A stretch of 64,000 nt of DNA from Flavobacterium nackdongense (lineage in GTDB: Bacteria > Bacteroidota > Bacteroidia > Flavobacteriales > Flavobacteriaceae): contig NZ_CP037933.1 of NCBI RefSeq assembly GCF_004355225.1, positions 496,001 through 560,000 on the forward strand, written 5' to 3'. The notes under the pieces are model-generated. The model was not told the DNA's origin, did not search any database, and saw only the letters and a program-made list of their open reading frames with translations. This document shows positions 1 through 64,000 of the stretch, piece by piece (the first letter of the stretch is position 1; the number at the start of each line of letters is the position of its first letter). Position numbers and translations under genes: made by a program.

Positions 1-884
1 GAAACTCTATTGTTTTGTGCTGGATTTGGATAGACTTTCAAGGTATTTTTTTCAAATTTATCAACACTTAATGCAGTTCCTGGACTAGTTAAGTTCCATA
101 CCTTTCGAACGTAGATTCCGTCAACAATAGCATTTTGTCCTAAAGTAGCTTGACGTAACGCCACTCCTTGAATTGTTCCGGCATCGTCGCCGAGCGGCAA
201 TGCAGCCGGTGGACTTGCTGGTGTTGCGGTAAAAGGGCCTAATGTTGGAGTAGCGGGCTCTGTGCTTATAGCATCTCCTTCAGCAAATACAAATAAACTA
301 ACTTCATCATTAAAATCTCCCGTATTAAATTTGTATTTAACAACTACTAAATAGGTTTTGGTAATGTCTAAATCAGCGGTAACATTGCTTGGAGCGATAT
401 ATGCAGATGCATTGAAATTTAATCCCAATTTAAATTGTGTGGCAGTGTTTGTTCCTTGTATTACAAAAACTCTTCCTCTATACGAAGTATTTGTAGCCGT
501 ATAAACAGGAGTAGTTTCATTTGAATATTTTACAAAATGGAAAAAATAATCACCTGTTCCAGTTGATGTAATAGCTGCTGATGGTTTAAACAAAAAAGAG
601 GCATAAGCAGCTCCATCAGTAATATTACCGGCTAGTGGTTTATTTACATCGACCCCGGTATTGTTGACCAATGCTGCATTACCCACACCACTACCAATAT
701 ATCCTGTCCAAGTCAAACCTCCATTGTTGACTGCCGTAGAATTAGCAGTTGCACTATGTATATACCAACCATTTGCACTTAATAAGGCAGCAGCTGGATA
801 ATCAAAATTTTCAACTAAATAATTGGTTTGCCCAAAGAAGCAACTAGTTGATATTAAAGTAATAAAAAGGTAAATTTTTCTCAT
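1..884 (-). CDS. Secreted protein with T9SS sorting domain, 3' end outside window
   Basis: The reading frame opens at an ATG (882-884) and stays open to the left edge, giving about 294 visible residues. It starts with a signal peptide, MRKIYLFITLISTSCFFG, with probable cleavage just before the QTNYLVENFDY segment. The body is rich in Asn, Thr and Gly, as in Bacteroidota extracellular beta-sandwich proteins. The last visible residues, KNTLKVYPNPAQNN, are the start of a type A T9SS C-terminal sorting domain, so about 60-70 residues are probably missing. Substrate or function cannot be told. The protein should be exported by Sec and then secreted or surface-attached by T9SS. Confidence 0.85.
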   Translation of the reverse strand, partial: MRKIYLFITLISTSCFFGQTNYLVENFDYPAAALLSANGWYIHSATANSTAVNNGGLTWTGYIGSGVGNAALVNNTGVDVNKPLAGNITDGAAYASFLFKPSAAITSTGTGDYFFHFVKYSNETTPVYTATNTSYRGRVFVIQGTNTATQFKLGLNFNASAYIAPSNVTADLDITKTYLVVVKYKFNTGDFNDEVSLFVFAEGDAISTEPATPTLGPFTATPASPPAALPLGDDAGTIQGVALRQATLGQNAIVDGIYVRKVWNLTSPGTALSVDKFEKNTLKVYPNPAQNNRV

Positions 885-975
885 AATAAATGTTTTAAAG
901 TTAATAGTTCTTACAAATTTATGATGAAATACGTCGAGAAATTAATACCAATTAAAAAATTTAATTAATACCAAT

Positions 976-1059
976 CTACCTATTATTCAACTTCGCTTTT
1001 TCCTTAATGATATCGCTTATTTTTCGGTTATCGATTTTGCTTTCAAGCCAAGAAATGAT
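976..1059 (-). pseudogene. Displaced copy of the 3' end of the conserved 514-aa gene
   Basis: On the minus strand this stretch encodes IISWLESKIDNRKISD followed by IIKEKAKLNNR and a stop. These 27 residues are identical to the C-terminus of the protein encoded at 9364-10908. The DNA differs at about eight positions, all silent, and a 35-bp core (1010-1044 versus 9398-9432) is identical. Homology stops abruptly upstream of residue IISW. There is no start codon or remaining gene body, so this is a fragment and not a gene. Both copies face the same way and bracket the HU, TPR and restriction-modification genes. Confidence 0.75.
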
Positions 1060-1123
1060 GTAGACTTCGTTTGTTTTATTTTCGAAAAATGAAAATAAGG
1101 CGGTAGGTGCGAGCCGAAGCTTC

Positions 1124-1507
1124 TCACTTTTTCTTGTAAAACTTCAATTGATTCAGCATCAACTTTAATTTTTTTCCGGGTCGAAAAACAATAGAGCTTC
1201 TCGAAATATTTTTGGCAGTAAGCTCCTCGGGACTAGCGCTACTAGTGCCTTGAACACTCACCTGAAAGGAGCCCAGTTGTCCCAAACGCACAATATTTCC
1301 TTGGTCAAGTGACTTTGAAATTTCGGTAACCAATCCAATAATAACCGCCGAACAATCAGAGGGGGTCGCTGAGCAACTAGCCGATACGCGTTCTGACAAT
1401 TCTTCTAAATCGATAACACCACTTTGGGTGGCTCTTGGATAATACCGCAATGGATTTTGCGGTTGACTCGGGTTGGTTCGCCCAACTGCTGTAAAAGGAA
1501 CTGCCAT
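1124..1507 (-). CDS. HU-like DNA-binding protein
   Basis: The 127-residue protein has the layout of the HU/IHF fold variants common in Bacteroidota (HU-HIG type). An N-terminal FTAVGRTNPS segment is followed by helices (LEELSERVSASCSATPSDC), then VRLGQLGSFQVSVQG, where the GxFxV turn leads into the beta arms, and FRPGKKLKLMLNQ. It probably binds DNA non-specifically as a dimer and helps shape the nucleoid. It stands alone, with non-coding repeat DNA on one side and the displaced gene fragment on the other. The start is the first ATG in the frame. Confidence 0.8.
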   Translation of the reverse strand: MAVPFTAVGRTNPSQPQNPLRYYPRATQSGVIDLEELSERVSASCSATPSDCSAVIIGLVTEISKSLDQGNIVRLGQLGSFQVSVQGTSSASPEELTAKNISRSSIVFRPGKKLKLMLNQLKFYKKK

Positions 1508-1564
1508 AGCTTGCTTTATTTTGAATAAGTACCAATTAAAAAAAACTTTAGGTTTAATTAGTGT

Positions 1565-1778
1565 ATAATAACTCGTTGGGTGAAATTATTAAATTTTTAG
1601 AAATAGTAAAATTGAAACGCATAGAATCATAGAAAAAAGAGTTGGATAGCCCAGTTCTTGGGTTCACATAGCTATGATTTACTAAAATCAAGCGAAGCGT
1701 CTTAATAAAATTAATAAAAAACTATGATTCTATGTGTTTAAAAAAAATTAAATTGAATTACACCCAACGGGTTATAAT
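1565..1778. repeat. Palindromic element A with terminal inverted repeats
   Basis: The ends are inverted repeats around GTTGGGTG (1575-1582) and CACCCAAC (1761-1768), extendable to about 18 bp with two mismatches. Inside is a second perfect 12-bp inverted repeat, ATAGAATCATAG (1621-1632) and its complement (1722-1733). The inner sequence is not protein-coding. The same architecture recurs at 2240-2467, so this is a small non-autonomous repeat, either MITE-like or REP-like. Confidence 0.7.
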
Positions 1779-1788
1779 AATAATTTTT

Positions 1789-1933
1789 CGTCAATTCGAG
1801 TGATTTTCTCCCGAAGCGTCGGGAAGAAAATTGTATCGAGAACAAGAAAAATTTCGGTAAGAACGATTCTCGATACATTTTTTGTTTCGTCCCGCTAGCT
1901 AGCGACACGAAACAAAAAACACTCGAATAGACG
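1789..1933. repeat. Multi-hairpin, four-way-junction-like palindrome
   Basis: An outer 14-bp stem with one mismatch (1789-1802 with 1920-1933) encloses three hairpins in sequence. The first is 1803-1814 with 1819-1831 (one bulge, loop AGCG). The second is GTATCGAGAA at 1833-1842 with 1867-1876. The third is a perfect 13-bp stem, 1878-1890 with 1907-1919, capped by the palindrome CGCTAGCTAGCG. Drawn as RNA or single-stranded DNA it would be a cloverleaf. It is not a tRNA: no anticodon, T-loop or acceptor features are present. Confidence 0.7.
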
Positions 1934-2033
1934 TTTTTAATAATTGCCCCTAAAGTGTTAAATACTACTGTTAGACAAAGCTATAAATTATTCTTGAACC
2001 GACAAACATTCGACCGCGCTCACTTTATAATCT

Positions 2034-2065
2034 GACCGCCCTCCGCTTGATAAGTGAGGGCGGTC
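2034..2065. repeat. GC-rich hairpin with an alternative pairing
   Basis: GACCGCCCTC (2034-2043) and GAGGGCGGTC (2056-2065) form a perfect 10-bp stem with a 12-nt loop. The 3' arm can also pair almost perfectly with an upstream segment CCGCGCTCACTT (about 2014-2025). Two mutually exclusive hairpins are therefore possible. No U-tract follows, so it is not a standard terminator. Confidence 0.55.
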
Positions 2066-2239
2066 AATTGTATCGCTCAGCCCGACGGTTTTTCAGCTTT
2101 GTACTTATCTTAATTTGTGCTGCAGCTTTGAACACCAGCAGCAAGATGGTTCGCTTTAAAAAAAAAGTCACAAATTTACTTCACTTGTTCACTATCGCCC
2201 GAGTCACCCATTGTAACTATTTTTTATTTTATGTAAGCC

Positions 2240-2467
2240 GTTGGGTGAAATTCAATTTTTAAAGTTTTTTAACCACATAGACATATTTTTATTGCGATTT
2301 TAAAAGGTGTTTCACTTTATTTGAGAAAACATGGCTATGCGAACCCAAGCCCCGAGCAATAGCGAACAGGCGAAGCAATTGGGCTATCAAATTCTTTTTT
2401 TTCTATGTATATGTGGTTTAATTTTTCATTTAATCCATTAATTGAAATTTCAATAATTAAACCCAAC
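2240..2467. repeat. Palindromic element B with terminal inverted repeats
   Basis: It shares the plan of element A. GTTGGGTG (2240-2247) faces AACCCAAC (2460-2467), and an inner repeat CCACATAGACATA (2273-2285) faces its complement (2404-2416, one mismatch). The interior carries the 18-bp word AGCGAACAGGCGAAGCAA (2361-2378), which recurs at 11124 and 21394. The bases around it differ from element A, so only the ends and inner arms are conserved. Confidence 0.7.
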
Positions 2468-2543
2468 GGGTTTTATTTAAAATTGAATTACACTAACCTT
2501 ATTCTCTTCCTAAATTTGCATCAGTATTGTCCGATAAAAAAGC

Positions 2544-2686
2544 ATATAGTCCCTACGGGACAAATTTATGACTTATAACGGTCTCACTACCAATATTTAA
2601 CCTCTACGAGGTATGCTCCCTTAGGAGCAAAATGTCGGTAGAATTAAATAGGTTAACCCATTTTAAATGTCCCGTCGGGACTATAT
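2544..2686. repeat. Symmetric array of small CG-rich hairpins
   Basis: The outer arms 2544-2562 and 2668-2686 are inverted repeats matching at 18 of 19 positions. Each arm also folds on itself (TCCC-TAC-GGGA and TCCC-GTC-GGGA). Between them lie CCTC-TAC-GAGG and GCTCC-CTTA-GGAGC. This type of element is common between genes in Bacteroidota genomes. I see no open reading frame in it. Confidence 0.65.
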
Positions 2687-2922
2687 AGGTTAGGCTAATT
2701 AGCTTATTTTTAATTTTGACCGGACAACGATGCATTTGTGTACTAAAAAATAGCTGTAATTCGTGTTTATTCGTGTAATTCGTGTCTAAATATTTTTAAT
2801 GAGTTTGACCTTATAAATTGCCTTTTGAAACCTATTTTTTATTAGATTTGTTTCCATTAAAATAATCAATCGCTTTTCGAAAATAAAATCTTCAAAAAAA
2901 GTAAAAATTCCTTTGACGCTTT

Positions 2923-4901
2923 ATGCAAATTATTCATAAAATTGATGGTTTTCTATTTACCATTTTTCCTAAAATAGCACAGGGGGGGGTAATAGCTTAT
3001 TAATCAACGAGTTAAAAAAATACTACACTTTTGGCCCTTTTGCTCCAAAAGTTTCTATTACCGATGATTGGGTTAGCATAGAAATTGACACCCCAACGAT
3101 TCTTGCCCAAGAGGCCGATTACCAAAAAACGATTGCCCTTTGCGAAAAAGGAAACTACCCAGAGGCAAAATCCATCCTAGAACAACTTATCGAAAACAAT
3201 CCCACCAATTCGGAATTTCATCGAATTATGGGACAAATTCTTTCTGACGAAGGCCATCAGGAAGCCGCCATCAATTGTTTGATTGACGCTTTGCGCTGGG
3301 ATTCCAGAAACAATTGGGCCTTGTTGATGATGGGAAACATTCAAGCCAAATTCCTAAAAGATGTTCCCACGGCTCTAAAATATTACGAGCAAGCCTTGCA
3401 GCTAAACCAATTGGATGCCATCACTTTATCTAATATTGCCTATTTGTTGTTTCAAGAAAATAGGCTAGAGGATGCCAAAAAACAGGCTTGGGAAGCGTTG
3501 AGAATTTCCGATAATTACGCCAATGCGCATTTCATTCTTGCCTTAATTGCCGAAAAAGAAAACGATTGGCATTCCGCTTTTTATAGCAGTATTCAATGTT
3601 TGAAATACGCAAATAGCAGCAATGAATTGTACCAAAATGCGTTTCGAAAAGCTTTTGAAATCGCCGGTACTGTTGCCAAAGACTTCGATGGCAAAAAGCT
3701 CCTGTATGACTACAAAAGCCAGTTAGAAAAAGAAGGTGGAATTCCGATTGTGATTGAGGCCGATGAAACGATCCCAACGGCTGCCAAAATAGAATTTGCC
3801 GAAAGATACCACCGCAACGAGCATCGGGTGAAATACAAAAGCAAGTATCCAGCTGTGGAGCATTTGGTGATGCACGAAATGACACATCTCGATTTGGTTT
3901 TGCAAGCCCGAAAAGCAAACGCAAATCAGGTTTTTATTTCGACTTCCGAAAACAAACAAAATTTTCTATCGAGTATTGAGCCAGCCATACAGAAACTGAA
4001 AAAGATGGGACTGAACGAGGCAGTACTTACCACCTTTTCGGATGGGATTTTCAATGGCTTGAATCTGCAAACCTACAACACGCCGATAGATGTTTTTATC
4101 GAAGACTTTCTGTATCAGGACTATGCCGAATTGCGACCCTACCAATTCTTATCGCTCTATAATTTACTCGACGAAGCGATTAAATCCGTGACCGACGAAC
4201 GAATTTTAGAACTGATTCCTGCCGCGATAATAGCTAAAACTAAAATGTACAGTCTGGTCAATGCGCTGCAATTTGTCGATTTGTTTGGTATTAATCGTAT
4301 TGCGGAGTTCCAAGCAAGTCCCCAAGAATTGCAACAAGCCGAAGCCTTTTACCAACAGTTTTTAGACCGCAAAGACCACCACCAAGCGGGTGAAGAATTC
4401 GAATTGATACGCCAATGGGCGGAAGCCTTGGCATTGGACTCCTTTTTTGCACTAGAAAACGAAACCCCATTAGCCCCCAAAACCACTATCGATGATTTTC
4501 TGGCGCAACTCCAGCAAGATCCTTTTGGTGTAAACGAGGCCGAAGACCCGAAGCAAGCCTTGGAAATGGAGCAGTTTCAAAAAGCGCAAGAGGAAATAGG
4601 CGTAAACATGGCGGTCACGATGTTTATGGTGGAAGCCTTGCAGTATTTCAAAGCGATGCCTATGGAAACCATCAAAAAAATAGCGTTCGAAATTGCGATG
4701 ATTGGGCAACAAGGTATCGATGTTACAATTGACAATTACATCGTAGGCAGTATTCCTAACAAGCGGTTCTCGGGCTATCAATTGTTGAGTTTTTATTATG
4801 TGAGTTGGGCTTTGGCAGTGCCAGAGCACGTTGGGGAGTTGGGGCTGGATTATGAAGAGGAGTTTGAGATGGCGGTAAAAATGGGGAAACTGAATAATTA
4901 G
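2923..4901 (+). CDS. TPR protein with HExxH motif, apparently frameshifted at a G8 tract
   Basis: An intact frame runs from 3228 to 4901 (557 residues), but coding sequence clearly continues upstream. From ATG 2923 the protein reads MQIIHKIDGFLFTIFPKIAQ up to a run of eight G (2982-2989). One extra G (or two fewer) would join it to NSLLINELKKYYTFGPFAPK and the rest, about 660 residues in all. As given, the 5' frame stops a few codons after the tract. The C-terminal frame has at least three tetratricopeptide repeats (residues about 1-130 of the 557-residue frame). A HEMTH motif follows at residues 216-220, which could bind zinc. The rest is helical and unfamiliar. A peptidase role is possible but unproven. 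The protein has no signal peptide and is probably cytoplasmic. The shift is either a sequencing slip, a mutation or phase variation. Confidence 0.75.
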
Positions 4902-4929
4902 ATACTATTACAAAAAAAATGTCAAAAAA

Positions 4930-4979
4930 TTTGCTTCATAAACTAATTTGACTATTTTTGTCAAAACAAATTTTGTCTT
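4930..4979 (+). promoter_or_regulatory. Promoter and likely operator of the restriction-modification operon
   Basis: TTTG (4930-4933), 19 bases, then TATTTTTG (4953-4960) matches the Flavobacterium consensus TTTG-N19-TAnnTTTG closely. Transcription should start near 4967, just before the ATG at 4980. The -7 element overlaps TTTTGTC (4956-4962), which recurs at 4971-4977. The related inverted word GTCAAAA lies at 4921-4927. These spaced half-sites around the promoter are what one expects for binding by the controller protein encoded next. The operator role is inferred. Confidence 0.65.
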
Positions 4980-5288
4980 ATGGAAACATTTGGAGATATT
5001 ATTAAAAACAAAAGAGAAAGCAAAGGTCTTTTATTAAGACAAGTTGCTTCCGCACTCGAAATTGATCAAGCTATTATAAGTAAATTTGAGCGTGGAGAAA
5101 GAAAAGCAACAAAAGAACAAGTTGAAAAATTTGCTGAATTTTACGATTTAGACAAAAATAAATTAATTACAAGTTGGTTAAGCGATCAAATCGCAAATAC
5201 GATTCTCTATGAAGAAAATATTGGAGAAGTTTTAAAAGTAGCAGAAGAAAAAGCATTATACCTAAAAACTATTCACAATGGAAAATAA
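4980..5288 (+). CDS. XRE-family controller protein of the RM system
   Basis: This is a 102-residue protein with an N-terminal helix-turn-helix of the Cro/CI (XRE) type. FGDIIKNKRESKGLLLRQVA and ALEIDQAIISKFERGERKA cover the four DNA-binding helices (residues about 3-55). It directly precedes and overlaps the methyltransferase gene by 11 bases, so it should be co-transcribed. In type II restriction-modification systems such C-proteins repress or tune transcription so that methylation precedes restriction. The TTTTGTC repeats over its own promoter fit autoregulation. The lack of a separate methyltransferase promoter means that it could control all three genes. Confidence 0.8.
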   Translation: METFGDIIKNKRESKGLLLRQVASALEIDQAIISKFERGERKATKEQVEKFAEFYDLDKNKLITSWLSDQIANTILYEENIGEVLKVAEEKALYLKTIHNGK

Positions 5289-6564
5289 AATAAAAGTAGT
5301 AGAATTGTTTGCAGGTGTTGGAGGTTTTAGACTTGGTTTAGAAGGTTGGAATAATAAATCAGCATCGTCAAATTACAAAGAAGATTTTCAAAGTCCATAT
5401 GAAATAGTTTGGAGTAATCAGTGGGAACCGTCAACCAAAGTGCAACACGCATCAATGGTTTACGAAAGCCGTTGGGATAAAAAAAGTCATTCTAATAAAG
5501 ATATTTCTATGGTAGAAATTTCTGAAATTCCAGATCACGATTTATTAGTTGGCGGTTTTCCTTGTCAGGATTATTCTGTTGCTACAACACTTAAAAATTC
5601 CAAAGGATTAATTGGAAAAAAAGGCGTTTTGTGGTGGTCAATTCATAAAATATTAAGTGAAAAAGAAAACAAACCAAAATATTTGTTTTTAGAAAATGTT
5701 GATAGGCTTTTAATTTCTCCGTCAGGACAACGTGGAAGAGATTTTGCAATTATTCTAAAAAGTTTAAATGATTTAGGTTACGCAGTTGAATGGCGAGTTG
5801 TAAACGCTGCTGAATATGGAATGCCACAAAGAAGAAGAAGAATTTTTATTTTGGCATATTCCCAAAATTCAACAATTTATAACGAAATAAAAGAAAATAA
5901 TTCAACAGATTGGTTGCTTAAAGATGGAACTTTGGCAAATGCTTTTCCTGTTCAATCTGATAATATTTTGTTTCCAAATGAATTCATACTCAAAGGCAAT
6001 ATAGTTGACATTTCAGAAAATTTCAACAAAAATGGAAAAACTGGAATGTTTGAAAATACAGGAATTATGATTGATGGAATTGTAACGACTATCAAAACAA
6101 AACCAAGTTATGAAGACAAATTCACAATTCTAAAAGACATCATTCAAAACGGAGAAGTAACCGAGGAATTCTACATAAATGAGGATGATTTGGATAAATG
6201 GTTCTATTTAAAAGGAGCAAAAAAAGAAATGAGAAAAAATTCTCAAGGATTTGAGTACAATTACAGCGAAGGAGGAATGATTTTTCCTGATCCATTAGAT
6301 AAACCATCGCGAACAATTATCACAGGCGAAGGCGGAAAATCAGCATCAAGATTTAAACACGTTATAAAAACTACAAAAGGTTATAGAAGATTATCTCCAA
6401 TTGAATTAGAAAGACTAAATATGTTTCCTGATAATCACACGAAATTTGAAGGTGTTACAGATACTAAACGTGCTTTCTTTATGGGCAATGCTTTAGTTGT
6501 TGGTGTTATAGAAAAAATTGGCGTTGCATTAACTCAAAAAATAAATAATGAAGTTACCATATAA
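5278..6564 (+). CDS. DNA (cytosine-5)-methyltransferase
   Basis: The 428-residue protein has the ordered motifs of C5 methyltransferases. Motif I FAGVGGFRLGL (residues 11-21) binds S-adenosylmethionine. Motif IV GGFPCQDYSV holds the catalytic Cys96. Motif VI is ENV (139-141), motif VIII is QRRRRIFILA (184-193), and motif X is FMGNALVVGVIEKIG at the end. The variable region between motifs VIII and IX (about 195-340) is the target-recognition domain. It is the modification enzyme of the type II system and overlaps both neighbours (11 bases with the controller, 17 with the nuclease). If the nuclease is Sau3AI-like, the product is likely GAT(m5C), which is inference. The A/T-rich codon use resembles its operon partners more than the flanking chromosomal genes. 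Confidence 0.93.
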   Translation: MENKIKVVELFAGVGGFRLGLEGWNNKSASSNYKEDFQSPYEIVWSNQWEPSTKVQHASMVYESRWDKKSHSNKDISMVEISEIPDHDLLVGGFPCQDYSVATTLKNSKGLIGKKGVLWWSIHKILSEKENKPKYLFLENVDRLLISPSGQRGRDFAIILKSLNDLGYAVEWRVVNAAEYGMPQRRRRIFILAYSQNSTIYNEIKENNSTDWLLKDGTLANAFPVQSDNILFPNEFILKGNIVDISENFNKNGKTGMFENTGIMIDGIVTTIKTKPSYEDKFTILKDIIQNGEVTEEFYINEDDLDKWFYLKGAKKEMRKNSQGFEYNYSEGGMIFPDPLDKPSRTIITGEGGKSASRFKHVIKTTKGYRRLSPIELERLNMFPDNHTKFEGVTDTKRAFFMGNALVVGVIEKIGVALTQKINNEVTI

Positions 6565-7948
6565 TCCAAGTGATAAAAACTCAATTATCGAGTATGCAAA
6601 AAAATTAAAAGGTAAATCGTTAAGACAAGTTTGTGATTCAAAGGTTTTGGAGCATTCTTATTCTGGAAAAGGAAACTTTGGGCAAGTTTTAGAGAAATTT
6701 TATTTTGGTTATGAGCCAAACTCACTGGCAGAAGCAGATTTTGCTCAAATTGGAATGGAGTTAAAATCTTCACCTTTAAAACAATTAAAAAATAATGAAT
6801 ATCGGTCTAAAGAGCGATTAGTTTTAAACATCATTAACTACGCTAATGTTGTTAATCAGAATTTTGAAAATAGTGATTTTATCAAAAAGAATGCTTGCAT
6901 TCTTTTGATTTTCTATTTACATCAAGCTGGTTTTGACATTTTAGATTATTTAATAAAACTTGTTGATGAATGGAGTTTTCCATCTACTGATTTAGAAATT
7001 ATAAAGAAAGATTGGGAATTAATTACAAAGAAAATCGCTGACGGAAAAGCACACGAACTTTCAGAAGGCGACACTTTTTATCTCGGTGCTTGCACCAAAG
7101 GTGCAAATTCTTTATCGGTTAGAAAGCAACCATTTTCTGAAATCCCAGCAAAACAAAGAGCATATTCTTTTAAACAAGGCTATGTAAATCATATTATTGC
7201 GTCAATTGCAAATGAAAGCAAAGAAACTTACGGAAAATTAATTCCAAACGTTCAAGTTGCTAAAAAGCAAACTATTGAAGAAATTGTAATTTCTAAATTC
7301 AAACCTTTCTACGGAAAATCTGAAGAAGAAATTGTGAATATTTTAAAAATTAAAATCAATACAAAAGCAAAAAGTTTTCACGCTAATTTGACAAAAGCAA
7401 TTCTCGGAATTGAACTTGACAAAGAAATTGAAGAATTTGAAAAAGCTGAAATTATTGTAAAAACAGTTCGCTTGAAAGAAAATGATTTACCAAAAGAAGA
7501 TATTTCATTTCCTAATTTTAAATACGAAGAAATTGTAAATCAAGATTGGGAAGATTCAGATTTTGCAGCAATTTTGGAACATAAATTCCTATTTGTTTTC
7601 TTTCAATTTGAGAACGAAAAACTAATTTTAAGAAAAGTGAAATTTTGGAATATGCCATATTTGGACTTAATTCAAGTTGAAAAAGTTTGGACAAAAACAA
7701 AACAAATTGTTGTAAAAGGCGAAATCGTAAAAGAAATAAAAACTAATAAAAAAGGCAATGAAATTCGTTTCACTAATTTTCCTAGTAAGAAATTTAATTC
7801 TATTTCTCACGTTCGTCCTCACGCAACAAACGCTTTAGACACCTACGAACTCCCCAAAAAAGATCGGTTAACTAAACAAAATGAATATACAAAACATTGT
7901 TTTTGGTTAAACAATTCTTATGTGAAAAATGAAATTTATCTAAAGTAG
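6548..7948 (+). CDS. Sau3AI/MutH-family type II restriction endonuclease
   Basis: This is a 466-residue protein whose first domain is MutH-like. It has LKGKSLRQVC, then SGKGNFGQVLEKFYFG, then EADFAQIGMELKSSPLK. The putative metal ligands are Glu49, Asp64, Glu71 and Lys73. The Asp-x6-Glu-x-Lys spacing is the same as in MutH. The length and a second, similar half (from about residue 240, containing ILEHKFLFVFFQ) match the two-domain layout of Sau3AI, where the second half is an effector-binding copy. Sau3AI and MutH both read GATC, so GATC is the most likely target, though unproven. The gene overlaps the methyltransferase by 17 bases, so expression is probably coupled. Confidence 0.88.
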   Translation: MKLPYNPSDKNSIIEYAKKLKGKSLRQVCDSKVLEHSYSGKGNFGQVLEKFYFGYEPNSLAEADFAQIGMELKSSPLKQLKNNEYRSKERLVLNIINYANVVNQNFENSDFIKKNACILLIFYLHQAGFDILDYLIKLVDEWSFPSTDLEIIKKDWELITKKIADGKAHELSEGDTFYLGACTKGANSLSVRKQPFSEIPAKQRAYSFKQGYVNHIIASIANESKETYGKLIPNVQVAKKQTIEEIVISKFKPFYGKSEEEIVNILKIKINTKAKSFHANLTKAILGIELDKEIEEFEKAEIIVKTVRLKENDLPKEDISFPNFKYEEIVNQDWEDSDFAAILEHKFLFVFFQFENEKLILRKVKFWNMPYLDLIQVEKVWTKTKQIVVKGEIVKEIKTNKKGNEIRFTNFPSKKFNSISHVRPHATNALDTYELPKKDRLTKQNEYTKHCFWLNNSYVKNEIYLK

Positions 7949-8074
7949 AAAAAAAGCTTCTACATAAATTGGTCTCACAAAACGTCAACCAAAATTATTG
8001 TTAAACTAAAAGTATGTTGATGCCGTAAATAATTTTTCTTTAACTAAAATTGCATACGATAAAAAGATGTCAAT

Positions 8075-9127
8075 ATGGCAAAAATCACTGACTCATTAAT
8101 TGAGCTCACTAAATTAGAAAATTTAGATAAAATAAAAAATGCTGTTTTAGAAATTAAGAATGATATATCAAACCTTAAGGCAGATAAATATGGAGTACTG
8201 AAAATAGAACAGAATGGAGCTACTATCCATGTCAATGCACAATTCATTAATAACGAGTTTGCTCAAATATTAGAAACCAAAACAATTGAAAGGACGAAAT
8301 ATTATATTCAACGCTTAGTAAAATCCTTAACAGAAATAAAGACTAGTAAGTTAAATGATATAAACTTGCGTTTATGGAAACAATATGATGATATTTTAAC
8401 CGATAGTTTATGGATAATAGATAAAAGAGATAAATCGGGTGCTCACGCTGCGAGCTATTGGGGGAATTTTGTACCACAAATCCCAAATCAATTTTTAAGA
8501 CGATATACAAAAAAAGGAGAATGGGTACTTGATACTTTTCTTGGCAGTGGAACTACTTTGATTGAAAGTAAACGACTTGGTAGAAATGGTATAGGAATTG
8601 AAATAAATCCACAAGTTATTGATCTAGCTACAAAAAATATATCAAAAGAAAAAAAACAATTTGACAATCGAACTGAAATTATTAATGCTGATTGCACTGT
8701 TTTATCATATGAGGAGACATTAAAAAAGATTGGTGTTAAATCTGTTCAGTTTTTAATTATGCATCCACCATATTGGGATATTATAAAATTTAGCGATAAT
8801 CCTAATGATATTTCAAATGAAAAAAGTTTAGAGGGTTTTTTATCAAAAATGGGAAATCTTATTGAGCAATCATACAAAGTACTAGATAAAGGAAGATATT
8901 GTGCATTAGTCATCGCGGATAAATATTCTGATGGAGAGTTGATACCTCTTGGGTTTTACACAATGCAAGAGTTTTTAAAAAGAGGATATAAACTTAAAGC
9001 AACAATTGTAAAAAACTTTGAAGATACTAAAGGCAAAACTAATCAAAAAGAATTGTGGAGATACCGAGCTTTAGTAGGCGGTCTATATATTTTTAAACAC
9101 GAATATATTTTTCTTTTTAAAAAATAG
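8075..9127 (+). CDS. Site-specific N6/N4 DNA methyltransferase without a partner nuclease
   Basis: The protein has 350 residues. Its C-terminal two-thirds is an amino-methyltransferase. The SAM-binding motif I VLDTFLGSGTTLIES lies at residues 151-165 and the catalytic motif HPPYWD at 230-235. HPPY is a variant of the usual DPPY/SPPY. The motif order (X/I before IV) is not that of the beta class. About 120 N-terminal residues are predicted helical and have no recognisable family. It is separated from the RM operon by 126 bases, so it may have its own promoter. It could be an orphan modification enzyme, the remains of a second RM system, or a second protective methylase. Whether it methylates adenine or cytosine N4 cannot be settled from sequence. 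Confidence 0.85.
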   Translation: MAKITDSLIELTKLENLDKIKNAVLEIKNDISNLKADKYGVLKIEQNGATIHVNAQFINNEFAQILETKTIERTKYYIQRLVKSLTEIKTSKLNDINLRLWKQYDDILTDSLWIIDKRDKSGAHAASYWGNFVPQIPNQFLRRYTKKGEWVLDTFLGSGTTLIESKRLGRNGIGIEINPQVIDLATKNISKEKKQFDNRTEIINADCTVLSYEETLKKIGVKSVQFLIMHPPYWDIIKFSDNPNDISNEKSLEGFLSKMGNLIEQSYKVLDKGRYCALVIADKYSDGELIPLGFYTMQEFLKRGYKLKATIVKNFEDTKGKTNQKELWRYRALVGGLYIFKHEYIFLFKK

Positions 9128-9363
9128 AATCATTTTCTTTTATGATTTTTGCATTGCTAATAAATTATTTAGACTGTTAGTCTATTCTATTTTTTTTTAT
9201 TTGTCATCTTTGATAAAATATAAACGGATAACTATCGGGATCAACCACCGGATAAAAATAAAAGCACATAGGCTTTAGCCAAATGCAACATCTTTTTGGC
9301 TAAAGCCATTGCTGCATTTCCTTTAATTCCTCCAGCTAAAGCCGAAGGCAAAGGAATAAAGTT
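9128..9363. repeat. Intergenic region with three nested hairpins
   Basis: GGCTTTAGCC (9271-9280) pairs perfectly with GGCTAAAGCC (9298-9307). AAATGCA (9281-9287) can pair instead with TGCATTT (9313-9319). CTTTAATTCCT near 9320 pairs with AGGAATAAAG near 9351. The hairpins lie between the ends of two converging genes, so they may help terminate transcription, but no clear U-tract is present. No gene is seen here. Confidence 0.5.
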
Positions 9364-10908
9364 TTATCTATTATTCAATTTCGCCTTCTCCTTGATAATA
9401 TCGCTTATTTTTCGGTTATCGATTTTGCTTTCGAGCCAAGAAATAATATCGAGGTAGAGAAATGCTCTCTTCTCGTAGGTGTTTTTTTCTAGTTCGACGA
9501 AACGCTCTTTTACTTTAATGAATTCTTTTTTGATGTCTGTTGGATAAATAGTGCTTAATTTTTTCAAAAAGCGAATGATTTCCTTTTGTACTTCGTGTAA
9601 ATCATTCATTTTGATTAGAAATTTATAGGTACTCACCAACTGATTTTCTAAATTGAAATCTTTGCCAGATTCATAATGCGCAATCAGGCACAACAATCGG
9701 GCGAAGCAAGCCAAATCTTCTCGAACATACAAGTTTTTGTTATTGATGATTTTTTCGAGATAAAACACACATTCATTGTATTTTTCGTTACCAAAATAAA
9801 TACAGGCAATTTTGTAGTAAAACAACATTTCGTGATGCTCGTCCAAATGTTCGTTATGCAAATTTATTTTATCTAAAACTTCTGGAATCAGGTATTCTGC
9901 TTCGGCAAAAGTTCCTTCGAGAATGTGATAATTGAGTTTGTTATTGTATAAATATAGGAACGACAACGAAGTAATGTTATCGTTAACCGGAAACTGAGGA
10001 TCGTTGATGGTTTCTTCCAGCATTTCGAGGTATTTCTTGAAATTGCTCTTGTATTTTAGCATAAATAACGACTCTAATAAATAGTGATTTCCTTTTAAGA
10101 AAAATACCGGATTGAGGAAAATCATATTTCTATTGTCATAAAAAAGAGTAACCCATTTGTGCGAAAATTTATAACAGGCCAAAAAGTCTTGAACTAAAAA
10201 ACTGCGCCACAAATTGGCATTAAAATACCAATACCGTTCTCTGAAACCGTATTTCTTTTCGTCGAATTTAGAAATGTGTTTCTTGAAATAATCATCGATA
10301 TAGTTGTATTCTTCATCGCTGCGCACATAACCCGTTTTCAGCATGATACCGTACAATTGCAGCGACAAATTCGATAGCTTGCTCGAAATCGTGTTTTTAT
10401 AATTCAATTCTTTGGCTTGAATGACCAATTCATCGGCACGACCTTGAATACTTCGGGTGATGTATTGCGATTCGATTAGTTTTTCGAACTCGACAATTTC
10501 ATACGCCATGTATTTTTCATCGTTTTCCAGTGCAATTTGTTTGGTTTTATCCAAGATTTTCAAACTTTGCTTGTACAAGCCTTTGTTGTACAGAATAGTA
10601 GCAAAATCGATTTGCTCTCTTAATTGATAGCGAACATTTTGGCTTGGAATATTCAACCGAATACTCACCAAAATTTGTTTGTACAAATAGGATTTGAGGT
10701 TGGATAGTTGTATTTTTTTAATCACCCCGCTTTTCAGGATATTTTTCTCGTCATAGACTTCTGACTTGTCTAAAATATTAAACAATTCGATGAATTTGGT
10801 ATTGGAACTTGTTTCCAAACGACTGGCAAAAATCTTAAATTGTCTCTTTTCAGACTTCGAAAGGGATTTTATTAATACAAATAAGGAATCTTTTTGATGG
10901 TTAGCCAT
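9364..10908 (-). CDS. Conserved hypothetical helical-repeat protein
   Basis: This 514-residue protein is of a kind I associate with Flavobacteriia, but its function is unknown to me. The N-terminus (KDSLFVLIKSLSKSEKRQFK) is basic and helical. The rest is predicted alpha-helical throughout, with spacing suggestive of TPR-like pairs (for example LYKQSLKILDKTKQIALEND and NEKYNECVFYLEKIINNK). There is no signal peptide or membrane segment, so it is probably a cytoplasmic scaffold. Its last 27 codons have a duplicate at 976-1059. The 3' end of this gene is therefore the apparent boundary of the inserted segment to its left. Confidence 0.75.
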   Translation of the reverse strand: MANHQKDSLFVLIKSLSKSEKRQFKIFASRLETSSNTKFIELFNILDKSEVYDEKNILKSGVIKKIQLSNLKSYLYKQILVSIRLNIPSQNVRYQLREQIDFATILYNKGLYKQSLKILDKTKQIALENDEKYMAYEIVEFEKLIESQYITRSIQGRADELVIQAKELNYKNTISSKLSNLSLQLYGIMLKTGYVRSDEEYNYIDDYFKKHISKFDEKKYGFRERYWYFNANLWRSFLVQDFLACYKFSHKWVTLFYDNRNMIFLNPVFFLKGNHYLLESLFMLKYKSNFKKYLEMLEETINDPQFPVNDNITSLSFLYLYNNKLNYHILEGTFAEAEYLIPEVLDKINLHNEHLDEHHEMLFYYKIACIYFGNEKYNECVFYLEKIINNKNLYVREDLACFARLLCLIAHYESGKDFNLENQLVSTYKFLIKMNDLHEVQKEIIRFLKKLSTIYPTDIKKEFIKVKERFVELEKNTYEKRAFLYLDIISWLESKIDNRKISDIIKEKAKLNNR

Positions 10909-11019
10909 TGTAAAATATAATGTTGTAATAAGTTGTTTATAAGTAGTTTATAATGTAATTACAGGTCTTATAAACAGTATAATTTTGAAAAATGATTTTT
11001 ATAATATACAATCAAAATC

Positions 11020-11027
11020 TATTTTTG
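11020..11027 (+). promoter_or_regulatory. Possible -7 element upstream of leuA
   Basis: TATTTTTG fits the TAnnTTTG -7 box of Bacteroidota. The expected -33 position carries only TTTT (10997-11000), a weak match. It lies about 150 bases before the leuA ATG, which implies a leader of roughly 140 nt. That leader includes a small inverted repeat ATTGGT/ACCAAT and the 18-bp word at 11124. Whether the leader regulates the operon is unknown. Confidence 0.4.
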
Positions 11028-11066
11028 TTCAAAGTTGTGAAATTACATTAAATATTTTAAATATGA

Positions 11067-12353
<1,287 letters not shown>

Positions 12354-12367
12354 TAATTAAAACAAGA

Positions 12368-14041
12368 ATGGAATTAAATAAATATAGCAAGACCATAACT
12401 CAAGATATTACTCAACCTGCTGCACAGGCTATGTTGTATGGAATAGGATTAACCGAAGAGGATTTGAACAAAGCGCAAGTAGGAATTGTAAGTATGGGTT
12501 ATGAAGGGAATACCTGTAATATGCACTTGAATGATTTGGCCAAAGATGTTAAAAAAGGAGTTTGGGCTGCCGATTTAGTAGGACTAATTTTCAATACCAT
12601 CGGAGTAAGTGATGGAATTTCGAACGGAACGGAAGGCATGCGTTTTTCATTAGTTTCCCGTGATGTCATTGCCGATTCTATCGAAACGGTAATGGGAGCG
12701 CAGTGGTATGACGCTATGATTGCCATTCCGGGTTGCGACAAAAATATGCCTGGAGCATTGATTGCAATGGGAAGAGTGAACCGTCCTGCCATTATGGTCT
12801 ATGGAGGAACAATAAACTCTGGTCGATGGAAAGGCGAACACCTTAATATCGTTTCTGCATTCGAAGCTTTAGGAAAAAAATTCAAAAATGCCATTTCGGA
12901 TGAAGATTTCAAAGGGGTAATCAAAAATTCTTGCCCGGGTCCAGGGGCTTGTGGCGGAATGTACACAGCAAACACTATGGCATCGGCTATCGAAGCTTTA
13001 GGGATGAGTTTGCCGTACAGCTCATCCAATCCGGCGGTCAGTCAAGATAAACTCAAAGAGTGTGACGATGCTGGAAAAGCCATCAGAAGATTATTAGAAA
13101 AAGATATCAAACCTAGAGACATCATGACTCGTAAAGCTTTCGAAAATGCCATCACTATTGTGGCGGTTTTGGGAGGTTCGACCAATGCGGTGATGCACTT
13201 GATCGCTATGGCGCATTCGGTTGATATCGAAATTACTTTGGATGATTTTCAAAATATAAGCGATAAAACACCTGTTTTAGCCGATTTGAAACCAAGTGGA
13301 AAATTCATGATGGAGGATTTACACGCCGTTGGAGGTGTTCCCGCCGTTATGAAATACCTATTGAAAGAAGGCTATATTCACGGAGATTGTTTGACCGTAA
13401 CCGGAAAAACTGTGGCTGAAAATTTAGCATCTGTACCCGATTTAGAAAAAGGTCAAGAAATTGTTCAAGAAGTAAAAAATGCACTGAAATCAACAGGAAA
13501 CATCCAAATATTATACGGAAATCTTGCTACTGAAGGCTGTGTGGCCAAAATTAGCGGAAAAGAAGGCGAATATTTTGAAGGAACCGCTGTAGTTTTCGAG
13601 AGTGAATTTGAGGTTATTCCAGGACTTGAAAAAGGAATGGTCAAACCAGGCGATGTCGTCGTCATCAGGTATTGCGGTCCAAAAGGCGGCCCAGGAATGC
13701 CAGAAATGCTAAAACCTACTTCCGCCATTATGGGTGCTGGTTTAGGTGATAAAGTGGCTTTGATTACCGATGGCAGATTTTCAGGAGGTTCACACGGTTT
13801 CGTAGTAGGACATATCACACCAGAAGCTTATGATGGGGGCGGAATTGCACTCATCGAAAATGGAGATATCATAACAATTGATGCTGTAAAAAACACGATC
13901 AATCTGAAAATTCCTGATGCAGAATATGCTGAAAGATTAGCCAATTGGGTGCAACCGGATTTGAAAGCAACAAAAGGAGTATTGCTTAAATATGCCAGAT
14001 CGGTTTCTAGCGCCTCGACAGGTTGTGTAACTGATAAGTAA
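12368..14041 (+). CDS. ilvD: Dihydroxy-acid dehydratase
   Basis: It dehydrates 2,3-dihydroxy-isovalerate and -methylvalerate to the 2-oxo acids, the third common step of valine and isoleucine synthesis. The 557-residue length is standard. Three cysteines sit where Fe-S ligands are expected: Cys50 in GNTCNMH, Cys123 in PGCDKNMPG and Cys195 in [15 protein letters not shown]. The C-terminal IlvD/Edd segment [20 protein letters not shown] is intact. The cofactor should be a [2Fe-2S] or [4Fe-4S] cluster. It lies directly after leuA and is followed by a 130-base gap before ilvB. Confidence 0.96.
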
Positions 14042-14171
14042 AGACTCTAACCCTCGCAGGGGGAAATGAGTAACAAATAAAAATAATATTCGAAAATAAT
14101 TATATCCACCTTTGCTAGTATCGGCTTCCTTTCCTTTGGTAAGGGTTGGGGTGAGGAATAAAAATTAAAAA

Positions 14172-15866
14172 ATGGAAAATACTAAAATATCAGGCGCTGA
14201 AGCGGTTATACGATGTTTACTCGAAGAAGGAGTGGACTTGATTTATGGCTATCCCGGTGGTGCCATTATGCCCGTTTACGACGAATTATATAAATTTAAA
14301 GAAGAATTGCACCACGTTTTAGTACGTCACGAACAAGGTGCAACCCACGCCGCTCAAGGCTACGCAAGAGCAACCGGAAAAGTAGGAGTAGCCATAGCAA
14401 CTTCGGGACCGGGAGCCACCAATTTAGTCACTGGAATTGCCGATGCGCAAATCGATTCTACTCCAATGGTTTGCATCACAGGTCAAGTGGGTAAACATTT
14501 ATTAGGTTCTGATGCGTTTCAGGAAACAGATATTATCGGGATTTCGACTCCGGTAACTAAGTGGAATTACCAAATCACCGAGGCTTCTGAAATTCCAGAA
14601 ATAATCGCCAAAGCTTTTTTTATTGCCAAATCAGGTCGTCCAGGTCCAGTGTTGATTGATATTACAAAAAATGCGCAATTTGACTTGATGGACTTTAGTT
14701 ATAAAAAATGTACCTCCATCAGAAGCTACACCCCAAAACCAACTTTAAATCTTGATAAAGTGGCCGAAGCTGCTGCATTAATCAATAATGCCAAAAAACC
14801 GTACATTATTTTTGGTCAAGGTATTATTTTGGGTGAAGCAGAAGCAGAATTAAAAGAATTAATAGAAAAATCTGGAATTCCAGCCGCTTGGACTATTTTG
14901 GGACTTTCAGCTTTACCAACAGACCATCCTTTGAATGTGGGAATGCTTGGAATGCACGGAAACTATGGTCCCAATTTACTAACCAATGAATGTGATGTAT
15001 TAATCGCTTTGGGAATGCGTTTCGATGATAGGGTCACCGGTAATCTTGCGACTTATGCCAAACAAGCCAAAGTAATTCATTTCGAAATTGATCCTGCCGA
15101 AGTCGACAAAAACGTTAAGACTACCGTTGCAGTTTTAGCCGATGTGAAAGAATCGCTACAAGCCTTGATTCCGATGATCGAAAACAAGACACACGAAGCG
15201 TGGCACAACGAGTTTAAAGCGTATTACAAAATTGAATTCGAAGCCGTAATCAACGAAGAACTTGCACCTACAAAAGGAGGGATTTCTATGGGAGAAACCA
15301 TTGAAATGATCAACAAACACTCGAAAGGAGATGCCATTATAGTACCAGATGTTGGACAACACCAAATGTTTGCTTGCCGTTATGCCAAATTCAATTCATC
15401 CAAAAGTATGATCAATTCCGGTGGATTAGGTACAATGGGATTTTCATTGCCGGCTGCAATAGGCGCCAAAATGGGAAGACCAGACCGCGAAGTTGTGGCT
15501 ATTATTGGTGATGGTGGTTTTCAAATGACCATTCAGGAGTTGGGAACTATTTTCCAAACCAAAGTGGCAGTAAAAATTGTGGTGCTGAACAATGAATTTT
15601 TAGGAATGGTGCGTCAATGGCAAGAATTGTTTTTCGATAGCCGTTATGCCTCAACAGTAATGACCAATCCTAATTTTGTAGCCATCGCTGAAGGCTATCA
15701 TATACAATCCAAAAAAGTCGTGAATCGTGAAGATTTGGATGCAGCTGTAGCCGAAATGCTCGCTTCAAAAGACTCTTACTTCCTAGAAGTAATGATTGAA
15801 AAAGAAAACAATGTATTTCCTATGATTCCAACAGGAGCTTCGGTTTCGGAAATGCGATTATCATAA
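14172..15866 (+). CDS. ilvB: Acetolactate synthase, large subunit
   Basis: This is the catalytic subunit that joins two pyruvates, or pyruvate and 2-oxobutyrate, to acetohydroxy acids using thiamine diphosphate, FAD and Mg. It has 564 residues in three domains. The N-terminal PYR domain has the ThDP-activating Glu54 in VRHEQGATHAAQGYARATG. A central FAD/Rossmann-like domain follows (about 190-330). The C-terminal PP domain carries the ThDP motif GDGGFQMTIQELGTIFQ through LNNEFLGMVRQWQ. The 130-base spacer from ilvD contains short imperfect palindromes only. It pairs with the regulatory subunit encoded next. Confidence 0.96.
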   Translation: MENTKISGAEAVIRCLLEEGVDLIYGYPGGAIMPVYDELYKFKEELHHVLVRHEQGATHAAQGYARATGKVGVAIATSGPGATNLVTGIADAQIDSTPMVCITGQVGKHLLGSDAFQETDIIGISTPVTKWNYQITEASEIPEIIAKAFFIAKSGRPGPVLIDITKNAQFDLMDFSYKKCTSIRSYTPKPTLNLDKVAEAAALINNAKKPYIIFGQGIILGEAEAELKELIEKSGIPAAWTILGLSALPTDHPLNVGMLGMHGNYGPNLLTNECDVLIALGMRFDDRVTGNLATYAKQAKVIHFEIDPAEVDKNVKTTVAVLADVKESLQALIPMIENKTHEAWHNEFKAYYKIEFEAVINEELAPTKGGISMGETIEMINKHSKGDAIIVPDVGQHQMFACRYAKFNSSKSMINSGGLGTMGFSLPAAIGAKMGRPDREVVAIIGDGGFQMTIQELGTIFQTKVAVKIVVLNNEFLGMVRQWQELFFDSRYASTVMTNPNFVAIAEGYHIQSKKVVNREDLDAAVAEMLASKDSYFLEVMIEKENNVFPMIPTGASVSEMRLS

Positions 15867-15949
15867 AAATAGTTTAAGGTTTAAGGTTTAAAGTTGTTTG
15901 AACATTTTTAAACTTTAAACAACTTTAAACAACATTAAACAATTAATAA
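15867..15949. repeat. Imperfect inverted and tandem repeat between ilvB and ilvN
   Basis: The spacer is built of TTTAAGG/TTTAAAG units. GTTTAAAGTTGTTT is followed by its near-complement AAACAACTTTAAAC and a further copy. A transcript could fold into an A/U-rich hairpin here. It lies between two genes whose products form one enzyme, so it might set the subunit ratio, but that is a guess. Confidence 0.5.
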
Positions 15950-16471
15950 ATGGAAAATAAAATATTCACCATTTCGGTGTATTCAGAAAACAACGTTGGC
16001 CTACTCAACCGAATATCAGGAATATTCTTGAAACGCCACATCAATATATTGAGTTTAAATGTATCCGAATCTGAAATCGAAAATGTTTCCAGATTCATTA
16101 TTGTAGTGAAAACTACCGAAAAATGGGTACAAAATATCGTGGGTCAAATCGAAAAACAAATCGAAGTAATCAAAGCTTTCTATCATATCGATGAAGAAAC
16201 CATTTTCTTAGAAAGTGCCATCTTCAAAATTGAATCTAGCCTATTATTCGACGAAAGACAAATCCAGAACATAATCAAAGAAAGTCACTCTGAAATTGTG
16301 ACCGTTTCCAGAGACTTTTTTGTGATTTCAAAATCCGGAAAACGTTCCGAAATCAATGAATTATACGACAAGTTGAAACCTTATGGCATCATGCAATTTG
16401 TGCGTTCTGGTAGAATATCAGTTTCTAAAGAAAAAATGGAAGTGACCACTTTATTAGAAGATCTTAAATAG
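15950..16471 (+). CDS. ilvN: Acetolactate synthase, small (regulatory) subunit
   Basis: The 173-residue protein begins with an ACT domain. FTISVYSENNVGLLNRISGI leads into FLKRHINILSLNVSESEIEN, the usual valine-binding beta-alpha-beta layout. The C-terminal half (about 80-173) matches the second domain of bacterial IlvN/IlvH. It should bind and activate the IlvB subunit and confer valine feedback inhibition. The family commonly has 160-180 residues, so it is complete. Confidence 0.93.
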   Translation: MENKIFTISVYSENNVGLLNRISGIFLKRHINILSLNVSESEIENVSRFIIVVKTTEKWVQNIVGQIEKQIEVIKAFYHIDEETIFLESAIFKIESSLLFDERQIQNIIKESHSEIVTVSRDFFVISKSGKRSEINELYDKLKPYGIMQFVRSGRISVSKEKMEVTTLLEDLK

Positions 16472-16563
16472 GCTTGAGTCCCGACCGCTATCGGGAGCAG
16501 CTTTTGGAAAAGCATAACTTTAAATACTAAAATAGAAATCATACAATTATTAAACACTAAAAA

Positions 16564-18036
16564 ATGGCAAATTATTTCAATTCATTACCACTTAGATTAC
16601 AATTAGAACAATTAGGCGTTTGCGAATTTATGGATCAATCCGAATTTGCAGAGGGAATAGAGGCACTTAAAGAAAAAAAAGTAGTCATTGTAGGTTGCGG
16701 AGCTCAAGGTTTGAATCAAGGTTTGAACATGAGAGATTCTGGCTTAGATATTTCGTATGCTTTGCGTGCCGAAGCGATTGCTCAAAAAAGAGCCTCGTTT
16801 ATGAATGCTGCTGATAACGGTTTCAAAGTAGGAACTTATGAAGAACTAATTCCAACAGCGGATTTGGTTTGCAATCTTACCCCAGACAAACAACATACTG
16901 CCGTGGTGGGTGCCATTATGCCTTTGATGAAAAAAGGTTCTACATTGGCTTATTCTCACGGTTTCAATATCGTTGAGGAAGGAATGCAAATCCGTAAAGA
17001 CATTACAGTAATTATGTGCGCGCCTAAATGCCCAGGTTCTGAGGTTCGTGAAGAGTACAAAAGAGGTTTTGGCGTACCCACTTTAATCGCCGTTCACCCT
17101 GAAAATGATCCAGATGGAGTAGGTTTGGCTCAAGCCAAAGCATACGCTGTAGCAACAGGCGGACACAGAGCAGGCGTATTGCGTTCTTCCTTTGTAGCCG
17201 AAGTAAAATCAGATTTAATGGGAGAACAAACCATTCTTTGTGGTTTATTGCAAACAGGTTCCATCTTGTGTTTTGACAAAATGGTTGCTGAAGGTGTTGA
17301 CGCTGGATATGCTTCTAAATTAATCCAATACGGATGGGAAACAATCACCGAAGGATTGAAATATGGTGGAATCACCAATATGATGGACCGTCTATCGAAT
17401 CCTGCAAAAATTACTGCGTTTAAAGTTTCAGAAGAATTAAAAGATATCATGCGTCCATTATTCCAAAAACATATGGACGATATTATTTCAGGTGAATTTT
17501 CTAAAACAATGATGGAAGATTGGGCTAATGATGATAAAAACCTTTTGACTTGGAGAGCTGCAACTGGAGCCACAAATTTTGAAAAAACACCCGCAGGTGA
17601 TTTTGAAATCTCTGAGCAAGAATATTATGACAACGGAGTTTTGATGGTGGCTATGGTAAAAGCAGGTGTAGAATTGGCTTTCGAAGCGATGACTGATTCA
17701 GGAATAATAGAAGAATCTGCCTATTACGAATCATTGCACGAAACTCCGCTTATTGCTAATACTATTGCAAGAAAAAAATTATTCGAAATGAACCGAGTAA
17801 TTTCGGATACAGCAGAGTACGGATGTTATTTGTTCGATCACGCTTGTAAGCCGTTAATTGCAGAATATGTGAAAAATGCTCCAAATAATCTTGTGGGCCG
17901 CCCATTTAGTGACGGAAATAATGGTGTGGACAACAAAGAATTAATTGAAGTGAATTACATCATCAGAAATCATCCCGTCGAAGAAGTGGGAGCTTGGTTG
18001 AGAGAATCCATGACGGCGATGAAAAAAATTGTGTAA
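16564..18036 (+). CDS. ilvC: Ketol-acid reductoisomerase, class II
   Basis: It isomerises and reduces acetohydroxy acids with NADPH and Mg. The 490 residues match the long class II form found in enterobacteria and Bacteroidota, with a duplicated knotted C-terminal domain. The Rossmann motif is [21 protein letters not shown] (residues about 40-60). Metal-site segments such as [10 protein letters not shown] and EVNYI are present. It ends the operon and is followed by a strong terminator at 18088-18124. The 92-base gap before it contains a small hairpin, TCCCGA/TCGGGA. Confidence 0.96.
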
Positions 18037-18087
18037 GATTGACATAAGAAACTCACTTCCCGTAGCGGAAAACAAGAGCAACTAAAA

Positions 18088-18124
18088 TTAAAAGCGAGAT
18101 AGAATTTCTATTTCGCTTTTTTTG
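18088..18124 (+). terminator. Rho-independent terminator after ilvC
   Basis: AAAGCGAGATAGAA (18091-18104) pairs with TTCTATTTCGCTTT (18105-18118) with one G-U pair, and a run of T follows. It lies 55 bases after the ilvC stop and just before the next cluster, so it separates the amino-acid operon from the lipid cluster. Confidence 0.85.
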
Positions 18125-18178
18125 TTTATCAAGAATTGCTCCTATTTAAGGATAAATATTTATTACCTTAGCAATTGT

Positions 18179-19309
18179 ATGAAAACAATTGTCGATGCCG
18201 TAGTTATAGGAGGAGGGCTTGCGGGCCTTACTAGTGCCATACATTTGTCAAAGTCAGGCTATACAGTAATCTTGATTGAAAAAAATGAATATCCAAAACA
18301 TAAAGTTTGCGGGGAATACATTTCCAATGAAATTTTACCGTATTTCCAATGGTTGGGCGTTGATATTTACAGCTTAAATCCATCTAAAATTTCTAAAATC
18401 GAATTTTCTACCCTTAACGGTAAAACAATTTTTGGAAAGCTACCACTTGGCGGCTTTGGAGTTAGCCGGTACAACTTAGATTACTATTTATATCAAAAAG
18501 CCATTGAAAACGGTTGTCAAATCCTACACGAAAGCGTTGAAAACATTCAATTTAAAGAAGACGTGTTCACCATTATAACCAGTAATACTTTGGAATTCAG
18601 GTCCAAAATTGTGCTCGGAGCTTTTGGCAAACGGTCTAATTTGGATCTAAAACTAAATCGAAATTTCATTCAAAAAAAAGCACCTTGGTTGGCGGTAAAA
18701 GCCCATTATTCTGGAGATTTTTCAGATGATTTAGTCGGATTACATAATTTTGAAGGTGGCTATTGTGGCGTTTCAAAAGTAGAAAACAATACCGTAAACA
18801 TTTGCTATCTAGTCGATTATAAAAGCTTTAAGAAATACAAGAATATTGAAGAATTCCAATCCAATGTACTGCACAAAAATCCGCATTTGAAAACTATTTT
18901 CGAAAACTGTGCGCTCCTTTTTGAAAAACCATTGACGATCAGCCAAGTCTCTTTCGAGAAAAAAGTGGCAGTCGAAAATCATATTTTGATGATTGGTGAC
19001 ACCGCCGGATTAATTCATCCTTTGTGTGGCAACGGAATGGCGATGGCTATTCATAGTGCTAAGATCGCTGCTGAATTGGTTATCGATTTTATGGAACATA
19101 AAATTATTAATCGAAAAAAATTAGAAGAAAAATACACACAAGAATGGAATACCCATTTCAAAAGTAGACTCACGATGGGGCGTTTTTTGTCTAAAATTTT
19201 ACAATCAGAAAAATTAACGATATTTCTGATGCATTTTTTGACTATATTTCCATCATTATTGCCCAAAATTATAAAAAAGACTCACGGCAAGCCTATTCCA
19301 TTGCAATAA
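18179..19309 (+). CDS. FAD-dependent oxidoreductase, geranylgeranyl-reductase-like hydroxylase
   Basis: The 376-residue flavoprotein begins with a dinucleotide-binding fold, VVIGGGLAGLTSAIHLSKSG (residues about 8-27), followed by LIEKNEYPKHKVCGEYIS. The second FAD motif MIGDTAGLIHPLCGNGMAMA occurs near residue 275. This arrangement is shared by geranylgeranyl reductases and aromatic-ring hydroxylases. I start it at ATG 18179, because the longer frame begins with a TTG inside the terminator region. It is first in a seven-gene run that includes a methyltransferase and a type III polyketide synthase. This fits oxidation of a phenolic lipid ring to a quinol or quinone, by analogy with the srsABC genes of Streptomyces. 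The exact substrate is not known. Confidence 0.82.
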   Translation: MKTIVDAVVIGGGLAGLTSAIHLSKSGYTVILIEKNEYPKHKVCGEYISNEILPYFQWLGVDIYSLNPSKISKIEFSTLNGKTIFGKLPLGGFGVSRYNLDYYLYQKAIENGCQILHESVENIQFKEDVFTIITSNTLEFRSKIVLGAFGKRSNLDLKLNRNFIQKKAPWLAVKAHYSGDFSDDLVGLHNFEGGYCGVSKVENNTVNICYLVDYKSFKKYKNIEEFQSNVLHKNPHLKTIFENCALLFEKPLTISQVSFEKKVAVENHILMIGDTAGLIHPLCGNGMAMAIHSAKIAAELVIDFMEHKIINRKKLEEKYTQEWNTHFKSRLTMGRFLSKILQSEKLTIFLMHFLTIFPSLLPKIIKKTHGKPIPLQ

Positions 19310-19333
19310 CAATGAAAAATCAATTTCAATTAG

Positions 19334-20053
19334 ATGTCAATACATACCAAATATAGGTCAAACGAGCCGGAATTGATGGATGATTTTGCAATGCAAGGCG
19401 AAATTTTGCGGGAGGCTTTGGATAAAATTGCCAAAATTAACCAACTCTTAGGTGGAAACCAGTTGACCTTAAATGGGGTTCAGAAATTAATTCAAAAAAG
19501 TCCAAAGGCAACTCCAATTACAATTGTGGATGTGGGTTGTGGCAATGGCGATATGTTGCGAAGGTTGGCAGATTATGGTTTAGAAAATCAATTGCATTTT
19601 AACCTAATCGGAATTGATGCGAACGATTTTACCATAAATCACGCCCAACAGTTATCGGAGGAATACTCCAATATAAGGTATCGATGTGAAGATATTTTTG
19701 ATAAAGCTTTTGCAGATTTAAAATACGATATTGTGCTATGCACCTTAACGTTACATCATTTTAAAGAAGATGAAATTTTAAAATTAATGACTCTTCTTAA
19801 TACCAATTCTAGGATTGGCATTGTTATTAATGATTTGCATAGAAGTGCTTTGGCCTACCGATTATTTCAGGTTTTGTGTTTTGTTTTTAGACTCAATTCC
19901 ATGTCGAGAGCAGATGGATTAGTTTCCATTTTAAGAGGTTTCAAGAAAGAAGATTTGGTTCGTTTTTCAAAAAAATTAAATCTAACACATTATAAAATCC
20001 AATGGAAATGGGCTTTTCGTTACCAATGGATCATTGAGAAGGTGGGAAGTTAG
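19334..20053 (+). CDS. Class I SAM-dependent methyltransferase
   Basis: This is a 239-residue Rossmann-fold methyltransferase. Motif I ITIVDVGCGNGDMLRRLADYG lies at about residues 57-77 and an acidic loop GIDANDF follows. The DIVLCTLTLHHF segment corresponds to motif IV. The C-terminus is basic and aromatic (HYKIQWKWAFRYQWIIE). It sits 24 bases after the flavoprotein gene. In type III polyketide clusters such enzymes methylate the phenolic hydroxyl or ring, which is the most likely role here. Confidence 0.85.
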   Translation: MSIHTKYRSNEPELMDDFAMQGEILREALDKIAKINQLLGGNQLTLNGVQKLIQKSPKATPITIVDVGCGNGDMLRRLADYGLENQLHFNLIGIDANDFTINHAQQLSEEYSNIRYRCEDIFDKAFADLKYDIVLCTLTLHHFKEDEILKLMTLLNTNSRIGIVINDLHRSALAYRLFQVLCFVFRLNSMSRADGLVSILRGFKKEDLVRFSKKLNLTHYKIQWKWAFRYQWIIEKVGS

Positions 20054-20147
20054 AAGTTGGGAGAGGGAAGTTGGAAGAGGGAGATGGCAACAAATCTGTT
20101 TGTCATTTATTAAGGATTGTCATTGCTTTTGAATTAAAATTTAAAAT

Positions 20148-21200
20148 ATGAGTGTAAAAATCAAATGTGTTTCTAAACAATTACCCAAGTATTCTAGAAC
20201 AACGGAAGAAATTATTCCTTTTTTAGATGCTTGGCTGGTTGGGCAAGATAGTCGATTCGTCCGAAAAGTAAAGAAGATTTTTGAAGCTGCTGCAGTCGAT
20301 AAGCGCTACTCGATTATGGATCCTATTGAAGTTTTTACCAACACTTCTTTTGAGGAAAGAAACGATATTTACGTTCGTGAAGTGATCGATTTAGGGACGA
20401 AAGTTTTGGAAAAAGCACTAAAAAAATCCCATTGGAAACCGACAGATTTAGATTTTATAATCACTGTGAGTTGTACAGGAATTATGATCCCGTCTTTGGA
20501 TGCCTATTTGATTAATAAATTGAATTTGCGTCAAGACATCGTTCGGCTTCCGGTGACTGAAATGGGTTGCGCCGCGGGAATTTCAGGAATTATTTATGCA
20601 AAAAACTTCTTGAAAGCGAATCCTGGCAAACGTGCCGCAGTAATCGCGGTCGAAAGCCCGACGGCAACCTTTCAATTGGATGATTTTTCGATGGCGAATA
20701 TGGTCAGTGCCGCTATTTTTGGTGACGGTGCAGCTTGTGTTTTGCTTTCATCCCATAATGACGATGAAGGTCCTGAAATTTTGGATGAAGAAATGTATCA
20801 TTTCTATGAAGCCGAACATCTAATGGGTTTCAAACTCACTAATTCAGGTTTGAAAATGGTACTTGATATAGAAGTTCCAGAAACAATTGCCTCACATTTC
20901 TCGGATATTATCCAGCCATTTTTAGAGAAAAACAAGCTAAATATGGAAGATTTAGACCATTTAATTTTTCATCCCGGCGGCAAAAAAATTGTGCAAACAG
21001 TGGAAAGTTTATTTTCTGAATTAGGAAAAAATATCGACGATACAAAGGAAGTATTGCGATTGTACGGCAATATGTCAAGCGCTACGGTTTTGTATGTTTT
21101 AGAACGAATTATGGATGCGAAACCAAAGACAGGATCAAAGGGATTGATGTTGAGTTTTGGACCAGGGTTTTCGGCTCAAAAGGTTTTAGTGCAATTTTAA
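20148..21200 (+). CDS. Type III polyketide synthase
   Basis: The 350-residue protein is of the chalcone/stilbene synthase family. The catalytic triad is visible: Cys141 in TEMGCAAGISG, His275 in FHPGGKK and Asn308 in LYGNMSSATV. The family C-terminal loop SFGPGFSAQ is present. These homodimeric enzymes extend acyl starters with malonyl-CoA and cyclise the chain to alkylpyrones, resorcinols or similar rings, without using their own carrier domain. The adjacent ACP, ketosynthase and dehydratase genes suggest that its starter is a dedicated acyl chain. It is the core of the cluster. Confidence 0.93.
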   Translation: MSVKIKCVSKQLPKYSRTTEEIIPFLDAWLVGQDSRFVRKVKKIFEAAAVDKRYSIMDPIEVFTNTSFEERNDIYVREVIDLGTKVLEKALKKSHWKPTDLDFIITVSCTGIMIPSLDAYLINKLNLRQDIVRLPVTEMGCAAGISGIIYAKNFLKANPGKRAAVIAVESPTATFQLDDFSMANMVSAAIFGDGAACVLLSSHNDDEGPEILDEEMYHFYEAEHLMGFKLTNSGLKMVLDIEVPETIASHFSDIIQPFLEKNKLNMEDLDHLIFHPGGKKIVQTVESLFSELGKNIDDTKEVLRLYGNMSSATVLYVLERIMDAKPKTGSKGLMLSFGPGFSAQKVLVQF

Positions 21201-21501
21201 AATAGTTAGCCACAGATTCACAAATTTTTTTAAATTATCAGGCCGTTCGCGTTTAAAATTTTCAAACACGAATTGCACGAATTAGCACAAATTGTATTAC
21301 TTATTAAATTGAATTCTACTAATTTTAGTTGTTTTTAAGAATTCGTGTAATCAAAACAGATCGAAATCTGTGTAAATTTGTGACCCGAGCGATAGCGAAC
21401 AGGCGAAGCAAATCTGTGTCAAATTTTTTTAAAAGCGAATGCCCTGCTAAATTATCTATTGAATACAATTTTTAAATCTGTGAATCAGTGGCATAAAAAG
21501 T
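21201..21501. repeat. Palindromic spacer between the polyketide synthase and dehydratase genes
   Basis: This 301-base gap holds a nested inverted repeat. GCCACAGATTCAC (21209-21221) faces its near-complement at about 21480-21492 (12 of 13), with an inner pair around CACGAATT and AATTCGTGT. It also contains the 18-bp word AGCGAACAGGCGAAGCAA (21394-21411). No coding region is seen. It looks like the same kind of intergenic repeat as those at 1.5-2.5 kb and 48 kb, and it may or may not break the operon. Confidence 0.6.
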
Positions 21502-21930
21502 ATGGAAAAACAAGAAATCATATCAAAATTACCCTATTCCAAACCCTTTTTGTTTGTGGATGACTTACTGCATATTGATGAAAATGGAGTAGTGGGAACC
21601 TATACTTTTGATGAAAATCTGGATTTTTACAAAGGACATTTTAAAGACAATCCCGTAACACCGGGAGTAATTCTAACTGAGGTTATGGCGCAAATTGGTT
21701 TGGTTTGTTTGGGAATGTATTTAATGAATGATACATTTAATTCAAGCACTGCAATTGCTTTAACATCAACTGAAATTGAGTTTTTAAAACCTGTTTTTCC
21801 AAACGAAAAAGTAACCGTGATTTCAGAGAAACTTTATTTTAGATTTGGTAAATTGAAATGCAAGGTGATGATGAAAAATGAAAAAGAGGAAGTAGTTTGT
21901 AGTGGAACAATGGCAGGAATAATGGTTTAA
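21502..21930 (+). CDS. FabZ-like 3-hydroxyacyl-ACP dehydratase
   Basis: The 142-residue hot-dog fold protein carries the FabZ signature YKGHFKDNPVTPGVILTEVM. His46 and Glu60 are in the catalytic positions. The preceding PYSKPFLFVDDLLHID is the usual start. It removes water from 3-hydroxyacyl-ACP during chain elongation. It is probably a specialised copy that works with the neighbouring ketosynthase and ACP, not the housekeeping FabZ. The gap to the ketosynthase gene is 39 bases. Confidence 0.87.
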   Translation: MEKQEIISKLPYSKPFLFVDDLLHIDENGVVGTYTFDENLDFYKGHFKDNPVTPGVILTEVMAQIGLVCLGMYLMNDTFNSSTAIALTSTEIEFLKPVFPNEKVTVISEKLYFRFGKLKCKVMMKNEKEEVVCSGTMAGIMV

Positions 21931-21969
21931 ATAGGAGGATAGGATTGCTTCGTTCCTCGCAATGACAAA

Positions 21970-23241
21970 ATGAATAAACGTGTAGTAATTACGGGTCTTG
22001 GTATCGTTGCTCCCAATGGGGTTGGACTTGATGCGTTTACAAATGCCATAAAAAATGGAATTTCAGGAATTAGGCACGATGCCGAATTGGAACGGTTGCA
22101 ATTTTCGTGTCAGATTGCGGGGAAACCAATAATATCAACCGAATTATCGCTGAATTATTTTACCGAATTAGAACTTCGAAACTTTAATTCAGCAGGGATT
22201 TTGTACGGCGTAATTGCAGGAATTGATGCTTGGAAAGATGCCGGCTTACCCACAGAAATCAATGCCGAACCTGATTGGGAAACTGGAACTATTTTTGGCA
22301 CAGGAACTTCAGGAATTGACAAATTCAGAGAAAGCATTTATAAAATTGATGATTTTCAAACCCGAAGATTAGGAAGCACAGCCGTAGCACAGACTATGAA
22401 TAGCGGTGTGAGCGCTTATTTAGGAGGAAAATTAGGTTTAGGCAATCAAGTAACAACCAACTCTTCAGCTTGTACCACAGGCACCGAAAGTATTTTAATG
22501 GCATTCGACCGTATCAAATCTGGTCAAGCAAAACGTATTTTGGCAGGCAGTACAAGCGATTCAGGACCTTATATTTGGGGAGGTTTTGATGCTATGAAAG
22601 TCTGTACTTTCAAACACAATGAAACCCCTGAACAGGGCTCACGACCTATGTCGGCAACCGCTTCGGGTTTTGTTCCCAGCAGTGGTGCTGGGGCTTTGGT
22701 GTTAGAAGATTTAGAAACTGCTTTAGCCCGAGGAGCGAAAATTTATGCCGAAGTTTTGGGAGGAAACCTTAATTCTGGTGGACAAAGAGGGGAAGGCACG
22801 ATGACGGCGCCAAATTCGGTTGCGGTGCAAAAATGCATCCAAAAGGCTATTGAAAATGCTGGAATTCGTCCCGATGAAATTGATGCTATCAACGGGCATT
22901 TGACCGCAACATCCAAAGATAGTTTAGAAATTCAGAATTGGAGTGAAGCCTTGGGTAGGAGTGGAGTCGATTTTCCTTATATCAATTCGCTAAAATCAAT
23001 GGTTGGACATTGTTTGTCGGGTGCTGGAAGTGTCGAAAGCGTCGCATCGATTTTGCAATTGCAGCAGGGATTTGTTTTTCCGAATATCAACTGCGAAGAT
23101 TTGCATCCTGAAATTACCGCTAGAATCGATGCCAATAGAATTCCTCAAAAAATGATTGAAATGGAATTGAAGGTTATTGCTAAGGCTAGTTTTGGTTTTG
23201 GTGATGTTAATGCTTGCGTACTATTTAAAAAATACAATTAG
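21970..23241 (+). CDS. Beta-ketoacyl-ACP synthase, FabF-type
   Basis: This is a 423-residue thiolase-fold condensing enzyme with the KAS I/II triad: Cys168 in NSSACTTGTES, His310 in INGHLTATSKD and His347 in KSMVGHCLSGAG. The first His motif reads NGHLTATSKD where FabF usually has NAHGTSTP, so it is a divergent member. It elongates acyl-ACP by decarboxylative condensation with malonyl-ACP. The chain is probably made for the type III polyketide synthase upstream. The ACP gene follows after 3 bases. Confidence 0.9.
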   Translation: MNKRVVITGLGIVAPNGVGLDAFTNAIKNGISGIRHDAELERLQFSCQIAGKPIISTELSLNYFTELELRNFNSAGILYGVIAGIDAWKDAGLPTEINAEPDWETGTIFGTGTSGIDKFRESIYKIDDFQTRRLGSTAVAQTMNSGVSAYLGGKLGLGNQVTTNSSACTTGTESILMAFDRIKSGQAKRILAGSTSDSGPYIWGGFDAMKVCTFKHNETPEQGSRPMSATASGFVPSSGAGALVLEDLETALARGAKIYAEVLGGNLNSGGQRGEGTMTAPNSVAVQKCIQKAIENAGIRPDEIDAINGHLTATSKDSLEIQNWSEALGRSGVDFPYINSLKSMVGHCLSGAGSVESVASILQLQQGFVFPNINCEDLHPEITARIDANRIPQKMIEMELKVIAKASFGFGDVNACVLFKKYN

Positions 23242-23244
23242 ACT

Positions 23245-23499
23245 ATGGACAAAAAAGAAACTATTGAGAAGTTAAAAATTATCATCAAGCCGTACATCAA
23301 AAACCAGGAAGCTTTTGACAATCTCTCCGAAAGTACTGATTTTATTGGTGATTTGCAAATCAATTCGGCCAATTTAGTCGATGTAATTTTAGATATTGAA
23401 GAGGAATTTGATATCGTTATCGACAATCAATCTATGGAACGAATGCTAGACGTAAAATCTGCTTTGGAAATTATTGAAACCAAATTATCGGAAAAATGA
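23245..23499 (+). CDS. Acyl carrier protein
   Basis: The 84-residue acidic protein has the four-helix ACP pattern. The phosphopantetheine site is Ser41 in GDLQINSANLVDVILDIEEE, which replaces the usual DSL with NSA. It is dedicated to the cluster, since a second, housekeeping ACP would be expected next to fabF elsewhere. Its stop overlaps the start of the phosphopantetheinyl transferase gene in the ATGA arrangement, so translation is coupled. Confidence 0.86.
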   Translation: MDKKETIEKLKIIIKPYIKNQEAFDNLSESTDFIGDLQINSANLVDVILDIEEEFDIVIDNQSMERMLDVKSALEIIETKLSEK

Positions 23500-23993
23500 T
23501 TGGAAACGACATCGTCGATTTGGTTTTGGCACAAAAAGAAAGCCATTGGCAACGGAAGGGATTTTTGGATAAAATCTTTACTCAAGACGAGCAGCTTTTG
23601 ATTTTGAATTCCACGAAACCGGAGCTAATGGTTTGGAATTTGTGGAGTAGGAAGGAAGCGGCTTATAAAATTTACAATCGAAATACGCAGATTCGAGGCT
23701 ATATTCCTTTGCAATTTGAATGCTTTGATTTGGAATTGAACGATGCCGTAAATTATGGAAAGGTGGTGATCCAAGATTTTGTTTATTATACCAAAACGGT
23801 TGTTTCAGATGAGCACATCAACACGATAGCCGTTGAAAACAAAGACTATTTGGAACGAATTAAATTTTTAAAAAACAGAAAAAATATTCGAAAAATAAAT
23901 GGGATTCCAGCCTATTTTGAAGTGAATGAGTGGTCGTCAACTCCCGTATCTATAAGTCATCACGGAAGATTTGAGCAAATTATTACCATTTAA
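23496..23993 (+). CDS. 4'-phosphopantetheinyl transferase
   Basis: This 165-residue protein starts with MIGNDIVDLVLAQKES, which contains the Mg-binding Asp5 of the ACPS/PPTase fold. It has the second motif LWSRKEAAYKIYNR with Glu54 and Lys58. It loads the phosphopantetheine arm onto the ACP encoded just upstream. It overlaps that gene by 4 bases. The 3' end overlaps the convergent exonuclease gene by 4 bases. Confidence 0.85.
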   Translation: MIGNDIVDLVLAQKESHWQRKGFLDKIFTQDEQLLILNSTKPELMVWNLWSRKEAAYKIYNRNTQIRGYIPLQFECFDLELNDAVNYGKVVIQDFVYYTKTVVSDEHINTIAVENKDYLERIKFLKNRKNIRKINGIPAYFEVNEWSSTPVSISHHGRFEQIITI

Positions 23994-24586
23994 TTCAATT
24001 TCAATCTCGATTTTAATTTCAGAAAAAGTAAAGCAATTTTGTACGCATCTTCAGAAGAGGAATTTCGATCACTTTTGGGTATTTTATAAATATCGCATAA
24101 TTCTTCTAATGAAAATTGTTTGTTATTGATATCCAATAATTTTCTGTGCATCACGTCAATGTCTAAAGCCTCGTTTTTTAATCTTCCGCAGCCCATACGC
24201 TCTAAAGCCATGTTGAGCATCTCGACATCAAAATCGATATGATGTCCGACTAAAATGGAGTTTCCAACAAACTCAATAAGAGCTTGAGTTGCATCGGCTT
24301 CGCCCATTTTTTTCATTTTAGTTTCAATCGTAAATTCGTTCGATATGCCGTTTTCGTGAAAGAATTTGTATTGCGCAATCACGGTTTCAAAACTATCCCC
24401 AATGACGATGCTGTTGTTGATTATCGAAAAAGACCCAATGGAAACAATCACATCTTTTTCTAAACTCAAACCCGTTGTTTCAGTGGATAAAACAACGAAT
24501 CGATTCGATTTTTTTTCAAATTTAGACAGATAGGTTTTCCAAAACTCCGGATATTCTTTATTGATATTTTTTAACCAGTCTAGCAT
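23990..24586 (-). CDS. DnaQ-like 3'-5' exonuclease with degenerate active site
   Basis: The 198-residue protein has the DnaQ/RNase T fold layout. LSTETTGL (residues 33-40) stands for motif ExoI, LVGHHIDFDVEML for ExoII, and DRNSSSEDAYKIALLFL for ExoIII. The first metal-binding Asp expected at position 34 is Ser. The general-base His of ExoIII is Asn in NSSSED. Two of the five DEDDh residues are therefore missing, although Glu36 and the ExoII and last Asp remain. It may be inactive or altered. It lies 2 bases after the cNMP/CBS gene and is surely co-transcribed, an arrangement found widely in bacteria. Confidence 0.8.
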   Translation of the reverse strand: MLDWLKNINKEYPEFWKTYLSKFEKKSNRFVVLSTETTGLSLEKDVIVSIGSFSIINNSIVIGDSFETVIAQYKFFHENGISNEFTIETKMKKMGEADATQALIEFVGNSILVGHHIDFDVEMLNMALERMGCGRLKNEALDIDVMHRKLLDINNKQFSLEELCDIYKIPKSDRNSSSEDAYKIALLFLKLKSRLKLN

Positions 24587-24588
24587 AC

Positions 24589-26505
24589 TTATGAAAATTG
24601 CGTCAGTTGAAATTTATCTTTTATTAAATCTTCTAGTGCTTCCATCGGTTCAAAAGCATTTTTCAAAACTTCTTTTTCAGCTTTGGAAAGTTCCATCAAA
24701 TTGATGTATTGACCAGAACTGTCATTTTTTAAACCTTCCAAAGTCCTAAATTTAGATAAAATGATAAAAGCTTTTGAACAATTGATATAAATCTCTGAAT
24801 TTCTCGGATCTACAATTGCTAATTGCTTGAAGCGCAGGTATGTACTGGTGATACCCCGCATATTATGACTTAAACTAAACAGTCGAGCTCCATCAATTAG
24901 AGGCATCAAAGCTCGGGTTTTAATATCAAATTTGTCTTTATTTGGGCCTTTTTCCTCGACGTGAAATTTCTTGAAAAAAGTCAAAGGTGAATTTTTTCGA
25001 AGGGCTTCATTACCAAGGAAATCAAACAATAAGGTATTGTTTTTAATATTATTGAAAATCACATTTTCGATCGCTTCCTCAATTTTTTTCTCTCCGATAA
25101 CAATTTCAAAATCAAAGAAAATACTACTCAATTGATTGCTGTTTTCACCCGGAGTATTCATCCAGCTTTGATACTGATTGGTCCAGTCTGTCAGTGACTT
25201 ACACCACAGCATATTGCTCGCCATATGTCCGAAAGGACAATATTCATATCCTGCTTTTTCAAGAATTGCAGTGGTTCGTTTTCCTAATTTTAAAAAATAA
25301 TCTTTTACATCTCTATATTTTTCGGCCGTTACGTCTTCAAAAATCAACATACTATCCTGATCTGTGGTCAGCAATTGTTCTCTACGACCTTGACTGCCTA
25401 TACTTAACCAAGCATAACGGGCAGGAGGAGAGCCTAAATCTAAAATAGACAATTCGACAGCTCGTTTGATAAGCGCTAAATTGATTTCGCTTGCTAGGAT
25501 ATTTACTCTCGAAATCGGTATGTTTTTTTGGATGGCTTTTTGTACCAACTCAGTCAACCGTTCTCGAATAGATTTTAAATCTTTCGGTGTTTGGGAGCGT
25601 TTGATTTCTTTGATTAAAACGCCGGGGTTGCTGGCTTGAGCCACAATTAAATCGTGTTCAGAAATGACACCTTTAACAACTGATTTGTCAGTGCCGTCTT
25701 GGGTAACACACAAGTGAGTAACATTGTACTTGAGCATCAATAACTGAGCTTCTGCCAATGAAACATTTTCTACCACAGTAACCACCGGAGAAGACATAAT
25801 CTTATCTAAGGTAGTATTTATCGGGAAACGACCCGTTGCAATTTTTGAACACATATCGGTGTTGGTCACAATCCCAATAGGCAAACTATTTTGGCAAACG
25901 AGCACGCTAGTCGAGAGGGAGTTGGTCATTTGTTGCGCCGCTTCTTGCACTGTTGTATTTTCGGTCCCAGTCAGGGGCGCTACATTATAGGATAAGGATT
26001 GAAAGTATTGTATTTCAGATTGTTGGTCGGCAAAATAGACATTGTCTGAAAGCAATTTTCCGCTACTATTTTCTTTGTCCGCAGGATTACTGGTATTGGA
26101 AGCAAAACTATGTAAAAGAAAGTCCAGAACCTCAGAATTATTGGCTACAAAAGGGCGGAATGTAGCAATAGGAATAGCGTAAATAATGCTTTCTTCACGC
26201 GCTTTTGCTGTCATTTGATAATTGTTTTTGGCAAAAAACGGCCGTAAACCAAAAATATCACCTTCATAACATTTATTCAATAAGGTTTCCTCTGCATCGG
26301 CTATAACAGAAAGATTGACCACACCTGAGGCCACAACATAAAAACTATCGTGTAAAACATCGTTGATTTGAAATAATATTTTGTGTTTCTCAAGATTTAT
26401 TACTCGAATACTTGTTGCGATTTCAGATAATTCTTGAAAAGTTAAATTATCGAAAGGCGGATATTTCTTGAGAAAATCTGCAATATGTTCAGCAATTGTG
26501 TTCAT
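24589..26505 (-). CDS. cNMP-binding / CBS / DUF294 signalling protein
   Basis: This 638-residue multidomain protein has, in order, four parts. A cyclic-nucleotide-binding fold covers about 15-135, and two CBS domains about 170-295. A DUF294 nucleotidyltransferase-like domain, with GSQGRREQLLTTDQDS resembling the GlnD active-site motif, lies at about 370-385. A helical C-terminal domain follows. The expected role is sensing of a nucleotide or adenylate state and modifying, or interacting with, an unknown partner. It has no signal peptide or membrane segment. It pairs with the exonuclease-fold gene immediately downstream. The Asp pair in TTDQDS argues that the transferase site may be functional. 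Confidence 0.85.
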   Translation of the reverse strand: MNTIAEHIADFLKKYPPFDNLTFQELSEIATSIRVINLEKHKILFQINDVLHDSFYVVASGVVNLSVIADAEETLLNKCYEGDIFGLRPFFAKNNYQMTAKAREESIIYAIPIATFRPFVANNSEVLDFLLHSFASNTSNPADKENSSGKLLSDNVYFADQQSEIQYFQSLSYNVAPLTGTENTTVQEAAQQMTNSLSTSVLVCQNSLPIGIVTNTDMCSKIATGRFPINTTLDKIMSSPVVTVVENVSLAEAQLLMLKYNVTHLCVTQDGTDKSVVKGVISEHDLIVAQASNPGVLIKEIKRSQTPKDLKSIRERLTELVQKAIQKNIPISRVNILASEINLALIKRAVELSILDLGSPPARYAWLSIGSQGRREQLLTTDQDSMLIFEDVTAEKYRDVKDYFLKLGKRTTAILEKAGYEYCPFGHMASNMLWCKSLTDWTNQYQSWMNTPGENSNQLSSIFFDFEIVIGEKKIEEAIENVIFNNIKNNTLLFDFLGNEALRKNSPLTFFKKFHVEEKGPNKDKFDIKTRALMPLIDGARLFSLSHNMRGITSTYLRFKQLAIVDPRNSEIYINCSKAFIILSKFRTLEGLKNDSSGQYINLMELSKAEKEVLKNAFEPMEALEDLIKDKFQLTQFS

Positions 26506-26681
26506 AGTAATGAATATGGTTTTGACGGTAAAAATATAAATTTATTTTTTATAAAACAGTCAATAATCAAGCAAAACAGCTAAATTATAAATTTCATAAA
26601 TTTTTCTTAAATTACTGCTGTAGTTTGATAAATATAATCAAGAAATTCTAATTTTATTGATTAATCTAAAACATCTTAATT

Positions 26682-27188
26682 ATGAAATTACAAAAGAATA
26701 TCCAACTGATAGTCATTGCGTTATTGGTTTCTGTAATGACAAATGCTCAGAACAAACCAGCCAGTCCAGCTGCTGTGGCAACTGGTAAAATTAATGGGGC
26801 CACCATAACCATAAATTATAGCAGCCCATCTGTAAAAGGTAGAGTAATATGGGGAGAATTGGTTCCGTTTAACAAAATTTGGAGAGCCGGTGCCAATGCT
26901 GCAACTACTATAGAAACAGACAAAGAACTAATGATTGAGGGAGCAAAATTACCTGCAGGTAAATATTCGTTTTTTGTGATTCCTAGCGAAAAAGAATGTG
27001 TGCTCATCTTCAATAAAGTAGCTAAAATGTCTGGAACAAGTAATTATGACGAAAAACAAGATCAGTTGCGTGTCACCGTAAAACAAAAAGCTTCAAGTTC
27101 GACTACTGAAAGTTTAGTATATACGATCAATGACAAATCGATTGTTTTGAGTTGGGAAAAATGGAATATTCCGTTTGGTGTAAAATAA
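26682..27188 (+). CDS. DUF2911 secreted protein
   Basis: The 168-residue protein has a signal peptide (MKLQKNIQLIVIALLVSVMTNAQ, cleavage likely after NAQ). DUF2911 segments follow: GATITINYSSPSVKGRVIWG, WRAGANAATTIETDKEL and LPAGKYSFFVIPS. The family is widespread in Bacteroidota and its function is unknown. The protein is probably periplasmic. It is monocistronic, with its own terminator downstream (27206-27240). Confidence 0.88.
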   Translation: MKLQKNIQLIVIALLVSVMTNAQNKPASPAAVATGKINGATITINYSSPSVKGRVIWGELVPFNKIWRAGANAATTIETDKELMIEGAKLPAGKYSFFVIPSEKECVLIFNKVAKMSGTSNYDEKQDQLRVTVKQKASSSTTESLVYTINDKSIVLSWEKWNIPFGVK

Positions 27189-27205
27189 TCTCAAAAATAT
27201 AGCCT

Positions 27206-27240
27206 AAACACCAACAATAATTCTTGTTGGTGTTTTTTTT
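27206..27240 (+). terminator. Rho-independent terminator after the DUF2911 gene
   Basis: AAACACCAACAA (27206-27217) and TTGTTGGTGTTT (27224-27235) form a perfect 12-bp stem around a 6-nt loop, and a T-run continues to 27240. It lies 18 bases beyond the stop codon. Confidence 0.92.
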
Positions 27241-27309
27241 GCTCTATGAATTAGGGTAGAATTCAAAAAGTATAACTTATTAATATTGTGACATTTAGCT
27301 AAGATATAA

Positions 27310-27341
<32 letters not shown>

Positions 27342-27392
27342 TTCAAAATAAGCTATATAAAACTAAGGCTATTACTTGAAAACGGATTCACC

Positions 27393-27502
27393 AGATAAGC
27401 CAACATACAATTGTATACCGTTGAAATCTATTCCGCTATGTGATTAAAGAAATCAAATGAATAACCAACCAAATCTCTAGCAAAAGGGCCATTAAATCTA
27501 CA
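27393..27502 (-). pseudogene. Decayed copy of the 3' region of the NDH-2 gene
   Basis: This stretch aligns with the adjacent gene at about 27568-27680, which encodes the HFNGSFAWLIWLFIHLISL to YNWMVAYLS part of the enzyme. Long runs match (for example ATTAAAGAAATCAAATGAAT), with scattered substitutions, at least one single-base indel and an in-frame stop. It ends exactly at the stop codon of the intact gene. It is therefore a non-functional remnant of a tandem duplication. The rest of the 27241-27392 gap shows nothing recognisable. Confidence 0.75.
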
Positions 27503-28777
27503 TTAGGATTCCAGTTGCTTTGCTCTTTTATCAGGCCGAATCAACATTCGCAACGCTTGATCTTTCGATAAATAAGCCACCATCCAATTGTATAACGTTT
27601 GAAATCTATTGCGGTATGTAATTAAAGAAATCAAATGAATAAACAACCAAATCAACCAAGCGAAAGAACCATTAAAATGTAATTTTGGTTTTGGTAAGTC
27701 CACCACTGCCTTCATTTTTCCAATAATCGCCATCGACCCTTTATCGTTATATTTGAAAGGTTGTAGCGATTTTCCACGTTGCATTAATTTAAAGTTTTCG
27801 GCTAAATTCAATCCTTGTTGTATAGCAACTTGAGCTACTTGCGGATGACCGTTTGGGAAATCAGGATCACTCAATTCGATACACGTATCACCGATAGCAA
27901 AAATATTGTTTGTTGACTGTACTTTATTGAATTTATCAGTTATAATTCTTTTACCACGACCATAACTTTCTGCCGGAATTCCATCAAAAACTTTCGCCGT
28001 TATACCTGCAGCCCAAATTAAATTTTTTGTTCGTATTGATTTTCCATTGGCAAAATAAACCGTTTCCCCATCATAATCAACTACTTGTGAGTTTAACTGC
28101 ACAGTTACGCCTAATTTCGTCACAGCTTCGAAAGTATGCCGTTGCGAATCCTTGCTCATCGGTGCCAATAAGGCATCGCCACCATCTACCAAATAGATAC
28201 GTCCGACTGATCGCGCAAATTCGGGATACTCTTTTGCTATGATATTCCTTTTCATTTCGGCCAACATTCCTGAAACTTCCACTCCTGTTGGACCTCCACC
28301 TACCACAACGATAGTTAACAAAGATTCCCTTTTGGCGTTATTTGTGCAAATTGCCGCTTTTTCTAAGTTTTTTAATAAAGCGTTGCGCATTTCAATTGCA
28401 TCGTTAAGCGTTTTCATTGGAATGGCATTTTTTCTGACATTTTCCATACCGAAGTAGCTAGTTTCTGCACCGGTGGCGAAAACTAAATAATCATATTCTA
28501 ATACACCATTATTGAGTACTATTTTATTTTCGCTCGGTATAACTTTTTGCAATTCGCCTAATCGAAATTTTAAATTCTTTTTACCGGCAAAAAACTTTCT
28601 AAAGGGATAACTGATACTTGATGGCTCTAAAAAGGCTGTAGCCACCTGATAGATTAATGGTGAAAAAAAATTATAATTGTTTTTATCTACAAGAGTGACT
28701 TCAATGTTTTTAGAATTTAAAAGTTCTTGCGCTAAATTAATTCCAGCAAAACCTCCACCTATTATGACTATTTTCAT
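27503..28777 (-). CDS. ndh: Type II NADH dehydrogenase (NDH-2)
   Basis: The 424-residue flavoprotein oxidises NADH and reduces quinone without pumping protons. Two Rossmann motifs are visible: IVIIGGGFAGINLAQELL at the N-terminus for FAD and VVVGGGPTGVEVSGMLAEM near residue 165 for NADH. The FAD-associated IFAIGDTCIE segment lies near residue 295. A hydrophobic and amphipathic C-terminus (FAWLIWLFIHLISLITYRN) should bind it to the inner membrane face. The promoter at 28801-28835 serves this single gene. A decayed duplicate of its tail lies immediately downstream. Confidence 0.92.
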   Translation of the reverse strand: MKIVIIGGGFAGINLAQELLNSKNIEVTLVDKNNYNFFSPLIYQVATAFLEPSSISYPFRKFFAGKKNLKFRLGELQKVIPSENKIVLNNGVLEYDYLVFATGAETSYFGMENVRKNAIPMKTLNDAIEMRNALLKNLEKAAICTNNAKRESLLTIVVVGGGPTGVEVSGMLAEMKRNIIAKEYPEFARSVGRIYLVDGGDALLAPMSKDSQRHTFEAVTKLGVTVQLNSQVVDYDGETVYFANGKSIRTKNLIWAAGITAKVFDGIPAESYGRGKRIITDKFNKVQSTNNIFAIGDTCIELSDPDFPNGHPQVAQVAIQQGLNLAENFKLMQRGKSLQPFKYNDKGSMAIIGKMKAVVDLPKPKLHFNGSFAWLIWLFIHLISLITYRNRFQTLYNWMVAYLSKDQALRMLIRPDKRAKQLES

Positions 28778-28800
28778 CGCTTTAGAGTAAAATTATTGTG

Positions 28801-28835
28801 CAAAATTACCTTTTAATATGAAAATTTGCGGCAAT
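28801..28835 (-). promoter_or_regulatory. Promoter of the NDH-2 gene
   Basis: Read on the minus strand, ATTG (28832-28835) and TAATTTTG (28801-28808) are separated by 23 bases. The second fits the TAnnTTTG -7 box. The spacing is at the long end of the usual range. Transcription would start near 28795, about 18 bases before the ATG. Confidence 0.5.
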
Positions 28836-28865
28836 TTTATTTTTATTTAACAAGTGTTTCAGTAT

Positions 28866-30167
28866 TTAAATTTTCTTGATTTGCAGAGCGTGATGCGCCA
28901 ATACTTTTTCAATCAATTCGTCTTTGGTCAAATGATGAAAAATTGTTTTGACTTTGTTTTTAACTTCGACCGACACTTCTTGCGTAGGTTTCGTTTTAAA
29001 AATTTGTTTTGCCCATAATATCGATTTGTTTTCTTCAATATTTTCGGTGGTTGGTTTTTGGAATTTGGTGAATTTGATCCCTAATTCTCTTTCGAAATCT
29101 GCGATTTCAACCTCTTCTTCAGCTTGTAGCACCGTCAATGAAAATCCTTTGGCACCGGCTCGTGCCGTTCTTCCGCTGCGGTGAACATAGACTTCGTAAA
29201 CATCCGGCAAATGATAATGGACAACATAAGATATTTCCTTGACATCAATTCCTCTGGCAGCCAAATCTGTTGCGACCAAAATCTTGATAAAGCCTTCGCG
29301 GAATTGTTCCATAATTCGGTCTCGAATGCCCTGTGACAAACTTCCGTGCAAAGCTCCAGTTGAAAATCGGTTGATCGCTAAATTTTTTGCCAATTTGTTG
29401 ACAGCGGCCTTGGTTTTGCAAAAAATAATCCCGCGTTCGCCTTCTTTCGTCATCAAAAAATGCATCAAAACATCCAATTTTTCCTCAGGATTTACTACCA
29501 TATACTGATGGTTTATATCTTGGTTACCAATGGTTTGCATATCTGCACTTAATTGAACCACATTTTTATTCAAATAGTTCTGAATCAATTGTTTGACAGT
29601 GCCTGGCATAGTTGCAGAGAATAACAATGTTCTCCGGTTTTTGGGCAGTTCGGCTACAATTTCATCTAAACTTTCTTTCAGAATGCTCACCATTTCATCG
29701 GCTTCGTCTAAAACCAAAAACTGAGTTTCTTTCAAATTGATGGCTTTTCGTTGCATTAAATCTATCAATCTTCCGGGTGTTGCTACCACAATATGCGTGG
29801 GTTTAGTCAATCGTTCTATTTGTGGTTTTATTGGAATTCCTCCGCAGATTTCTGCTATAGCAACTTCTGGTAGATATGTAGTAAAGGATTTTAAATTGGT
29901 ATAAATCTGATGTCCCAATTCACGAGTTGGAACTAATATAACTGCCTGAATTACATCAATTTTATAATTGATTAACTGAAGTAATGGTAAACCAAAAGCC
30001 GCGGTCTTTCCTGTACCTGTTTTAGCTAAACCTACGATATCGGTTTTAGTGGCCAATAGCAACGGAATTGTTTTCTGCTGAATTTCTGTAGGAACAACAA
30101 TTTTTAAATCATAAAGTGCTTTTATGATGGATTCTTGGATTCCTAAATCGGCGAATTGTTTTGCCAT
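28866..30167 (-). CDS. DEAD-box RNA helicase
   Basis: This is a 433-residue superfamily II helicase. It has the Q-motif region (VPTEIQQKTIPLLL), Walker A AKTGTGKTAAFG, the DEAD box LVLDEADEM, motif III SATMPG, motif Ia PTRELGHQ and motif VI HRSGRTARAG. The C-terminal extension of about 80 residues is acidic and basic mixed, with no recognised RNA-binding domain. It probably remodels RNA or assists ribosome assembly or cold adaptation. A REP-like palindrome lies upstream at 30216-30296. Confidence 0.93.
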   Translation of the reverse strand: MAKQFADLGIQESIIKALYDLKIVVPTEIQQKTIPLLLATKTDIVGLAKTGTGKTAAFGLPLLQLINYKIDVIQAVILVPTRELGHQIYTNLKSFTTYLPEVAIAEICGGIPIKPQIERLTKPTHIVVATPGRLIDLMQRKAINLKETQFLVLDEADEMVSILKESLDEIVAELPKNRRTLLFSATMPGTVKQLIQNYLNKNVVQLSADMQTIGNQDINHQYMVVNPEEKLDVLMHFLMTKEGERGIIFCKTKAAVNKLAKNLAINRFSTGALHGSLSQGIRDRIMEQFREGFIKILVATDLAARGIDVKEISYVVHYHLPDVYEVYVHRSGRTARAGAKGFSLTVLQAEEEVEIADFERELGIKFTKFQKPTTENIEENKSILWAKQIFKTKPTQEVSVEVKNKVKTIFHHLTKDELIEKVLAHHALQIKKI

Positions 30168-30215
30168 TTTGTAGCTTTAATAATTTATAAAATTGTTTTT
30201 TTGAAAACGAATACC

Positions 30216-30296
30216 ATAGCCCCGATAGCAGTGGAAATCCTATTGTGCCGGTGTTCGGCACAATAGATTGTAACGAATAGCGGGAAATAGCTCCTA
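30216..30296. repeat. REP-like palindrome
   Basis: TATTGTGCCG (30241-30250) and CGGCACAATA (30256-30265) form a perfect 10-bp hairpin with loop GTGTT. This is framed by AGCCCCGATAGC and AATAGCGGG, which extend an imperfect outer stem. From memory, elements beginning with this AGCCCCGATAG word are frequent between genes in Flavobacterium. It separates two helicase genes on the same strand. Confidence 0.75.
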
Positions 30297-30300
30297 AAAA

Positions 30301-31839
30301 CTAATCTGCTTCGTTCATAATTTTTTCGCGATACTTCTTCCCTATTAACAATTGGAGTTTTTGCTTATAGTCCTCTACGAGCCATTCGCGGTAGTTTTTG
30401 CTGCATTGACTGAGGCATTTCGCATAGCGTTTCAAACGGCATTCGATATCTGGGTCTAATTCTTTGCATAAGGCTTTGGCATCTCGTAATTCCTCGGTAT
30501 TATCGACACACATTGCTGCGTGTTGTTCTAATGATTTGTCTAAAACTACTTTGGAACGCAAATTTTGAGCGATGGCTTGTTTGTGTTCTTCATCGACATC
30601 GAACGTGACCTCCTCGGTTTTGGCAAATTTCGCGCGCAACTCGGGCGGCATCGTATATTTAAAATACATTTCGATTTCTGTGTCATCGCGCAGGTTTTCA
30701 AGATAGAATTCAGGCGATTTGAAGATATGCTGCCAATTGACAGGTTCATTCCACAGGCCAAAACGAGCGGCGTTGTTTCCTAAATCGATCACCGTAAAAG
30801 TATCTTTTTTGGGCAATTTACGCGAACCTCGACCGATCATTTGAAAGTATAATGTCAGCGATTTTGTAGCTCGGTTTAGGATGATGGTTTCTACAGTAGG
30901 CTCATCGAAACCTGTGGTAAGAATACCTACCGAGGTCAAAATAGCATCCGGTGTGTGCTTGAACCAATGCAAAATCGCTTTTCGATCTTCATTATTACTG
31001 GTATTGTCCAAATGACGAATATCAAAACCCGCCTCTCGAAAGGTTTCGTACACGTATAAAGAAGTATTGATTCCATTATTGAAAATCAGCGTCTTTTTTC
31101 CCAAGGATTTTTCGGTGTAGGCGTGCAATAATTTTTCTTGCATTGCCATATTGGTATACAAATCATCGGAGGATTTCACGGTATAATCACCATTGATTCC
31201 TACTTTTAACGAAGTTAAACCCACATCGTAACTATAGGTAATGGCTTTGGCCAAAAAACCTTTTTCGATTAGTGAACTAATGTTATCTCCAACGATTAAT
31301 TCATCATAATTTTGATGCATTGGCAACTTAATATTCGAACTCAAGGGCGTTGCAGTAACTCCAAGAATAAAGGCATTCTTGAACGAACTCAATAATTTTC
31401 GAAAGGAATTGTAATGCGCCTCGTCGATAATCACTAAACCAATGTTGTCCAGATGCAACTTTTCGTCGTTGATTCTATTTTTCAAGGTTTCGACCATAGC
31501 TACAAAACAAGAATAATCGTTTTGATCCGGAAGTTCTTTGACTTTACTATTGATGATTTTATTTTTGACATCAAAACCTTTGAGCATTTTAGAAGTTTGC
31601 TTACAAAGTTCGATTCTATGTGTCAATACGACTACTTTTTTGTCGTGTTTGGACAAATACTGTCGGACGATTTCTGAAAAAACCACTGTTTTTCCGCCGC
31701 CAGTAGGCAGTTGGTATAATAAATGATGATTGGCAGGGGCATTATCTAATCGTTCGAAAATAGCTTGAATATCTCCTTTTTGATACGAATAAAGTTCTTT
31801 TTTATCTTCGATTTCTGTTTCTAGCGTTTGTAAAGGCAT
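30301..31839 (-). CDS. Superfamily II DEAD/DEAH-box helicase
   Basis: This protein of about 512 residues has LPTGGGKTVVFSEIVRQYL (Walker A), VIIDEAHYNSF (DEAH box), GVTATPL and QMIGRGSRKLP (motif VI). The layout matches the RecG/RAD25-like helicase family often found near restriction systems. No nuclease or specificity domain is present, so it is not a type I or III subunit. I start it at 31839: an ATG at 31869 is in frame, but the bases just around it (31859-31866) form a TATTTTTG box that looks like its own promoter. The role is probably in DNA repair or processing. Confidence 0.82.
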   Translation of the reverse strand: MPLQTLETEIEDKKELYSYQKGDIQAIFERLDNAPANHHLLYQLPTGGGKTVVFSEIVRQYLSKHDKKVVVLTHRIELCKQTSKMLKGFDVKNKIINSKVKELPDQNDYSCFVAMVETLKNRINDEKLHLDNIGLVIIDEAHYNSFRKLLSSFKNAFILGVTATPLSSNIKLPMHQNYDELIVGDNISSLIEKGFLAKAITYSYDVGLTSLKVGINGDYTVKSSDDLYTNMAMQEKLLHAYTEKSLGKKTLIFNNGINTSLYVYETFREAGFDIRHLDNTSNNEDRKAILHWFKHTPDAILTSVGILTTGFDEPTVETIILNRATKSLTLYFQMIGRGSRKLPKKDTFTVIDLGNNAARFGLWNEPVNWQHIFKSPEFYLENLRDDTEIEMYFKYTMPPELRAKFAKTEEVTFDVDEEHKQAIAQNLRSKVVLDKSLEQHAAMCVDNTEELRDAKALCKELDPDIECRLKRYAKCLSQCSKNYREWLVEDYKQKLQLLIGKKYREKIMNEAD

Positions 31840-31947
31840 TGCTTTTGATGGATTTTTGCAAAAATACATCTAAAAAAGAGTTATTCCACTACATAATTCC
31901 GTAAAAAAAGGATGAGGCTTAATTAAAATCAATTATGCAACTGGATT

Positions 31948-32475
31948 TCACCACTGCAATCGTTCTAAAACAGCATCAAATTCGAGGCTATTGTGCCAGT
32001 TTTGGGCAATAGCTTCGTTGTTTATGTCGTTGATTCTAGTTTTGAAATCGTCTAGTATTCCATTGGAAATCATAAATTTAACTGCTTGCTGATACGAATT
32101 CAACATACTTTTATAAAACAATTCGGTTTTTACCGGTTTTTCGGCTGAAAAAGTTTGAGCAATTTCGATGGCATAAAGCATAAGGTCGCCAATTATGAAG
32201 GAATCTACCCCCAAAACAATAAAATGTTTGATGTATTTTTGCGCTACCGACCGGCGCATTTTAGGTTTTCGCGGTTTTCCCGAGCTTCTTTGCGGAAAGT
32301 ATTCATTAGAAATTTTTATTTTACTTTCCTTCAATAAGTTTTCTTCTTTGGGATTGAAAACAAAATCGTAATAAATCTTTACGGGACTGAATTTTTCATA
32401 CAACTCGATAATTTGTTCTTCGAGTTGATTTTTATCGAGTTCCGAAAGGTATTTTTTTAAATCGCGCTTACTCAT
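31948..32475 (-). CDS. DUF6155-like protein
   Basis: The protein has 175 residues. The start MSKRDLKKYLSELDKNQLEE, followed by EKFSPVKIYYDFVFNPKEE, matches what I recall of the DUF6155 family. A very basic segment (SSGKPRKPKMRRSVAQKYIKH, about 63-83) could bind nucleic acid. The rest is helical. Its function is unknown. It is divergent from the small membrane protein gene at 32578. Confidence 0.7.
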   Translation of the reverse strand: MSKRDLKKYLSELDKNQLEEQIIELYEKFSPVKIYYDFVFNPKEENLLKESKIKISNEYFPQRSSGKPRKPKMRRSVAQKYIKHFIVLGVDSFIIGDLMLYAIEIAQTFSAEKPVKTELFYKSMLNSYQQAVKFMISNGILDDFKTRINDINNEAIAQNWHNSLEFDAVLERLQW

Positions 32476-32577
32476 TCCCTGATTGTTTTATGCAAAAGTA
32501 ATTTACTTTAGCAATAAATGCATTTAAAATGAATGTTATTCCTTAGTTTTGCGCTTCGAATTTAGAAAATCATACTT

Positions 32578-32856
32578 ATGTTGAGAATTTTAAAAAATAT
32601 CGCCATTTTAGAGGGAGTTTCCTATTTAGTATTACTTTTTAATATGCTTTTTATCAAACCTTCAAATATAGAACTTTACAAAACTTTATTATATCCCATA
32701 GGAATGAGTCACGGTTTATTGTTTATAAGCTATGTTTTGCTGACCATTTTACTAATCAAATCTCAAGCTTGGAGTTACAAAACATCTTTGGTAATTCTTG
32801 GCGCTTCCCTTCTCCCCTTTGCCACTTTTTATGTAGAGAAAAAATATTTGCGTTAA
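32578..32856 (+). CDS. DUF3817 small membrane protein
   Basis: This is a 92-residue protein with three predicted membrane helices (about 8-27, 38-60 and 68-84). The DUF3817 pattern is clear: LRILKNIAILEGVSYLVLLF, with Glu13 in the first helix, and GMSHGLLFISYVL in the second. The last residues, VEKKYLR, are cytoplasmic-type. Function unknown. A TAGTTTTG box lies upstream at 32544-32551, but the expected -33 site is absent. Confidence 0.85.
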   Translation: MLRILKNIAILEGVSYLVLLFNMLFIKPSNIELYKTLLYPIGMSHGLLFISYVLLTILLIKSQAWSYKTSLVILGASLLPFATFYVEKKYLR

Positions 32857-32920
32857 ATATAATTCACTGAATAAAAGTAATTTCTATCTCTTTTTTTTAT
32901 ATTTTTAAACAAAAAAAAAG

Positions 32921-33307
32921 ATGGAACAACGCGATATTTTTTTAAAAGAGTTCAGAGGAAATCCCCTCGGTGCTGTCTCTGCACAAACTTCTTCCGACGA
33001 ATTATTTCAAAATCAAGTACTTCGCCCTATTTTAAAATTACAGAACACCATTTTTATTGCTTCTTTTCACAATTATCTGGTCAAGAACAGAATCGATTTT
33101 AGCACTTTTTCAATAGAAAAAAAAATGGCAATGATTGAAAATTCGATTCAAAAAGACATCAAATTCCGAAATGCTTTAAAAGGGATGGTAATTGCTTTAT
33201 TTACCCTCGAGGAATATGAGTTTTATATTCAAAATTCTTCTAGTCTTAACAAAAGGATGATGGGAATGCTTATCGAAAGACTAAAAAGTCAAGTGCAATT
33301 ATTATAA
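32921..33307 (+). CDS. Conserved hypothetical protein
   Basis: This is a 128-residue helical protein that I cannot assign to a named family. It has a loop-rich start (MEQRDIFLKEFRGNPLGAVS), a central helix pair and the segment KDIKFRNALKGMVIALFTLEEY. No signal peptide or membrane segment is visible. It stands between the DUF3817 gene and the amidoligase cluster, with gaps of 64 and 121 bases, so it need not be part of either. Confidence 0.6.
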   Translation: MEQRDIFLKEFRGNPLGAVSAQTSSDELFQNQVLRPILKLQNTIFIASFHNYLVKNRIDFSTFSIEKKMAMIENSIQKDIKFRNALKGMVIALFTLEEYEFYIQNSSSLNKRMMGMLIERLKSQVQLL

Positions 33308-33428
33308 AAATTATCTTTTGGTTAACTTAAAAATATTTATACTGCATTTCGCATAAATAAGCGTTTTATTTATCCAATTATTGTTTTTACTTCATTATTT
33401 TTGTTATAATTGTTAAAAAATTAGCAGC

Positions 33429-34142
33429 ATGAAAGAAGAATATTTTAAATGGTACTCCCCCAATTTAAGTAGAGAAATAGAAATGCTCGTTTTTGGTCAC
33501 GCTGGCTATCCGGTAATTCTTTTTCCAACTTCGATGGGAAGCTATCACGAGAACAAGGATATGGGTTTGATTGAGTCCGCCAAATGGTATATCGATCAAG
33601 GATTAGTCCAAATATTTTGCCCAGCAAGTATCGACAAAGACAGTTTTTACAACAAGCAAATTCATCCTGTACACCGGATTCAAAATCATACTTGGTACGA
33701 TAAAATGATTTGTCACGAAATTGTCGAAAAAGTGAAAGACAATACCTATTCAGGTAAAGTAGTTGTTGCCGGTTGCAGTTTTGGTGGCTATCACGCCGCT
33801 AATTTTGCTTTTCGGCATCCAGGTTATGTCAGTCATCTTTTTTCTATGGGAGGTGCCTTCAATATCAAAAGTTTTATGGATGGATACCACGATGATAACG
33901 TTTTTTACAACAGTCCCGAAGATTATTTATACGGTTTGAACGACCACGAATTGTGGAATATGGACATTTGTTTAGGGACATCCAACTGGGATATTTGCTA
34001 TGATGCCAATCTTAAATTGAGTAAAGTTTTGAGCAATCGCAACATTCATCATTGGCTTGATGTTCGACCAGACCGAGATCACGATTGGCCCGTTTGGAAA
34101 GAAATGTTTCCCCATTATTTATCCAGGATTAAGTTTTTTTAA
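33429..34142 (+). CDS. Alpha/beta-hydrolase esterase of the amidoligase cluster
   Basis: This 237-residue serine hydrolase belongs to the putative esterase (esterase D) family. The nucleophile Ser117 is in AGCSFGGYHAANFAF, and a His is available in RDHDWPVW near the C-terminus. There is no signal peptide, so it should act in the cytoplasm. It could release, trim or transfer a product made by the downstream ATP-grasp and GCS2 enzymes. The gap to the ATP-grasp gene is 40 bases. A TATTTTTG box at 33396-33403 precedes the gene, but I see no good -33 element. Confidence 0.82.
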   Translation: MKEEYFKWYSPNLSREIEMLVFGHAGYPVILFPTSMGSYHENKDMGLIESAKWYIDQGLVQIFCPASIDKDSFYNKQIHPVHRIQNHTWYDKMICHEIVEKVKDNTYSGKVVVAGCSFGGYHAANFAFRHPGYVSHLFSMGGAFNIKSFMDGYHDDNVFYNSPEDYLYGLNDHELWNMDICLGTSNWDICYDANLKLSKVLSNRNIHHWLDVRPDRDHDWPVWKEMFPHYLSRIKFF

Positions 34143-34182
34143 AAGTATTTAAGATTGAAGTAGTAAGATAAAAGATAATTAT

Positions 34183-35124
34183 ATGAAGAAAATTGGAATA
34201 TTATTCGGAATGGAAGATACTTTTCCGCAGGCGTTTATCGATAGAGTAAACTCAAAAAATGAAAAAGGCATTATTGCGGAAGCCGTTTCTATTGACAAAG
34301 TAGTTCAAAATAAAGATGGCGAATATGCGGTAATAATTGATCGAATTTCGCAAGACGTCCCGTTTTACAGAGCCTACTTAAAGAATGCTGCTTTGACAGG
34401 AACCAATGTCATCAATAATCCGTTTTGGTGGAGTGCTGACGATAAATTTTTCAATAATTCATTAGCAGATACACTTGGGGTTCCCCTACCCAACACCGTG
34501 ATTCTACCGTCGGCGGAACATCCTACAGATACTACCGGAAAATCGTTTCGAAATTTGAAATACCCTATGGATTGGGAAGGAATTTTTGATTACATAGGAT
34601 TTCCAGCTTATATGAAACCTTATGCTGGTGGTGGCTGGAAAAATGTGTACAGACTTGAGAATAAAGAAGAATTTTGGGAAAAACACCAAGAGACTGGACA
34701 ACTAGTAATGATGTTACAGGAAGAAATTGTTTTTACCGAATATTTCCGTGTGTATTGTTTGGGGCGCAAGGATGTTCATATCATGCAATACGAACCCCGA
34801 AATCCGCATCATTTGCGCTATGTTATTGATGGTCCGCCAGTTTCAAAAGCACTTTTAGCTACCGTTAAGGATTATACATTGCGACTTTGCAAAGGTTTAG
34901 GCTATGATTTTAATACGGTTGAGTTTGCAGTTCGAGATGGAATTCCGTACGCAATTGATTTTGGAAATCCTGCTCCTGATGCCGAAATCACCTCGGTTGG
35001 AGCCGAAAATTTTGAATGGGTAGTAGAACATGCCGCCAAAATGGCTATTGCTGCCGCCAAAAAACAAAAACCAGGCAAAATAAATTTAACTTGGGGGACA
35101 TTCATCAAAGACGCCGTTAAATAA
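34183..35124 (+). CDS. ATP-grasp ligase (RimK-like)
   Basis: This is a 313-residue ATP-grasp protein. WWSADDKFF (residues 82-90) resembles the entry segment of the fold. FPAYMKPYAGGGWKNVYR (about 139-156) is the ATP-binding glycine-rich loop. FNTVEFAVRDGIPYAIDFGNP (about 246-266) carries the Glu/Asn metal site. Such enzymes couple ATP to ligation of a carboxylate with an amine or thiol through an acyl-phosphate. The acceptor is unknown. It is followed by the GCS2 gene after 92 bases, so the two ligations could be consecutive. Confidence 0.85.
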   Translation: MKKIGILFGMEDTFPQAFIDRVNSKNEKGIIAEAVSIDKVVQNKDGEYAVIIDRISQDVPFYRAYLKNAALTGTNVINNPFWWSADDKFFNNSLADTLGVPLPNTVILPSAEHPTDTTGKSFRNLKYPMDWEGIFDYIGFPAYMKPYAGGGWKNVYRLENKEEFWEKHQETGQLVMMLQEEIVFTEYFRVYCLGRKDVHIMQYEPRNPHHLRYVIDGPPVSKALLATVKDYTLRLCKGLGYDFNTVEFAVRDGIPYAIDFGNPAPDAEITSVGAENFEWVVEHAAKMAIAAAKKQKPGKINLTWGTFIKDAVK

Positions 35125-35216
35125 ATCCAAAAAAGCAAAAAGAAGGAACTATCAAAAAAATAGATTTTATATCATTTCAATTTTTAGCTTTTTTAATTTT
35201 TTCAGATTAAAAAATT

Positions 35217-36326
35217 ATGTCAAGAAAACTGCCTGTTTTTACTCTTGGTGTCGAAGAAGAATACCAAATTATAGATCCTGAATCTCGGGATTTACGCTCT
35301 CATTTATCTAAAATTGTCGATGGAGCCAAAATTATTTTGAACGAACAAGTCAAAGCCGAAATGCATCAATCGGTGGTAGAGGTTGGTACCAATATTTGCA
35401 AAAATATACACGAAGCCGAGACTGAAATTAAATCCTTACGTACTGCGATTGTGGGTTTGGCAGACCTTCAAGGGTTGATTGTTGGAGGAGCAGGAACACA
35501 TCCTTTTTCGAAATGGCAGGACCAACCCATTACCGATGATCCGCGCTATCACAATATCATCAATGAAATGCAAGATGCCGCCAGATCCAATTTGATTTTT
35601 GGTATGCATTGCCATGTAGGAATCGAAAATCGGGAAATTGGGATACAATTGATGAACCAAGCCACTTATTTTTTGCCTCATATTTTTGCGATTTCAACCA
35701 ATTCCCCTTTTTGGGAAGGCAGAAACACAGGTTATAAATCCTATCGAACTAAAGTTTTTGATAAATTTCCGCGTACAGGCTTGCCTGAATATTTCGAATC
35801 TGTTTCTTCTTATGATGATTATTTAGACACTTTGGTCAAAACCAATTGTATCGATAATCCAAAAAAGATTTGGTGGGATTTGCGGCTGCATCCCTTCTAT
35901 GACACTATCGAATTTCGGATTTGTGACATGAGTTTAACCGTAGATGAAACGATTTGTATTGCAGCGATTATTCAAGCCATTGTGGCAAAATTGTATAAAT
36001 TGTCGATGCACAATATGAGTTTCAATATTTATCGATTGGCCTTGATTCGTGAAAACAAATTTAGGGCTGCTCGTTATGGCATTGATGGTCACATGATCGA
36101 TTTTGGATTGCATAAAGAAGTTGAAACGAAGTTGCTAATTGTCGAATTATTGGAGTTTATCGATGATGTAGTCGATGAATTAGGTAGCAGAGATAAGATC
36201 AATTACGTCTATGAAATTATGAAAAACGGAACAGGAGCCGACCGGCAATTGAAAGTTTTTGAAGAAACTAATGATTTGACAAAAGTTGTGGATTTCATAA
36301 CAACTGAGTTCACAAAAGGGCTATAA
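35217..36326 (+). CDS. Carboxylate-amine ligase, GCS2/YbdK family
   Basis: The 369-residue protein is homologous to glutamate-cysteine ligase type 2 (YbdK). It has FTLGVEEEYQIIDPES (residues 8-23), GMHCHVGIE (129-137), a STNSPFWEG segment and TIEFRICDMSLTVDE. The Glu cluster GVEEE is the expected Mg/ATP site. It joins a carboxylate (gamma-Glu in the archetype) to an amine using ATP. A glutathione pathway needs a glutathione synthetase. The neighbouring ATP-grasp protein could serve as that, but the co-located glutamine amidotransferase and second ATP-grasp protein point to a different product. Substrate unknown. Confidence 0.9.
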   Translation: MSRKLPVFTLGVEEEYQIIDPESRDLRSHLSKIVDGAKIILNEQVKAEMHQSVVEVGTNICKNIHEAETEIKSLRTAIVGLADLQGLIVGGAGTHPFSKWQDQPITDDPRYHNIINEMQDAARSNLIFGMHCHVGIENREIGIQLMNQATYFLPHIFAISTNSPFWEGRNTGYKSYRTKVFDKFPRTGLPEYFESVSSYDDYLDTLVKTNCIDNPKKIWWDLRLHPFYDTIEFRICDMSLTVDETICIAAIIQAIVAKLYKLSMHNMSFNIYRLALIRENKFRAARYGIDGHMIDFGLHKEVETKLLIVELLEFIDDVVDELGSRDKINYVYEIMKNGTGADRQLKVFEETNDLTKVVDFITTEFTKGL

Positions 36327-36368
36327 TTGCATTTTTGTTAAAATTTTCCGCTTAAATTAACATTACCA

Positions 36369-36398
36369 TTGGCAATGCTTTTGAAAAAGGTATCTTTG
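36369..36398 (+). promoter_or_regulatory. Internal promoter before the glutamine amidotransferase gene
   Basis: TTG (36369-36371), 19 bases, then TATCTTTG (36391-36398) is a near-perfect Flavobacterium promoter. Transcription would start near 36404, about 20 bases before the ATG at 36425. It implies that the last two genes of the cluster can be expressed separately from the first three. Confidence 0.65.
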
Positions 36399-36424
36399 CA
36401 GAAAATTTATAATTTTCGAAAATA

Positions 36425-37255
36425 ATGAAAAATAACACCTTAAAAATAGCGGTTTTAGATATGTATGATGGCACTCCCAATCAAGGAATGCGTTGTATAA
36501 TCGATATTATTAATCGTTTCAATCAAATCGTTAGCTTTCAAATTTTTGATGTAAGAGGAAAATCAGAATTGCCCGAAATTACAGAATTTGATATTTACAT
36601 TTCGACAGGAGGACCAGGAAATCCAATGATTGGTGATGGTGATTGGGATTTGAAGTATTATGCTTTTATCGATGAATTGACAAAATGGAATAAAGAAAAC
36701 ACAGTAAAAAAGCACGTTTTATTTATTTGTCATTCGTTTCAAATGGCGTGTAAACATTTTGGTTTAGCCGAAATTACAAAAAGACACGACACTTCCTTTG
36801 GGGTTATGACCGTTCATAAAACCAAAGAGGGTCAAACCGATCCGCTATTTGAAGGTCTTGCCGATCCTTTTTATGCTATTGATTCTAGAGATTACCAAGT
36901 GGTACAGCCCAAATTGAGCGTTTTTGCCAAAAAAGGAGCCAAAATTATTTCTTTAGAAAAAATTAGAGATTACGTTAAATACGAAAGAGCTATTATGGCG
37001 GTGCGCTTTTCAGATTATTTTGTGGGAACGCAATTTCATCCCGAAGCGGATCCCATCAGTTTTATTGCCAATTTGAGAAATAAAGAATCAAAGGAAAAAA
37101 TCAAAAAAATGAAAGGCAATACCAAGTTTAGAAATATGCTGGAAGACTTGGTTGACGATGATAAAATTTACAAAACCAATGAAACACTGATTCCGAATTT
37201 CCTTCGATTTGCCATAAATGATTTGATGGTGAGCAAGAAAATATTGTCGAACTAG
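36425..37255 (+). CDS. Class I glutamine amidotransferase
   Basis: The 276-residue protein has the class I GATase triad: Cys102 in LFICHSFQMACKHFG, His205 in FVGTQFHPEAD and Glu207. The oxyanion loop STGGPGNPMIG (60-70) is also present. It resembles the GMP synthase amidotransferase domain but has no synthase part. It should hydrolyse glutamine and hand ammonia to a partner, or transfer gamma-glutamyl. The likely partner is one of the neighbouring ligases. The C-terminal 60 residues are basic and form an extension that I do not recognise. Confidence 0.88.
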   Translation: MKNNTLKIAVLDMYDGTPNQGMRCIIDIINRFNQIVSFQIFDVRGKSELPEITEFDIYISTGGPGNPMIGDGDWDLKYYAFIDELTKWNKENTVKKHVLFICHSFQMACKHFGLAEITKRHDTSFGVMTVHKTKEGQTDPLFEGLADPFYAIDSRDYQVVQPKLSVFAKKGAKIISLEKIRDYVKYERAIMAVRFSDYFVGTQFHPEADPISFIANLRNKESKEKIKKMKGNTKFRNMLEDLVDDDKIYKTNETLIPNFLRFAINDLMVSKKILSN

Positions 37256-37336
37256 CTGTATAATGTATATTGTATTTTTGTATAATGTAATTTACGATCT
37301 ACAATATATAGCTATACGTTATACAAATCTTAAAGA

Positions 37337-38527
37337 ATGATAGACCGATACAGACAACTTTTTAATTCTCAATTTACTGACAAAAAGTATCAGGAATTCA
37401 AGGACGATATTGCTTCGGATTTTGATTATGCTCCCACTTTTCGCATTGGAGAAACGCCTTTTTTTATTTCCAATGAATTAAAAGCTCAAATGTTGGAAGG
37501 TTGTGCTGATGTTATAAAACTAATTCAACAGAACGACTTTAAAATACTTACAGAGAAATCATTAGAGTTAAATCAAAAAGTTCCTAACGAAGATGATCAT
37601 ACTACTTTCTTGGCCATTGACTTTGGAATTTGTGAAGAAAATGGAGTGGTTGTTCCAAAATTAATTGAAGTGCAAGGATTCCCTTCTTTGTATAATTACC
37701 AAATTAATTTATACGAAAAATTCAAGAATCATTATCCGTTTCTTTCCGAGTTGACACCGTTTATCAATAACATTACCATTGAGGAGTATTTTGAAACGCT
37801 GGAAGAAGTAATTTGCAACAATCATCCGAAAGAGAATGTCATTCTATTGGAAATTGAACCCGAAAAACAAAACACGAAAATCGATTTTTATTATTGCCGA
37901 AGAGATCTTGGCATTCCGATCGTTTGTGTTACCGAAATAATTAAAAAAGGCAATCAACTCTTTTACAAAAACGAAAACGGCGAAGAAATCCTTGTGAAAA
38001 GAATCTACAATCGCGTGATTTTTGACGAACTAGAATTACGACCTGATTTGAAACTGAATTTCCATTTTTCGGACGAGCTCGATGTGGAATGGGCCGGACA
38101 TCCCAATTGGTTTTTCCGAATTAGCAAGTATATTTTACCTATGCTCAAAGGCAAGTATTTCATCGAAACTACTTTGTTGAGCGATTTAACAGAAATCCCG
38201 GAAGACTTGGAAAATTATGTACTGAAACCTTTATTCTCTTTCTCGGGTTCGGGTGTCATTTTTCACGTTAAAAAAGAAGACATCGAAGCCGTAGTCGAAA
38301 AAGAATTGTACATTCTACAGAAAAAAGTAAATTACATCCCAATAGTGCAATCGCCCGACGGAAAAGTAAAATGCGAAGTGCGCGTACTTTGCGTCTGGAA
38401 AAAAGAAGATGCCGCTCCTACTCTACTCTGTAATTTAGCGAGATTGAGCCGTGGTGAGATGATTGGCGTGAAATTCAATAAAGATAAAGATTGGGTCGGC
38501 GGGACTTTGGCGTTGTTTGAGAGGTAG
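37337..38527 (+). CDS. Second ATP-grasp-like protein, possibly circularly permuted
   Basis: The 396-residue protein has no clear family that I can name with certainty. An acidic metal-site-like segment PKLIEVQGFPSLYN lies at residues 107-120. A glycine-rich loop, NYVLKPLFSFSGSGV, lies near the C-terminus (293-307). That order is opposite to normal ATP-grasp enzymes and suggests a circular permutation. KCEVRVLCVWK follows and could supply the last strand. The gene is 81 bases after the amidotransferase gene, on the same strand, so it should belong to the cluster. It may ligate the nitrogen donor or a second building block. Confidence 0.62.
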   Translation: MIDRYRQLFNSQFTDKKYQEFKDDIASDFDYAPTFRIGETPFFISNELKAQMLEGCADVIKLIQQNDFKILTEKSLELNQKVPNEDDHTTFLAIDFGICEENGVVVPKLIEVQGFPSLYNYQINLYEKFKNHYPFLSELTPFINNITIEEYFETLEEVICNNHPKENVILLEIEPEKQNTKIDFYYCRRDLGIPIVCVTEIIKKGNQLFYKNENGEEILVKRIYNRVIFDELELRPDLKLNFHFSDELDVEWAGHPNWFFRISKYILPMLKGKYFIETTLLSDLTEIPEDLENYVLKPLFSFSGSGVIFHVKKEDIEAVVEKELYILQKKVNYIPIVQSPDGKVKCEVRVLCVWKKEDAAPTLLCNLARLSRGEMIGVKFNKDKDWVGGTLALFER

Positions 38528-38535
38528 GGAATTTA

Positions 38536-39231
38536 TTATTTCATGAATTTTTGATATAGTTTTGGACAAATTATTCTCATACTTTCAGGATTATTTTCCT
38601 CCCAAGTAAATTTAAATTCTGGATAATTTCCTTCATTTGCTTTAAACTTTTCATTATCAATATAATCATATAATTCTTTACCTGTTTTGTTCTTAAACGC
38701 AGTCAATGCAACGTACCAAAAACTTTCAAAATCATAAAATTCTGAATCTTCACTAATTTCGTTAATAAGATAATCGGGATTCAATTTTGTTTTATAATAG
38801 GCGTTTTTTCCTCTTGATATTATCCAACATCTAAAATATTCAAATCCGTCATCAGAGCAACCACCATTCATCATATACCCTGCACACCAAATTTCCGAAG
38901 TATAAGTATCATAAAGAAGTTTATCCGTTCTTAATCGAAAGCCTATCATTTCTTTAGGTGAAAGTTGTTCAATTTCTTGAATTAAAATCTTTTCTTGCTC
39001 TTCTTGATTACTACTTTTCTTTAAAGAATGATCTATTATTAACCAAAATTTATCTTCTTCTAACATTTCACTAGTTTTAGAAAGAAAAGTTGAATCAGTA
39101 GCAATTCCAAGTTTCTTTGGTGATACTTCATTTATTACTAGTAATTCATTCAACTTTCCATTATTATTTTGGCCAAATTGCACACAGCTAAATAATACAA
39201 AAGCAAATATACTTAGGAGTGATTTTTTCAT
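38536..39231 (-). CDS. DUF4240 exported protein
   Basis: The 231-residue protein has an export signal (MKKSLLSIFAFVLFSCVQFGQ) with a lipobox-like LFSC, so it is either a lipoprotein (Cys16) or cleaved after FGQ. The DUF4240 pattern follows: FWLIIDHSLKKSSNQEEQ, LSPKEMIGFRL, GGCSDDGFEYFRCWIISRG and LNPDYLINE. The function of the domain is unknown. It is convergent with the last cluster gene, 8 bases apart. Confidence 0.8.
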   Translation of the reverse strand: MKKSLLSIFAFVLFSCVQFGQNNNGKLNELLVINEVSPKKLGIATDSTFLSKTSEMLEEDKFWLIIDHSLKKSSNQEEQEKILIQEIEQLSPKEMIGFRLRTDKLLYDTYTSEIWCAGYMMNGGCSDDGFEYFRCWIISRGKNAYYKTKLNPDYLINEISEDSEFYDFESFWYVALTAFKNKTGKELYDYIDNEKFKANEGNYPEFKFTWEENNPESMRIICPKLYQKFMK

Positions 39232-39278
39232 AAATTTTTAATTAGATTGATATTTTTTTATTCGAATTTTAAATCCTA

Positions 39279-40922
39279 TTACTTACTCTCAAACACATTC
39301 ACATAAAAATCCTTATCAACTTCCAATTTTAAATCTTTAGGAGTTTTTAGCATAATCACCCATTCTGCTTGTGGTCTCAGCCATTGTTCTTTTCCGTTTA
39401 TAATCACTTTTACAGGCATGTTGAAATTGGGAACGCAATTGGTCCAACGGTATTCTAGACTGTTGCCCTGAACTTTATATTCGAAAGTTGGGATTCTTAT
39501 GTCTCTTAAATATTGGTCGAAAAAAGGTTTTAAATCCAATCCCACTGCTTGACTTAAATAATCTTCAATTTGTTTCGTCGTAACGGTGTGGTGATAAAAA
39601 GTACTGTTCAAACCTCGTAAAATAGTTCTCCATTTCTCGTCATTATTAACGATTTGGCGCAGTGTATGCAGCATATTTCCGCCTTTGGGGTACATATCAC
39701 CAGAACCTTCGTTGTTTACATTATAATGTCCAATAATGGGTTTGTCATTTTTTATTCCTTTTCGTGTTCCTCTAACGTATTCAGCTCCTGCCTCTTTTCC
39801 GTAGTAATATTCCACGAAAAGGCTTTCGGAATAATTGGTAAAACTTTCGTGAATCCACATATCGGCGATGTCTTTGTAGGTTATATTGTTGGCAAACCAT
39901 TCGTGTCCCGATTCGTGGATAATGATAAAATCGAATTTCAATCCCCAGCCCGTTCCGCTCAAATCTCTGCCTCGATATCCATTGGCAAAACCATTTCCAT
40001 AAGTTACACTGCTCTGGTGCTCCATCCCTAAATACGGTGCTTCAACGAGTTTGTAACTGTCTTCATAAAAAGGATATGGGCCAAACCAATGCTCGAAAGC
40101 TTTCAACATTCGTGGTACATCTTTGAATTGGATTTTTGCTTTTTGTAGATTGTCTTTCAATACATAATAATCACAGTCTAAATCGCCTTTTTCACCCTTG
40201 AAAACTTCAGAAAAATGAACATAATCGCCAATATTGATATTCACACCATAATTATTGATGGGATTCGAAACGTACCAATTGAAAGTTCTTGTACCGTCTT
40301 TCATATCGACCGTACTTTGCAAACGCCCATTGGAAACATCCATTAAATCTTTGGGAACATTCACACTAATTAGCATATTATCCACTTCATCGTACATATG
40401 ATCTTTGTTGGGCCACCACACACTGGCTCCTAATCCTTGACAACTTGAAGCAATAAATGGCTTACCATTCGCGTCTTTGCTCCAAGTAATGCCACCATCC
40501 CAAGGCGGACGAACAGCAATTTTGGGTTTGCCACCATAAAAAACGATAACTTCTTTTATTTCACCAACATTTTGTGGCGCAACCAAATCGATATAAAAGA
40601 CATTGCCTTCTCTTTGAAATTTTAACTCCTTACCATCCTGAATTACTTTGCTAATTTTTAAAGGCTCTTGAAGATCAATTTGCATTCGATTGTAAGAGTT
40701 CAAGACTTTATAGCGAATCGTATTCGAACCCGAGATGGTTTTTTCATCCGGATTTACTTTAATGTCTAAATGATAATATTTTAAATCCCACCAACCTCTT
40801 TCTTTGGTGATACTACCTCGAAGACTGTCTTGATGCGAAAATTTATTTTCTAACAAAACTTGGGCATTGATACCATTGGAAATCAGCAATGCAACTAATA
40901 AAAATCTTAAATATTGATTCAT
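39279..40922 (-). CDS. Secreted M1-family aminopeptidase
   Basis: This 547-residue zinc metallopeptidase has a signal peptide (cleavage after ISNGINA). The substrate motif GMEHQSSVTYG lies near residue 299. The zinc motif HESGHEWFANN is at 336-340, with the third ligand Glu359 in WIHESFTNYSE, the M1 HExxH-x18-E spacing. There is no C-terminal sorting domain, so it is probably periplasmic. It removes N-terminal residues from peptides. Family members are often larger (600-900). This is the short catalytic form with an N-terminal beta domain. Confidence 0.9.
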   Translation of the reverse strand: MNQYLRFLLVALLISNGINAQVLLENKFSHQDSLRGSITKERGWWDLKYYHLDIKVNPDEKTISGSNTIRYKVLNSYNRMQIDLQEPLKISKVIQDGKELKFQREGNVFYIDLVAPQNVGEIKEVIVFYGGKPKIAVRPPWDGGITWSKDANGKPFIASSCQGLGASVWWPNKDHMYDEVDNMLISVNVPKDLMDVSNGRLQSTVDMKDGTRTFNWYVSNPINNYGVNINIGDYVHFSEVFKGEKGDLDCDYYVLKDNLQKAKIQFKDVPRMLKAFEHWFGPYPFYEDSYKLVEAPYLGMEHQSSVTYGNGFANGYRGRDLSGTGWGLKFDFIIIHESGHEWFANNITYKDIADMWIHESFTNYSESLFVEYYYGKEAGAEYVRGTRKGIKNDKPIIGHYNVNNEGSGDMYPKGGNMLHTLRQIVNNDEKWRTILRGLNSTFYHHTVTTKQIEDYLSQAVGLDLKPFFDQYLRDIRIPTFEYKVQGNSLEYRWTNCVPNFNMPVKVIINGKEQWLRPQAEWVIMLKTPKDLKLEVDKDFYVNVFESK

Positions 40923-41271
40923 AAGTGGATATTTTTATAACACAAAGATACAAAAGAGTACGGAACCGATTTTGTTTTTACAATTGCAAATTGTTTTCCC
41001 AATGCGTTCCATTTCATAATCAGATCTGGAACATTTTAAAGGCTGCTAAACTCATTTCTATAAGCGTTTGAGCAGGCATTAATGGAAAGTATTTTATCAT
41101 AAACATTCAATACTATGAAACGGATTATGGCGTTCGAAAATCCGTTAAAAAAGAAAGTTTTAAACACTATAACGTAATAGTTGACTTTGGGAAAATTAAA
41201 AATTTTACTAGTCATTTTATTCCATTAAATTTATAAACCCAAAGTCTATAATAACCAAATTACCTTTAAAA
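40923..41271. other. Intergenic region upstream of the GH57 amylase gene
   Basis: This 349-base region contains no gene that I can support. GACTTTGGG (41183-41191) and CCCAAAGTC (41238-41246) form a perfect 9-bp inverted repeat with a 46-nt loop, ending 25 bases before the amylase ATG. ACGGATT/AATCCGT near 41120-41150 is a second small palindrome. These could be operator or RNA-structure elements. No consensus TAnnTTTG promoter was found. Confidence 0.5.
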
Positions 41272-44088
41272 ATGACAAAAAAAATACACCTACTACTGCT
41301 ATTTTTTAGCTTTTTCTTTGTTTCACATGCGCAAGTTCATACCAGCTATTTGTGGCATCTGCATCAACCTACCTATTGGGGAGACGTTAGTAAAATAAAT
41401 CCCAATCGCTATCAGATTGTTAAAGAATCTCAAGACTTGAAATTTTCAGGAGCCAATAATGATGTGAATGGTTTGGCCCATCCCACTAATAATCTTCAGG
41501 AAATATTTGGCGCAGGTGATCGAGTAGCTGCGTATCAATTCGCTCCAAAAAACGCGATTAATTCCATTCGAGATTTACCTGAATCAGGAGCACAAATTAC
41601 CTATGGAGGCTCGTTATTAGAAAATGTAAATTCGTTGGCGCAAGCCAATCAATGGGGATACAATACGACTTGGATTCAAAACATAAAAGATGCCAAGGCG
41701 TGGAAAACATCAGGCAATTTTCCTCGTATGGAAATGGTATCGTTCACAATGCACCACGCTCTTTCGCCATTAATGAGTGACGAAGCTTTGACGAAAGAAA
41801 TAAAAGCACATCAATATTATTCGACCCAATTATTCGGCTCGCACGATTCCAAAGGTTATTGGCCAGCAGAATGTGCTTTTTCTGAAAGAATTATTAAAAC
41901 TTTGGCAGAATGTGGCATCGAATGGTCTGTAATTGCCAACAGTCATTTGGCTAGAACCTTAAATAATTACCCCATAAAAGCCGGTTCTGGAGGTTCGATG
42001 TGTGACTATCCGAACAAAGCCGATCGCATTGATACTAATGGATCCAATTGGTTTTCAGCACAAAAAGATGCTCGTGGAGGGCAATTTGCTGTTCCGTATT
42101 GCTATCTACCATACAAATCAAAATATATAGATCCCGAAACTGGTCAGGAATATAAAATTACGGTAGTTCCAATGGCTGACTATGAAAGTTATGAAGATGG
42201 CTATGCTGCGATTGGTACTAGTATTATAGCGCCAATTGTGGCTCAGGCTTCTACTGCTCCAAGACCTCCATTGGTTCTATTTGCGCACGATGGCGACAAT
42301 GCTTGGGGCGGAGGTTCTTCTTATTATAATGAATCGGTTACCAATTTTTCGCATGCAGCAGCAAGTCAAGGAAATATTCCAACAACAATTCCACAATATT
42401 TAAAAGACCACCCGGTTTCAGATGCGGATGTGGTGCACGTCGAAGATGGTGGTTGGGTCAATGCCGATGGCGATTTTGGACATCCACAATTTACCAATTG
42501 GCTGTGGCCTTTTTATGATTCAAATTACAAATTCAATCCAAATGGTTGGACGGAAGATATGATGAATCAAGCCATCACCACCGCGGGAGAAAACCACGCA
42601 ATTATGGCGGAACAATTAGAAGGAAATAATCTTCGAATGAGTGAAATTGTGAGTCCAACTTCAGCCATAAGTCCTGCGGAAAAAGCTTGGCATTTTCTAA
42701 TGGCGGGTTATGACAGCGGGAACGCTTATTATGGTCTAGCCGAAGATTTAGAAATAAAAACAACTCTTGCTGTGAATCGATGTGTTGAGTTCGCAAAACC
42801 AACATTGGATGCACATCCTGGGGTTGACAACACAAAACCTTCCGTATTTATTCCGCAACGTTGGCCTTATAATCCGGGTGAAAAAGGCTATGGCGCCCCT
42901 TATGGTTACAAAGAATTTCTGAATTCTGCTGATTTTACTGTCTATACTTTTGCTTATGACGTTAGTGGTGTTCAAAAATCAGAATTAAAATACAGAATAG
43001 ACACCGATGGAAAAAACAACTTAAGTTCAAATCATAACGAAACTTATGCTGGAGGAAACGAAGTGGGAACTTGGGTAACTTTGCCCATGACCGAAAGAAT
43101 TTTTCCTAAAGGTAATATTACCAGCAATACTCAAGCCGATTTATATATGTTGCCTACAGTTATTGCCAATCAATACTATGCTGAAATTGCTGGCATTTCT
43201 GAAAAATTAGTAGACTATTACGTAGAGGTTACCGATAAAAAGGGAAATGTAACCAAATCAAAAATTCAACACGTTTGGGTGGGGAAAAATCTTGATGTTG
43301 CACCTAAAATTACTTTCGAACCCGCATCGAACTATTCTGCAACACCGATTGATGTAAAAATTACTGCTACTGATTCTAATGATCCGAGTCCAAAAGTGTA
43401 TTACACGACCGATGGCACAACACCTACTACACTTTCTACAAGTTTTATATCAACAAAAACAATTAACATTACTGAAACCACAACATTCAATATTTTAGCT
43501 ATTGATGCAGATGGCAACCAAAGCACAGCAACTCAAAAATTCTCTATTGGTAACATAAGTCCAATTACGGTCTATTTCAAACCCTTAGCCAGCTGGGGAA
43601 TTCCAAAAATTTATTATTGGTCTGCATTACCATCTGGAGCAGTTCCATCGATTACTTGGGCACAATCGATTCCGATGACTGCAGATGCCAATGGTTGGTA
43701 CAAATATACTTTTGCTGGAGTAACGTCGGTCAATGTAATTTTCAGAAACCAAGCTGGCAACATTCAAAGTCCAGATTTAACTGGAATCACAGCCGATAAA
43801 TGGTTTGATTCCAATTATAACAATGTGACCTTGTCTGTTTCCGATCCAGAAATCTTTAAAAATGATTTTATTTTATATCCGAATCCAACTTACGGAACCC
43901 TAAAAATTGATTCTAAAAAGATTGTGAGCGAAGCGGGAGTTTTTGATGTAAAAGGAGCCTTAGTTTCTTTTCAAAGTGTTGGAAGGAACCAACAAATTGA
44001 ATTGGGTAATTTGATTCCCGGAACCTATATAGTAAAAATGATAACCGAAAATAGAGAAACTATTTACAAGCAGGTTATCAAAAAATAA
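41272..44088 (+). CDS. Secreted GH57 alpha-amylase with starch-binding-like module and T9SS tail
   Basis: The 938-residue protein has a signal peptide (cleavage after SHA) and then a glycoside hydrolase family 57 domain. HLHQPTYW (29-36), GYWPAECAFSERI with the nucleophile Glu200, and LFAHDGDNAWGG with Asp340 or Asp342 are the conserved GH57 regions. Around residues 690-760 a beta-sandwich with YYTTDGTTPTTLS is chitobiase-like. Around 765-860, VYFKPLASWGIPKIYYWSAL resembles the CBM26 starch-binding module. It ends in a type A T9SS sorting domain (FILYPNPTYGTLKIDSK to VIKK). It should be on or outside the cell and degrade starch or glycogen-like glucans. It is convergent with the glycogen operon. 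Confidence 0.9.
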   Translation: MTKKIHLLLLFFSFFFVSHAQVHTSYLWHLHQPTYWGDVSKINPNRYQIVKESQDLKFSGANNDVNGLAHPTNNLQEIFGAGDRVAAYQFAPKNAINSIRDLPESGAQITYGGSLLENVNSLAQANQWGYNTTWIQNIKDAKAWKTSGNFPRMEMVSFTMHHALSPLMSDEALTKEIKAHQYYSTQLFGSHDSKGYWPAECAFSERIIKTLAECGIEWSVIANSHLARTLNNYPIKAGSGGSMCDYPNKADRIDTNGSNWFSAQKDARGGQFAVPYCYLPYKSKYIDPETGQEYKITVVPMADYESYEDGYAAIGTSIIAPIVAQASTAPRPPLVLFAHDGDNAWGGGSSYYNESVTNFSHAAASQGNIPTTIPQYLKDHPVSDADVVHVEDGGWVNADGDFGHPQFTNWLWPFYDSNYKFNPNGWTEDMMNQAITTAGENHAIMAEQLEGNNLRMSEIVSPTSAISPAEKAWHFLMAGYDSGNAYYGLAEDLEIKTTLAVNRCVEFAKPTLDAHPGVDNTKPSVFIPQRWPYNPGEKGYGAPYGYKEFLNSADFTVYTFAYDVSGVQKSELKYRIDTDGKNNLSSNHNETYAGGNEVGTWVTLPMTERIFPKGNITSNTQADLYMLPTVIANQYYAEIAGISEKLVDYYVEVTDKKGNVTKSKIQHVWVGKNLDVAPKITFEPASNYSATPIDVKITATDSNDPSPKVYYTTDGTTPTTLSTSFISTKTINITETTTFNILAIDADGNQSTATQKFSIGNISPITVYFKPLASWGIPKIYYWSALPSGAVPSITWAQSIPMTADANGWYKYTFAGVTSVNVIFRNQAGNIQSPDLTGITADKWFDSNYNNVTLSVSDPEIFKNDFILYPNPTYGTLKIDSKKIVSEAGVFDVKGALVSFQSVGRNQQIELGNLIPGTYIVKMITENRETIYKQVIKK

Positions 44089-44103
44089 TCCATAGTAAAA
44101 GCT

Positions 44104-44153
44104 AAAAAGGGACCATCTATAACGCTAGATGGCCCCTTTTTTTGTTTAAATAT
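44104..44153. terminator. Bidirectional terminator between the GH57 gene and glgB
   Basis: AAAAGGGACCATCTA and TAGATGGCCCCTTTT pair over 15 bp with one G-U pair, around a short loop, and T-runs lie on both flanks. It sits between the 3' ends of two converging genes and can serve both directions. Confidence 0.88.
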
Positions 44154-44160
44154 TTATACA

Positions 44161-46065
44161 TTAAGCATACTTGTACACTGTAACACTCAATGGTGGTAAT
44201 AGGAATTCTATAGAATAATCTCTACCGTCATACGGAAATGCTTCGACAGTCAATTTATTAGGATTACTCAATCCGCTTCCGGCATAAATAGCAGCATCAC
44301 TATTAAAAAGCGCTGTTAATTTTCCTTTTTTAGGCACCCCAATTCTATAATTTTGACGAACTACTTGAGTAAAATTGCAGACTACAATGATATCATCTTT
44401 AGTTTTGATTCCTTTTCGAATAAAAGTCATCACAGCATTCTGATGATCTGAATAATTAATCCATTCGAAACCCTCTGGACTGAATTGTTTTTCATACAAA
44501 GCAGGTTGTGATTTATACAAGGTGTTCAAATCGGTTATGGCTTTTTTAACCCCTTCGTGGTAATCATATTGTAATAAATGCCAATCTAAACTTCCTTCAA
44601 AATTCCACTCGGCGCTTTGCCCAAATTCGCCTCCCATAAACAACAATTTTGCTCCAGGATGCATAAACATATACCCATAAAGTAAACGTAAATTAGCAAA
44701 TTTCTGCCATTCGTCGCCCGGCATTCTTCCTGCGATTGATTTTTTTCCATAAACTACTTCGTCATGTGAAAGAGGCAGCATAAAATTTTCGGAAAAAACA
44801 TAAGTCATCCCAAAAGTTAAATCATTTTGATGGTATTTTCTATAGACCGTTTCTTTTTGGAAATACTGCAGCGTATCGTGCATCCAACCCATCATCCATT
44901 TCATGCCAAAACCTAATCCTCCAACAAATGTTGGACGAGAAACCATCGGGAAAGAAGTACTTTCTTCGGCAATAGTTTGCACTCCTTCAAAACTAGAATA
45001 AACCGCTTCATTAAATTCTTTCAAGAAACTTATGGTGTCTAGATTTTCTCTACCTCCAAAAATATTTGGTTCCCATTCTCCTTCATTTCTGGAATAATCC
45101 AAATACAACATTGAAGCCACGGCATCCACTCGAAGTCCATCTACATGATAATTATGCAACCAAAAAATTGCATTACTAATCAAGAACGCACGCACTTCAT
45201 TTCGTCCGTAATTGAAAACCAAACTTTTCCAATCCGGATGATAGCCTTTTCTGCGATCAGGATGTTCGAACAGATTGGAACCATCAAAAAATCCTAACCC
45301 ATGTGCATCTTCCGGAAAATGAGAAGGAACCCAATCTAGAATCACTCCAATTCCTGCTTCGTGTAATTTATCCACCAAGACCATAAAATCCTGTGGTGTT
45401 CCAAAACGAGAAGTGGGTGCAAAATAGCCCACCAACTGATATCCCCAAGAAGGATCATAAGGATATTCCATTATAGGCATAAACTCAACGTGAGTAAAAC
45501 CCGTTTCTTTTACATAGTTGACCAAGTCTTCTGCCAATTCCAAATAGCTTAAGAATTTACCCTCGGCATTGCGTTTCCAAGACCCCAAATGAACTTCATA
45601 AACAGAATAAGGCTTATCTAAATCATTATGTTGCTTACGAGTTTCCATCCATTTTTTGTCTTTCCATTGGTAATCCAAGTCCCAAACTACAGAGGCAGTA
45701 TGAGGAGGATGTTCGCAATACAACGCAAATGGATCGGCTTTTTCGGTAATGATTCCGTTGTTATTGGATTGAATTTTATACTTATAGGTAGTTCCTTTTT
45801 CGATTCCGGGAATAAATCCTTCCCAAATTCCTGATGAATCCCAACGCACTTGCAAAGGATGATCGCCTTGAATCCAATAATTAAAATCTCCGACCACCGA
45901 AACGGAGCGCGCCGACGGTGCCCAAACGGCAAAATAGACTCCTTTTACACCATCGACTTCCACAAGATGTGCGCCTAGTTTTTCATATAAACGGAAATGT
46001 TTTCCCGCTTTGAATAAATCAATATCGAAATCGGTAAAAAGGGAATAAGCTTGTACTTTGTTCAT
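44161..46065 (-). CDS. glgB: 1,4-alpha-glucan branching enzyme
   Basis: It makes alpha-1,6 branches in glycogen. The protein has about 634 residues. An N-terminal CBM48-like part (YFAVWAPSARSVSVVGDFNYW) precedes a GH13 barrel with the nucleophile in VDGLRVDAVASMLYLDY, the acid in IAEEST and PLSHDEVVYGKKS. I start at ATG 46065 because MNKVQAYSLFTDFDIDLF is the usual beginning in this group, although an in-frame ATG at 46110 exists. It is the last gene of the leftward glycogen operon. Confidence 0.92.
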   Translation of the reverse strand: MNKVQAYSLFTDFDIDLFKAGKHFRLYEKLGAHLVEVDGVKGVYFAVWAPSARSVSVVGDFNYWIQGDHPLQVRWDSSGIWEGFIPGIEKGTTYKYKIQSNNNGIITEKADPFALYCEHPPHTASVVWDLDYQWKDKKWMETRKQHNDLDKPYSVYEVHLGSWKRNAEGKFLSYLELAEDLVNYVKETGFTHVEFMPIMEYPYDPSWGYQLVGYFAPTSRFGTPQDFMVLVDKLHEAGIGVILDWVPSHFPEDAHGLGFFDGSNLFEHPDRRKGYHPDWKSLVFNYGRNEVRAFLISNAIFWLHNYHVDGLRVDAVASMLYLDYSRNEGEWEPNIFGGRENLDTISFLKEFNEAVYSSFEGVQTIAEESTSFPMVSRPTFVGGLGFGMKWMMGWMHDTLQYFQKETVYRKYHQNDLTFGMTYVFSENFMLPLSHDEVVYGKKSIAGRMPGDEWQKFANLRLLYGYMFMHPGAKLLFMGGEFGQSAEWNFEGSLDWHLLQYDYHEGVKKAITDLNTLYKSQPALYEKQFSPEGFEWINYSDHQNAVMTFIRKGIKTKDDIIVVCNFTQVVRQNYRIGVPKKGKLTALFNSDAAIYAGSGLSNPNKLTVEAFPYDGRDYSIEFLLPPLSVTVYKYA

Positions 46066-46207
46066 TTTTTTTCTTTTTGAAACGCGTATGAAATGAATTT
46101 CAGACGCCATTTTTTTGTTTTACTATTTGTTTGTTTTTATGTATTCAAATCTTTTTTGCAAAAGTTACCACTTGAAAAACACATTATAAAGTTGTTTACT
46201 ATCAACC

Positions 46208-46236
46208 AATTAAATTAAATTAAATTAAATTAAATT
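46208..46236. repeat. Pentanucleotide tandem repeat at the 3' end of the maltokinase gene
   Basis: The five-base unit TTAAA is repeated about five times across the stop region. The last residues of the protein (QFNLI) and the stop codon are encoded by it. Loss or gain of a unit would alter the C-terminus. Confidence 0.8.
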
Positions 46237-47857
46237 GTTTTTTATCATTGTTTAAAATACTAAAAATTCCAGTCAAAGGAATCACTGCCCATCTCGGTCT
46301 AGAATTGAGTTCGTATCCCAATTCATAAATTGCTTTTTCAAGCAAACAATATTTCAATAGAAAATCGATTTCTTTTCGGTACCCAATGTTCAAATTTTCT
46401 CCTTGCGCGACTTCAGTGTAGGTATAAAGAAACACACCAACAAAGTACTTGAATAAAATTTCAGCAGCTCTAAAAAGTTCCTCCTGCTCATAAGGATATT
46501 TTTCTTTATTATTGAAAATAGTTGCGTAAATGGCATAATGAAATGACCGAAACATACCAGCTACGTCTTTCAAAGGCGGTTGTTTTACTTTCCGATCGCG
46601 AATCGTACTTTCGGGTTCGCCTTCAAAATCTAAAATATAAAAATCATCTCCATTGACCAAAACTTGTCCTAAATGATAATCGCCGTGAATCCGAATTCGT
46701 TCCGATTTCATTTTTGTCCAATCAAAATCAAGAAATATCTTTCGAATTTCTTTTTTATGATCTAAAAACTGATTTGCCAATTCTAAGGCTAATCCGTCTA
46801 ATTTATGAAGATTATTTTCTAAAATATTCAATCGATTTTGAAACTGATAGGTCAATCGGTTTTTGAGCCAAACGGTGTAATCTCCATTGTAAGTCGTAGG
46901 CGTGAAAGCGGTTTCGTGAACATCACTGCCTAAAGCAATGTGCATTTCGGCTGTTCGTGTTGCCAATGTTTGCAATCGCATAAAAATACTCAATCCAGCC
47001 CAATCGATGATTTCATGTGGAACTTCGTTGATTTTCAATCTTTTAAACAGCTCAATATCAGGTAATTTACAGATATTGATTTTCTTTGATTTGAGATTTT
47101 CAAAAACTCGATCTACTTCGTCGAGCATAAACTGCCAAGCATCTCCTTGATTGGGAACCAATTCCTGCATCAATCCCAATGTAATATTGCCATCGGTCAA
47201 AACCACGCTGATGCTTCCCATGTAAGCCGGAGAATTCTTGAAATCCATCCTTTCAGTTAGAAAACGACTAATTTCATAATCGGGATTCATACTGATGTAA
47301 ATCCTTCGAAAAATTTTAAGAACGAGCGTATTGTTGTAGATTATTGAAGTATTACTTTGTTCTACTCCCATAAACTTGGAATTTTTATATTCCTTTTCTT
47401 CTAATTTTTCTCCTTTGTGAAATTTAACAATCGAATCTGATTTTTCTTTGGCATTGACAATTTTATCAAACAATAATTTTTTGAAATCTTCTTGATGTAA
47501 AGCATCAACCAAAAATCCTGGCTGCCCATTCATGTTTACAGGAGCAATGATGGTGTTGGTATCCAATTCATTTTCTGGCATAAATGCCAATGGCATAAAA
47601 TAATGCTGATAAAAAGCTTCTTTAAAATTGACTTCGAGTAAAACACCATAATAGATATTTGACTTTGAAGCAATTTTGAAAAATTCGACCACTTCGATAT
47701 ATTTTAGCGTACTAGCCTTCCCGCCATACCAGCGTTTGTTGATGATATAATTCTCAAGAATATCCGACGAAAATATTTTTACAAATTCCTTGTCTTCAAA
47801 TGCATTTTTCCAATCTGTTTTAAAAACAAATGGATTTTGAAAATTGTCTTCGTTCAT
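46220..47857 (-). CDS. mak: Maltokinase of the GlgE pathway
   Basis: It phosphorylates maltose to maltose-1-phosphate, the substrate of GlgE. The 545-residue protein has INKRWYGGKASTL near residue 40, the kinase catalytic segment RIHGDYHLGQVLVNGDDFYI with LDFEGEP, and KQPPLKDVAGMFRSFHYA. These features fit the Mak/Pep2 group (aminoglycoside-phosphotransferase-like fold). I start it at ATG 47857, because the longer frame begins with a TTG. It lies between glgB and the GxxExxY gene. The usual upstream partner trehalose synthase (TreS), which supplies maltose, is absent here. Confidence 0.85.
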   Translation of the reverse strand: MNEDNFQNPFVFKTDWKNAFEDKEFVKIFSSDILENYIINKRWYGGKASTLKYIEVVEFFKIASKSNIYYGVLLEVNFKEAFYQHYFMPLAFMPENELDTNTIIAPVNMNGQPGFLVDALHQEDFKKLLFDKIVNAKEKSDSIVKFHKGEKLEEKEYKNSKFMGVEQSNTSIIYNNTLVLKIFRRIYISMNPDYEISRFLTERMDFKNSPAYMGSISVVLTDGNITLGLMQELVPNQGDAWQFMLDEVDRVFENLKSKKINICKLPDIELFKRLKINEVPHEIIDWAGLSIFMRLQTLATRTAEMHIALGSDVHETAFTPTTYNGDYTVWLKNRLTYQFQNRLNILENNLHKLDGLALELANQFLDHKKEIRKIFLDFDWTKMKSERIRIHGDYHLGQVLVNGDDFYILDFEGEPESTIRDRKVKQPPLKDVAGMFRSFHYAIYATIFNNKEKYPYEQEELFRAAEILFKYFVGVFLYTYTEVAQGENLNIGYRKEIDFLLKYCLLEKAIYELGYELNSRPRWAVIPLTGIFSILNNDKKQFNLI

Positions 47858-47887
47858 CTCGCTGGTTTTTATTATTTTTTGGTTCAA

Positions 47888-48192
47888 TGTTTTTCGTTTT
47901 ACTAAACAAAATAGAAATACTAGTTTTTAATCTTAATCAATAATTACAAAAATTTAAACCACATAGAAAATAATTATTTTCGAACCAAAAGTCGCTTCGC
48001 TTCCCATAGATTTAAATCAACAGTTCGCGTAGCTCATATCATAACTATGTGTAAATAAAATACCTATGCAAACCTTTGTAAATAATACATTTCAATAATC
48101 TATGTGGTTTAAAACTATTCATAGAGCTTGAGTTTTTAATATAAAATTTAAGTTTTTAGTTTGCATGGATTTCATAGGTGAAAATTTCAAAT
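47888..48192. repeat. Palindromic spacer beside the GxxExxY gene
   Basis: TTAAACCACATAG (47954-47966) faces a perfect 13-bp complement CTATGTGGTTTAA (48100-48112). The space between holds A/T-rich sequence with TCGCTTCGCTTCCC near 47992. The CCACATAG inner arm is the same as in element B at 2273. No gene is visible. Confidence 0.65.
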
Positions 48193-48603
48193 TTATTCTT
48201 TTGGGAGCTTTTTATAGTAATCATTCACAAATGTTTTTTGCCCTTCTTTGAAAATATTATTGCAATTAAAATTAATTAAAATTCCTTTCGGCGATCTTAT
48301 GAGGTTCATATAATTTAATAATTTTGCCTCAAAAATTGGATGAATATCTAGGGTGGCTTTCAATTCTACAATTATTGCATTTTCAACAAACAAATCACAT
48401 CTAAAATCAGATTCTAATTCTTTCTCTTTGTAAATTACAGGAATCTTCATTTCCGAAATAAAACTGATGTTTCTTAACGTGAGCTCTTCTTTCAAACATT
48501 GATGATAAACACTTTCTAGCAATCCTCTTCCCATAATTTTGTGGACTTCAATTGCTGCTCCAATTATAGAGTAAGTAAGATTATCTAAATATTTTTGAGT
48601 CAT
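48193..48603 (-). CDS. GxxExxY protein (PDDEXK-like)
   Basis: The 136-residue protein matches the GxxExxY family. GAAIEVHKIMGRGLLESVYHQ carries the name motif, and the core FRCDLFVENAIIVELKA carries the Asp and Glu-x-Lys of a PDDEXK nuclease fold. The function of the family is unknown. It sits between the maltokinase and glgE genes of the glycogen operon and has repeat sequences on its downstream side. The bases before it (48604-48706) are A/T-rich and contain a CCACCTAG word. It therefore looks like a late insertion. Confidence 0.82.
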   Translation of the reverse strand: MTQKYLDNLTYSIIGAAIEVHKIMGRGLLESVYHQCLKEELTLRNISFISEMKIPVIYKEKELESDFRCDLFVENAIIVELKATLDIHPIFEAKLLNYMNLIRSPKGILINFNCNNIFKEGQKTFVNDYYKKLPKE

Positions 48604-48706
48604 TCGTTTTTTGCTTTAACCACCTAGATTATAGCTATATGAAAATAAAAATTCTATAAATTCTTTATTCTTTAAATTTACATATTTTCTATGTTCTTAA
48701 AAAAAA

Positions 48707-50641
48707 TTATCGTTCAACTTTAAACAAATGGAAAGGCAAATCTGGTGAAATCACAACAAAATTCCATTCTTTATCCCAAATATAACTATTTCCTGTGATT
48801 AAATCGGTGATTCTCAGTGGAAGCTTACTCAATAATTCATTGGGAAGCAAAACCATAGATTGCGCGGTATAATTCGAATCAAGACTCGCAATCATTAGCG
48901 TTTCATCATTTCTATCGTCATCAAATTTATAGTAAGCCATAACCTTATCGTTATTGGTCGCACAAAATATAATATTATTGGTTTGCTGCAACGAAGCATG
49001 TTCTCTTCTAATTTTGTTTATTCGACTGATTACCGTAGTGATTTTATTTTGCCGATCCCAATCCCATTTAAAAAATTCATATTTTTCAGAATGTAAATAT
49101 TCTTCTTTTCCTGGAGCTAATGGAGCCGATATTTGGTATTCGAAAACAGGTCCGTAAAGCCCAACACTAGAACTTAAGGTGGCTGCCAAGAAATAGCGCT
49201 GCAGATGAATGGATTCATTTCCATTTTGTAAATGAAACGGATTGATATCTGGTGTGTTAGGCCAAAAATTGGGTCGATAAAATTCTTTTTGATCGGATTT
49301 TGTCAATTCTTCGACATATTTCGTCAATTCGTCTTTGGAATTTCGCCAGGTAAAGTAGGTGTAGGACTGCGAAAATCCTTGTTTTGCCAATTCATTCATA
49401 ATTTTGGGACGCGTAAAAGCTTCGGCCAAGAACAAAACATCAGGATGTTTTTTCTTAATTTCGCTAATCAACCATCCCCAGAAATAAAAGGGCTTAGTAT
49501 GCGGATTATCAACTCTATAAATTTTAATATCACATTCTTCAATCCAAAATAAAGCTACGTCTAATAATTCCTTCCAAAGGTTTTTCCAATCGCTACTTTC
49601 AAAATAAATAGGTTGAATATCCTGGTATTTTTTAGGAGGATTTTCGGCATATTGAACCGTGCCATCGGGACGCCATTTGAACCATTGTGGAAAATCTTTC
49701 ACGTAAGGATGATCGGGAGCGGCTTGTAAAGCATAGTCCATCGCTACTTCAATTCCCAAATCCTTTGCTTTTTTGACTAATGCTTTGAAATCTTCGATGC
49801 TTCCCAATTCAGGATGTGTAGATTTATGTCCCCCGAATTGCGAACCAATTCCCCAAGGCGAACCAACATCACCGGGCTCGGCATTTGTAGCATTGTTTTT
49901 CCCTTTTCTATTCACTTCTCCAATGGGATGAATCGGCGGAAAGTATAAGGTATCAAAACCCATCGAAGCCACTCTGGGCAACAATCGTTCACAATCTTTG
50001 AAAGTTCCGTGCCTTCCCTCTTCGGACGAAGCGGAGCGAGGAAAAAACTCATACCATGTACTGAATAATGCTTTTTTTCTATCAACGTATACTTTTAAAT
50101 CTAAAGATTTGTTCTCTAGGAAACGCTTTGGGTATTTCTTAAAAATAGCATTCAAGTTGGAGGAAGTTGCTTCACGAATGGCGTTATCATATTCGTGTTC
50201 GGTCGTAAAATAATAAGCCAAAGTATTCAAATAGTCTCTTTCGTTCGAATCTACCACATCTAAAATAGCGCGAACGTACTCTGCTCCTTCCAATAATTCC
50301 GACTTTACATATTGATGGTCTTGAATTTTACGAAGTGTTCCGTGCTGCCAATTCAAAGCATAATCAACCCAACCTTCAACAAAATAAGTATAAAATCCTT
50401 GTTTTTCCACTTTAAAACTGGCATTCCAACTATCATTTACTGTCGCATCCATTCGAACTTCACTCCAATCTTTGTCGTTTTCGTGTTTAAATTTTACGCA
50501 GCATTCAATGATGTCATGTCCGTCAGAAAAAACATCTGCGGTTACCTGTACATTTTGATTTACGATTCTTTTTATCGGATTGATACCGCCATCAAGTTGC
50601 GGCAACAGGTTTTCAATTATAATTCTGGTTTGATTTTGCAT
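48707..50641 (-). CDS. glgE: Alpha-1,4-glucan:maltose-1-phosphate maltosyltransferase
   Basis: It transfers maltosyl units from maltose-1-phosphate to glucan. The protein has 644 residues: an N-terminal beta domain (about 1-115), a helical insert, a GH13_3 barrel and a C-terminal beta domain. The nucleophile Asp is in YRVDNPHTKPFYFWGWLI and the acid Glu in FLAEAFTRPK. GSQFGGHKSTHPELGS and EVNRKGKNN are also typical of GlgE. It is intact. A strong hairpin (50685-50732) separates it from glgC. Confidence 0.93.
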   Translation of the reverse strand: MQNQTRIIIENLLPQLDGGINPIKRIVNQNVQVTADVFSDGHDIIECCVKFKHENDKDWSEVRMDATVNDSWNASFKVEKQGFYTYFVEGWVDYALNWQHGTLRKIQDHQYVKSELLEGAEYVRAILDVVDSNERDYLNTLAYYFTTEHEYDNAIREATSSNLNAIFKKYPKRFLENKSLDLKVYVDRKKALFSTWYEFFPRSASSEEGRHGTFKDCERLLPRVASMGFDTLYFPPIHPIGEVNRKGKNNATNAEPGDVGSPWGIGSQFGGHKSTHPELGSIEDFKALVKKAKDLGIEVAMDYALQAAPDHPYVKDFPQWFKWRPDGTVQYAENPPKKYQDIQPIYFESSDWKNLWKELLDVALFWIEECDIKIYRVDNPHTKPFYFWGWLISEIKKKHPDVLFLAEAFTRPKIMNELAKQGFSQSYTYFTWRNSKDELTKYVEELTKSDQKEFYRPNFWPNTPDINPFHLQNGNESIHLQRYFLAATLSSSVGLYGPVFEYQISAPLAPGKEEYLHSEKYEFFKWDWDRQNKITTVISRINKIRREHASLQQTNNIIFCATNNDKVMAYYKFDDDRNDETLMIASLDSNYTAQSMVLLPNELLSKLPLRITDLITGNSYIWDKEWNFVVISPDLPFHLFKVER

Positions 50642-50684
50642 TTTATAATTTTAAAATTCTTCTACAAATTAGCTCAAAAAAATG

Positions 50685-50732
50685 GAATACTGCTAATAAA
50701 AACAAAGCAATTACTTGTTATTAGCAGTATTC
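50685..50732 (-). terminator. Hairpin with U-tract between glgC and glgE
   Basis: GAATACTGCTAATAA (50685-50699) and its perfect 15-bp complement (50718-50732) surround an 18-nt loop. On the minus strand a run of seven T follows within two bases of the stem. It sits inside the operon after glgC and before glgE, so it probably ends part of the transcripts and lowers expression of the distal genes. Confidence 0.72.
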
Positions 50733-50752
50733 AAAATGAATATCATTAATTA

Positions 50753-52033
50753 TTATTTTATTGTAAAGTTATCCGGAAGAGTCGCTCCTTTTTTAATGAC
50801 TACAATTCCTTCTTTGATCATATATTTTTCAGTAGAAACATCTTCTAAATGTTTGCCGCCTTCGATATGAACATCATTTCCGATTCTACAATTTTTATCC
50901 ACGATAGCATTATTGATAAAACATCGTTCTCCAATTCCTACTAGAATTTTTCCATTGGCAACATCTACTTTCATATCATCGATGCTCTGGTAAAAATCAT
51001 TACCCATAACATAGGAATTATGAATTATGGTTTCTTCTCCAATTCGAGACCGATTTCCAATAACAGAACGTACTATTTCTTTGGCATTTACGATGCATCC
51101 ATCGGACATAATCGATCGATCGATACTTGTTTTTTTGAACTTGGTAGGTGGCAACAATCGTGGACGTGTAAAAATTTTATTGTTGTCGTCAAATAAATTA
51201 AACTGCGGTAAATCGTCTGTAAGACCAATATTAGCTTCGAAAAAAGAATCGATATTTCCGATATCAGTCCAATAACCTTCGTATTGAAAACTAAATATTC
51301 GTTTGTGACCAACAGCTTGTGGAATAATTTCTTTACCAAAATCTTTAGTACTTGATTCCTCCATTACATCCAACAAGAACTGTCTGTTAAAAATGTAAAT
51401 TCCCATCGATGCCAAATACAATTTACCTTCACTTTTCATTTGTTCACTCACTTCTGATTCCCAATCAGGCAAAAGTTCTTTGGCAGGCTTTTCGATAAAT
51501 GATTCTATAAAACTATCGGAATTGGTTTTCAAAATTCCAAATTCGGGAGCATCTTTAGCGTTTACTGGTAAAGTGGCAATCGAAATATCAGCCTCGTGCT
51601 TGATGTGTTCTTCAATCATTTCATTCAAATCCATTTGATACAATTGATCACCCGAAAGAATCATTGCATAATCAAAATCATGGTTCAAAAAGTGCGGCAT
51701 ACATTGTCTCACGGCGTCTGCTGTTCCTTGAAACCATCTCGGATTGTCAGGTGTTTGTTCCGCGGCCAAAATATCTACAAAAGCATGGCTAAAAATACTA
51801 AAATGGTAGGTGTTTTTGATATGCGCATTTAAGGAAGCCGAATTAAATTGGGTTAAAACGAAAATCCTATAAATATCCGAATTCATACAATTGGAAATTG
51901 GAATATCGACTAATCGATATTTTCCTGCTATCGGTACAGCAGGTTTTGAACGTGTTTCCGTTAGTGGAAATAATCTAGAGCCTTGCCCTCCTCCAAGGAT
52001 AATCGCGATTACATTTTTCTTTTTTGGTTTCAT
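50753..52033 (-). CDS. glgC: Glucose-1-phosphate adenylyltransferase
   Basis: It makes ADP-glucose from glucose-1-phosphate and ATP. The 426-residue protein has the nucleotidyltransferase signature LGGGQGSRLFPLTETRSKPA and VPIAGKYRLVDIPISNC at the N-terminus. The catalytic Asp region is MILSGDQLYQMD, and WQGTADAVRQ-type residues (FQGTADAVRQCMPHF) follow. A C-terminal left-handed beta-helix (about 300-426) completes it. It lies 1 base after the glgA stop on the same strand. Confidence 0.96.
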   Translation of the reverse strand: MKPKKKNVIAIILGGGQGSRLFPLTETRSKPAVPIAGKYRLVDIPISNCMNSDIYRIFVLTQFNSASLNAHIKNTYHFSIFSHAFVDILAAEQTPDNPRWFQGTADAVRQCMPHFLNHDFDYAMILSGDQLYQMDLNEMIEEHIKHEADISIATLPVNAKDAPEFGILKTNSDSFIESFIEKPAKELLPDWESEVSEQMKSEGKLYLASMGIYIFNRQFLLDVMEESSTKDFGKEIIPQAVGHKRIFSFQYEGYWTDIGNIDSFFEANIGLTDDLPQFNLFDDNNKIFTRPRLLPPTKFKKTSIDRSIMSDGCIVNAKEIVRSVIGNRSRIGEETIIHNSYVMGNDFYQSIDDMKVDVANGKILVGIGERCFINNAIVDKNCRIGNDVHIEGGKHLEDVSTEKYMIKEGIVVIKKGATLPDNFTIK

Positions 52034-52034
52034 T

Positions 52035-53450
52035 TTAGTTTGTTGTTAAATTGTATAAATCGATATATTCCTGACAAACTCTCTCCCAAGAGTGGTCCAT
52101 ATTCATTCCTATTTTTCGAACATTTTTAAAACTTTTTTTATCCTTATATAAATCTACAGCCCTTCGAATCGAATAACAAACATCGACAATTGAGGCCTGA
52201 TCGTGACAAATTCCGTTCCCATTATCTCCAATATCAATTACCGTGTCCTTTAATCCACCAGTTCTACGCACTATAGGAATAGTTCCGTATCGAAACGCAT
52301 ACATTTGGTTCAAACCGCAGGGCTCTACTCTGGATGGCATTAATAAAAAATCGGAACCGGCATAAATCAAATGCGCCAATTCTTCATCATAGCCAATGAA
52401 CACATTATAATTCCCTTGAAAACTGGCCAATAAATGACTCAATTGGTTTTCTATTTCAGTATTTCCAGAACCTAAAATTAAAATATTAATTTCTTTATAA
52501 TTTTCGGACAAGGCAAGTGCTGCTGCATGAGATAATAAATCGGCTCCTTTTTCTTCTAACAATCGTCCAATAAAACTAAAAAGCGGTTTTGTTGGGTCTA
52601 AATTAAATTGGCTACACAACTGTTCTTTATTGGCTTGCTTTCCTTTGTCTACCGTTCTCATAGTATAATTCGCAACTACCATTTTATCTTTTTCAGGATT
52701 CCAAACTTGGGTATCAATGCCATTCAAAATCCCTTTCGATTTATGTCGTACCATATTAAATAACGATTCTAATCCATAGCCAAAATTATTGATTTCATTC
52801 AAAAAATTGGGCGAAACTGTCGTTACTACCGAAGCACATTTTATGGCTGTAGCCAATGAATTAATCCGATTATCCCATTCTAAAACGGTTACCTTTGACA
52901 AATCGAACTCTGGCAAATAATACAATTTATCAAACCCAAATTGCCCCTGATAGATTGCGTTATGAATGGTTATCACCGTCGAAACGGTGCGCAATTTCTC
53001 GTATTTAGCAGCATATTGCATCATAAATGGAATCAATCCCGTATGATGATCGTGACAATGAATTATATCTGGCACATTATTTCGAGAGCTTATCCAATCC
53101 AAGGTTGCCATTTGAAAAGCGACAAAACGTTCGATATCATCTTCATAACCATACACATCCTTTCTATCAAAGAGCTCGGGAATTTGAACTACATACAATT
53201 CAAATTCTAAAATAGCAGTACTTTCTTTTTTGATAGTAAAAGGAAAATTAAAATTCCCTAATTGTACTACACCCGAAAAAACAGTATCAAATTGATTTTC
53301 AATAATGAATTTCGTCTCATATTGCGGAATAACTACTCTCACCAAATGTCCAGCCTTATTTTGATATTTGGGCAACGAACCTACGACATCACCTAAACCA
53401 CCAACTTTTGCAACCGGATAGCATTCTGCTGCAATATGAAATATTTCCAT
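52035..53450 (-). CDS. glgA: Glycogen synthase (ADP-glucose)
   Basis: It extends alpha-1,4-glucan from ADP-glucose. This is a 471-residue GT5 enzyme with the N-terminal signature KVGGLGDVVGSLPKYQN (residues 15-31), IIHCHDHHTGLIPFMM, and the C-terminal MPSRVEPCGLNQMYAFRYG donor site. It is the first gene of the leftward operon, followed by glgC, so it needs a promoter in 53451-53600. Confidence 0.95.
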   Translation of the reverse strand: MEIFHIAAECYPVAKVGGLGDVVGSLPKYQNKAGHLVRVVIPQYETKFIIENQFDTVFSGVVQLGNFNFPFTIKKESTAILEFELYVVQIPELFDRKDVYGYEDDIERFVAFQMATLDWISSRNNVPDIIHCHDHHTGLIPFMMQYAAKYEKLRTVSTVITIHNAIYQGQFGFDKLYYLPEFDLSKVTVLEWDNRINSLATAIKCASVVTTVSPNFLNEINNFGYGLESLFNMVRHKSKGILNGIDTQVWNPEKDKMVVANYTMRTVDKGKQANKEQLCSQFNLDPTKPLFSFIGRLLEEKGADLLSHAAALALSENYKEINILILGSGNTEIENQLSHLLASFQGNYNVFIGYDEELAHLIYAGSDFLLMPSRVEPCGLNQMYAFRYGTIPIVRRTGGLKDTVIDIGDNGNGICHDQASIVDVCYSIRRAVDLYKDKKSFKNVRKIGMNMDHSWERVCQEYIDLYNLTTN

Positions 53451-54018
53451 TCTATTTACTTTGCCTATTCAATATTAATTAAAAAAAATCCCTTACAAAA
53501 TCATTTTATGTCTTATTGATGCGACTATTCGGCTGCGTCGAAATAAATCAAAATAATAGTACTTTTATCTTTTCTAAATTTAGTAAAAATATTTGTCAAA
53601 TGTTAGATTTGATAAAAATTTATTGAAATGCCAAAAAATACTTCAAAACGCAAGCAATCGTTGAAAATTCCTAAACTTATACTGCTATATAGTAAAATAA
53701 TCGCTTCAATTTTATAAAAGTTATCAATCCTTTTGGGAGCTAAATTATTCGCAACATCCTTAAAATAAAAGCGTCCGAAAAGAGAACTGTGAATGAAAAG
53801 GAATAGAATTCATTAATTAACGGATTTGCTGATTTCAAGGTATTGCGATCGAAGTATCCAATTAGTACCACTTTTTTAAAAAATTAATGCTTGTCATACT
53901 TTTTGAATTTCTGCCATTGGTTTGCGAACTTTTGACCAATATAATTTCTTGCTTTTTGACTAAAAAAACATCTAAAATAAAATTTTACTGACAGTTTCGA
54001 AGAAAACTACTAGAAGAT
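53451..54018. other. Intergenic region upstream of glgA
   Basis: This 568-base gap is A/T-rich. It lies between the glgA start and the stop of the ATP-grasp gene, both on the minus strand, so it should hold the promoter of the glycogen operon. I found no good TTTG-N19-TAnnTTTG match and no long palindrome or gene. Nothing else can be supported. Confidence 0.5.
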
Positions 54019-55233
54019 TTAGTGTAGCTTATCGACTTTTTTTTGTTCCACAACAGTAGCATAATCAGCTGTTAAACGGTTGGCATAATCATCCAATAAT
54101 GCTAAAACTCTTTCATTCGAATCTGATTTTACGATTAAGCCGGCGTGGTACTCCAGGGGAACCCTGAAGCAAACTTCCGGATCCGAAAAAGAGGATAAAT
54201 CAGGATGTTGGAATTTGGACAGCGTCAGCACAATTCCGGCGTATTCTTTTTTGACTTTTGGCAATACGTATTTGGTTTCCTTAGCCAGTGCGTCTTCAAT
54301 AGCCGCCCATTCTTTCCAAAGATTGATGTTCGAGGCTTCAGAAACCATTTCAGCAATATGTGCCCCACCCACTCGCGAAGAAGTTTCCAGGAAATAAATT
54401 TTCCCGTCGTCCTTGCCTTTGATGTATTCGGAATGTGCCGCACCGTGTTTCAATCCAAAACCTTTAATAACCTGCTCATTTACGGTTTTTATAGCCTTGT
54501 CATCTTCGGAATCATACGGAATATTGGCTGAACGAAAAATTCCTCCGCCTTGCGAAATTTCCATTGGAGTCGCCAAATATTTTGAAGTGATACTAAACAG
54601 AATTTTCCCGTTCAGAACCAAACTATCACAATGGTACACATCTCCGGGTCGAAATTGTTCCAATAAATATTTGAACCTATTATTCCCCATTTCGTTGATG
54701 TGAATCCACAAACTTTCTTTGTCAAACACTTTTATAATCCCAGAAGCCGAAGCCTCAGAACGTGGTTTCAAAACCCAAGGAGCCGTAGTTGTGTCCGCAA
54801 ATGTATTGATATCGTGATCATTAAATAACGAACAGAAATTAGGATTCGAAATCCCGCAACTTTTGGCTCGCATACGCATCGCCAATTTATCCCGAAAATA
54901 ACGACCTGTGGTTTGCCCCATACCATCAATCCGAATATTTTCACGCAAATAAGTAGCTTTCTCCACATCGAAATCGTCTAAAGCCACGATGGCATCTATT
55001 TTATTGGATTTCATTAAATTACCAACGCCCAACATAAGATGCTCTAAATTCCAATCGGTATCTTGTCCCGTCATATAGAAAACTTCGTCGATATGGTCAA
55101 AAGGCCAAGGCTTATCCCGCAGTTTTTCGCTGGTGATCAGATACACTTTATTGCCTAAATTTTTCAAATGAATTAAAAAATCAGCTCCTTTGAAATAATT
55201 CGAAATGCAGATGAAAGCTTTTGTGTTTTCCAT
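54019..55233 (-). CDS. ATP-grasp ligase (carbamoyl-phosphate/biotin-carboxylase type)
   Basis: The 404-residue protein has a preATP-grasp start (FICISNYFKGADFLIHLKN). The core begins at MGQTTGRYFRDKLAMRMRAK, and the ATP loop is APWVLKPRSEASASGIIKV (about 150-168). The metal-site segment is DGKIYFLETSSRVGGAHIAE. These features fit ligases that join amino acids or peptides, such as L-amino-acid ligases. The partners downstream, an M17 aminopeptidase and an esterase on the same strand, suggest a role in small peptide or amide metabolism. Substrate unknown. Confidence 0.84.
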   Translation of the reverse strand: MENTKAFICISNYFKGADFLIHLKNLGNKVYLITSEKLRDKPWPFDHIDEVFYMTGQDTDWNLEHLMLGVGNLMKSNKIDAIVALDDFDVEKATYLRENIRIDGMGQTTGRYFRDKLAMRMRAKSCGISNPNFCSLFNDHDINTFADTTTAPWVLKPRSEASASGIIKVFDKESLWIHINEMGNNRFKYLLEQFRPGDVYHCDSLVLNGKILFSITSKYLATPMEISQGGGIFRSANIPYDSEDDKAIKTVNEQVIKGFGLKHGAAHSEYIKGKDDGKIYFLETSSRVGGAHIAEMVSEASNINLWKEWAAIEDALAKETKYVLPKVKKEYAGIVLTLSKFQHPDLSSFSDPEVCFRVPLEYHAGLIVKSDSNERVLALLDDYANRLTADYATVVEQKKVDKLH

Positions 55234-55273
55234 AAAATTAAATAATTTGGTTCAATAATTCCCCTTTGGATGA

Positions 55274-56710
55274 TTAGTGGGCTAGATTTTCAATAAATTT
55301 AGTCAATAAATGAACACCATAAGCGGTGGCGTGCTTGCTTTTTGCAAATTCATCGTCGCCAAAGGCCACACCAGCAATATCAAGATGCGCCCAAGCTTTG
55401 TGTTCTTCGGTGAAATATTCCAAAAATTTTGCTGCGCTAATGGCTCCAGCCACTGGTTTTCCGCTATAATTTTTCACATCGGCAATGTCGCTTTCGATGT
55501 CTGATTTATAGCAATCCCAGAGGGGCAATTGCCAAAGCCGTTCCCCAATGGCATCTCCCGATTCTTGCAGTTTTTTTGAAACAGCCTCATTATTGGTGAA
55601 CAAAGCGCCACATTCGTAGCCAAAAGTTCCCACACTACTTCCCGTCAGGGTGGCAATGTCAATAATAAATTCGGGTTTAAAATTTTTAATCAAATAGGAT
55701 AATCCGTCTGCCAAAACCAATCGTCCTTCGGCGTCGGTATCTATAATTTCTATCGAATATCCGCTGTAACTTTGGATCACATCGCTTGGATAAAACGATT
55801 TGGCATCGACCGAATTTTCTGCGCAAGGCACAATCGCTGTAATTTTCACGGGTAATTTTAAATCCGAAATCAATTGCATAGCACCAAAAACTGCTGCGCC
55901 ACCCGCCATATCACATTTCATATGAACCATTCCAGCAGTTTTGATATTCAGCCCGCCCGTGTCAAAGGTGATTCCTTTTCCCACCAAACCTAGGTGCTTG
56001 GTTTTAGCATTGGCATTTTCGGGAACATAATTCATAATTACAAATTGAGGTTCTTCGTCGCTTCCTTTTCCAACAGATAAAAAAGCGCCTAGACCTGCTT
56101 TTTTTGACCCTTCCAAACCTAAAGTCTCTACCTCAAAACCGAATTTTTTTCCACTTTGGTTTGCCCAATTAGATAAGTATTTAGGCGTGACGACATTGGG
56201 AGGTAAATCAACCAAATTCAATATTTCGAGTTGAGCGTTGGCAATTTTTATCGCTTTGCTAACCGTTTCGGAAACCTCCTTTTTGCATAGTAAAGAAAGT
56301 TCAAAATCTTCGCTTAAAAATGGATGCTTCTCTGTTTTTTTGAAATGTCCCAAATCGTACGTTCCCAAATAAAGACCTGAAACAGCGGCTTCAACTTGTT
56401 CATCTGAAAATTGTTCAGGCAAAACCAGCGCTACTTTGGAACCAAAAGATTCTTTTTGTTTGGATGCAATTCTTCGGAAAATAGTTTTCAAAGTTTTATA
56501 ATCAATTGTTGATCCCAAACCGATGAATAGATGAAGACTATCGTATTTATCGACTACATAATGCGTATCTTTTTTGCCACAGAATACTTTTGATGGAACC
56601 GCGACGCCGTGAAATTCTAACGGGACTAAACTTTTTGCGTAGGTTTCAAAAACGGGAATCAAGATGGTTCCAGAAAATCCCTCAAGATTTTTTATTGTAA
56701 TTGTTTTCAT
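55274..56710 (-). CDS. Leucyl aminopeptidase (M17)
   Basis: The 478-residue peptidase has the M17 metal and catalytic segments. VGKGITFDTGGLNIKTAGMV holds Lys and Asp ligands, and MKCDMAGGAAVFGAM and IDTDAEGRLVLADGLSY hold the remaining Asp and Glu ligands. It removes N-terminal residues from peptides in the cytoplasm, usually as a hexamer. It lies between an esterase and an ATP-grasp gene, with gaps of 47 and 40 bases. The C-terminal half is highly conserved and the N-terminal 150 residues are variable, as usual. Confidence 0.93.
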   Translation of the reverse strand: MKTITIKNLEGFSGTILIPVFETYAKSLVPLEFHGVAVPSKVFCGKKDTHYVVDKYDSLHLFIGLGSTIDYKTLKTIFRRIASKQKESFGSKVALVLPEQFSDEQVEAAVSGLYLGTYDLGHFKKTEKHPFLSEDFELSLLCKKEVSETVSKAIKIANAQLEILNLVDLPPNVVTPKYLSNWANQSGKKFGFEVETLGLEGSKKAGLGAFLSVGKGSDEEPQFVIMNYVPENANAKTKHLGLVGKGITFDTGGLNIKTAGMVHMKCDMAGGAAVFGAMQLISDLKLPVKITAIVPCAENSVDAKSFYPSDVIQSYSGYSIEIIDTDAEGRLVLADGLSYLIKNFKPEFIIDIATLTGSSVGTFGYECGALFTNNEAVSKKLQESGDAIGERLWQLPLWDCYKSDIESDIADVKNYSGKPVAGAISAAKFLEYFTEEHKAWAHLDIAGVAFGDDEFAKSKHATAYGVHLLTKFIENLAH

Positions 56711-56757
56711 TAGAATATCCTTTTATTTTTTTAGACGCGTTGCATTGCGCCCGTACA

Positions 56758-57897
56758 TTATTCCATTTTAGAATTGAAAAAAAGCCACTCAATAGCCTTT
56801 GGAAATTCATCGCTCCAATAGGTTTCACTATGCTTTCCCTCCATATTAATACTCAAATTAATTTTCATTTTGTCTTTTACAAATTCACTCGCGATGCTAT
56901 TTTTTTTAAATTTTTTCACGTGCTCAATCATAGTATCGCTTTCATCTCCGCCTGCATACAAATAGATTTTGGTATCACTATTTTCTGCGGTTTCCGAATC
57001 GATTTTAATTTTGGGAACCACCCATAAAGAGGGCGAAAAAATCATCAATTTTCCAAAAACTTCCGGATAGCGCAAACCACTGAAAATACTAACTAAGCCG
57101 CCCATAGAGCTGCCGCCGATTCCTGTAAATTCTCGTTCTTTTTTGGTTCTAAAATTACTATCAACAAAAGGTTTCAATGTCTGAGTAAGAAATTTTATAT
57201 ATTTTTTTCCCTGACCTTTTCCAAGTAAAGTTTTGCCGACATTGTATTCTTTTATTCTGTCTTTTTCAGCGTGTTCAATGGCGATGATAATTATTTTACC
57301 AATCTTATATTCGGCCATAACAGCCAGTTTTTTATCAATTTCCCAATTGCCGTATTGCGCCTCTTCATTGAATAAATTCTGAGCATCCTGCAAATACATT
57401 ACGGGATAACTTTCGGTTGAAGTGTCGTAATCGTGCGGCAATAAAGCCCAAATTTTACGAGTCTTATTGAGTTGAGGAATTTCAAAATCCTCTGAAATCA
57501 ACAAAACTTTGGGCAAATAATTGGTTTTGTATGGCAACCAGTTTTTTCTCCATTTGGGGACATATTCTTTTATTATTCCCGTGTGCTGCTTTGAAGAACG
57601 GTTAGAGGTAATTTCATCATTTTTTCCAATTTCTACCTCGCTCCAATCCCCTTTGGTAAATTTATACAGCAATTCTTCTGGATAAGTAAAATTCGAAGGA
57701 AATTCAAACAGGTACAAATTAGCACCAATTTGTTCCATCATAAAATTTTTGTCTTGTGTTTTCCAATTATTGAAATTTCCCGAAATATAAACAGGCCTTG
57801 AATCATCTGCATCGGTTTCTAAATGAATTTGAAGCCCTGTATTTTTATTAATAATTTCTTGAGTTGTGATTGTATTCCCTGAATTCATCTCTTGCAT
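56758..57897 (-). CDS. Alpha/beta-hydrolase esterase with N-terminal CBM48/20-like domain
   Basis: The 379-residue protein begins with a beta-sandwich domain. PVYISGNFNNWKTQDKNFMM and YLFEFPSNFTYPEELLYKF resemble carbohydrate-binding modules of the CBM20/48 type. An esterase D-like catalytic domain follows, with the nucleophile in IGGSSMGGLVSIFSG (GxSxG), SPSLWVVP, and a His near the C-terminus (GKHSETYW). There is no signal peptide, so it acts in the cytoplasm. It could hydrolyse an acyl ester of a carbohydrate or a ferri-siderophore-like product. It shares a strand with the aminopeptidase and ATP-grasp genes. Confidence 0.82.
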   Translation of the reverse strand: MQEMNSGNTITTQEIINKNTGLQIHLETDADDSRPVYISGNFNNWKTQDKNFMMEQIGANLYLFEFPSNFTYPEELLYKFTKGDWSEVEIGKNDEITSNRSSKQHTGIIKEYVPKWRKNWLPYKTNYLPKVLLISEDFEIPQLNKTRKIWALLPHDYDTSTESYPVMYLQDAQNLFNEEAQYGNWEIDKKLAVMAEYKIGKIIIIAIEHAEKDRIKEYNVGKTLLGKGQGKKYIKFLTQTLKPFVDSNFRTKKEREFTGIGGSSMGGLVSIFSGLRYPEVFGKLMIFSPSLWVVPKIKIDSETAENSDTKIYLYAGGDESDTMIEHVKKFKKNSIASEFVKDKMKINLSINMEGKHSETYWSDEFPKAIEWLFFNSKME

Positions 57898-57949
57898 TGT
57901 CGTATTGTCATTTGTAATAAAAAGTAAATATAGTAGATTGCGATTGGAT

Positions 57950-57999
57950 ATAAAAGAAAAAAAGAAAACCCAATAGAAAATAGTTTCCTATTGGATTTT
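57950..57999 (-). terminator. Terminator of the histidine operon
   Basis: AAAACCCAATAG (57965-57976) and CTATTGGATTTT (57988-57999) pair over 12 bp with one G-U pair. Read on the minus strand, a U-rich tract follows. It lies 31 bases past the hisIE stop, before the esterase gene. Confidence 0.75.
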
Positions 58000-58029
58000 A
58001 TAGATGAAATTTCATTAAAAAAATTGCTG

Positions 58030-58629
58030 TTATTTGTGACGACCTTTCAACACCTTGACAACGTCATTCAATTGAAATCCTTTGGCTTGTAATAGAATTA
58101 AATAATGAAAAAGTAAATCAGCGCTTTCGTCCAAAAATAAATGATCGTTATTGTCTTTGGCTTCAATAACCACTTCTACCGCTTCCTCTCCCACTTTCTG
58201 GGCAATTTTGTTGATTCCTTTTTCGAATAATGAGGCAACATAACTCTTTTGAGAATCCGCATTTTCACGTCGAGATTTGATGGTTTCTTCCAACTTTGAA
58301 ATAAATCCATACTCCTGATTGTTAGTTTCTTGCCAGCACGTATCTGAACCTGTATGACAAGTTGGTCCTTGTGGTTTTACTTGGATTAAAAGTGTATCCG
58401 CATCGCAATCATTTTTGATGGAAACCAAGTTTAAAAAGTTGCCGCTTTCTTCGCCTTTTGTCCAAAGTCTTTGCTTGGAACGGCTATAAAATGTTACTTT
58501 TTTGGTATCCAAAGTTTTTTGATAGGATTCAGCATTCATATAACCCAACATCAATACGGTTTTGGTTTCGCTATCTTGAATAATCGCTGGAATCAATCCG
58601 TGTGCACTTTTTGAAAAATCTATTTCCAT
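58030..58629 (-). CDS. hisIE: Bifunctional phosphoribosyl-AMP cyclohydrolase / phosphoribosyl-ATP pyrophosphatase
   Basis: It carries out steps 2 and 3 of histidine synthesis. The 199-residue fusion begins with the HisI domain. VTFYSRSKQRLWTKGEESG and KNDCDADTLLIQV hold the metal ligands, and PTCHTGSDTCW follows. The HisE domain (about 105-199) has GINKIAQKVGEEAVEVVIEA, the PRA-PH helical Mg-binding motif. It is the last gene of the leftward operon. The spacer to hisF contains tandem repeats. Confidence 0.95.
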   Translation of the reverse strand: MEIDFSKSAHGLIPAIIQDSETKTVLMLGYMNAESYQKTLDTKKVTFYSRSKQRLWTKGEESGNFLNLVSIKNDCDADTLLIQVKPQGPTCHTGSDTCWQETNNQEYGFISKLEETIKSRRENADSQKSYVASLFEKGINKIAQKVGEEAVEVVIEAKDNNDHLFLDESADLLFHYLILLQAKGFQLNDVVKVLKGRHK

Positions 58630-58639
58630 AATTTAAAGT

Positions 58640-58705
58640 TAGAAGCTAGAAGCTAGAAGCTAGAAGTTGCGAGGTTGAAATTTAAAACTTCGTACCTCGT
58701 ACCTC
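58640..58705. repeat. Tandem repeats between hisF and hisIE
   Basis: TAGAAGC is repeated four times (58640-58667, last unit TAGAAGT). A second direct repeat CGTACCT occurs at 58691 and 58698, with a third copy at about 58711. These are simple tandem units and not a CRISPR array. The last copies reach the hisF stop. Confidence 0.75.
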
Positions 58706-59460
58706 TAAATTCGTACCTCAATATTATTATTTTTAAGTTCTTTTTTCAATGTTTTAATTTCAATTTCCTTGAAATGAAATACGCTTGCCGCCAAGGCTGC
58801 GTCTGCTTTTCCTTCGACAAAGGTATCAACAAAATGTTGGATATTTCCAGCTCCACCCGAAGCAATGATCGGAATGTTGACCAATTCAGATAAAATGGCC
58901 AAGGCTTCATTCGCAAAACCGTTCTTGGTTCCGTCGTGATTCATTGAGGTGAAAAGGATTTCTCCTGCGCCTCGTTGTTCCACTTCTTTTGCCCAATCGA
59001 ATAATCTGATTTCCGTTGGAACTTTTCCTCCTACCAAATGAACGAACCATTCTCCATCAATTTGTTTGGCATCGATAGCAACTACAACACATTGACTGCC
59101 AAATTTTTGCGCCAAATCATTAATCAACTGTGGATTTTTTACCGCCGAAGAATTGATGGAAACTTTATCTGCGCCGTTGTTCAGTAAGGCTTCAACATCT
59201 TCAACAGATGAAATTCCACCACCAACAGTAAACGGAATATTGATGGTTGCGGCTACTTTCCGAACCAAATTCAACAAAGTACTTCTGCGCTCTTCGGTTG
59301 CTGAAATATCAAGGAAAACCAATTCGTCTGCTCCTTCATCGGAATAGATTTTAGCCAATTCCACAGGATCGCCAGCATCTCGCAAATCTACGAAATTAAC
59401 GCCTTTTACGGTTCGACCGTTTTTGATGTCAAGGCAAGGGATTATTCTTTTTGTTAACAT
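58705..59460 (-). CDS. hisF: Imidazole glycerol phosphate synthase, cyclase subunit
   Basis: The 251-residue (beta-alpha)8 barrel uses ammonia from HisH to close the imidazole ring. Asp11 is in [15 protein letters not shown]. The second catalytic Asp is in [11 protein letters not shown]. The phosphate-binding segments TVGGGI and ASGGAGN are both present. It lies 45 bases from hisA, with a palindrome between them. Its length matches the family. Confidence 0.96.
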
Positions 59461-59474
59461 TTATTTGTTGTTAC

Positions 59475-59503
59475 GTAGAGACGTTGCAATGCAACGTCTC
59501 TAC
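59475..59503. repeat. Perfect palindrome at the hisA-hisF junction
   Basis: GTAGAGACGTTGCA (59475-59488) and TGCAACGTCTCTAC (59490-59503) are perfect complements with one base between. The hisA stop codon lies within the arm. The word is a common intergenic repeat in Bacteroidota, as I recall. Confidence 0.85.
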
Positions 59504-60225
59504 CGTGATACTATATAATTTTCCAATTGTTTTAACGAAATTCTTCCTTCGTAAATTGCTTTCCCAATTATCGTTCCTTCGCAACCCAATTCGGCTAATT
59601 TTGGCAATTCATCAAAGGTTGAAATTCCTCCAGAAGCAATTAATTTTATTCCTTTGGCATCCGCCAAAATCTTAGCATACAAATCAAAACTTGGTCCTTC
59701 GAGCATTCCGTCTTTGGCGATATCAGTGCAAATTACGTACTGAATTCCTTTGCTTTGGTAATCCTGAATAAAGGGAACCAATTCTTCCTTTGAATCTTCC
59801 AACCAACCTGACACGGCTACTTTTTCGTTATTGGCATCGGCTCCCAAAATGATTTTATCCGAACCGTATTCAGCAATCCATTTCTCGAAAATAGCTCTGT
59901 TTTTTACAGCTATACTTCCTCCCGTGATTTGGTTGGCACCAGATTCGAAAGCTATCTTCAAATCAGAATCCGCTTTTAATCCACCACCAAAATCAATTTT
60001 TAATTTGGTTTGAGAAGCAATTTGTTCCAATATTTTATAATTGACAATTTTGCTTGATTTTGCACCATCCAAATCCACTAAATGCAAATATTCGATTCCG
60101 TGCGCTTCGAATGATTTGGCCACTTCCAGCGGATTTTCGTTGTATATAATTTTGGTATTGTAATCGCCTTTCGATAAGCGAACACATTTTCCTTCGATGA
60201 TGTCTATGGCGGGAATTATTCTCAT
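59500..60225 (-). CDS. hisA: ProFAR isomerase
   Basis: This 241-residue barrel enzyme isomerises ProFAR to PRFAR. The catalytic Asp8 is in [20 protein letters not shown] and the second Asp is in [33 protein letters not shown] and [11 protein letters not shown] are the phosphate loops. It overlaps no neighbour, but its stop lies in the palindrome at 59475-59503. Its start is 8 bases after the hisH stop. Confidence 0.96.
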
Positions 60226-60232
60226 TGTAAAG

Positions 60233-60826
60233 TTAGAAGTTAGAAGTTAGAAGTAGGAAGTTTTTGAGGATTTGTTCTCCAATGTCCCCACTTTTTTCAG
60301 GGTGAAATTGCGTTCCATAGAAATTGTCATTTTCTAATGCAGAGGAATATTCTAATTCATAATTGGTCGTTGCAATGGTTTCTTTACAAATTGAAGCATA
60401 AAAACTATGAACCAAATACATATATTCGTTTTCGGCGATGCCGCTGAATAACTCCGATTTTAGATTGTAAATGGTGTTCCAACCCATTTGAGGCACTTTT
60501 ACTTTGGATGAAAATTTAACCACGTCCACATCAAAAATTCCCAATCCTTTGGTATCACCTTCTTCGGAATAATTACACATCAATTGCATTCCCAAACAAA
60601 TACCTAAAACAGGTTGTTTCAATGTTGGAATCAAAGTATCCAAACCACTTTCTTTCAGCATTCTCATTGCATAACTTGCTTCTCCAACTCCTGGAAAAAT
60701 CACTTTGTCGGCTGCTTTTATTTCGTCAGGATTGTTGCTCAAAACCGCTTTGTATCCCAATCTTTCGATGGCGAACATAATGCTTTGAATATTTCCTGCT
60801 CCGTAATTTATGATTACTATTTTCAT
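60233..60826 (-). CDS. hisH: Imidazole glycerol phosphate synthase, glutaminase subunit
   Basis: The 197-residue class I glutaminase gives ammonia to HisF. The nucleophile Cys77 is in [12 protein letters not shown], and the His-Glu pair is in [13 protein letters not shown]. The C-terminal tail (LLLTSNF) is encoded by repeats of the AGAAGTT unit shared with the operon's other spacers. A 31-bp inverted repeat lies between it and hisB. Confidence 0.95.
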
Positions 60827-60840
60827 TGTTTTTTTGTTTC

Positions 60841-60923
60841 TCCTGCAAGGTTTTTTTCAAACCTTGTAGGTTTAAAAATCTCTCATTATTACACCTACAA
60901 GGTTTGAAAAAAACCTTGCAGGA
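60841..60923. repeat. 31-bp perfect inverted repeat between hisB and hisH
   Basis: The arm 60841-60871 and its perfect complement 60893-60923 surround 21 bases. The arm reads TCCTGCAAGG, seven T, then CAAACCTTGTAGGT. As RNA it forms a very stable hairpin. It has no U-tract, so it may act as an RNA processing or stability element, or may just be a repeat family. Confidence 0.85.
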
Positions 60924-60934
60924 AATCGTAAAAC

Positions 60935-62071
60935 TTACAACATTCCTTTCGTGCTAGGCAAAATCATTTTCTCCGTGTCACGCTTTACGGCCACTTTTAT
61001 CGCTTTGGCGAATGCCTTGAAAATGGCTTCGATTTTATGGTGTTCGTTCGTTCCTTCCGCTTTAATGTTGATATTGGCTTTAGCGCCATCCGAAAAGGAT
61101 TTGAAGAAATGATAGAACATTTCTGTTGGCATTTTACCTACCATTTCACGTTTGAATTCGGTTTCCCAAACCAACCAGTTTCTACCTCCAAAATCTATGG
61201 CTACTTGCGACAAACAATCGTCCATTGGCAAACAAAAACCGTATCTTTCTATGCCTAGTTTATTTCCTAATGCTTTGGCAAAAACCTCTCCCAAGGCAAT
61301 GGCAGTGTCTTCAATAGTATGGTGTTCATCGACTTCCAAATCGCCTTTTACGATGATTTCCAAATCCATTTGGCCGTGACGCGCGATTTGATCGAGCATA
61401 TGATCAAAAAAAGCAATTCCTGTATCGATTTTGCTTTTTCCGGTTCCGTCAAGATTCAAGTTAATATAAATATCGGTTTCATTTGTTTTTCGGGTAATGG
61501 ATGCCGAACGTTCCTCTAATTTTAAAAACTCGTAAATGACCTTCCATTCTGTGGTTTGCAAAGCAATGACAGCATCCAATTCGTGTCTTTTTGACGAAAT
61601 TTCATCGCTTCCCAACTCTTGATCATTGCTGATGAAAATAGCTTTTGAACCCAAGTTTTTAGCCAATTCTACATCGGTTATTCTGTCGCCAATGACGAAT
61701 GAATTTTCTAAATCGTATGCTGGATTATTGATGTATTTTGTCAACATTCCTGTTGCGGGTTTGCGAGTGGGCAGATTTTCGTGAGGAAAAGATTTATCGA
61801 TACACACTTCACTGAAAACCACTCCTTCATTTTCAAAAGCTTTCATTACCAAATTATGCACCGGCCAAAAGTTGACTTCTGGATGTGAGTCAGTTCCTAA
61901 ACCGTCCTGATTGGTTACCATCACCAATTCAAAATCCAATTCGGCAGCAATTTTCCCTAAATATTGAAAAGCTTTTGGATAAAATTCCAATTTTTCGAAA
62001 CTGTCCAATTGATAATCATTGGGTTCTAAAACCATTGTTCCGTCTCGATCTATAAAAAGTATTTTTTTCAT
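60935..62071 (-). CDS. hisB: Bifunctional histidinol-phosphatase / imidazoleglycerol-phosphate dehydratase
   Basis: This 378-residue fusion is as in Escherichia coli. The N-terminal HAD phosphatase has [12 protein letters not shown] with Asp8 and Asp10, and a zinc-loop region. The C-terminal dehydratase (about 190-378) has [32 protein letters not shown] and [16 protein letters not shown], which hold the metal-binding His residues. Both activities look complete. Confidence 0.96.
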
Positions 62072-62119
62072 TATATAACTATATTTTTTTATTTGTTTGT
62101 GCGTTGAATAAAATTAAAT

Positions 62120-62629
62120 TTATTTCTTTTTATATAATCCAACTGGATAATCTTTTATAAAATCCCAATCAACATCAATTTGTATATGTAATTCTAATTT
62201 TTTATCGGAATATTTCGCTTTCAAATCATCAAATATTTTCAAAAAGAAATCAGAGTCTTCTCCAAAAAACCAATAATTTCTTGCTCCTCCATAAGTTTCA
62301 ACAAGAAAAATAATACCATTGCTTTCAGATTGAAGTAAGTTTACAATTTCATTATCAAAATCAGAAAGAGATTTGTTATATTCAGATGTTGGTAAACCAT
62401 TGTCCTTAACACTATCAAAAGTATGTTCTATATTAATTAATTTTGGATACTTTGATTGATATTTCCAAATATCTTCGTACTTCGGAAGTCTTAAGTATAG
62501 AGGAAGTCCTTCATATTCAATTTTAGATGTTAACCATTCCATTTTTTCTGCCGGTTTATTTTGTGCGATCGATATCATTGTAAATATCAAAAACATTAAA
62601 GCAAATATTTTTCTGACTTTATTATTCAT
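62120..62629 (-). CDS. DUF695-like secreted protein inside the histidine operon
   Basis: The 169-residue protein has a signal peptide (ALMFLIFTMISIAQ, cleavage after IAQ). The segments YEGLPLYLRLPKYEDI and GIIFLVETYGGARNYWFFGE resemble the DUF695 family. Its function is unknown. It is oriented with the his genes and lies between hisC and hisB, with gaps of 48 and 21 bases, although it has no obvious role in the pathway. It could be a later insertion, or its export suggests an unrelated role in the same transcript. Confidence 0.68.
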   Translation of the reverse strand: MNNKVRKIFALMFLIFTMISIAQNKPAEKMEWLTSKIEYEGLPLYLRLPKYEDIWKYQSKYPKLINIEHTFDSVKDNGLPTSEYNKSLSDFDNEIVNLLQSESNGIIFLVETYGGARNYWFFGEDSDFFLKIFDDLKAKYSDKKLELHIQIDVDWDFIKDYPVGLYKKK

Positions 62630-62650
62630 TTCGTTTTTAGAGTTTATCCA

Positions 62651-63697
62651 TTATATGGTTAATAAAACCTCCATCAACTTCTTATTTTCTTCCTCCGTTC
62701 CAATAGTCAAACGCAAAGTGTTTTCACATAAAGGCTGTGTAGTTCGGTTTCGAATAACAATTCCTTTGGCTATCAATTCGTCGTATCTTTTATTGGCATT
62801 ATCTACTTTTATCAAGATAAAATTGGCTTCAGTCGGATAGATTTTTTCAACAAATATTACATCAACTAGTACTTTAAGTAATACTTCTCTTTGCGCAATA
62901 ATAGAAGCTATTTCAGATTTAATCTTTTCAGGATCACTCAATCTTTCCAAAGCTCTTAATTGTGTCAATTCATTTACATTATACGGTGGTTTGATTTTGT
63001 TTAAAACTGAAATCACCGCAGGAGAACCATAACAAATTCCCAATCGGATTCCTGCCAATCCATACGCTTTAGAAAGGGTTTGCGTAATCACCAAGTTGGG
63101 ATAATCTTCAATTTTAGCCAACCAACTTTCTTTGTCTGAAAAGTCAATGTAAGCTTCGTCAATTACTACCAAACCTTTAAAATTTTGAAGCAATTTCAAC
63201 ACACTTTCATCCGAAAAAGAATTCGCTGTTGGGTTATTTGGTGAACACAAAAAGATGATTTTGGTATTTTCATCAACAGTATCTAATATCTTTTCGACTT
63301 GTGGTTGAAAATCAGTCGAAAGTAGCACCTCCTTGTTTTCGATGTTATTCAAGTTAGCCAAAACACCGTACATTCCGTAAGTTGGCGGCAAAGTGATTAC
63401 GTTATCAATTTTTGGCTCACAAAAAGCTCTGAAAATCAAATCTAGCACTTCATCGCTTCCGTTACCCAATAAAATTTGATTTTTGGTCACATTTTTAAGC
63501 TTCGCCAAAACCGATTTTACATTACTTTGTTGTGGATCAGGATAACGATTTACGCCATTTTGGAACGGATTTTCATTGGCATCCAAGAAAACCATATTGG
63601 CGGTGTCAAAATCCTCAAATTCGTCACGTGCCGAAGAATAAGGCTTCATCGACTTGACGTTTTCACGGACTAAATTATTTATGTTGAAATCTTTCAT
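62651..63697 (-). CDS. hisC: Histidinol-phosphate aminotransferase
   Basis: This PLP enzyme of 348 residues converts imidazole acetol-phosphate to histidinol phosphate. The aminotransferase I/II features are LDANENPFQNGVNRYPDPQ, CSPNNPTANSFS, VVIDEAYIDFSDKES and the Schiff-base Lys in TQTLSKAYGLAGIRLG. I start it at ATG 63697 (MKDFNINNLVREN). The longer frame to 63766 includes an unlikely cysteine-rich extension and overlaps the next gene. hisG and hisD are expected beyond the window. Confidence 0.95.
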   Translation of the reverse strand: MKDFNINNLVRENVKSMKPYSSARDEFEDFDTANMVFLDANENPFQNGVNRYPDPQQSNVKSVLAKLKNVTKNQILLGNGSDEVLDLIFRAFCEPKIDNVITLPPTYGMYGVLANLNNIENKEVLLSTDFQPQVEKILDTVDENTKIIFLCSPNNPTANSFSDESVLKLLQNFKGLVVIDEAYIDFSDKESWLAKIEDYPNLVITQTLSKAYGLAGIRLGICYGSPAVISVLNKIKPPYNVNELTQLRALERLSDPEKIKSEIASIIAQREVLLKVLVDVIFVEKIYPTEANFILIKVDNANKRYDELIAKGIVIRNRTTQPLCENTLRLTIGTEEENKKLMEVLLTI

Positions 63698-63713
63698 TTT
63701 TCTAATTATAATT

Positions 63714-64000
63714 TTATAAACTTGATTTTCTCCATTTGTACAACATTGCTCGTTTACGATTGTCAATATCGTTAATTCTAAACCCCGTTATATCTTCAAT
63801 TCTATAAATTACTAATCCTTCATCTTCACCAAGTTTTCCAACGCAATGAAAGATAAAATCAGTTTCCGAAACTTCAATAATAAAACCTGAAAAATAACTG
63901 GAATTAATTTCCAAACTAGTTATTTTGTCTAAATTACCTTCTAATTGTTTTAGAAGTTCAAATTGCCAATCTTCACTTTCGATAAGCAAAATATTGGTTT
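63714..64000 (-). CDS. Hypothetical protein, 5' end outside window
   Basis: The frame is open from its stop at 63714 to the right edge, so the gene is truncated. The visible 95 or so residues (TNILLIESEDWQFELLKQLE onwards) include a beta-rich segment FSGFIIEVSETDFIFHCVGK and end with the basic tail RKRAMLYKWRKSSL. The only in-frame start codon visible is a TTG at 63989, so the true start is most likely outside. I cannot assign a family. It lies 16 bases from hisC on the same strand. Confidence 0.55.
   Translation of the reverse strand, partial: TNILLIESEDWQFELLKQLEGNLDKITSLEINSSYFSGFIIEVSETDFIFHCVGKLGEDEGLVIYRIEDITGFRINDIDNRKRAMLYKWRKSSL

What the first reader, a model, noticed from the sequence alone, without database searches (positions are those of the whole stretch)
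33429..38527. Five-gene ATP-grasp/GCS2/glutaminase/esterase cluster: candidate for an undescribed amide-forming pathway
Five same-strand genes encode an esterase, a RimK-like ATP-grasp ligase, a GCS2 carboxylate-amine ligase, a class I glutamine amidotransferase with intact Cys102-His205-Glu207, and a second ATP-grasp-like protein with an unusual motif order. Three enzymes can activate carboxylates with ATP, and one supplies ammonia. The set does not match glutathione, mycosporine, cyanophycin or purine pathways as I know them. Computational surveys of amidoligases describe GCS2/ATP-grasp neighbourhoods, so families like these are known to co-occur. The product here is open: a modified peptide, an amidated metabolite or a peptide tag. 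No transporter or precursor peptide gene was seen.
Basis: partly seen in the sequence, partly recalled or inferred. Interest (0 to 1): 0.78.

Follow-up and report, generated by a model that had tools for sequence, protein, structure and literature searches.

The report
Widespread three-ligase peptide-bond gene cluster
Five neighbouring genes in a Flavobacterium-like bacterium belong to a gene set whose three core members occur together in about a quarter of the Bacteroidota genomes sampled; it has three different ATP-driven bond-making enzymes and one probable bond-cutting enzyme, and it probably builds a small glutamate-containing peptide-like molecule that has not yet been identified.

Summary
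The five genes are real, intact and at the stated coordinates. They belong to a conserved module. Among 395 Bacteroidota genomes, the RimK-fold ligase (127), the YbdK/GCS2 ligase (117) and the circularly permuted ATP-grasp (114) nearly always occur together (109-113 per pair; all three in 105), even when scattered around the chromosome. Of 80 named loci (the closest matches), 68 have the exact five-gene order. In 16 of 17 genomes with the RimK-fold gene but no last gene, a different permuted-ATP-grasp-like gene follows it. An M29-type metallopeptidase clade occurs in 8 genomes; all 8 have the three ligases and lack the 'glutaminase', and in 7 it sits in the glutaminase's slot. So the glutaminase-like protein more likely cuts an amide than supplies ammonia. 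Predicted folds match RimK/LysX/ArgX and YjfC/YgiC/glutathione synthetase. The genome has bacillithiol BshA; canonical GshA and GshB were not found. Best reading: NRPS-free assembly of a gamma-glutamyl pseudo-peptide by three ligases, with hydrolases for maturation or turnover; product unknown. One same-genus genome lacks the first two genes but keeps the other three. Other phyla could not be tested, and the 2009 amidoligase survey could not be read.

The parts
33429..34142 (+). est: alpha/beta-hydrolase (putative esterase) of the cluster
   Evidence: Ser117 in GCSFGG and His218 invariant in 16 of 16; profile matches solved esterases (5vol, 7.3e-10)
34183..35124 (+). RimK-fold ATP-grasp ligase of a family without a Pfam match
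35217..36326 (+). GCS2/YbdK-family carboxylate-amine ligase
   Evidence: PF04107 204.7 bits; TIGR02050 284.9 bits (cut-off 176.4); E13, E15, E55, H131, H133, R223, E232, R234 invariant in 15 of 15 including E. coli YbdK
36425..37255 (+). class I glutamine-amidotransferase-like protein, proposed amide/peptide hydrolase
   Evidence: PF00117 35.4 bits; C102, H205, E207 invariant in 24 of 24; its slot is taken by an M29-type peptidase in other genomes
37337..38527 (+). circularly permuted ATP-grasp ligase with the YjfC/YgiC/glutathione-synthetase fold

Best explanation
The cluster encodes an NRPS-free, ribosome-free assembly line for a small, probably cytoplasmic, glutamate-containing pseudo-peptide. 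Inferred order: (1) the YbdK/GCS2 enzyme phosphorylates the gamma-carboxylate of glutamate and joins it to an amine (gamma-Glu-X); (2) the RimK-fold ATP-grasp adds a further amino acid, as RimK, LysX and ArgX do with glutamate; (3) the circularly permuted ATP-grasp caps a carboxylate with an amine, amino acid or polyamine, as YgiC/YjfC, glutathionylspermidine synthetase and glutathione synthetase do; (4) the GATase-fold protein hydrolyses an amide or gamma-glutamyl bond (removing a protecting group, or turnover), a job that an M29-type metallopeptidase does in some other lineages; (5) the esterase removes or transfers an ester group. Shown here: gene content, intact catalytic residues, predicted folds, near all-or-none co-occurrence of the three ligases, replacement of the GATase-like gene by M29. 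Inferred: every substrate, the order of steps, and the product.
For: Co-occurrence in the same 395 genomes (counted in 58): RimK-fold and CP-ATP-grasp together in 110, first only 17, second only 4, neither 264; RimK-fold and GCS2 113/14/4/264; CP-ATP-grasp and GCS2 109/5/8/273; all three in 105. In 16 of the 17 without the window-type CP-ATP-grasp another protein, c2, follows the RimK-fold gene (weak CP_ATPgrasp_2 similarity shown for one). The trio persists where unlinked: of 28 neighbourhoods with the RimK-fold gene alone, 22 genomes have cpg and 20 have both cpg and GCS2 elsewhere. Folds. M29 for GAT: 8 of 8 genomes with the cluster-type M29 clade have the trio and no GAT; 8 of 41 trio genomes without GAT against 0 of 64 with it (Fisher p 3.4e-4). 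Other amide hydrolases recur: M17 aminopeptidase plus a fourth ATP-grasp; an Amidohydro_3-type gene beside cpg in 5 of 20 regions (Pfam on two of the five) and downstream of gcs2 in 3 of 120 (Pfam on one). YbdK has gamma-Glu:Cys ligase activity (title of a 2004 reference seen in PMC2588565); YgiC/YjfC are described as peptidylpolyamine synthetases in PMC12568646 (passage).
Against: No substrate or product was tested. Genome G154, same genus, keeps gcs2-gat-cpg but has neither est nor the RimK-fold gene there, so the trio is not strictly all-or-none; three more genomes (G144, G220, G318) have cpg without the RimK-fold gene, and five have cpg without a high-scoring GCS2. Six RimK-fold relatives under 45% identity stand alone in genomes with neither partner, so the family also has other uses. 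Fisher p-values ignore relatedness of genomes. 33 of 41 trio genomes without GAT also lack the cluster-type M29 clade, so a hydrolase is not universal; lower-scoring M29 paralogues occur in 25 other genomes, some with GAT. An outer-membrane-protein family lies near the cluster in 6 of 120 neighbourhoods (Pfam on one), which is against a purely cytoplasmic role there. The RimK-fold and permuted proteins fall below the curated family cut-offs they were tested against, so specificity cannot be transferred.
Confidence: 0.5

Rival explanations
1. Protein or peptide tagging: the ligases attach glutamate or amine groups to a cellular protein (as RimK does to ribosomal protein S6), and the GATase-like or M29 protein removes them.
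For: The RimK-fold protein's best structural matches are RimK, LysX and ArgX, which act on protein substrates (entry titles name RpsF and LysW); conjugation and deconjugation enzymes together would explain ligase plus hydrolase; no transporter among the five genes.
Against: No small carrier or precursor gene of 80 aa or more was seen to recur with the cluster: the only small upstream ORF (32921-33307) was recovered only from same-genus regions. Shorter ORFs were not compared. YbdK and GSH-synthetase-type enzymes are known for small substrates.
Confidence: 0.15
2. Ammonia-dependent amidation: the GATase hydrolyses glutamine and passes NH3 to one of the ligases to make a primary amide.
For: Class I GATase family above the Pfam cut-off with an invariant Cys-His-Glu triad; GAT sits between ligase genes in window-type clusters and beside the ligases in c2-type clusters; 84 of 86 GAT genomes have the RimK-fold ligase, and 11 of 11 est-rimk-gcs2-cpg genomes keep GAT elsewhere.
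Against: Missing from 41 of 105 genomes with all three ligases; replaced by an M29-type metallopeptidase in the same slot in 7 genomes, which is not expected to release ammonia from glutamine; its sequence matches include the MetA transferase family, so the fold alone does not prove glutaminase activity.
Confidence: 0.15
3. An unrecognised route to glutathione or a close thiol analogue: GCS2 makes gamma-Glu-Cys and the permuted ATP-grasp acts as a eukaryotic-type glutathione synthetase; the RimK-fold enzyme extends it.
Against: Own genome has BshA at 568.6 bits (cut-off 273.7), so a low-molecular-weight thiol is already explained; cyanobacterial and plant GshA models are far below cut-off (53.4 of 249.05; 30.4 of 463.15); a third ligase and a hydrolase are not needed for glutathione.
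Confidence: 0.12
4. Amine catabolism of the gamma-glutamylation type (as in putrescine use): GCS2 gamma-glutamylates an amine and the GATase-fold hydrolase releases the glutamate later.
For: Class I GATase-fold gamma-glutamyl hydrolases are known in that pathway (recalled, not from a call); a hydrolase replaceable by an aminopeptidase fits.
Against: Does not use two further ligases that are co-inherited. Among the neighbouring families outside the cluster's own, none recurs in more than 11 of 120 neighbourhoods; I did not annotate all of them, and a pyruvate:ferredoxin-oxidoreductase-like and DHO-dehydrogenase-like pair does recur in 7.
Confidence: 0.06

Closest known systems
YbdK / GCS2 carboxylate-amine ligases (TIGR02050, PF04107)
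   Same: Family membership, conserved residues shared with E. coli YbdK
   Different: 28% identity to E. coli YbdK; part of a conserved multi-ligase cluster, whereas ybdK in E. coli K-12 has no ligase neighbour among the ten features shown
RimK / LysX / ArgX glutamate ligases
   Different: 13-16% identity; 26.5 bits against a RimK family cut-off of 143.4; no Pfam match at E<=1
YgiC / YjfC peptide-polyamine ligases, glutathionylspermidine synthetase, eukaryotic glutathione synthetase, fungal Cp1B of E-64 biosynthesis
   Different: 12-13% identity; below Pfam cut-offs (16.0 of 29.3 and 14.2 of 23.1); no fused amidase domain in 396 aa
E-64 pathway (Cp1A-D; PMC12568646, passages read)
   Same: NRPS-free stepwise amide formation using an ATP-grasp of this fold
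   Different: Fungal; second amide made by an ANL-type enzyme, not GCS2 or RimK fold; no GATase-like protein mentioned in the passages seen
[quoted passage not shown]
   Same: Ligase of this superfamily next to a GATase-fold protein read as a peptidase; proposed for glutathione-related peptide metabolites
   Different: A different ligase family, in proteobacteria; no RimK-fold or permuted ATP-grasp mentioned in the passages seen
Amidoligase survey of Iyer et al. 2009 (not held; recalled only)
   Same: Describes ATP-grasp, GCS2 and peptidase neighbourhoods as a class (recalled)
   Different: Could not be read, so whether this exact cluster is listed is unknown

Membership tests
YbdK family carboxylate-amine ligase | Score above TIGR02050 and PF04107 cut-offs | tested here: met
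   284.9 of 176.4 and 204.7 of 21 bits
YbdK family carboxylate-amine ligase | Active-site acidic, His and Arg residues shared with E. coli YbdK | tested here: met
   E13, E15, E55, H131, H133, R223, E232, R234 invariant in 15 of 15; their catalytic role is recalled
YbdK family carboxylate-amine ligase | gamma-Glu-Cys or other gamma-glutamyl ligase activity | not testable with these tools
   needs purified protein
RimK alpha-L-glutamate ligase (TIGR00768) | Score above the curated cut-off | tested here: not met
   26.5 of 143.4 bits
RimK alpha-L-glutamate ligase (TIGR00768) | RimK/LysX/ArgX fold | tested here: met
Glutathionylspermidine-synthetase-like / CP_ATPgrasp_1 | Score above the Pfam cut-offs | tested here: not met
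   PF03738 16.0 of 29.3; PF04174 14.2 of 23.1
Glutathionylspermidine-synthetase-like / CP_ATPgrasp_1 | Full-length circularly permuted ATP-grasp fold | tested here: met
Class I glutamine amidotransferase | PF00117 score and Cys-His-Glu triad | tested here: met
   35.4 of 22.8 bits; C102, H205, E207 in 24 of 24
Class I glutamine amidotransferase | Supplies ammonia to a partner synthetase that always accompanies it | tested here: inconclusive
   2 of 86 GAT genomes lack the RimK-fold gene, but 43 of 127 RimK-fold genomes lack GAT, and the M29 clade is present in 8 of those
Canonical glutathione biosynthesis | GshA (PF04262) and GshB (TIGR01380) in the genome | tested here: not met
   PF04262 no match at E<=0.001; TIGR01380 68.4 of 299.05 bits; bifunctional GshF not tested
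Graspetide (ATP-grasp RiPP) cluster | Conserved precursor peptide gene next to the ATP-grasp gene | tested here: inconclusive
   No small partner seen to recur among ORFs of 80 aa or more in 120 neighbourhoods; shorter ORFs were not compared

The most novel reading that the evidence does not exclude
A widespread but unnamed small molecule of Bacteroidota, a gamma-glutamyl pseudo-peptide capped with an amine or polyamine (a functional counterpart of glutathione or glutathionylspermidine in bacteria such as this one that carry a bacillithiol gene), made by a co-inherited set of three structurally different amide-forming ligases and trimmed by interchangeable hydrolases.
Probability: 0.3. Interest if true: 0.85.

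Novelty: new variant of a known kind. Interest (0 to 1): 0.6.

Why it matters
Three structurally different ATP-dependent amide ligases are inherited together in 105 of 395 sampled Bacteroidota genomes, in a number of them without being neighbours, which points to one shared metabolite of general use. One of the ligases matches no Pfam family. Cultured species of Flavobacterium, Algoriphagus, Dyadobacter and Pedobacter carry the whole five-gene cluster, so the product can be sought by gene deletion and mass spectrometry. The replacement of the GATase-like gene by an M29-type peptidase gives a testable clue that the step is hydrolysis, not ammonia supply.

Tried and rejected

Rows dropped before counting: 7 RimK-fold hits below 45% identity and 12 GCS2 hits below 340 bits were left out of the co-occurrence table. 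For M29, only the 8 genomes with matches above 500 bits are counted as the cluster clade; the other 25 of 33 genomes score below 130 bits. Of 133 other RimK-fold genomes, 120 neighbourhoods were fetched; 13 were not. For cpg-centred and gcs2-centred regions only 20 and 4 were fetched. Ten paper searches were run; none listed a paper that I recognised as describing this cluster, but subscription papers are mostly missing from that library. Of four papers opened I saw passages only.
Full report
Observation. The window holds five complete + strand ORFs at exactly the reported coordinates, with 40-98 nt between them and a convergent gene after the last. Pfam and NCBIfam place gene 3 firmly in GCS2/YbdK and gene 4 in class I GATases, and gene 1 loosely among alpha/beta-hydrolases; gene 2 has no Pfam match and gene 5 only sub-threshold matches to permuted ATP-grasp families. 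Conserved residues are kept across relatives: esterase Ser117 and His218 in 16 of 16; RimK-fold K145, R189, E247, D259 and N262 in 39 of 39 cluster-type sequences (K145, R189 and E247 in at least 90% of 29 more diverse ones); GCS2 residues in 15 of 15 including E. coli YbdK; GATase Cys102, His205 and Glu207 in 24 of 24; permuted ATP-grasp D95, E111, Q113, K297 and R349 in 22 of 22. The catalytic meaning of these residues is recalled from the families, not tested.

Conservation of order. Of these 80, 68 have est-rimk-gcs2-gat-cpg in that order, in Flavobacterium, Algoriphagus, Belliella, Indibacter, Dyadobacter, Pedobacter, Winogradskyella, Polaribacter and others; 9 of the 12 others were flagged as lying near a contig end. 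The 80 are the closest matches, so this is not an unbiased sample. In a broader set of 120 neighbourhoods from unnamed Bacteroidota genomes (of 133 other genomes with the gene) the same-strand orders were: est-rimk-gcs2-gat-cpg 30; rimk alone 28; est-rimk-gcs2-cpg 11; rimk-gcs2 10; est-rimk-c2-gat-c4 6; rimk-gcs2-cpg, rimk-gcs2-M29-cpg, est-rimk-c2-gat and rimk-gcs2-gat-cpg 5 each; the other 15 fall into nine rarer arrangements. All 11 genomes with est-rimk-gcs2-cpg have the GATase-like gene elsewhere. The flanking genes differ between families: outside the cluster's own families, none of the neighbouring families recurs in more than 11 of 120 neighbourhoods.

Co-inheritance without linkage. 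The same 395 genomes were searched for four proteins, and the tables combined. RimK-fold (at least 45% identity) is in 127, permuted ATP-grasp in 114, GCS2 (at least 340 bits) in 117, GATase-like in 86. RimK-fold and permuted ATP-grasp co-occur in 110, with 17 and 4 exceptions. RimK-fold and GCS2 co-occur in 113, with 14 and 4. Permuted ATP-grasp and GCS2 co-occur in 109, with 5 and 8. All three are in 105, of which 64 also have the GATase-like gene. Of the 17 RimK-fold genomes without the window-type permuted ATP-grasp, 16 were fetched, and all 16 have another protein (c2, about 470 aa) after the RimK-fold gene; the one tested matches CP_ATPgrasp_2 at E 1.8e-5, below cut-off. In 28 of 120 neighbourhoods the RimK-fold gene stands alone; 22 of those 28 genomes have cpg elsewhere and 20 have both cpg and GCS2, while the other six are the under-45% relatives and have neither. 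The Fisher values treat genomes as independent and are therefore too small. A within-genus look avoids part of that: three genomes of the window's genus (the window's included) have all four genes, and 20 listed ones lack cpg, gat and gcs2 and are not among the RimK-fold positives either.

Results against a strict trio. Genome G154, same genus, keeps gcs2, gat and cpg (72-83% identical, complete ORFs) but has neither est nor the RimK-fold gene at that place, and the contig is 21.6 kb long, so this is not an assembly edge. G144, G220 and G318 have cpg without the RimK-fold gene. G037, G064, G158, G178 and G212 have cpg without a high-scoring GCS2.

The hydrolase slot. Between gcs2 and cpg some genomes have, instead of the GATase-like gene, a 339-aa protein whose one Pfam match is Peptidase_M29 (55.8 of 27 bits) and whose one solved match is aminopeptidase AmpS. 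A search of the 395 genomes found that clade at high score in 8 genomes; all 8 have the three ligases and none has GAT. In 7 of the 8 it lies between gcs2 and cpg (six; G251 by the coordinates); in G208 it is unlinked. That is 8 of 41 trio genomes without GAT against 0 of 64 with GAT (p 3.4e-4). The other 33 trio genomes without GAT lack this clade too, and weaker M29 paralogues occur in 25 further genomes, some with GAT. In two families an Amidohydro_3-type gene sits directly before cpg (5 of 20 regions; two of the five checked by Pfam), and one lies downstream of gcs2 in 3 of 120 neighbourhoods (one checked). An M17 aminopeptidase and a further ATP-grasp lie beside the cluster in others. I read this as an exchangeable amide-cutting step. 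An obligate ammonia supply is hard to square with it, but a dispensable one is not excluded.

Is it glutathione? The own genome has BshA for bacillithiol over cut-off, no PF04262 GshA match and no GshB over cut-off; GshF was not tested. The GCS2 protein is far below the cyanobacterial and plant GshA models. A cluster-dependent thiol remains possible because YbdK is reported to have gamma-Glu:Cys ligase activity (reference title seen) and the permuted enzyme has the fold of eukaryotic glutathione synthetases.

Interpretation. The best-supported reading is stepwise, NRPS-free assembly of a small glutamate-containing pseudo-peptide by three ligases, with an exchangeable hydrolase and an esterase for trimming or turnover. 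The five genes include no transporter and no neighbouring family recurs widely, so a cytoplasmic role is likelier than a secreted product; against that, an outer-membrane-protein family lies near the cluster in 6 of 120 neighbourhoods (one checked), and not all neighbours were annotated. [quoted passage not shown] Substrates, step order and product are inference.

Novelty. Clusters of ATP-grasp and GCS2 ligases with peptidases are a known kind (recalled from the 2009 survey), so this is filed as a new variant of a known kind. The points that I did not find in print in ten library searches are the Bacteroidota-wide co-inheritance of the three ligases and the GATase/M29 exchange; the 2009 amidoligase survey was not readable here and may list the neighbourhood.

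Noticed in passing
L256 (genome G154), 371-4363: Same-genus genome with gcs2-gat-cpg intact but est and the RimK-fold gene missing from between gcs2 and the upstream small ORF: a natural test of what the first two genes add.
   Followed up: partly
window 32578-33307: A DUF3817 membrane protein gene and a 128-aa ORF of no known family precede the cluster; both also lie upstream in three same-genus genomes (L031, L071, L256), with a 418-aa gene between them in L031 and L071. The 128-aa ORF was grouped with no neighbour from other families.
   Followed up: partly
window 30214-30291 (+): Flavo-1 RNA, 78.5 bits (gathering 42), between two helicase genes; function of this RNA family is unknown as far as I recall.
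   Followed up: no
L040:4331-8226, L036:1839-5319, L161, L164, L203, L216, L230: A second module beside the cluster in several lineages: M17 leucyl aminopeptidase and a Ddl/dapdiamide-synthase-like ATP-grasp, with a putative esterase in L036 and L040; probably part of the same chemistry.
   Followed up: partly
L086, L089, L097, L099, L103, L108, L120: In seven neighbourhoods a pyruvate:ferredoxin-oxidoreductase-like gene and a dihydroorotate-dehydrogenase-like gene lie upstream of the esterase gene (Pfam checked in L097 only).
   Followed up: no
L151 (Lentimicrobium MAG contig, 8,020 bases): 97% identical RimK-fold gene in a short contig of a distant lineage: looks like a binning error rather than transfer.
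   Followed up: no
G000:C1:3782912-3783628 (outside the window): A second ATP-grasp of the glutathione-synthetase/RimK type (68.4 bits to TIGR01380, below cut-off) elsewhere in the same genome.
   Followed up: no
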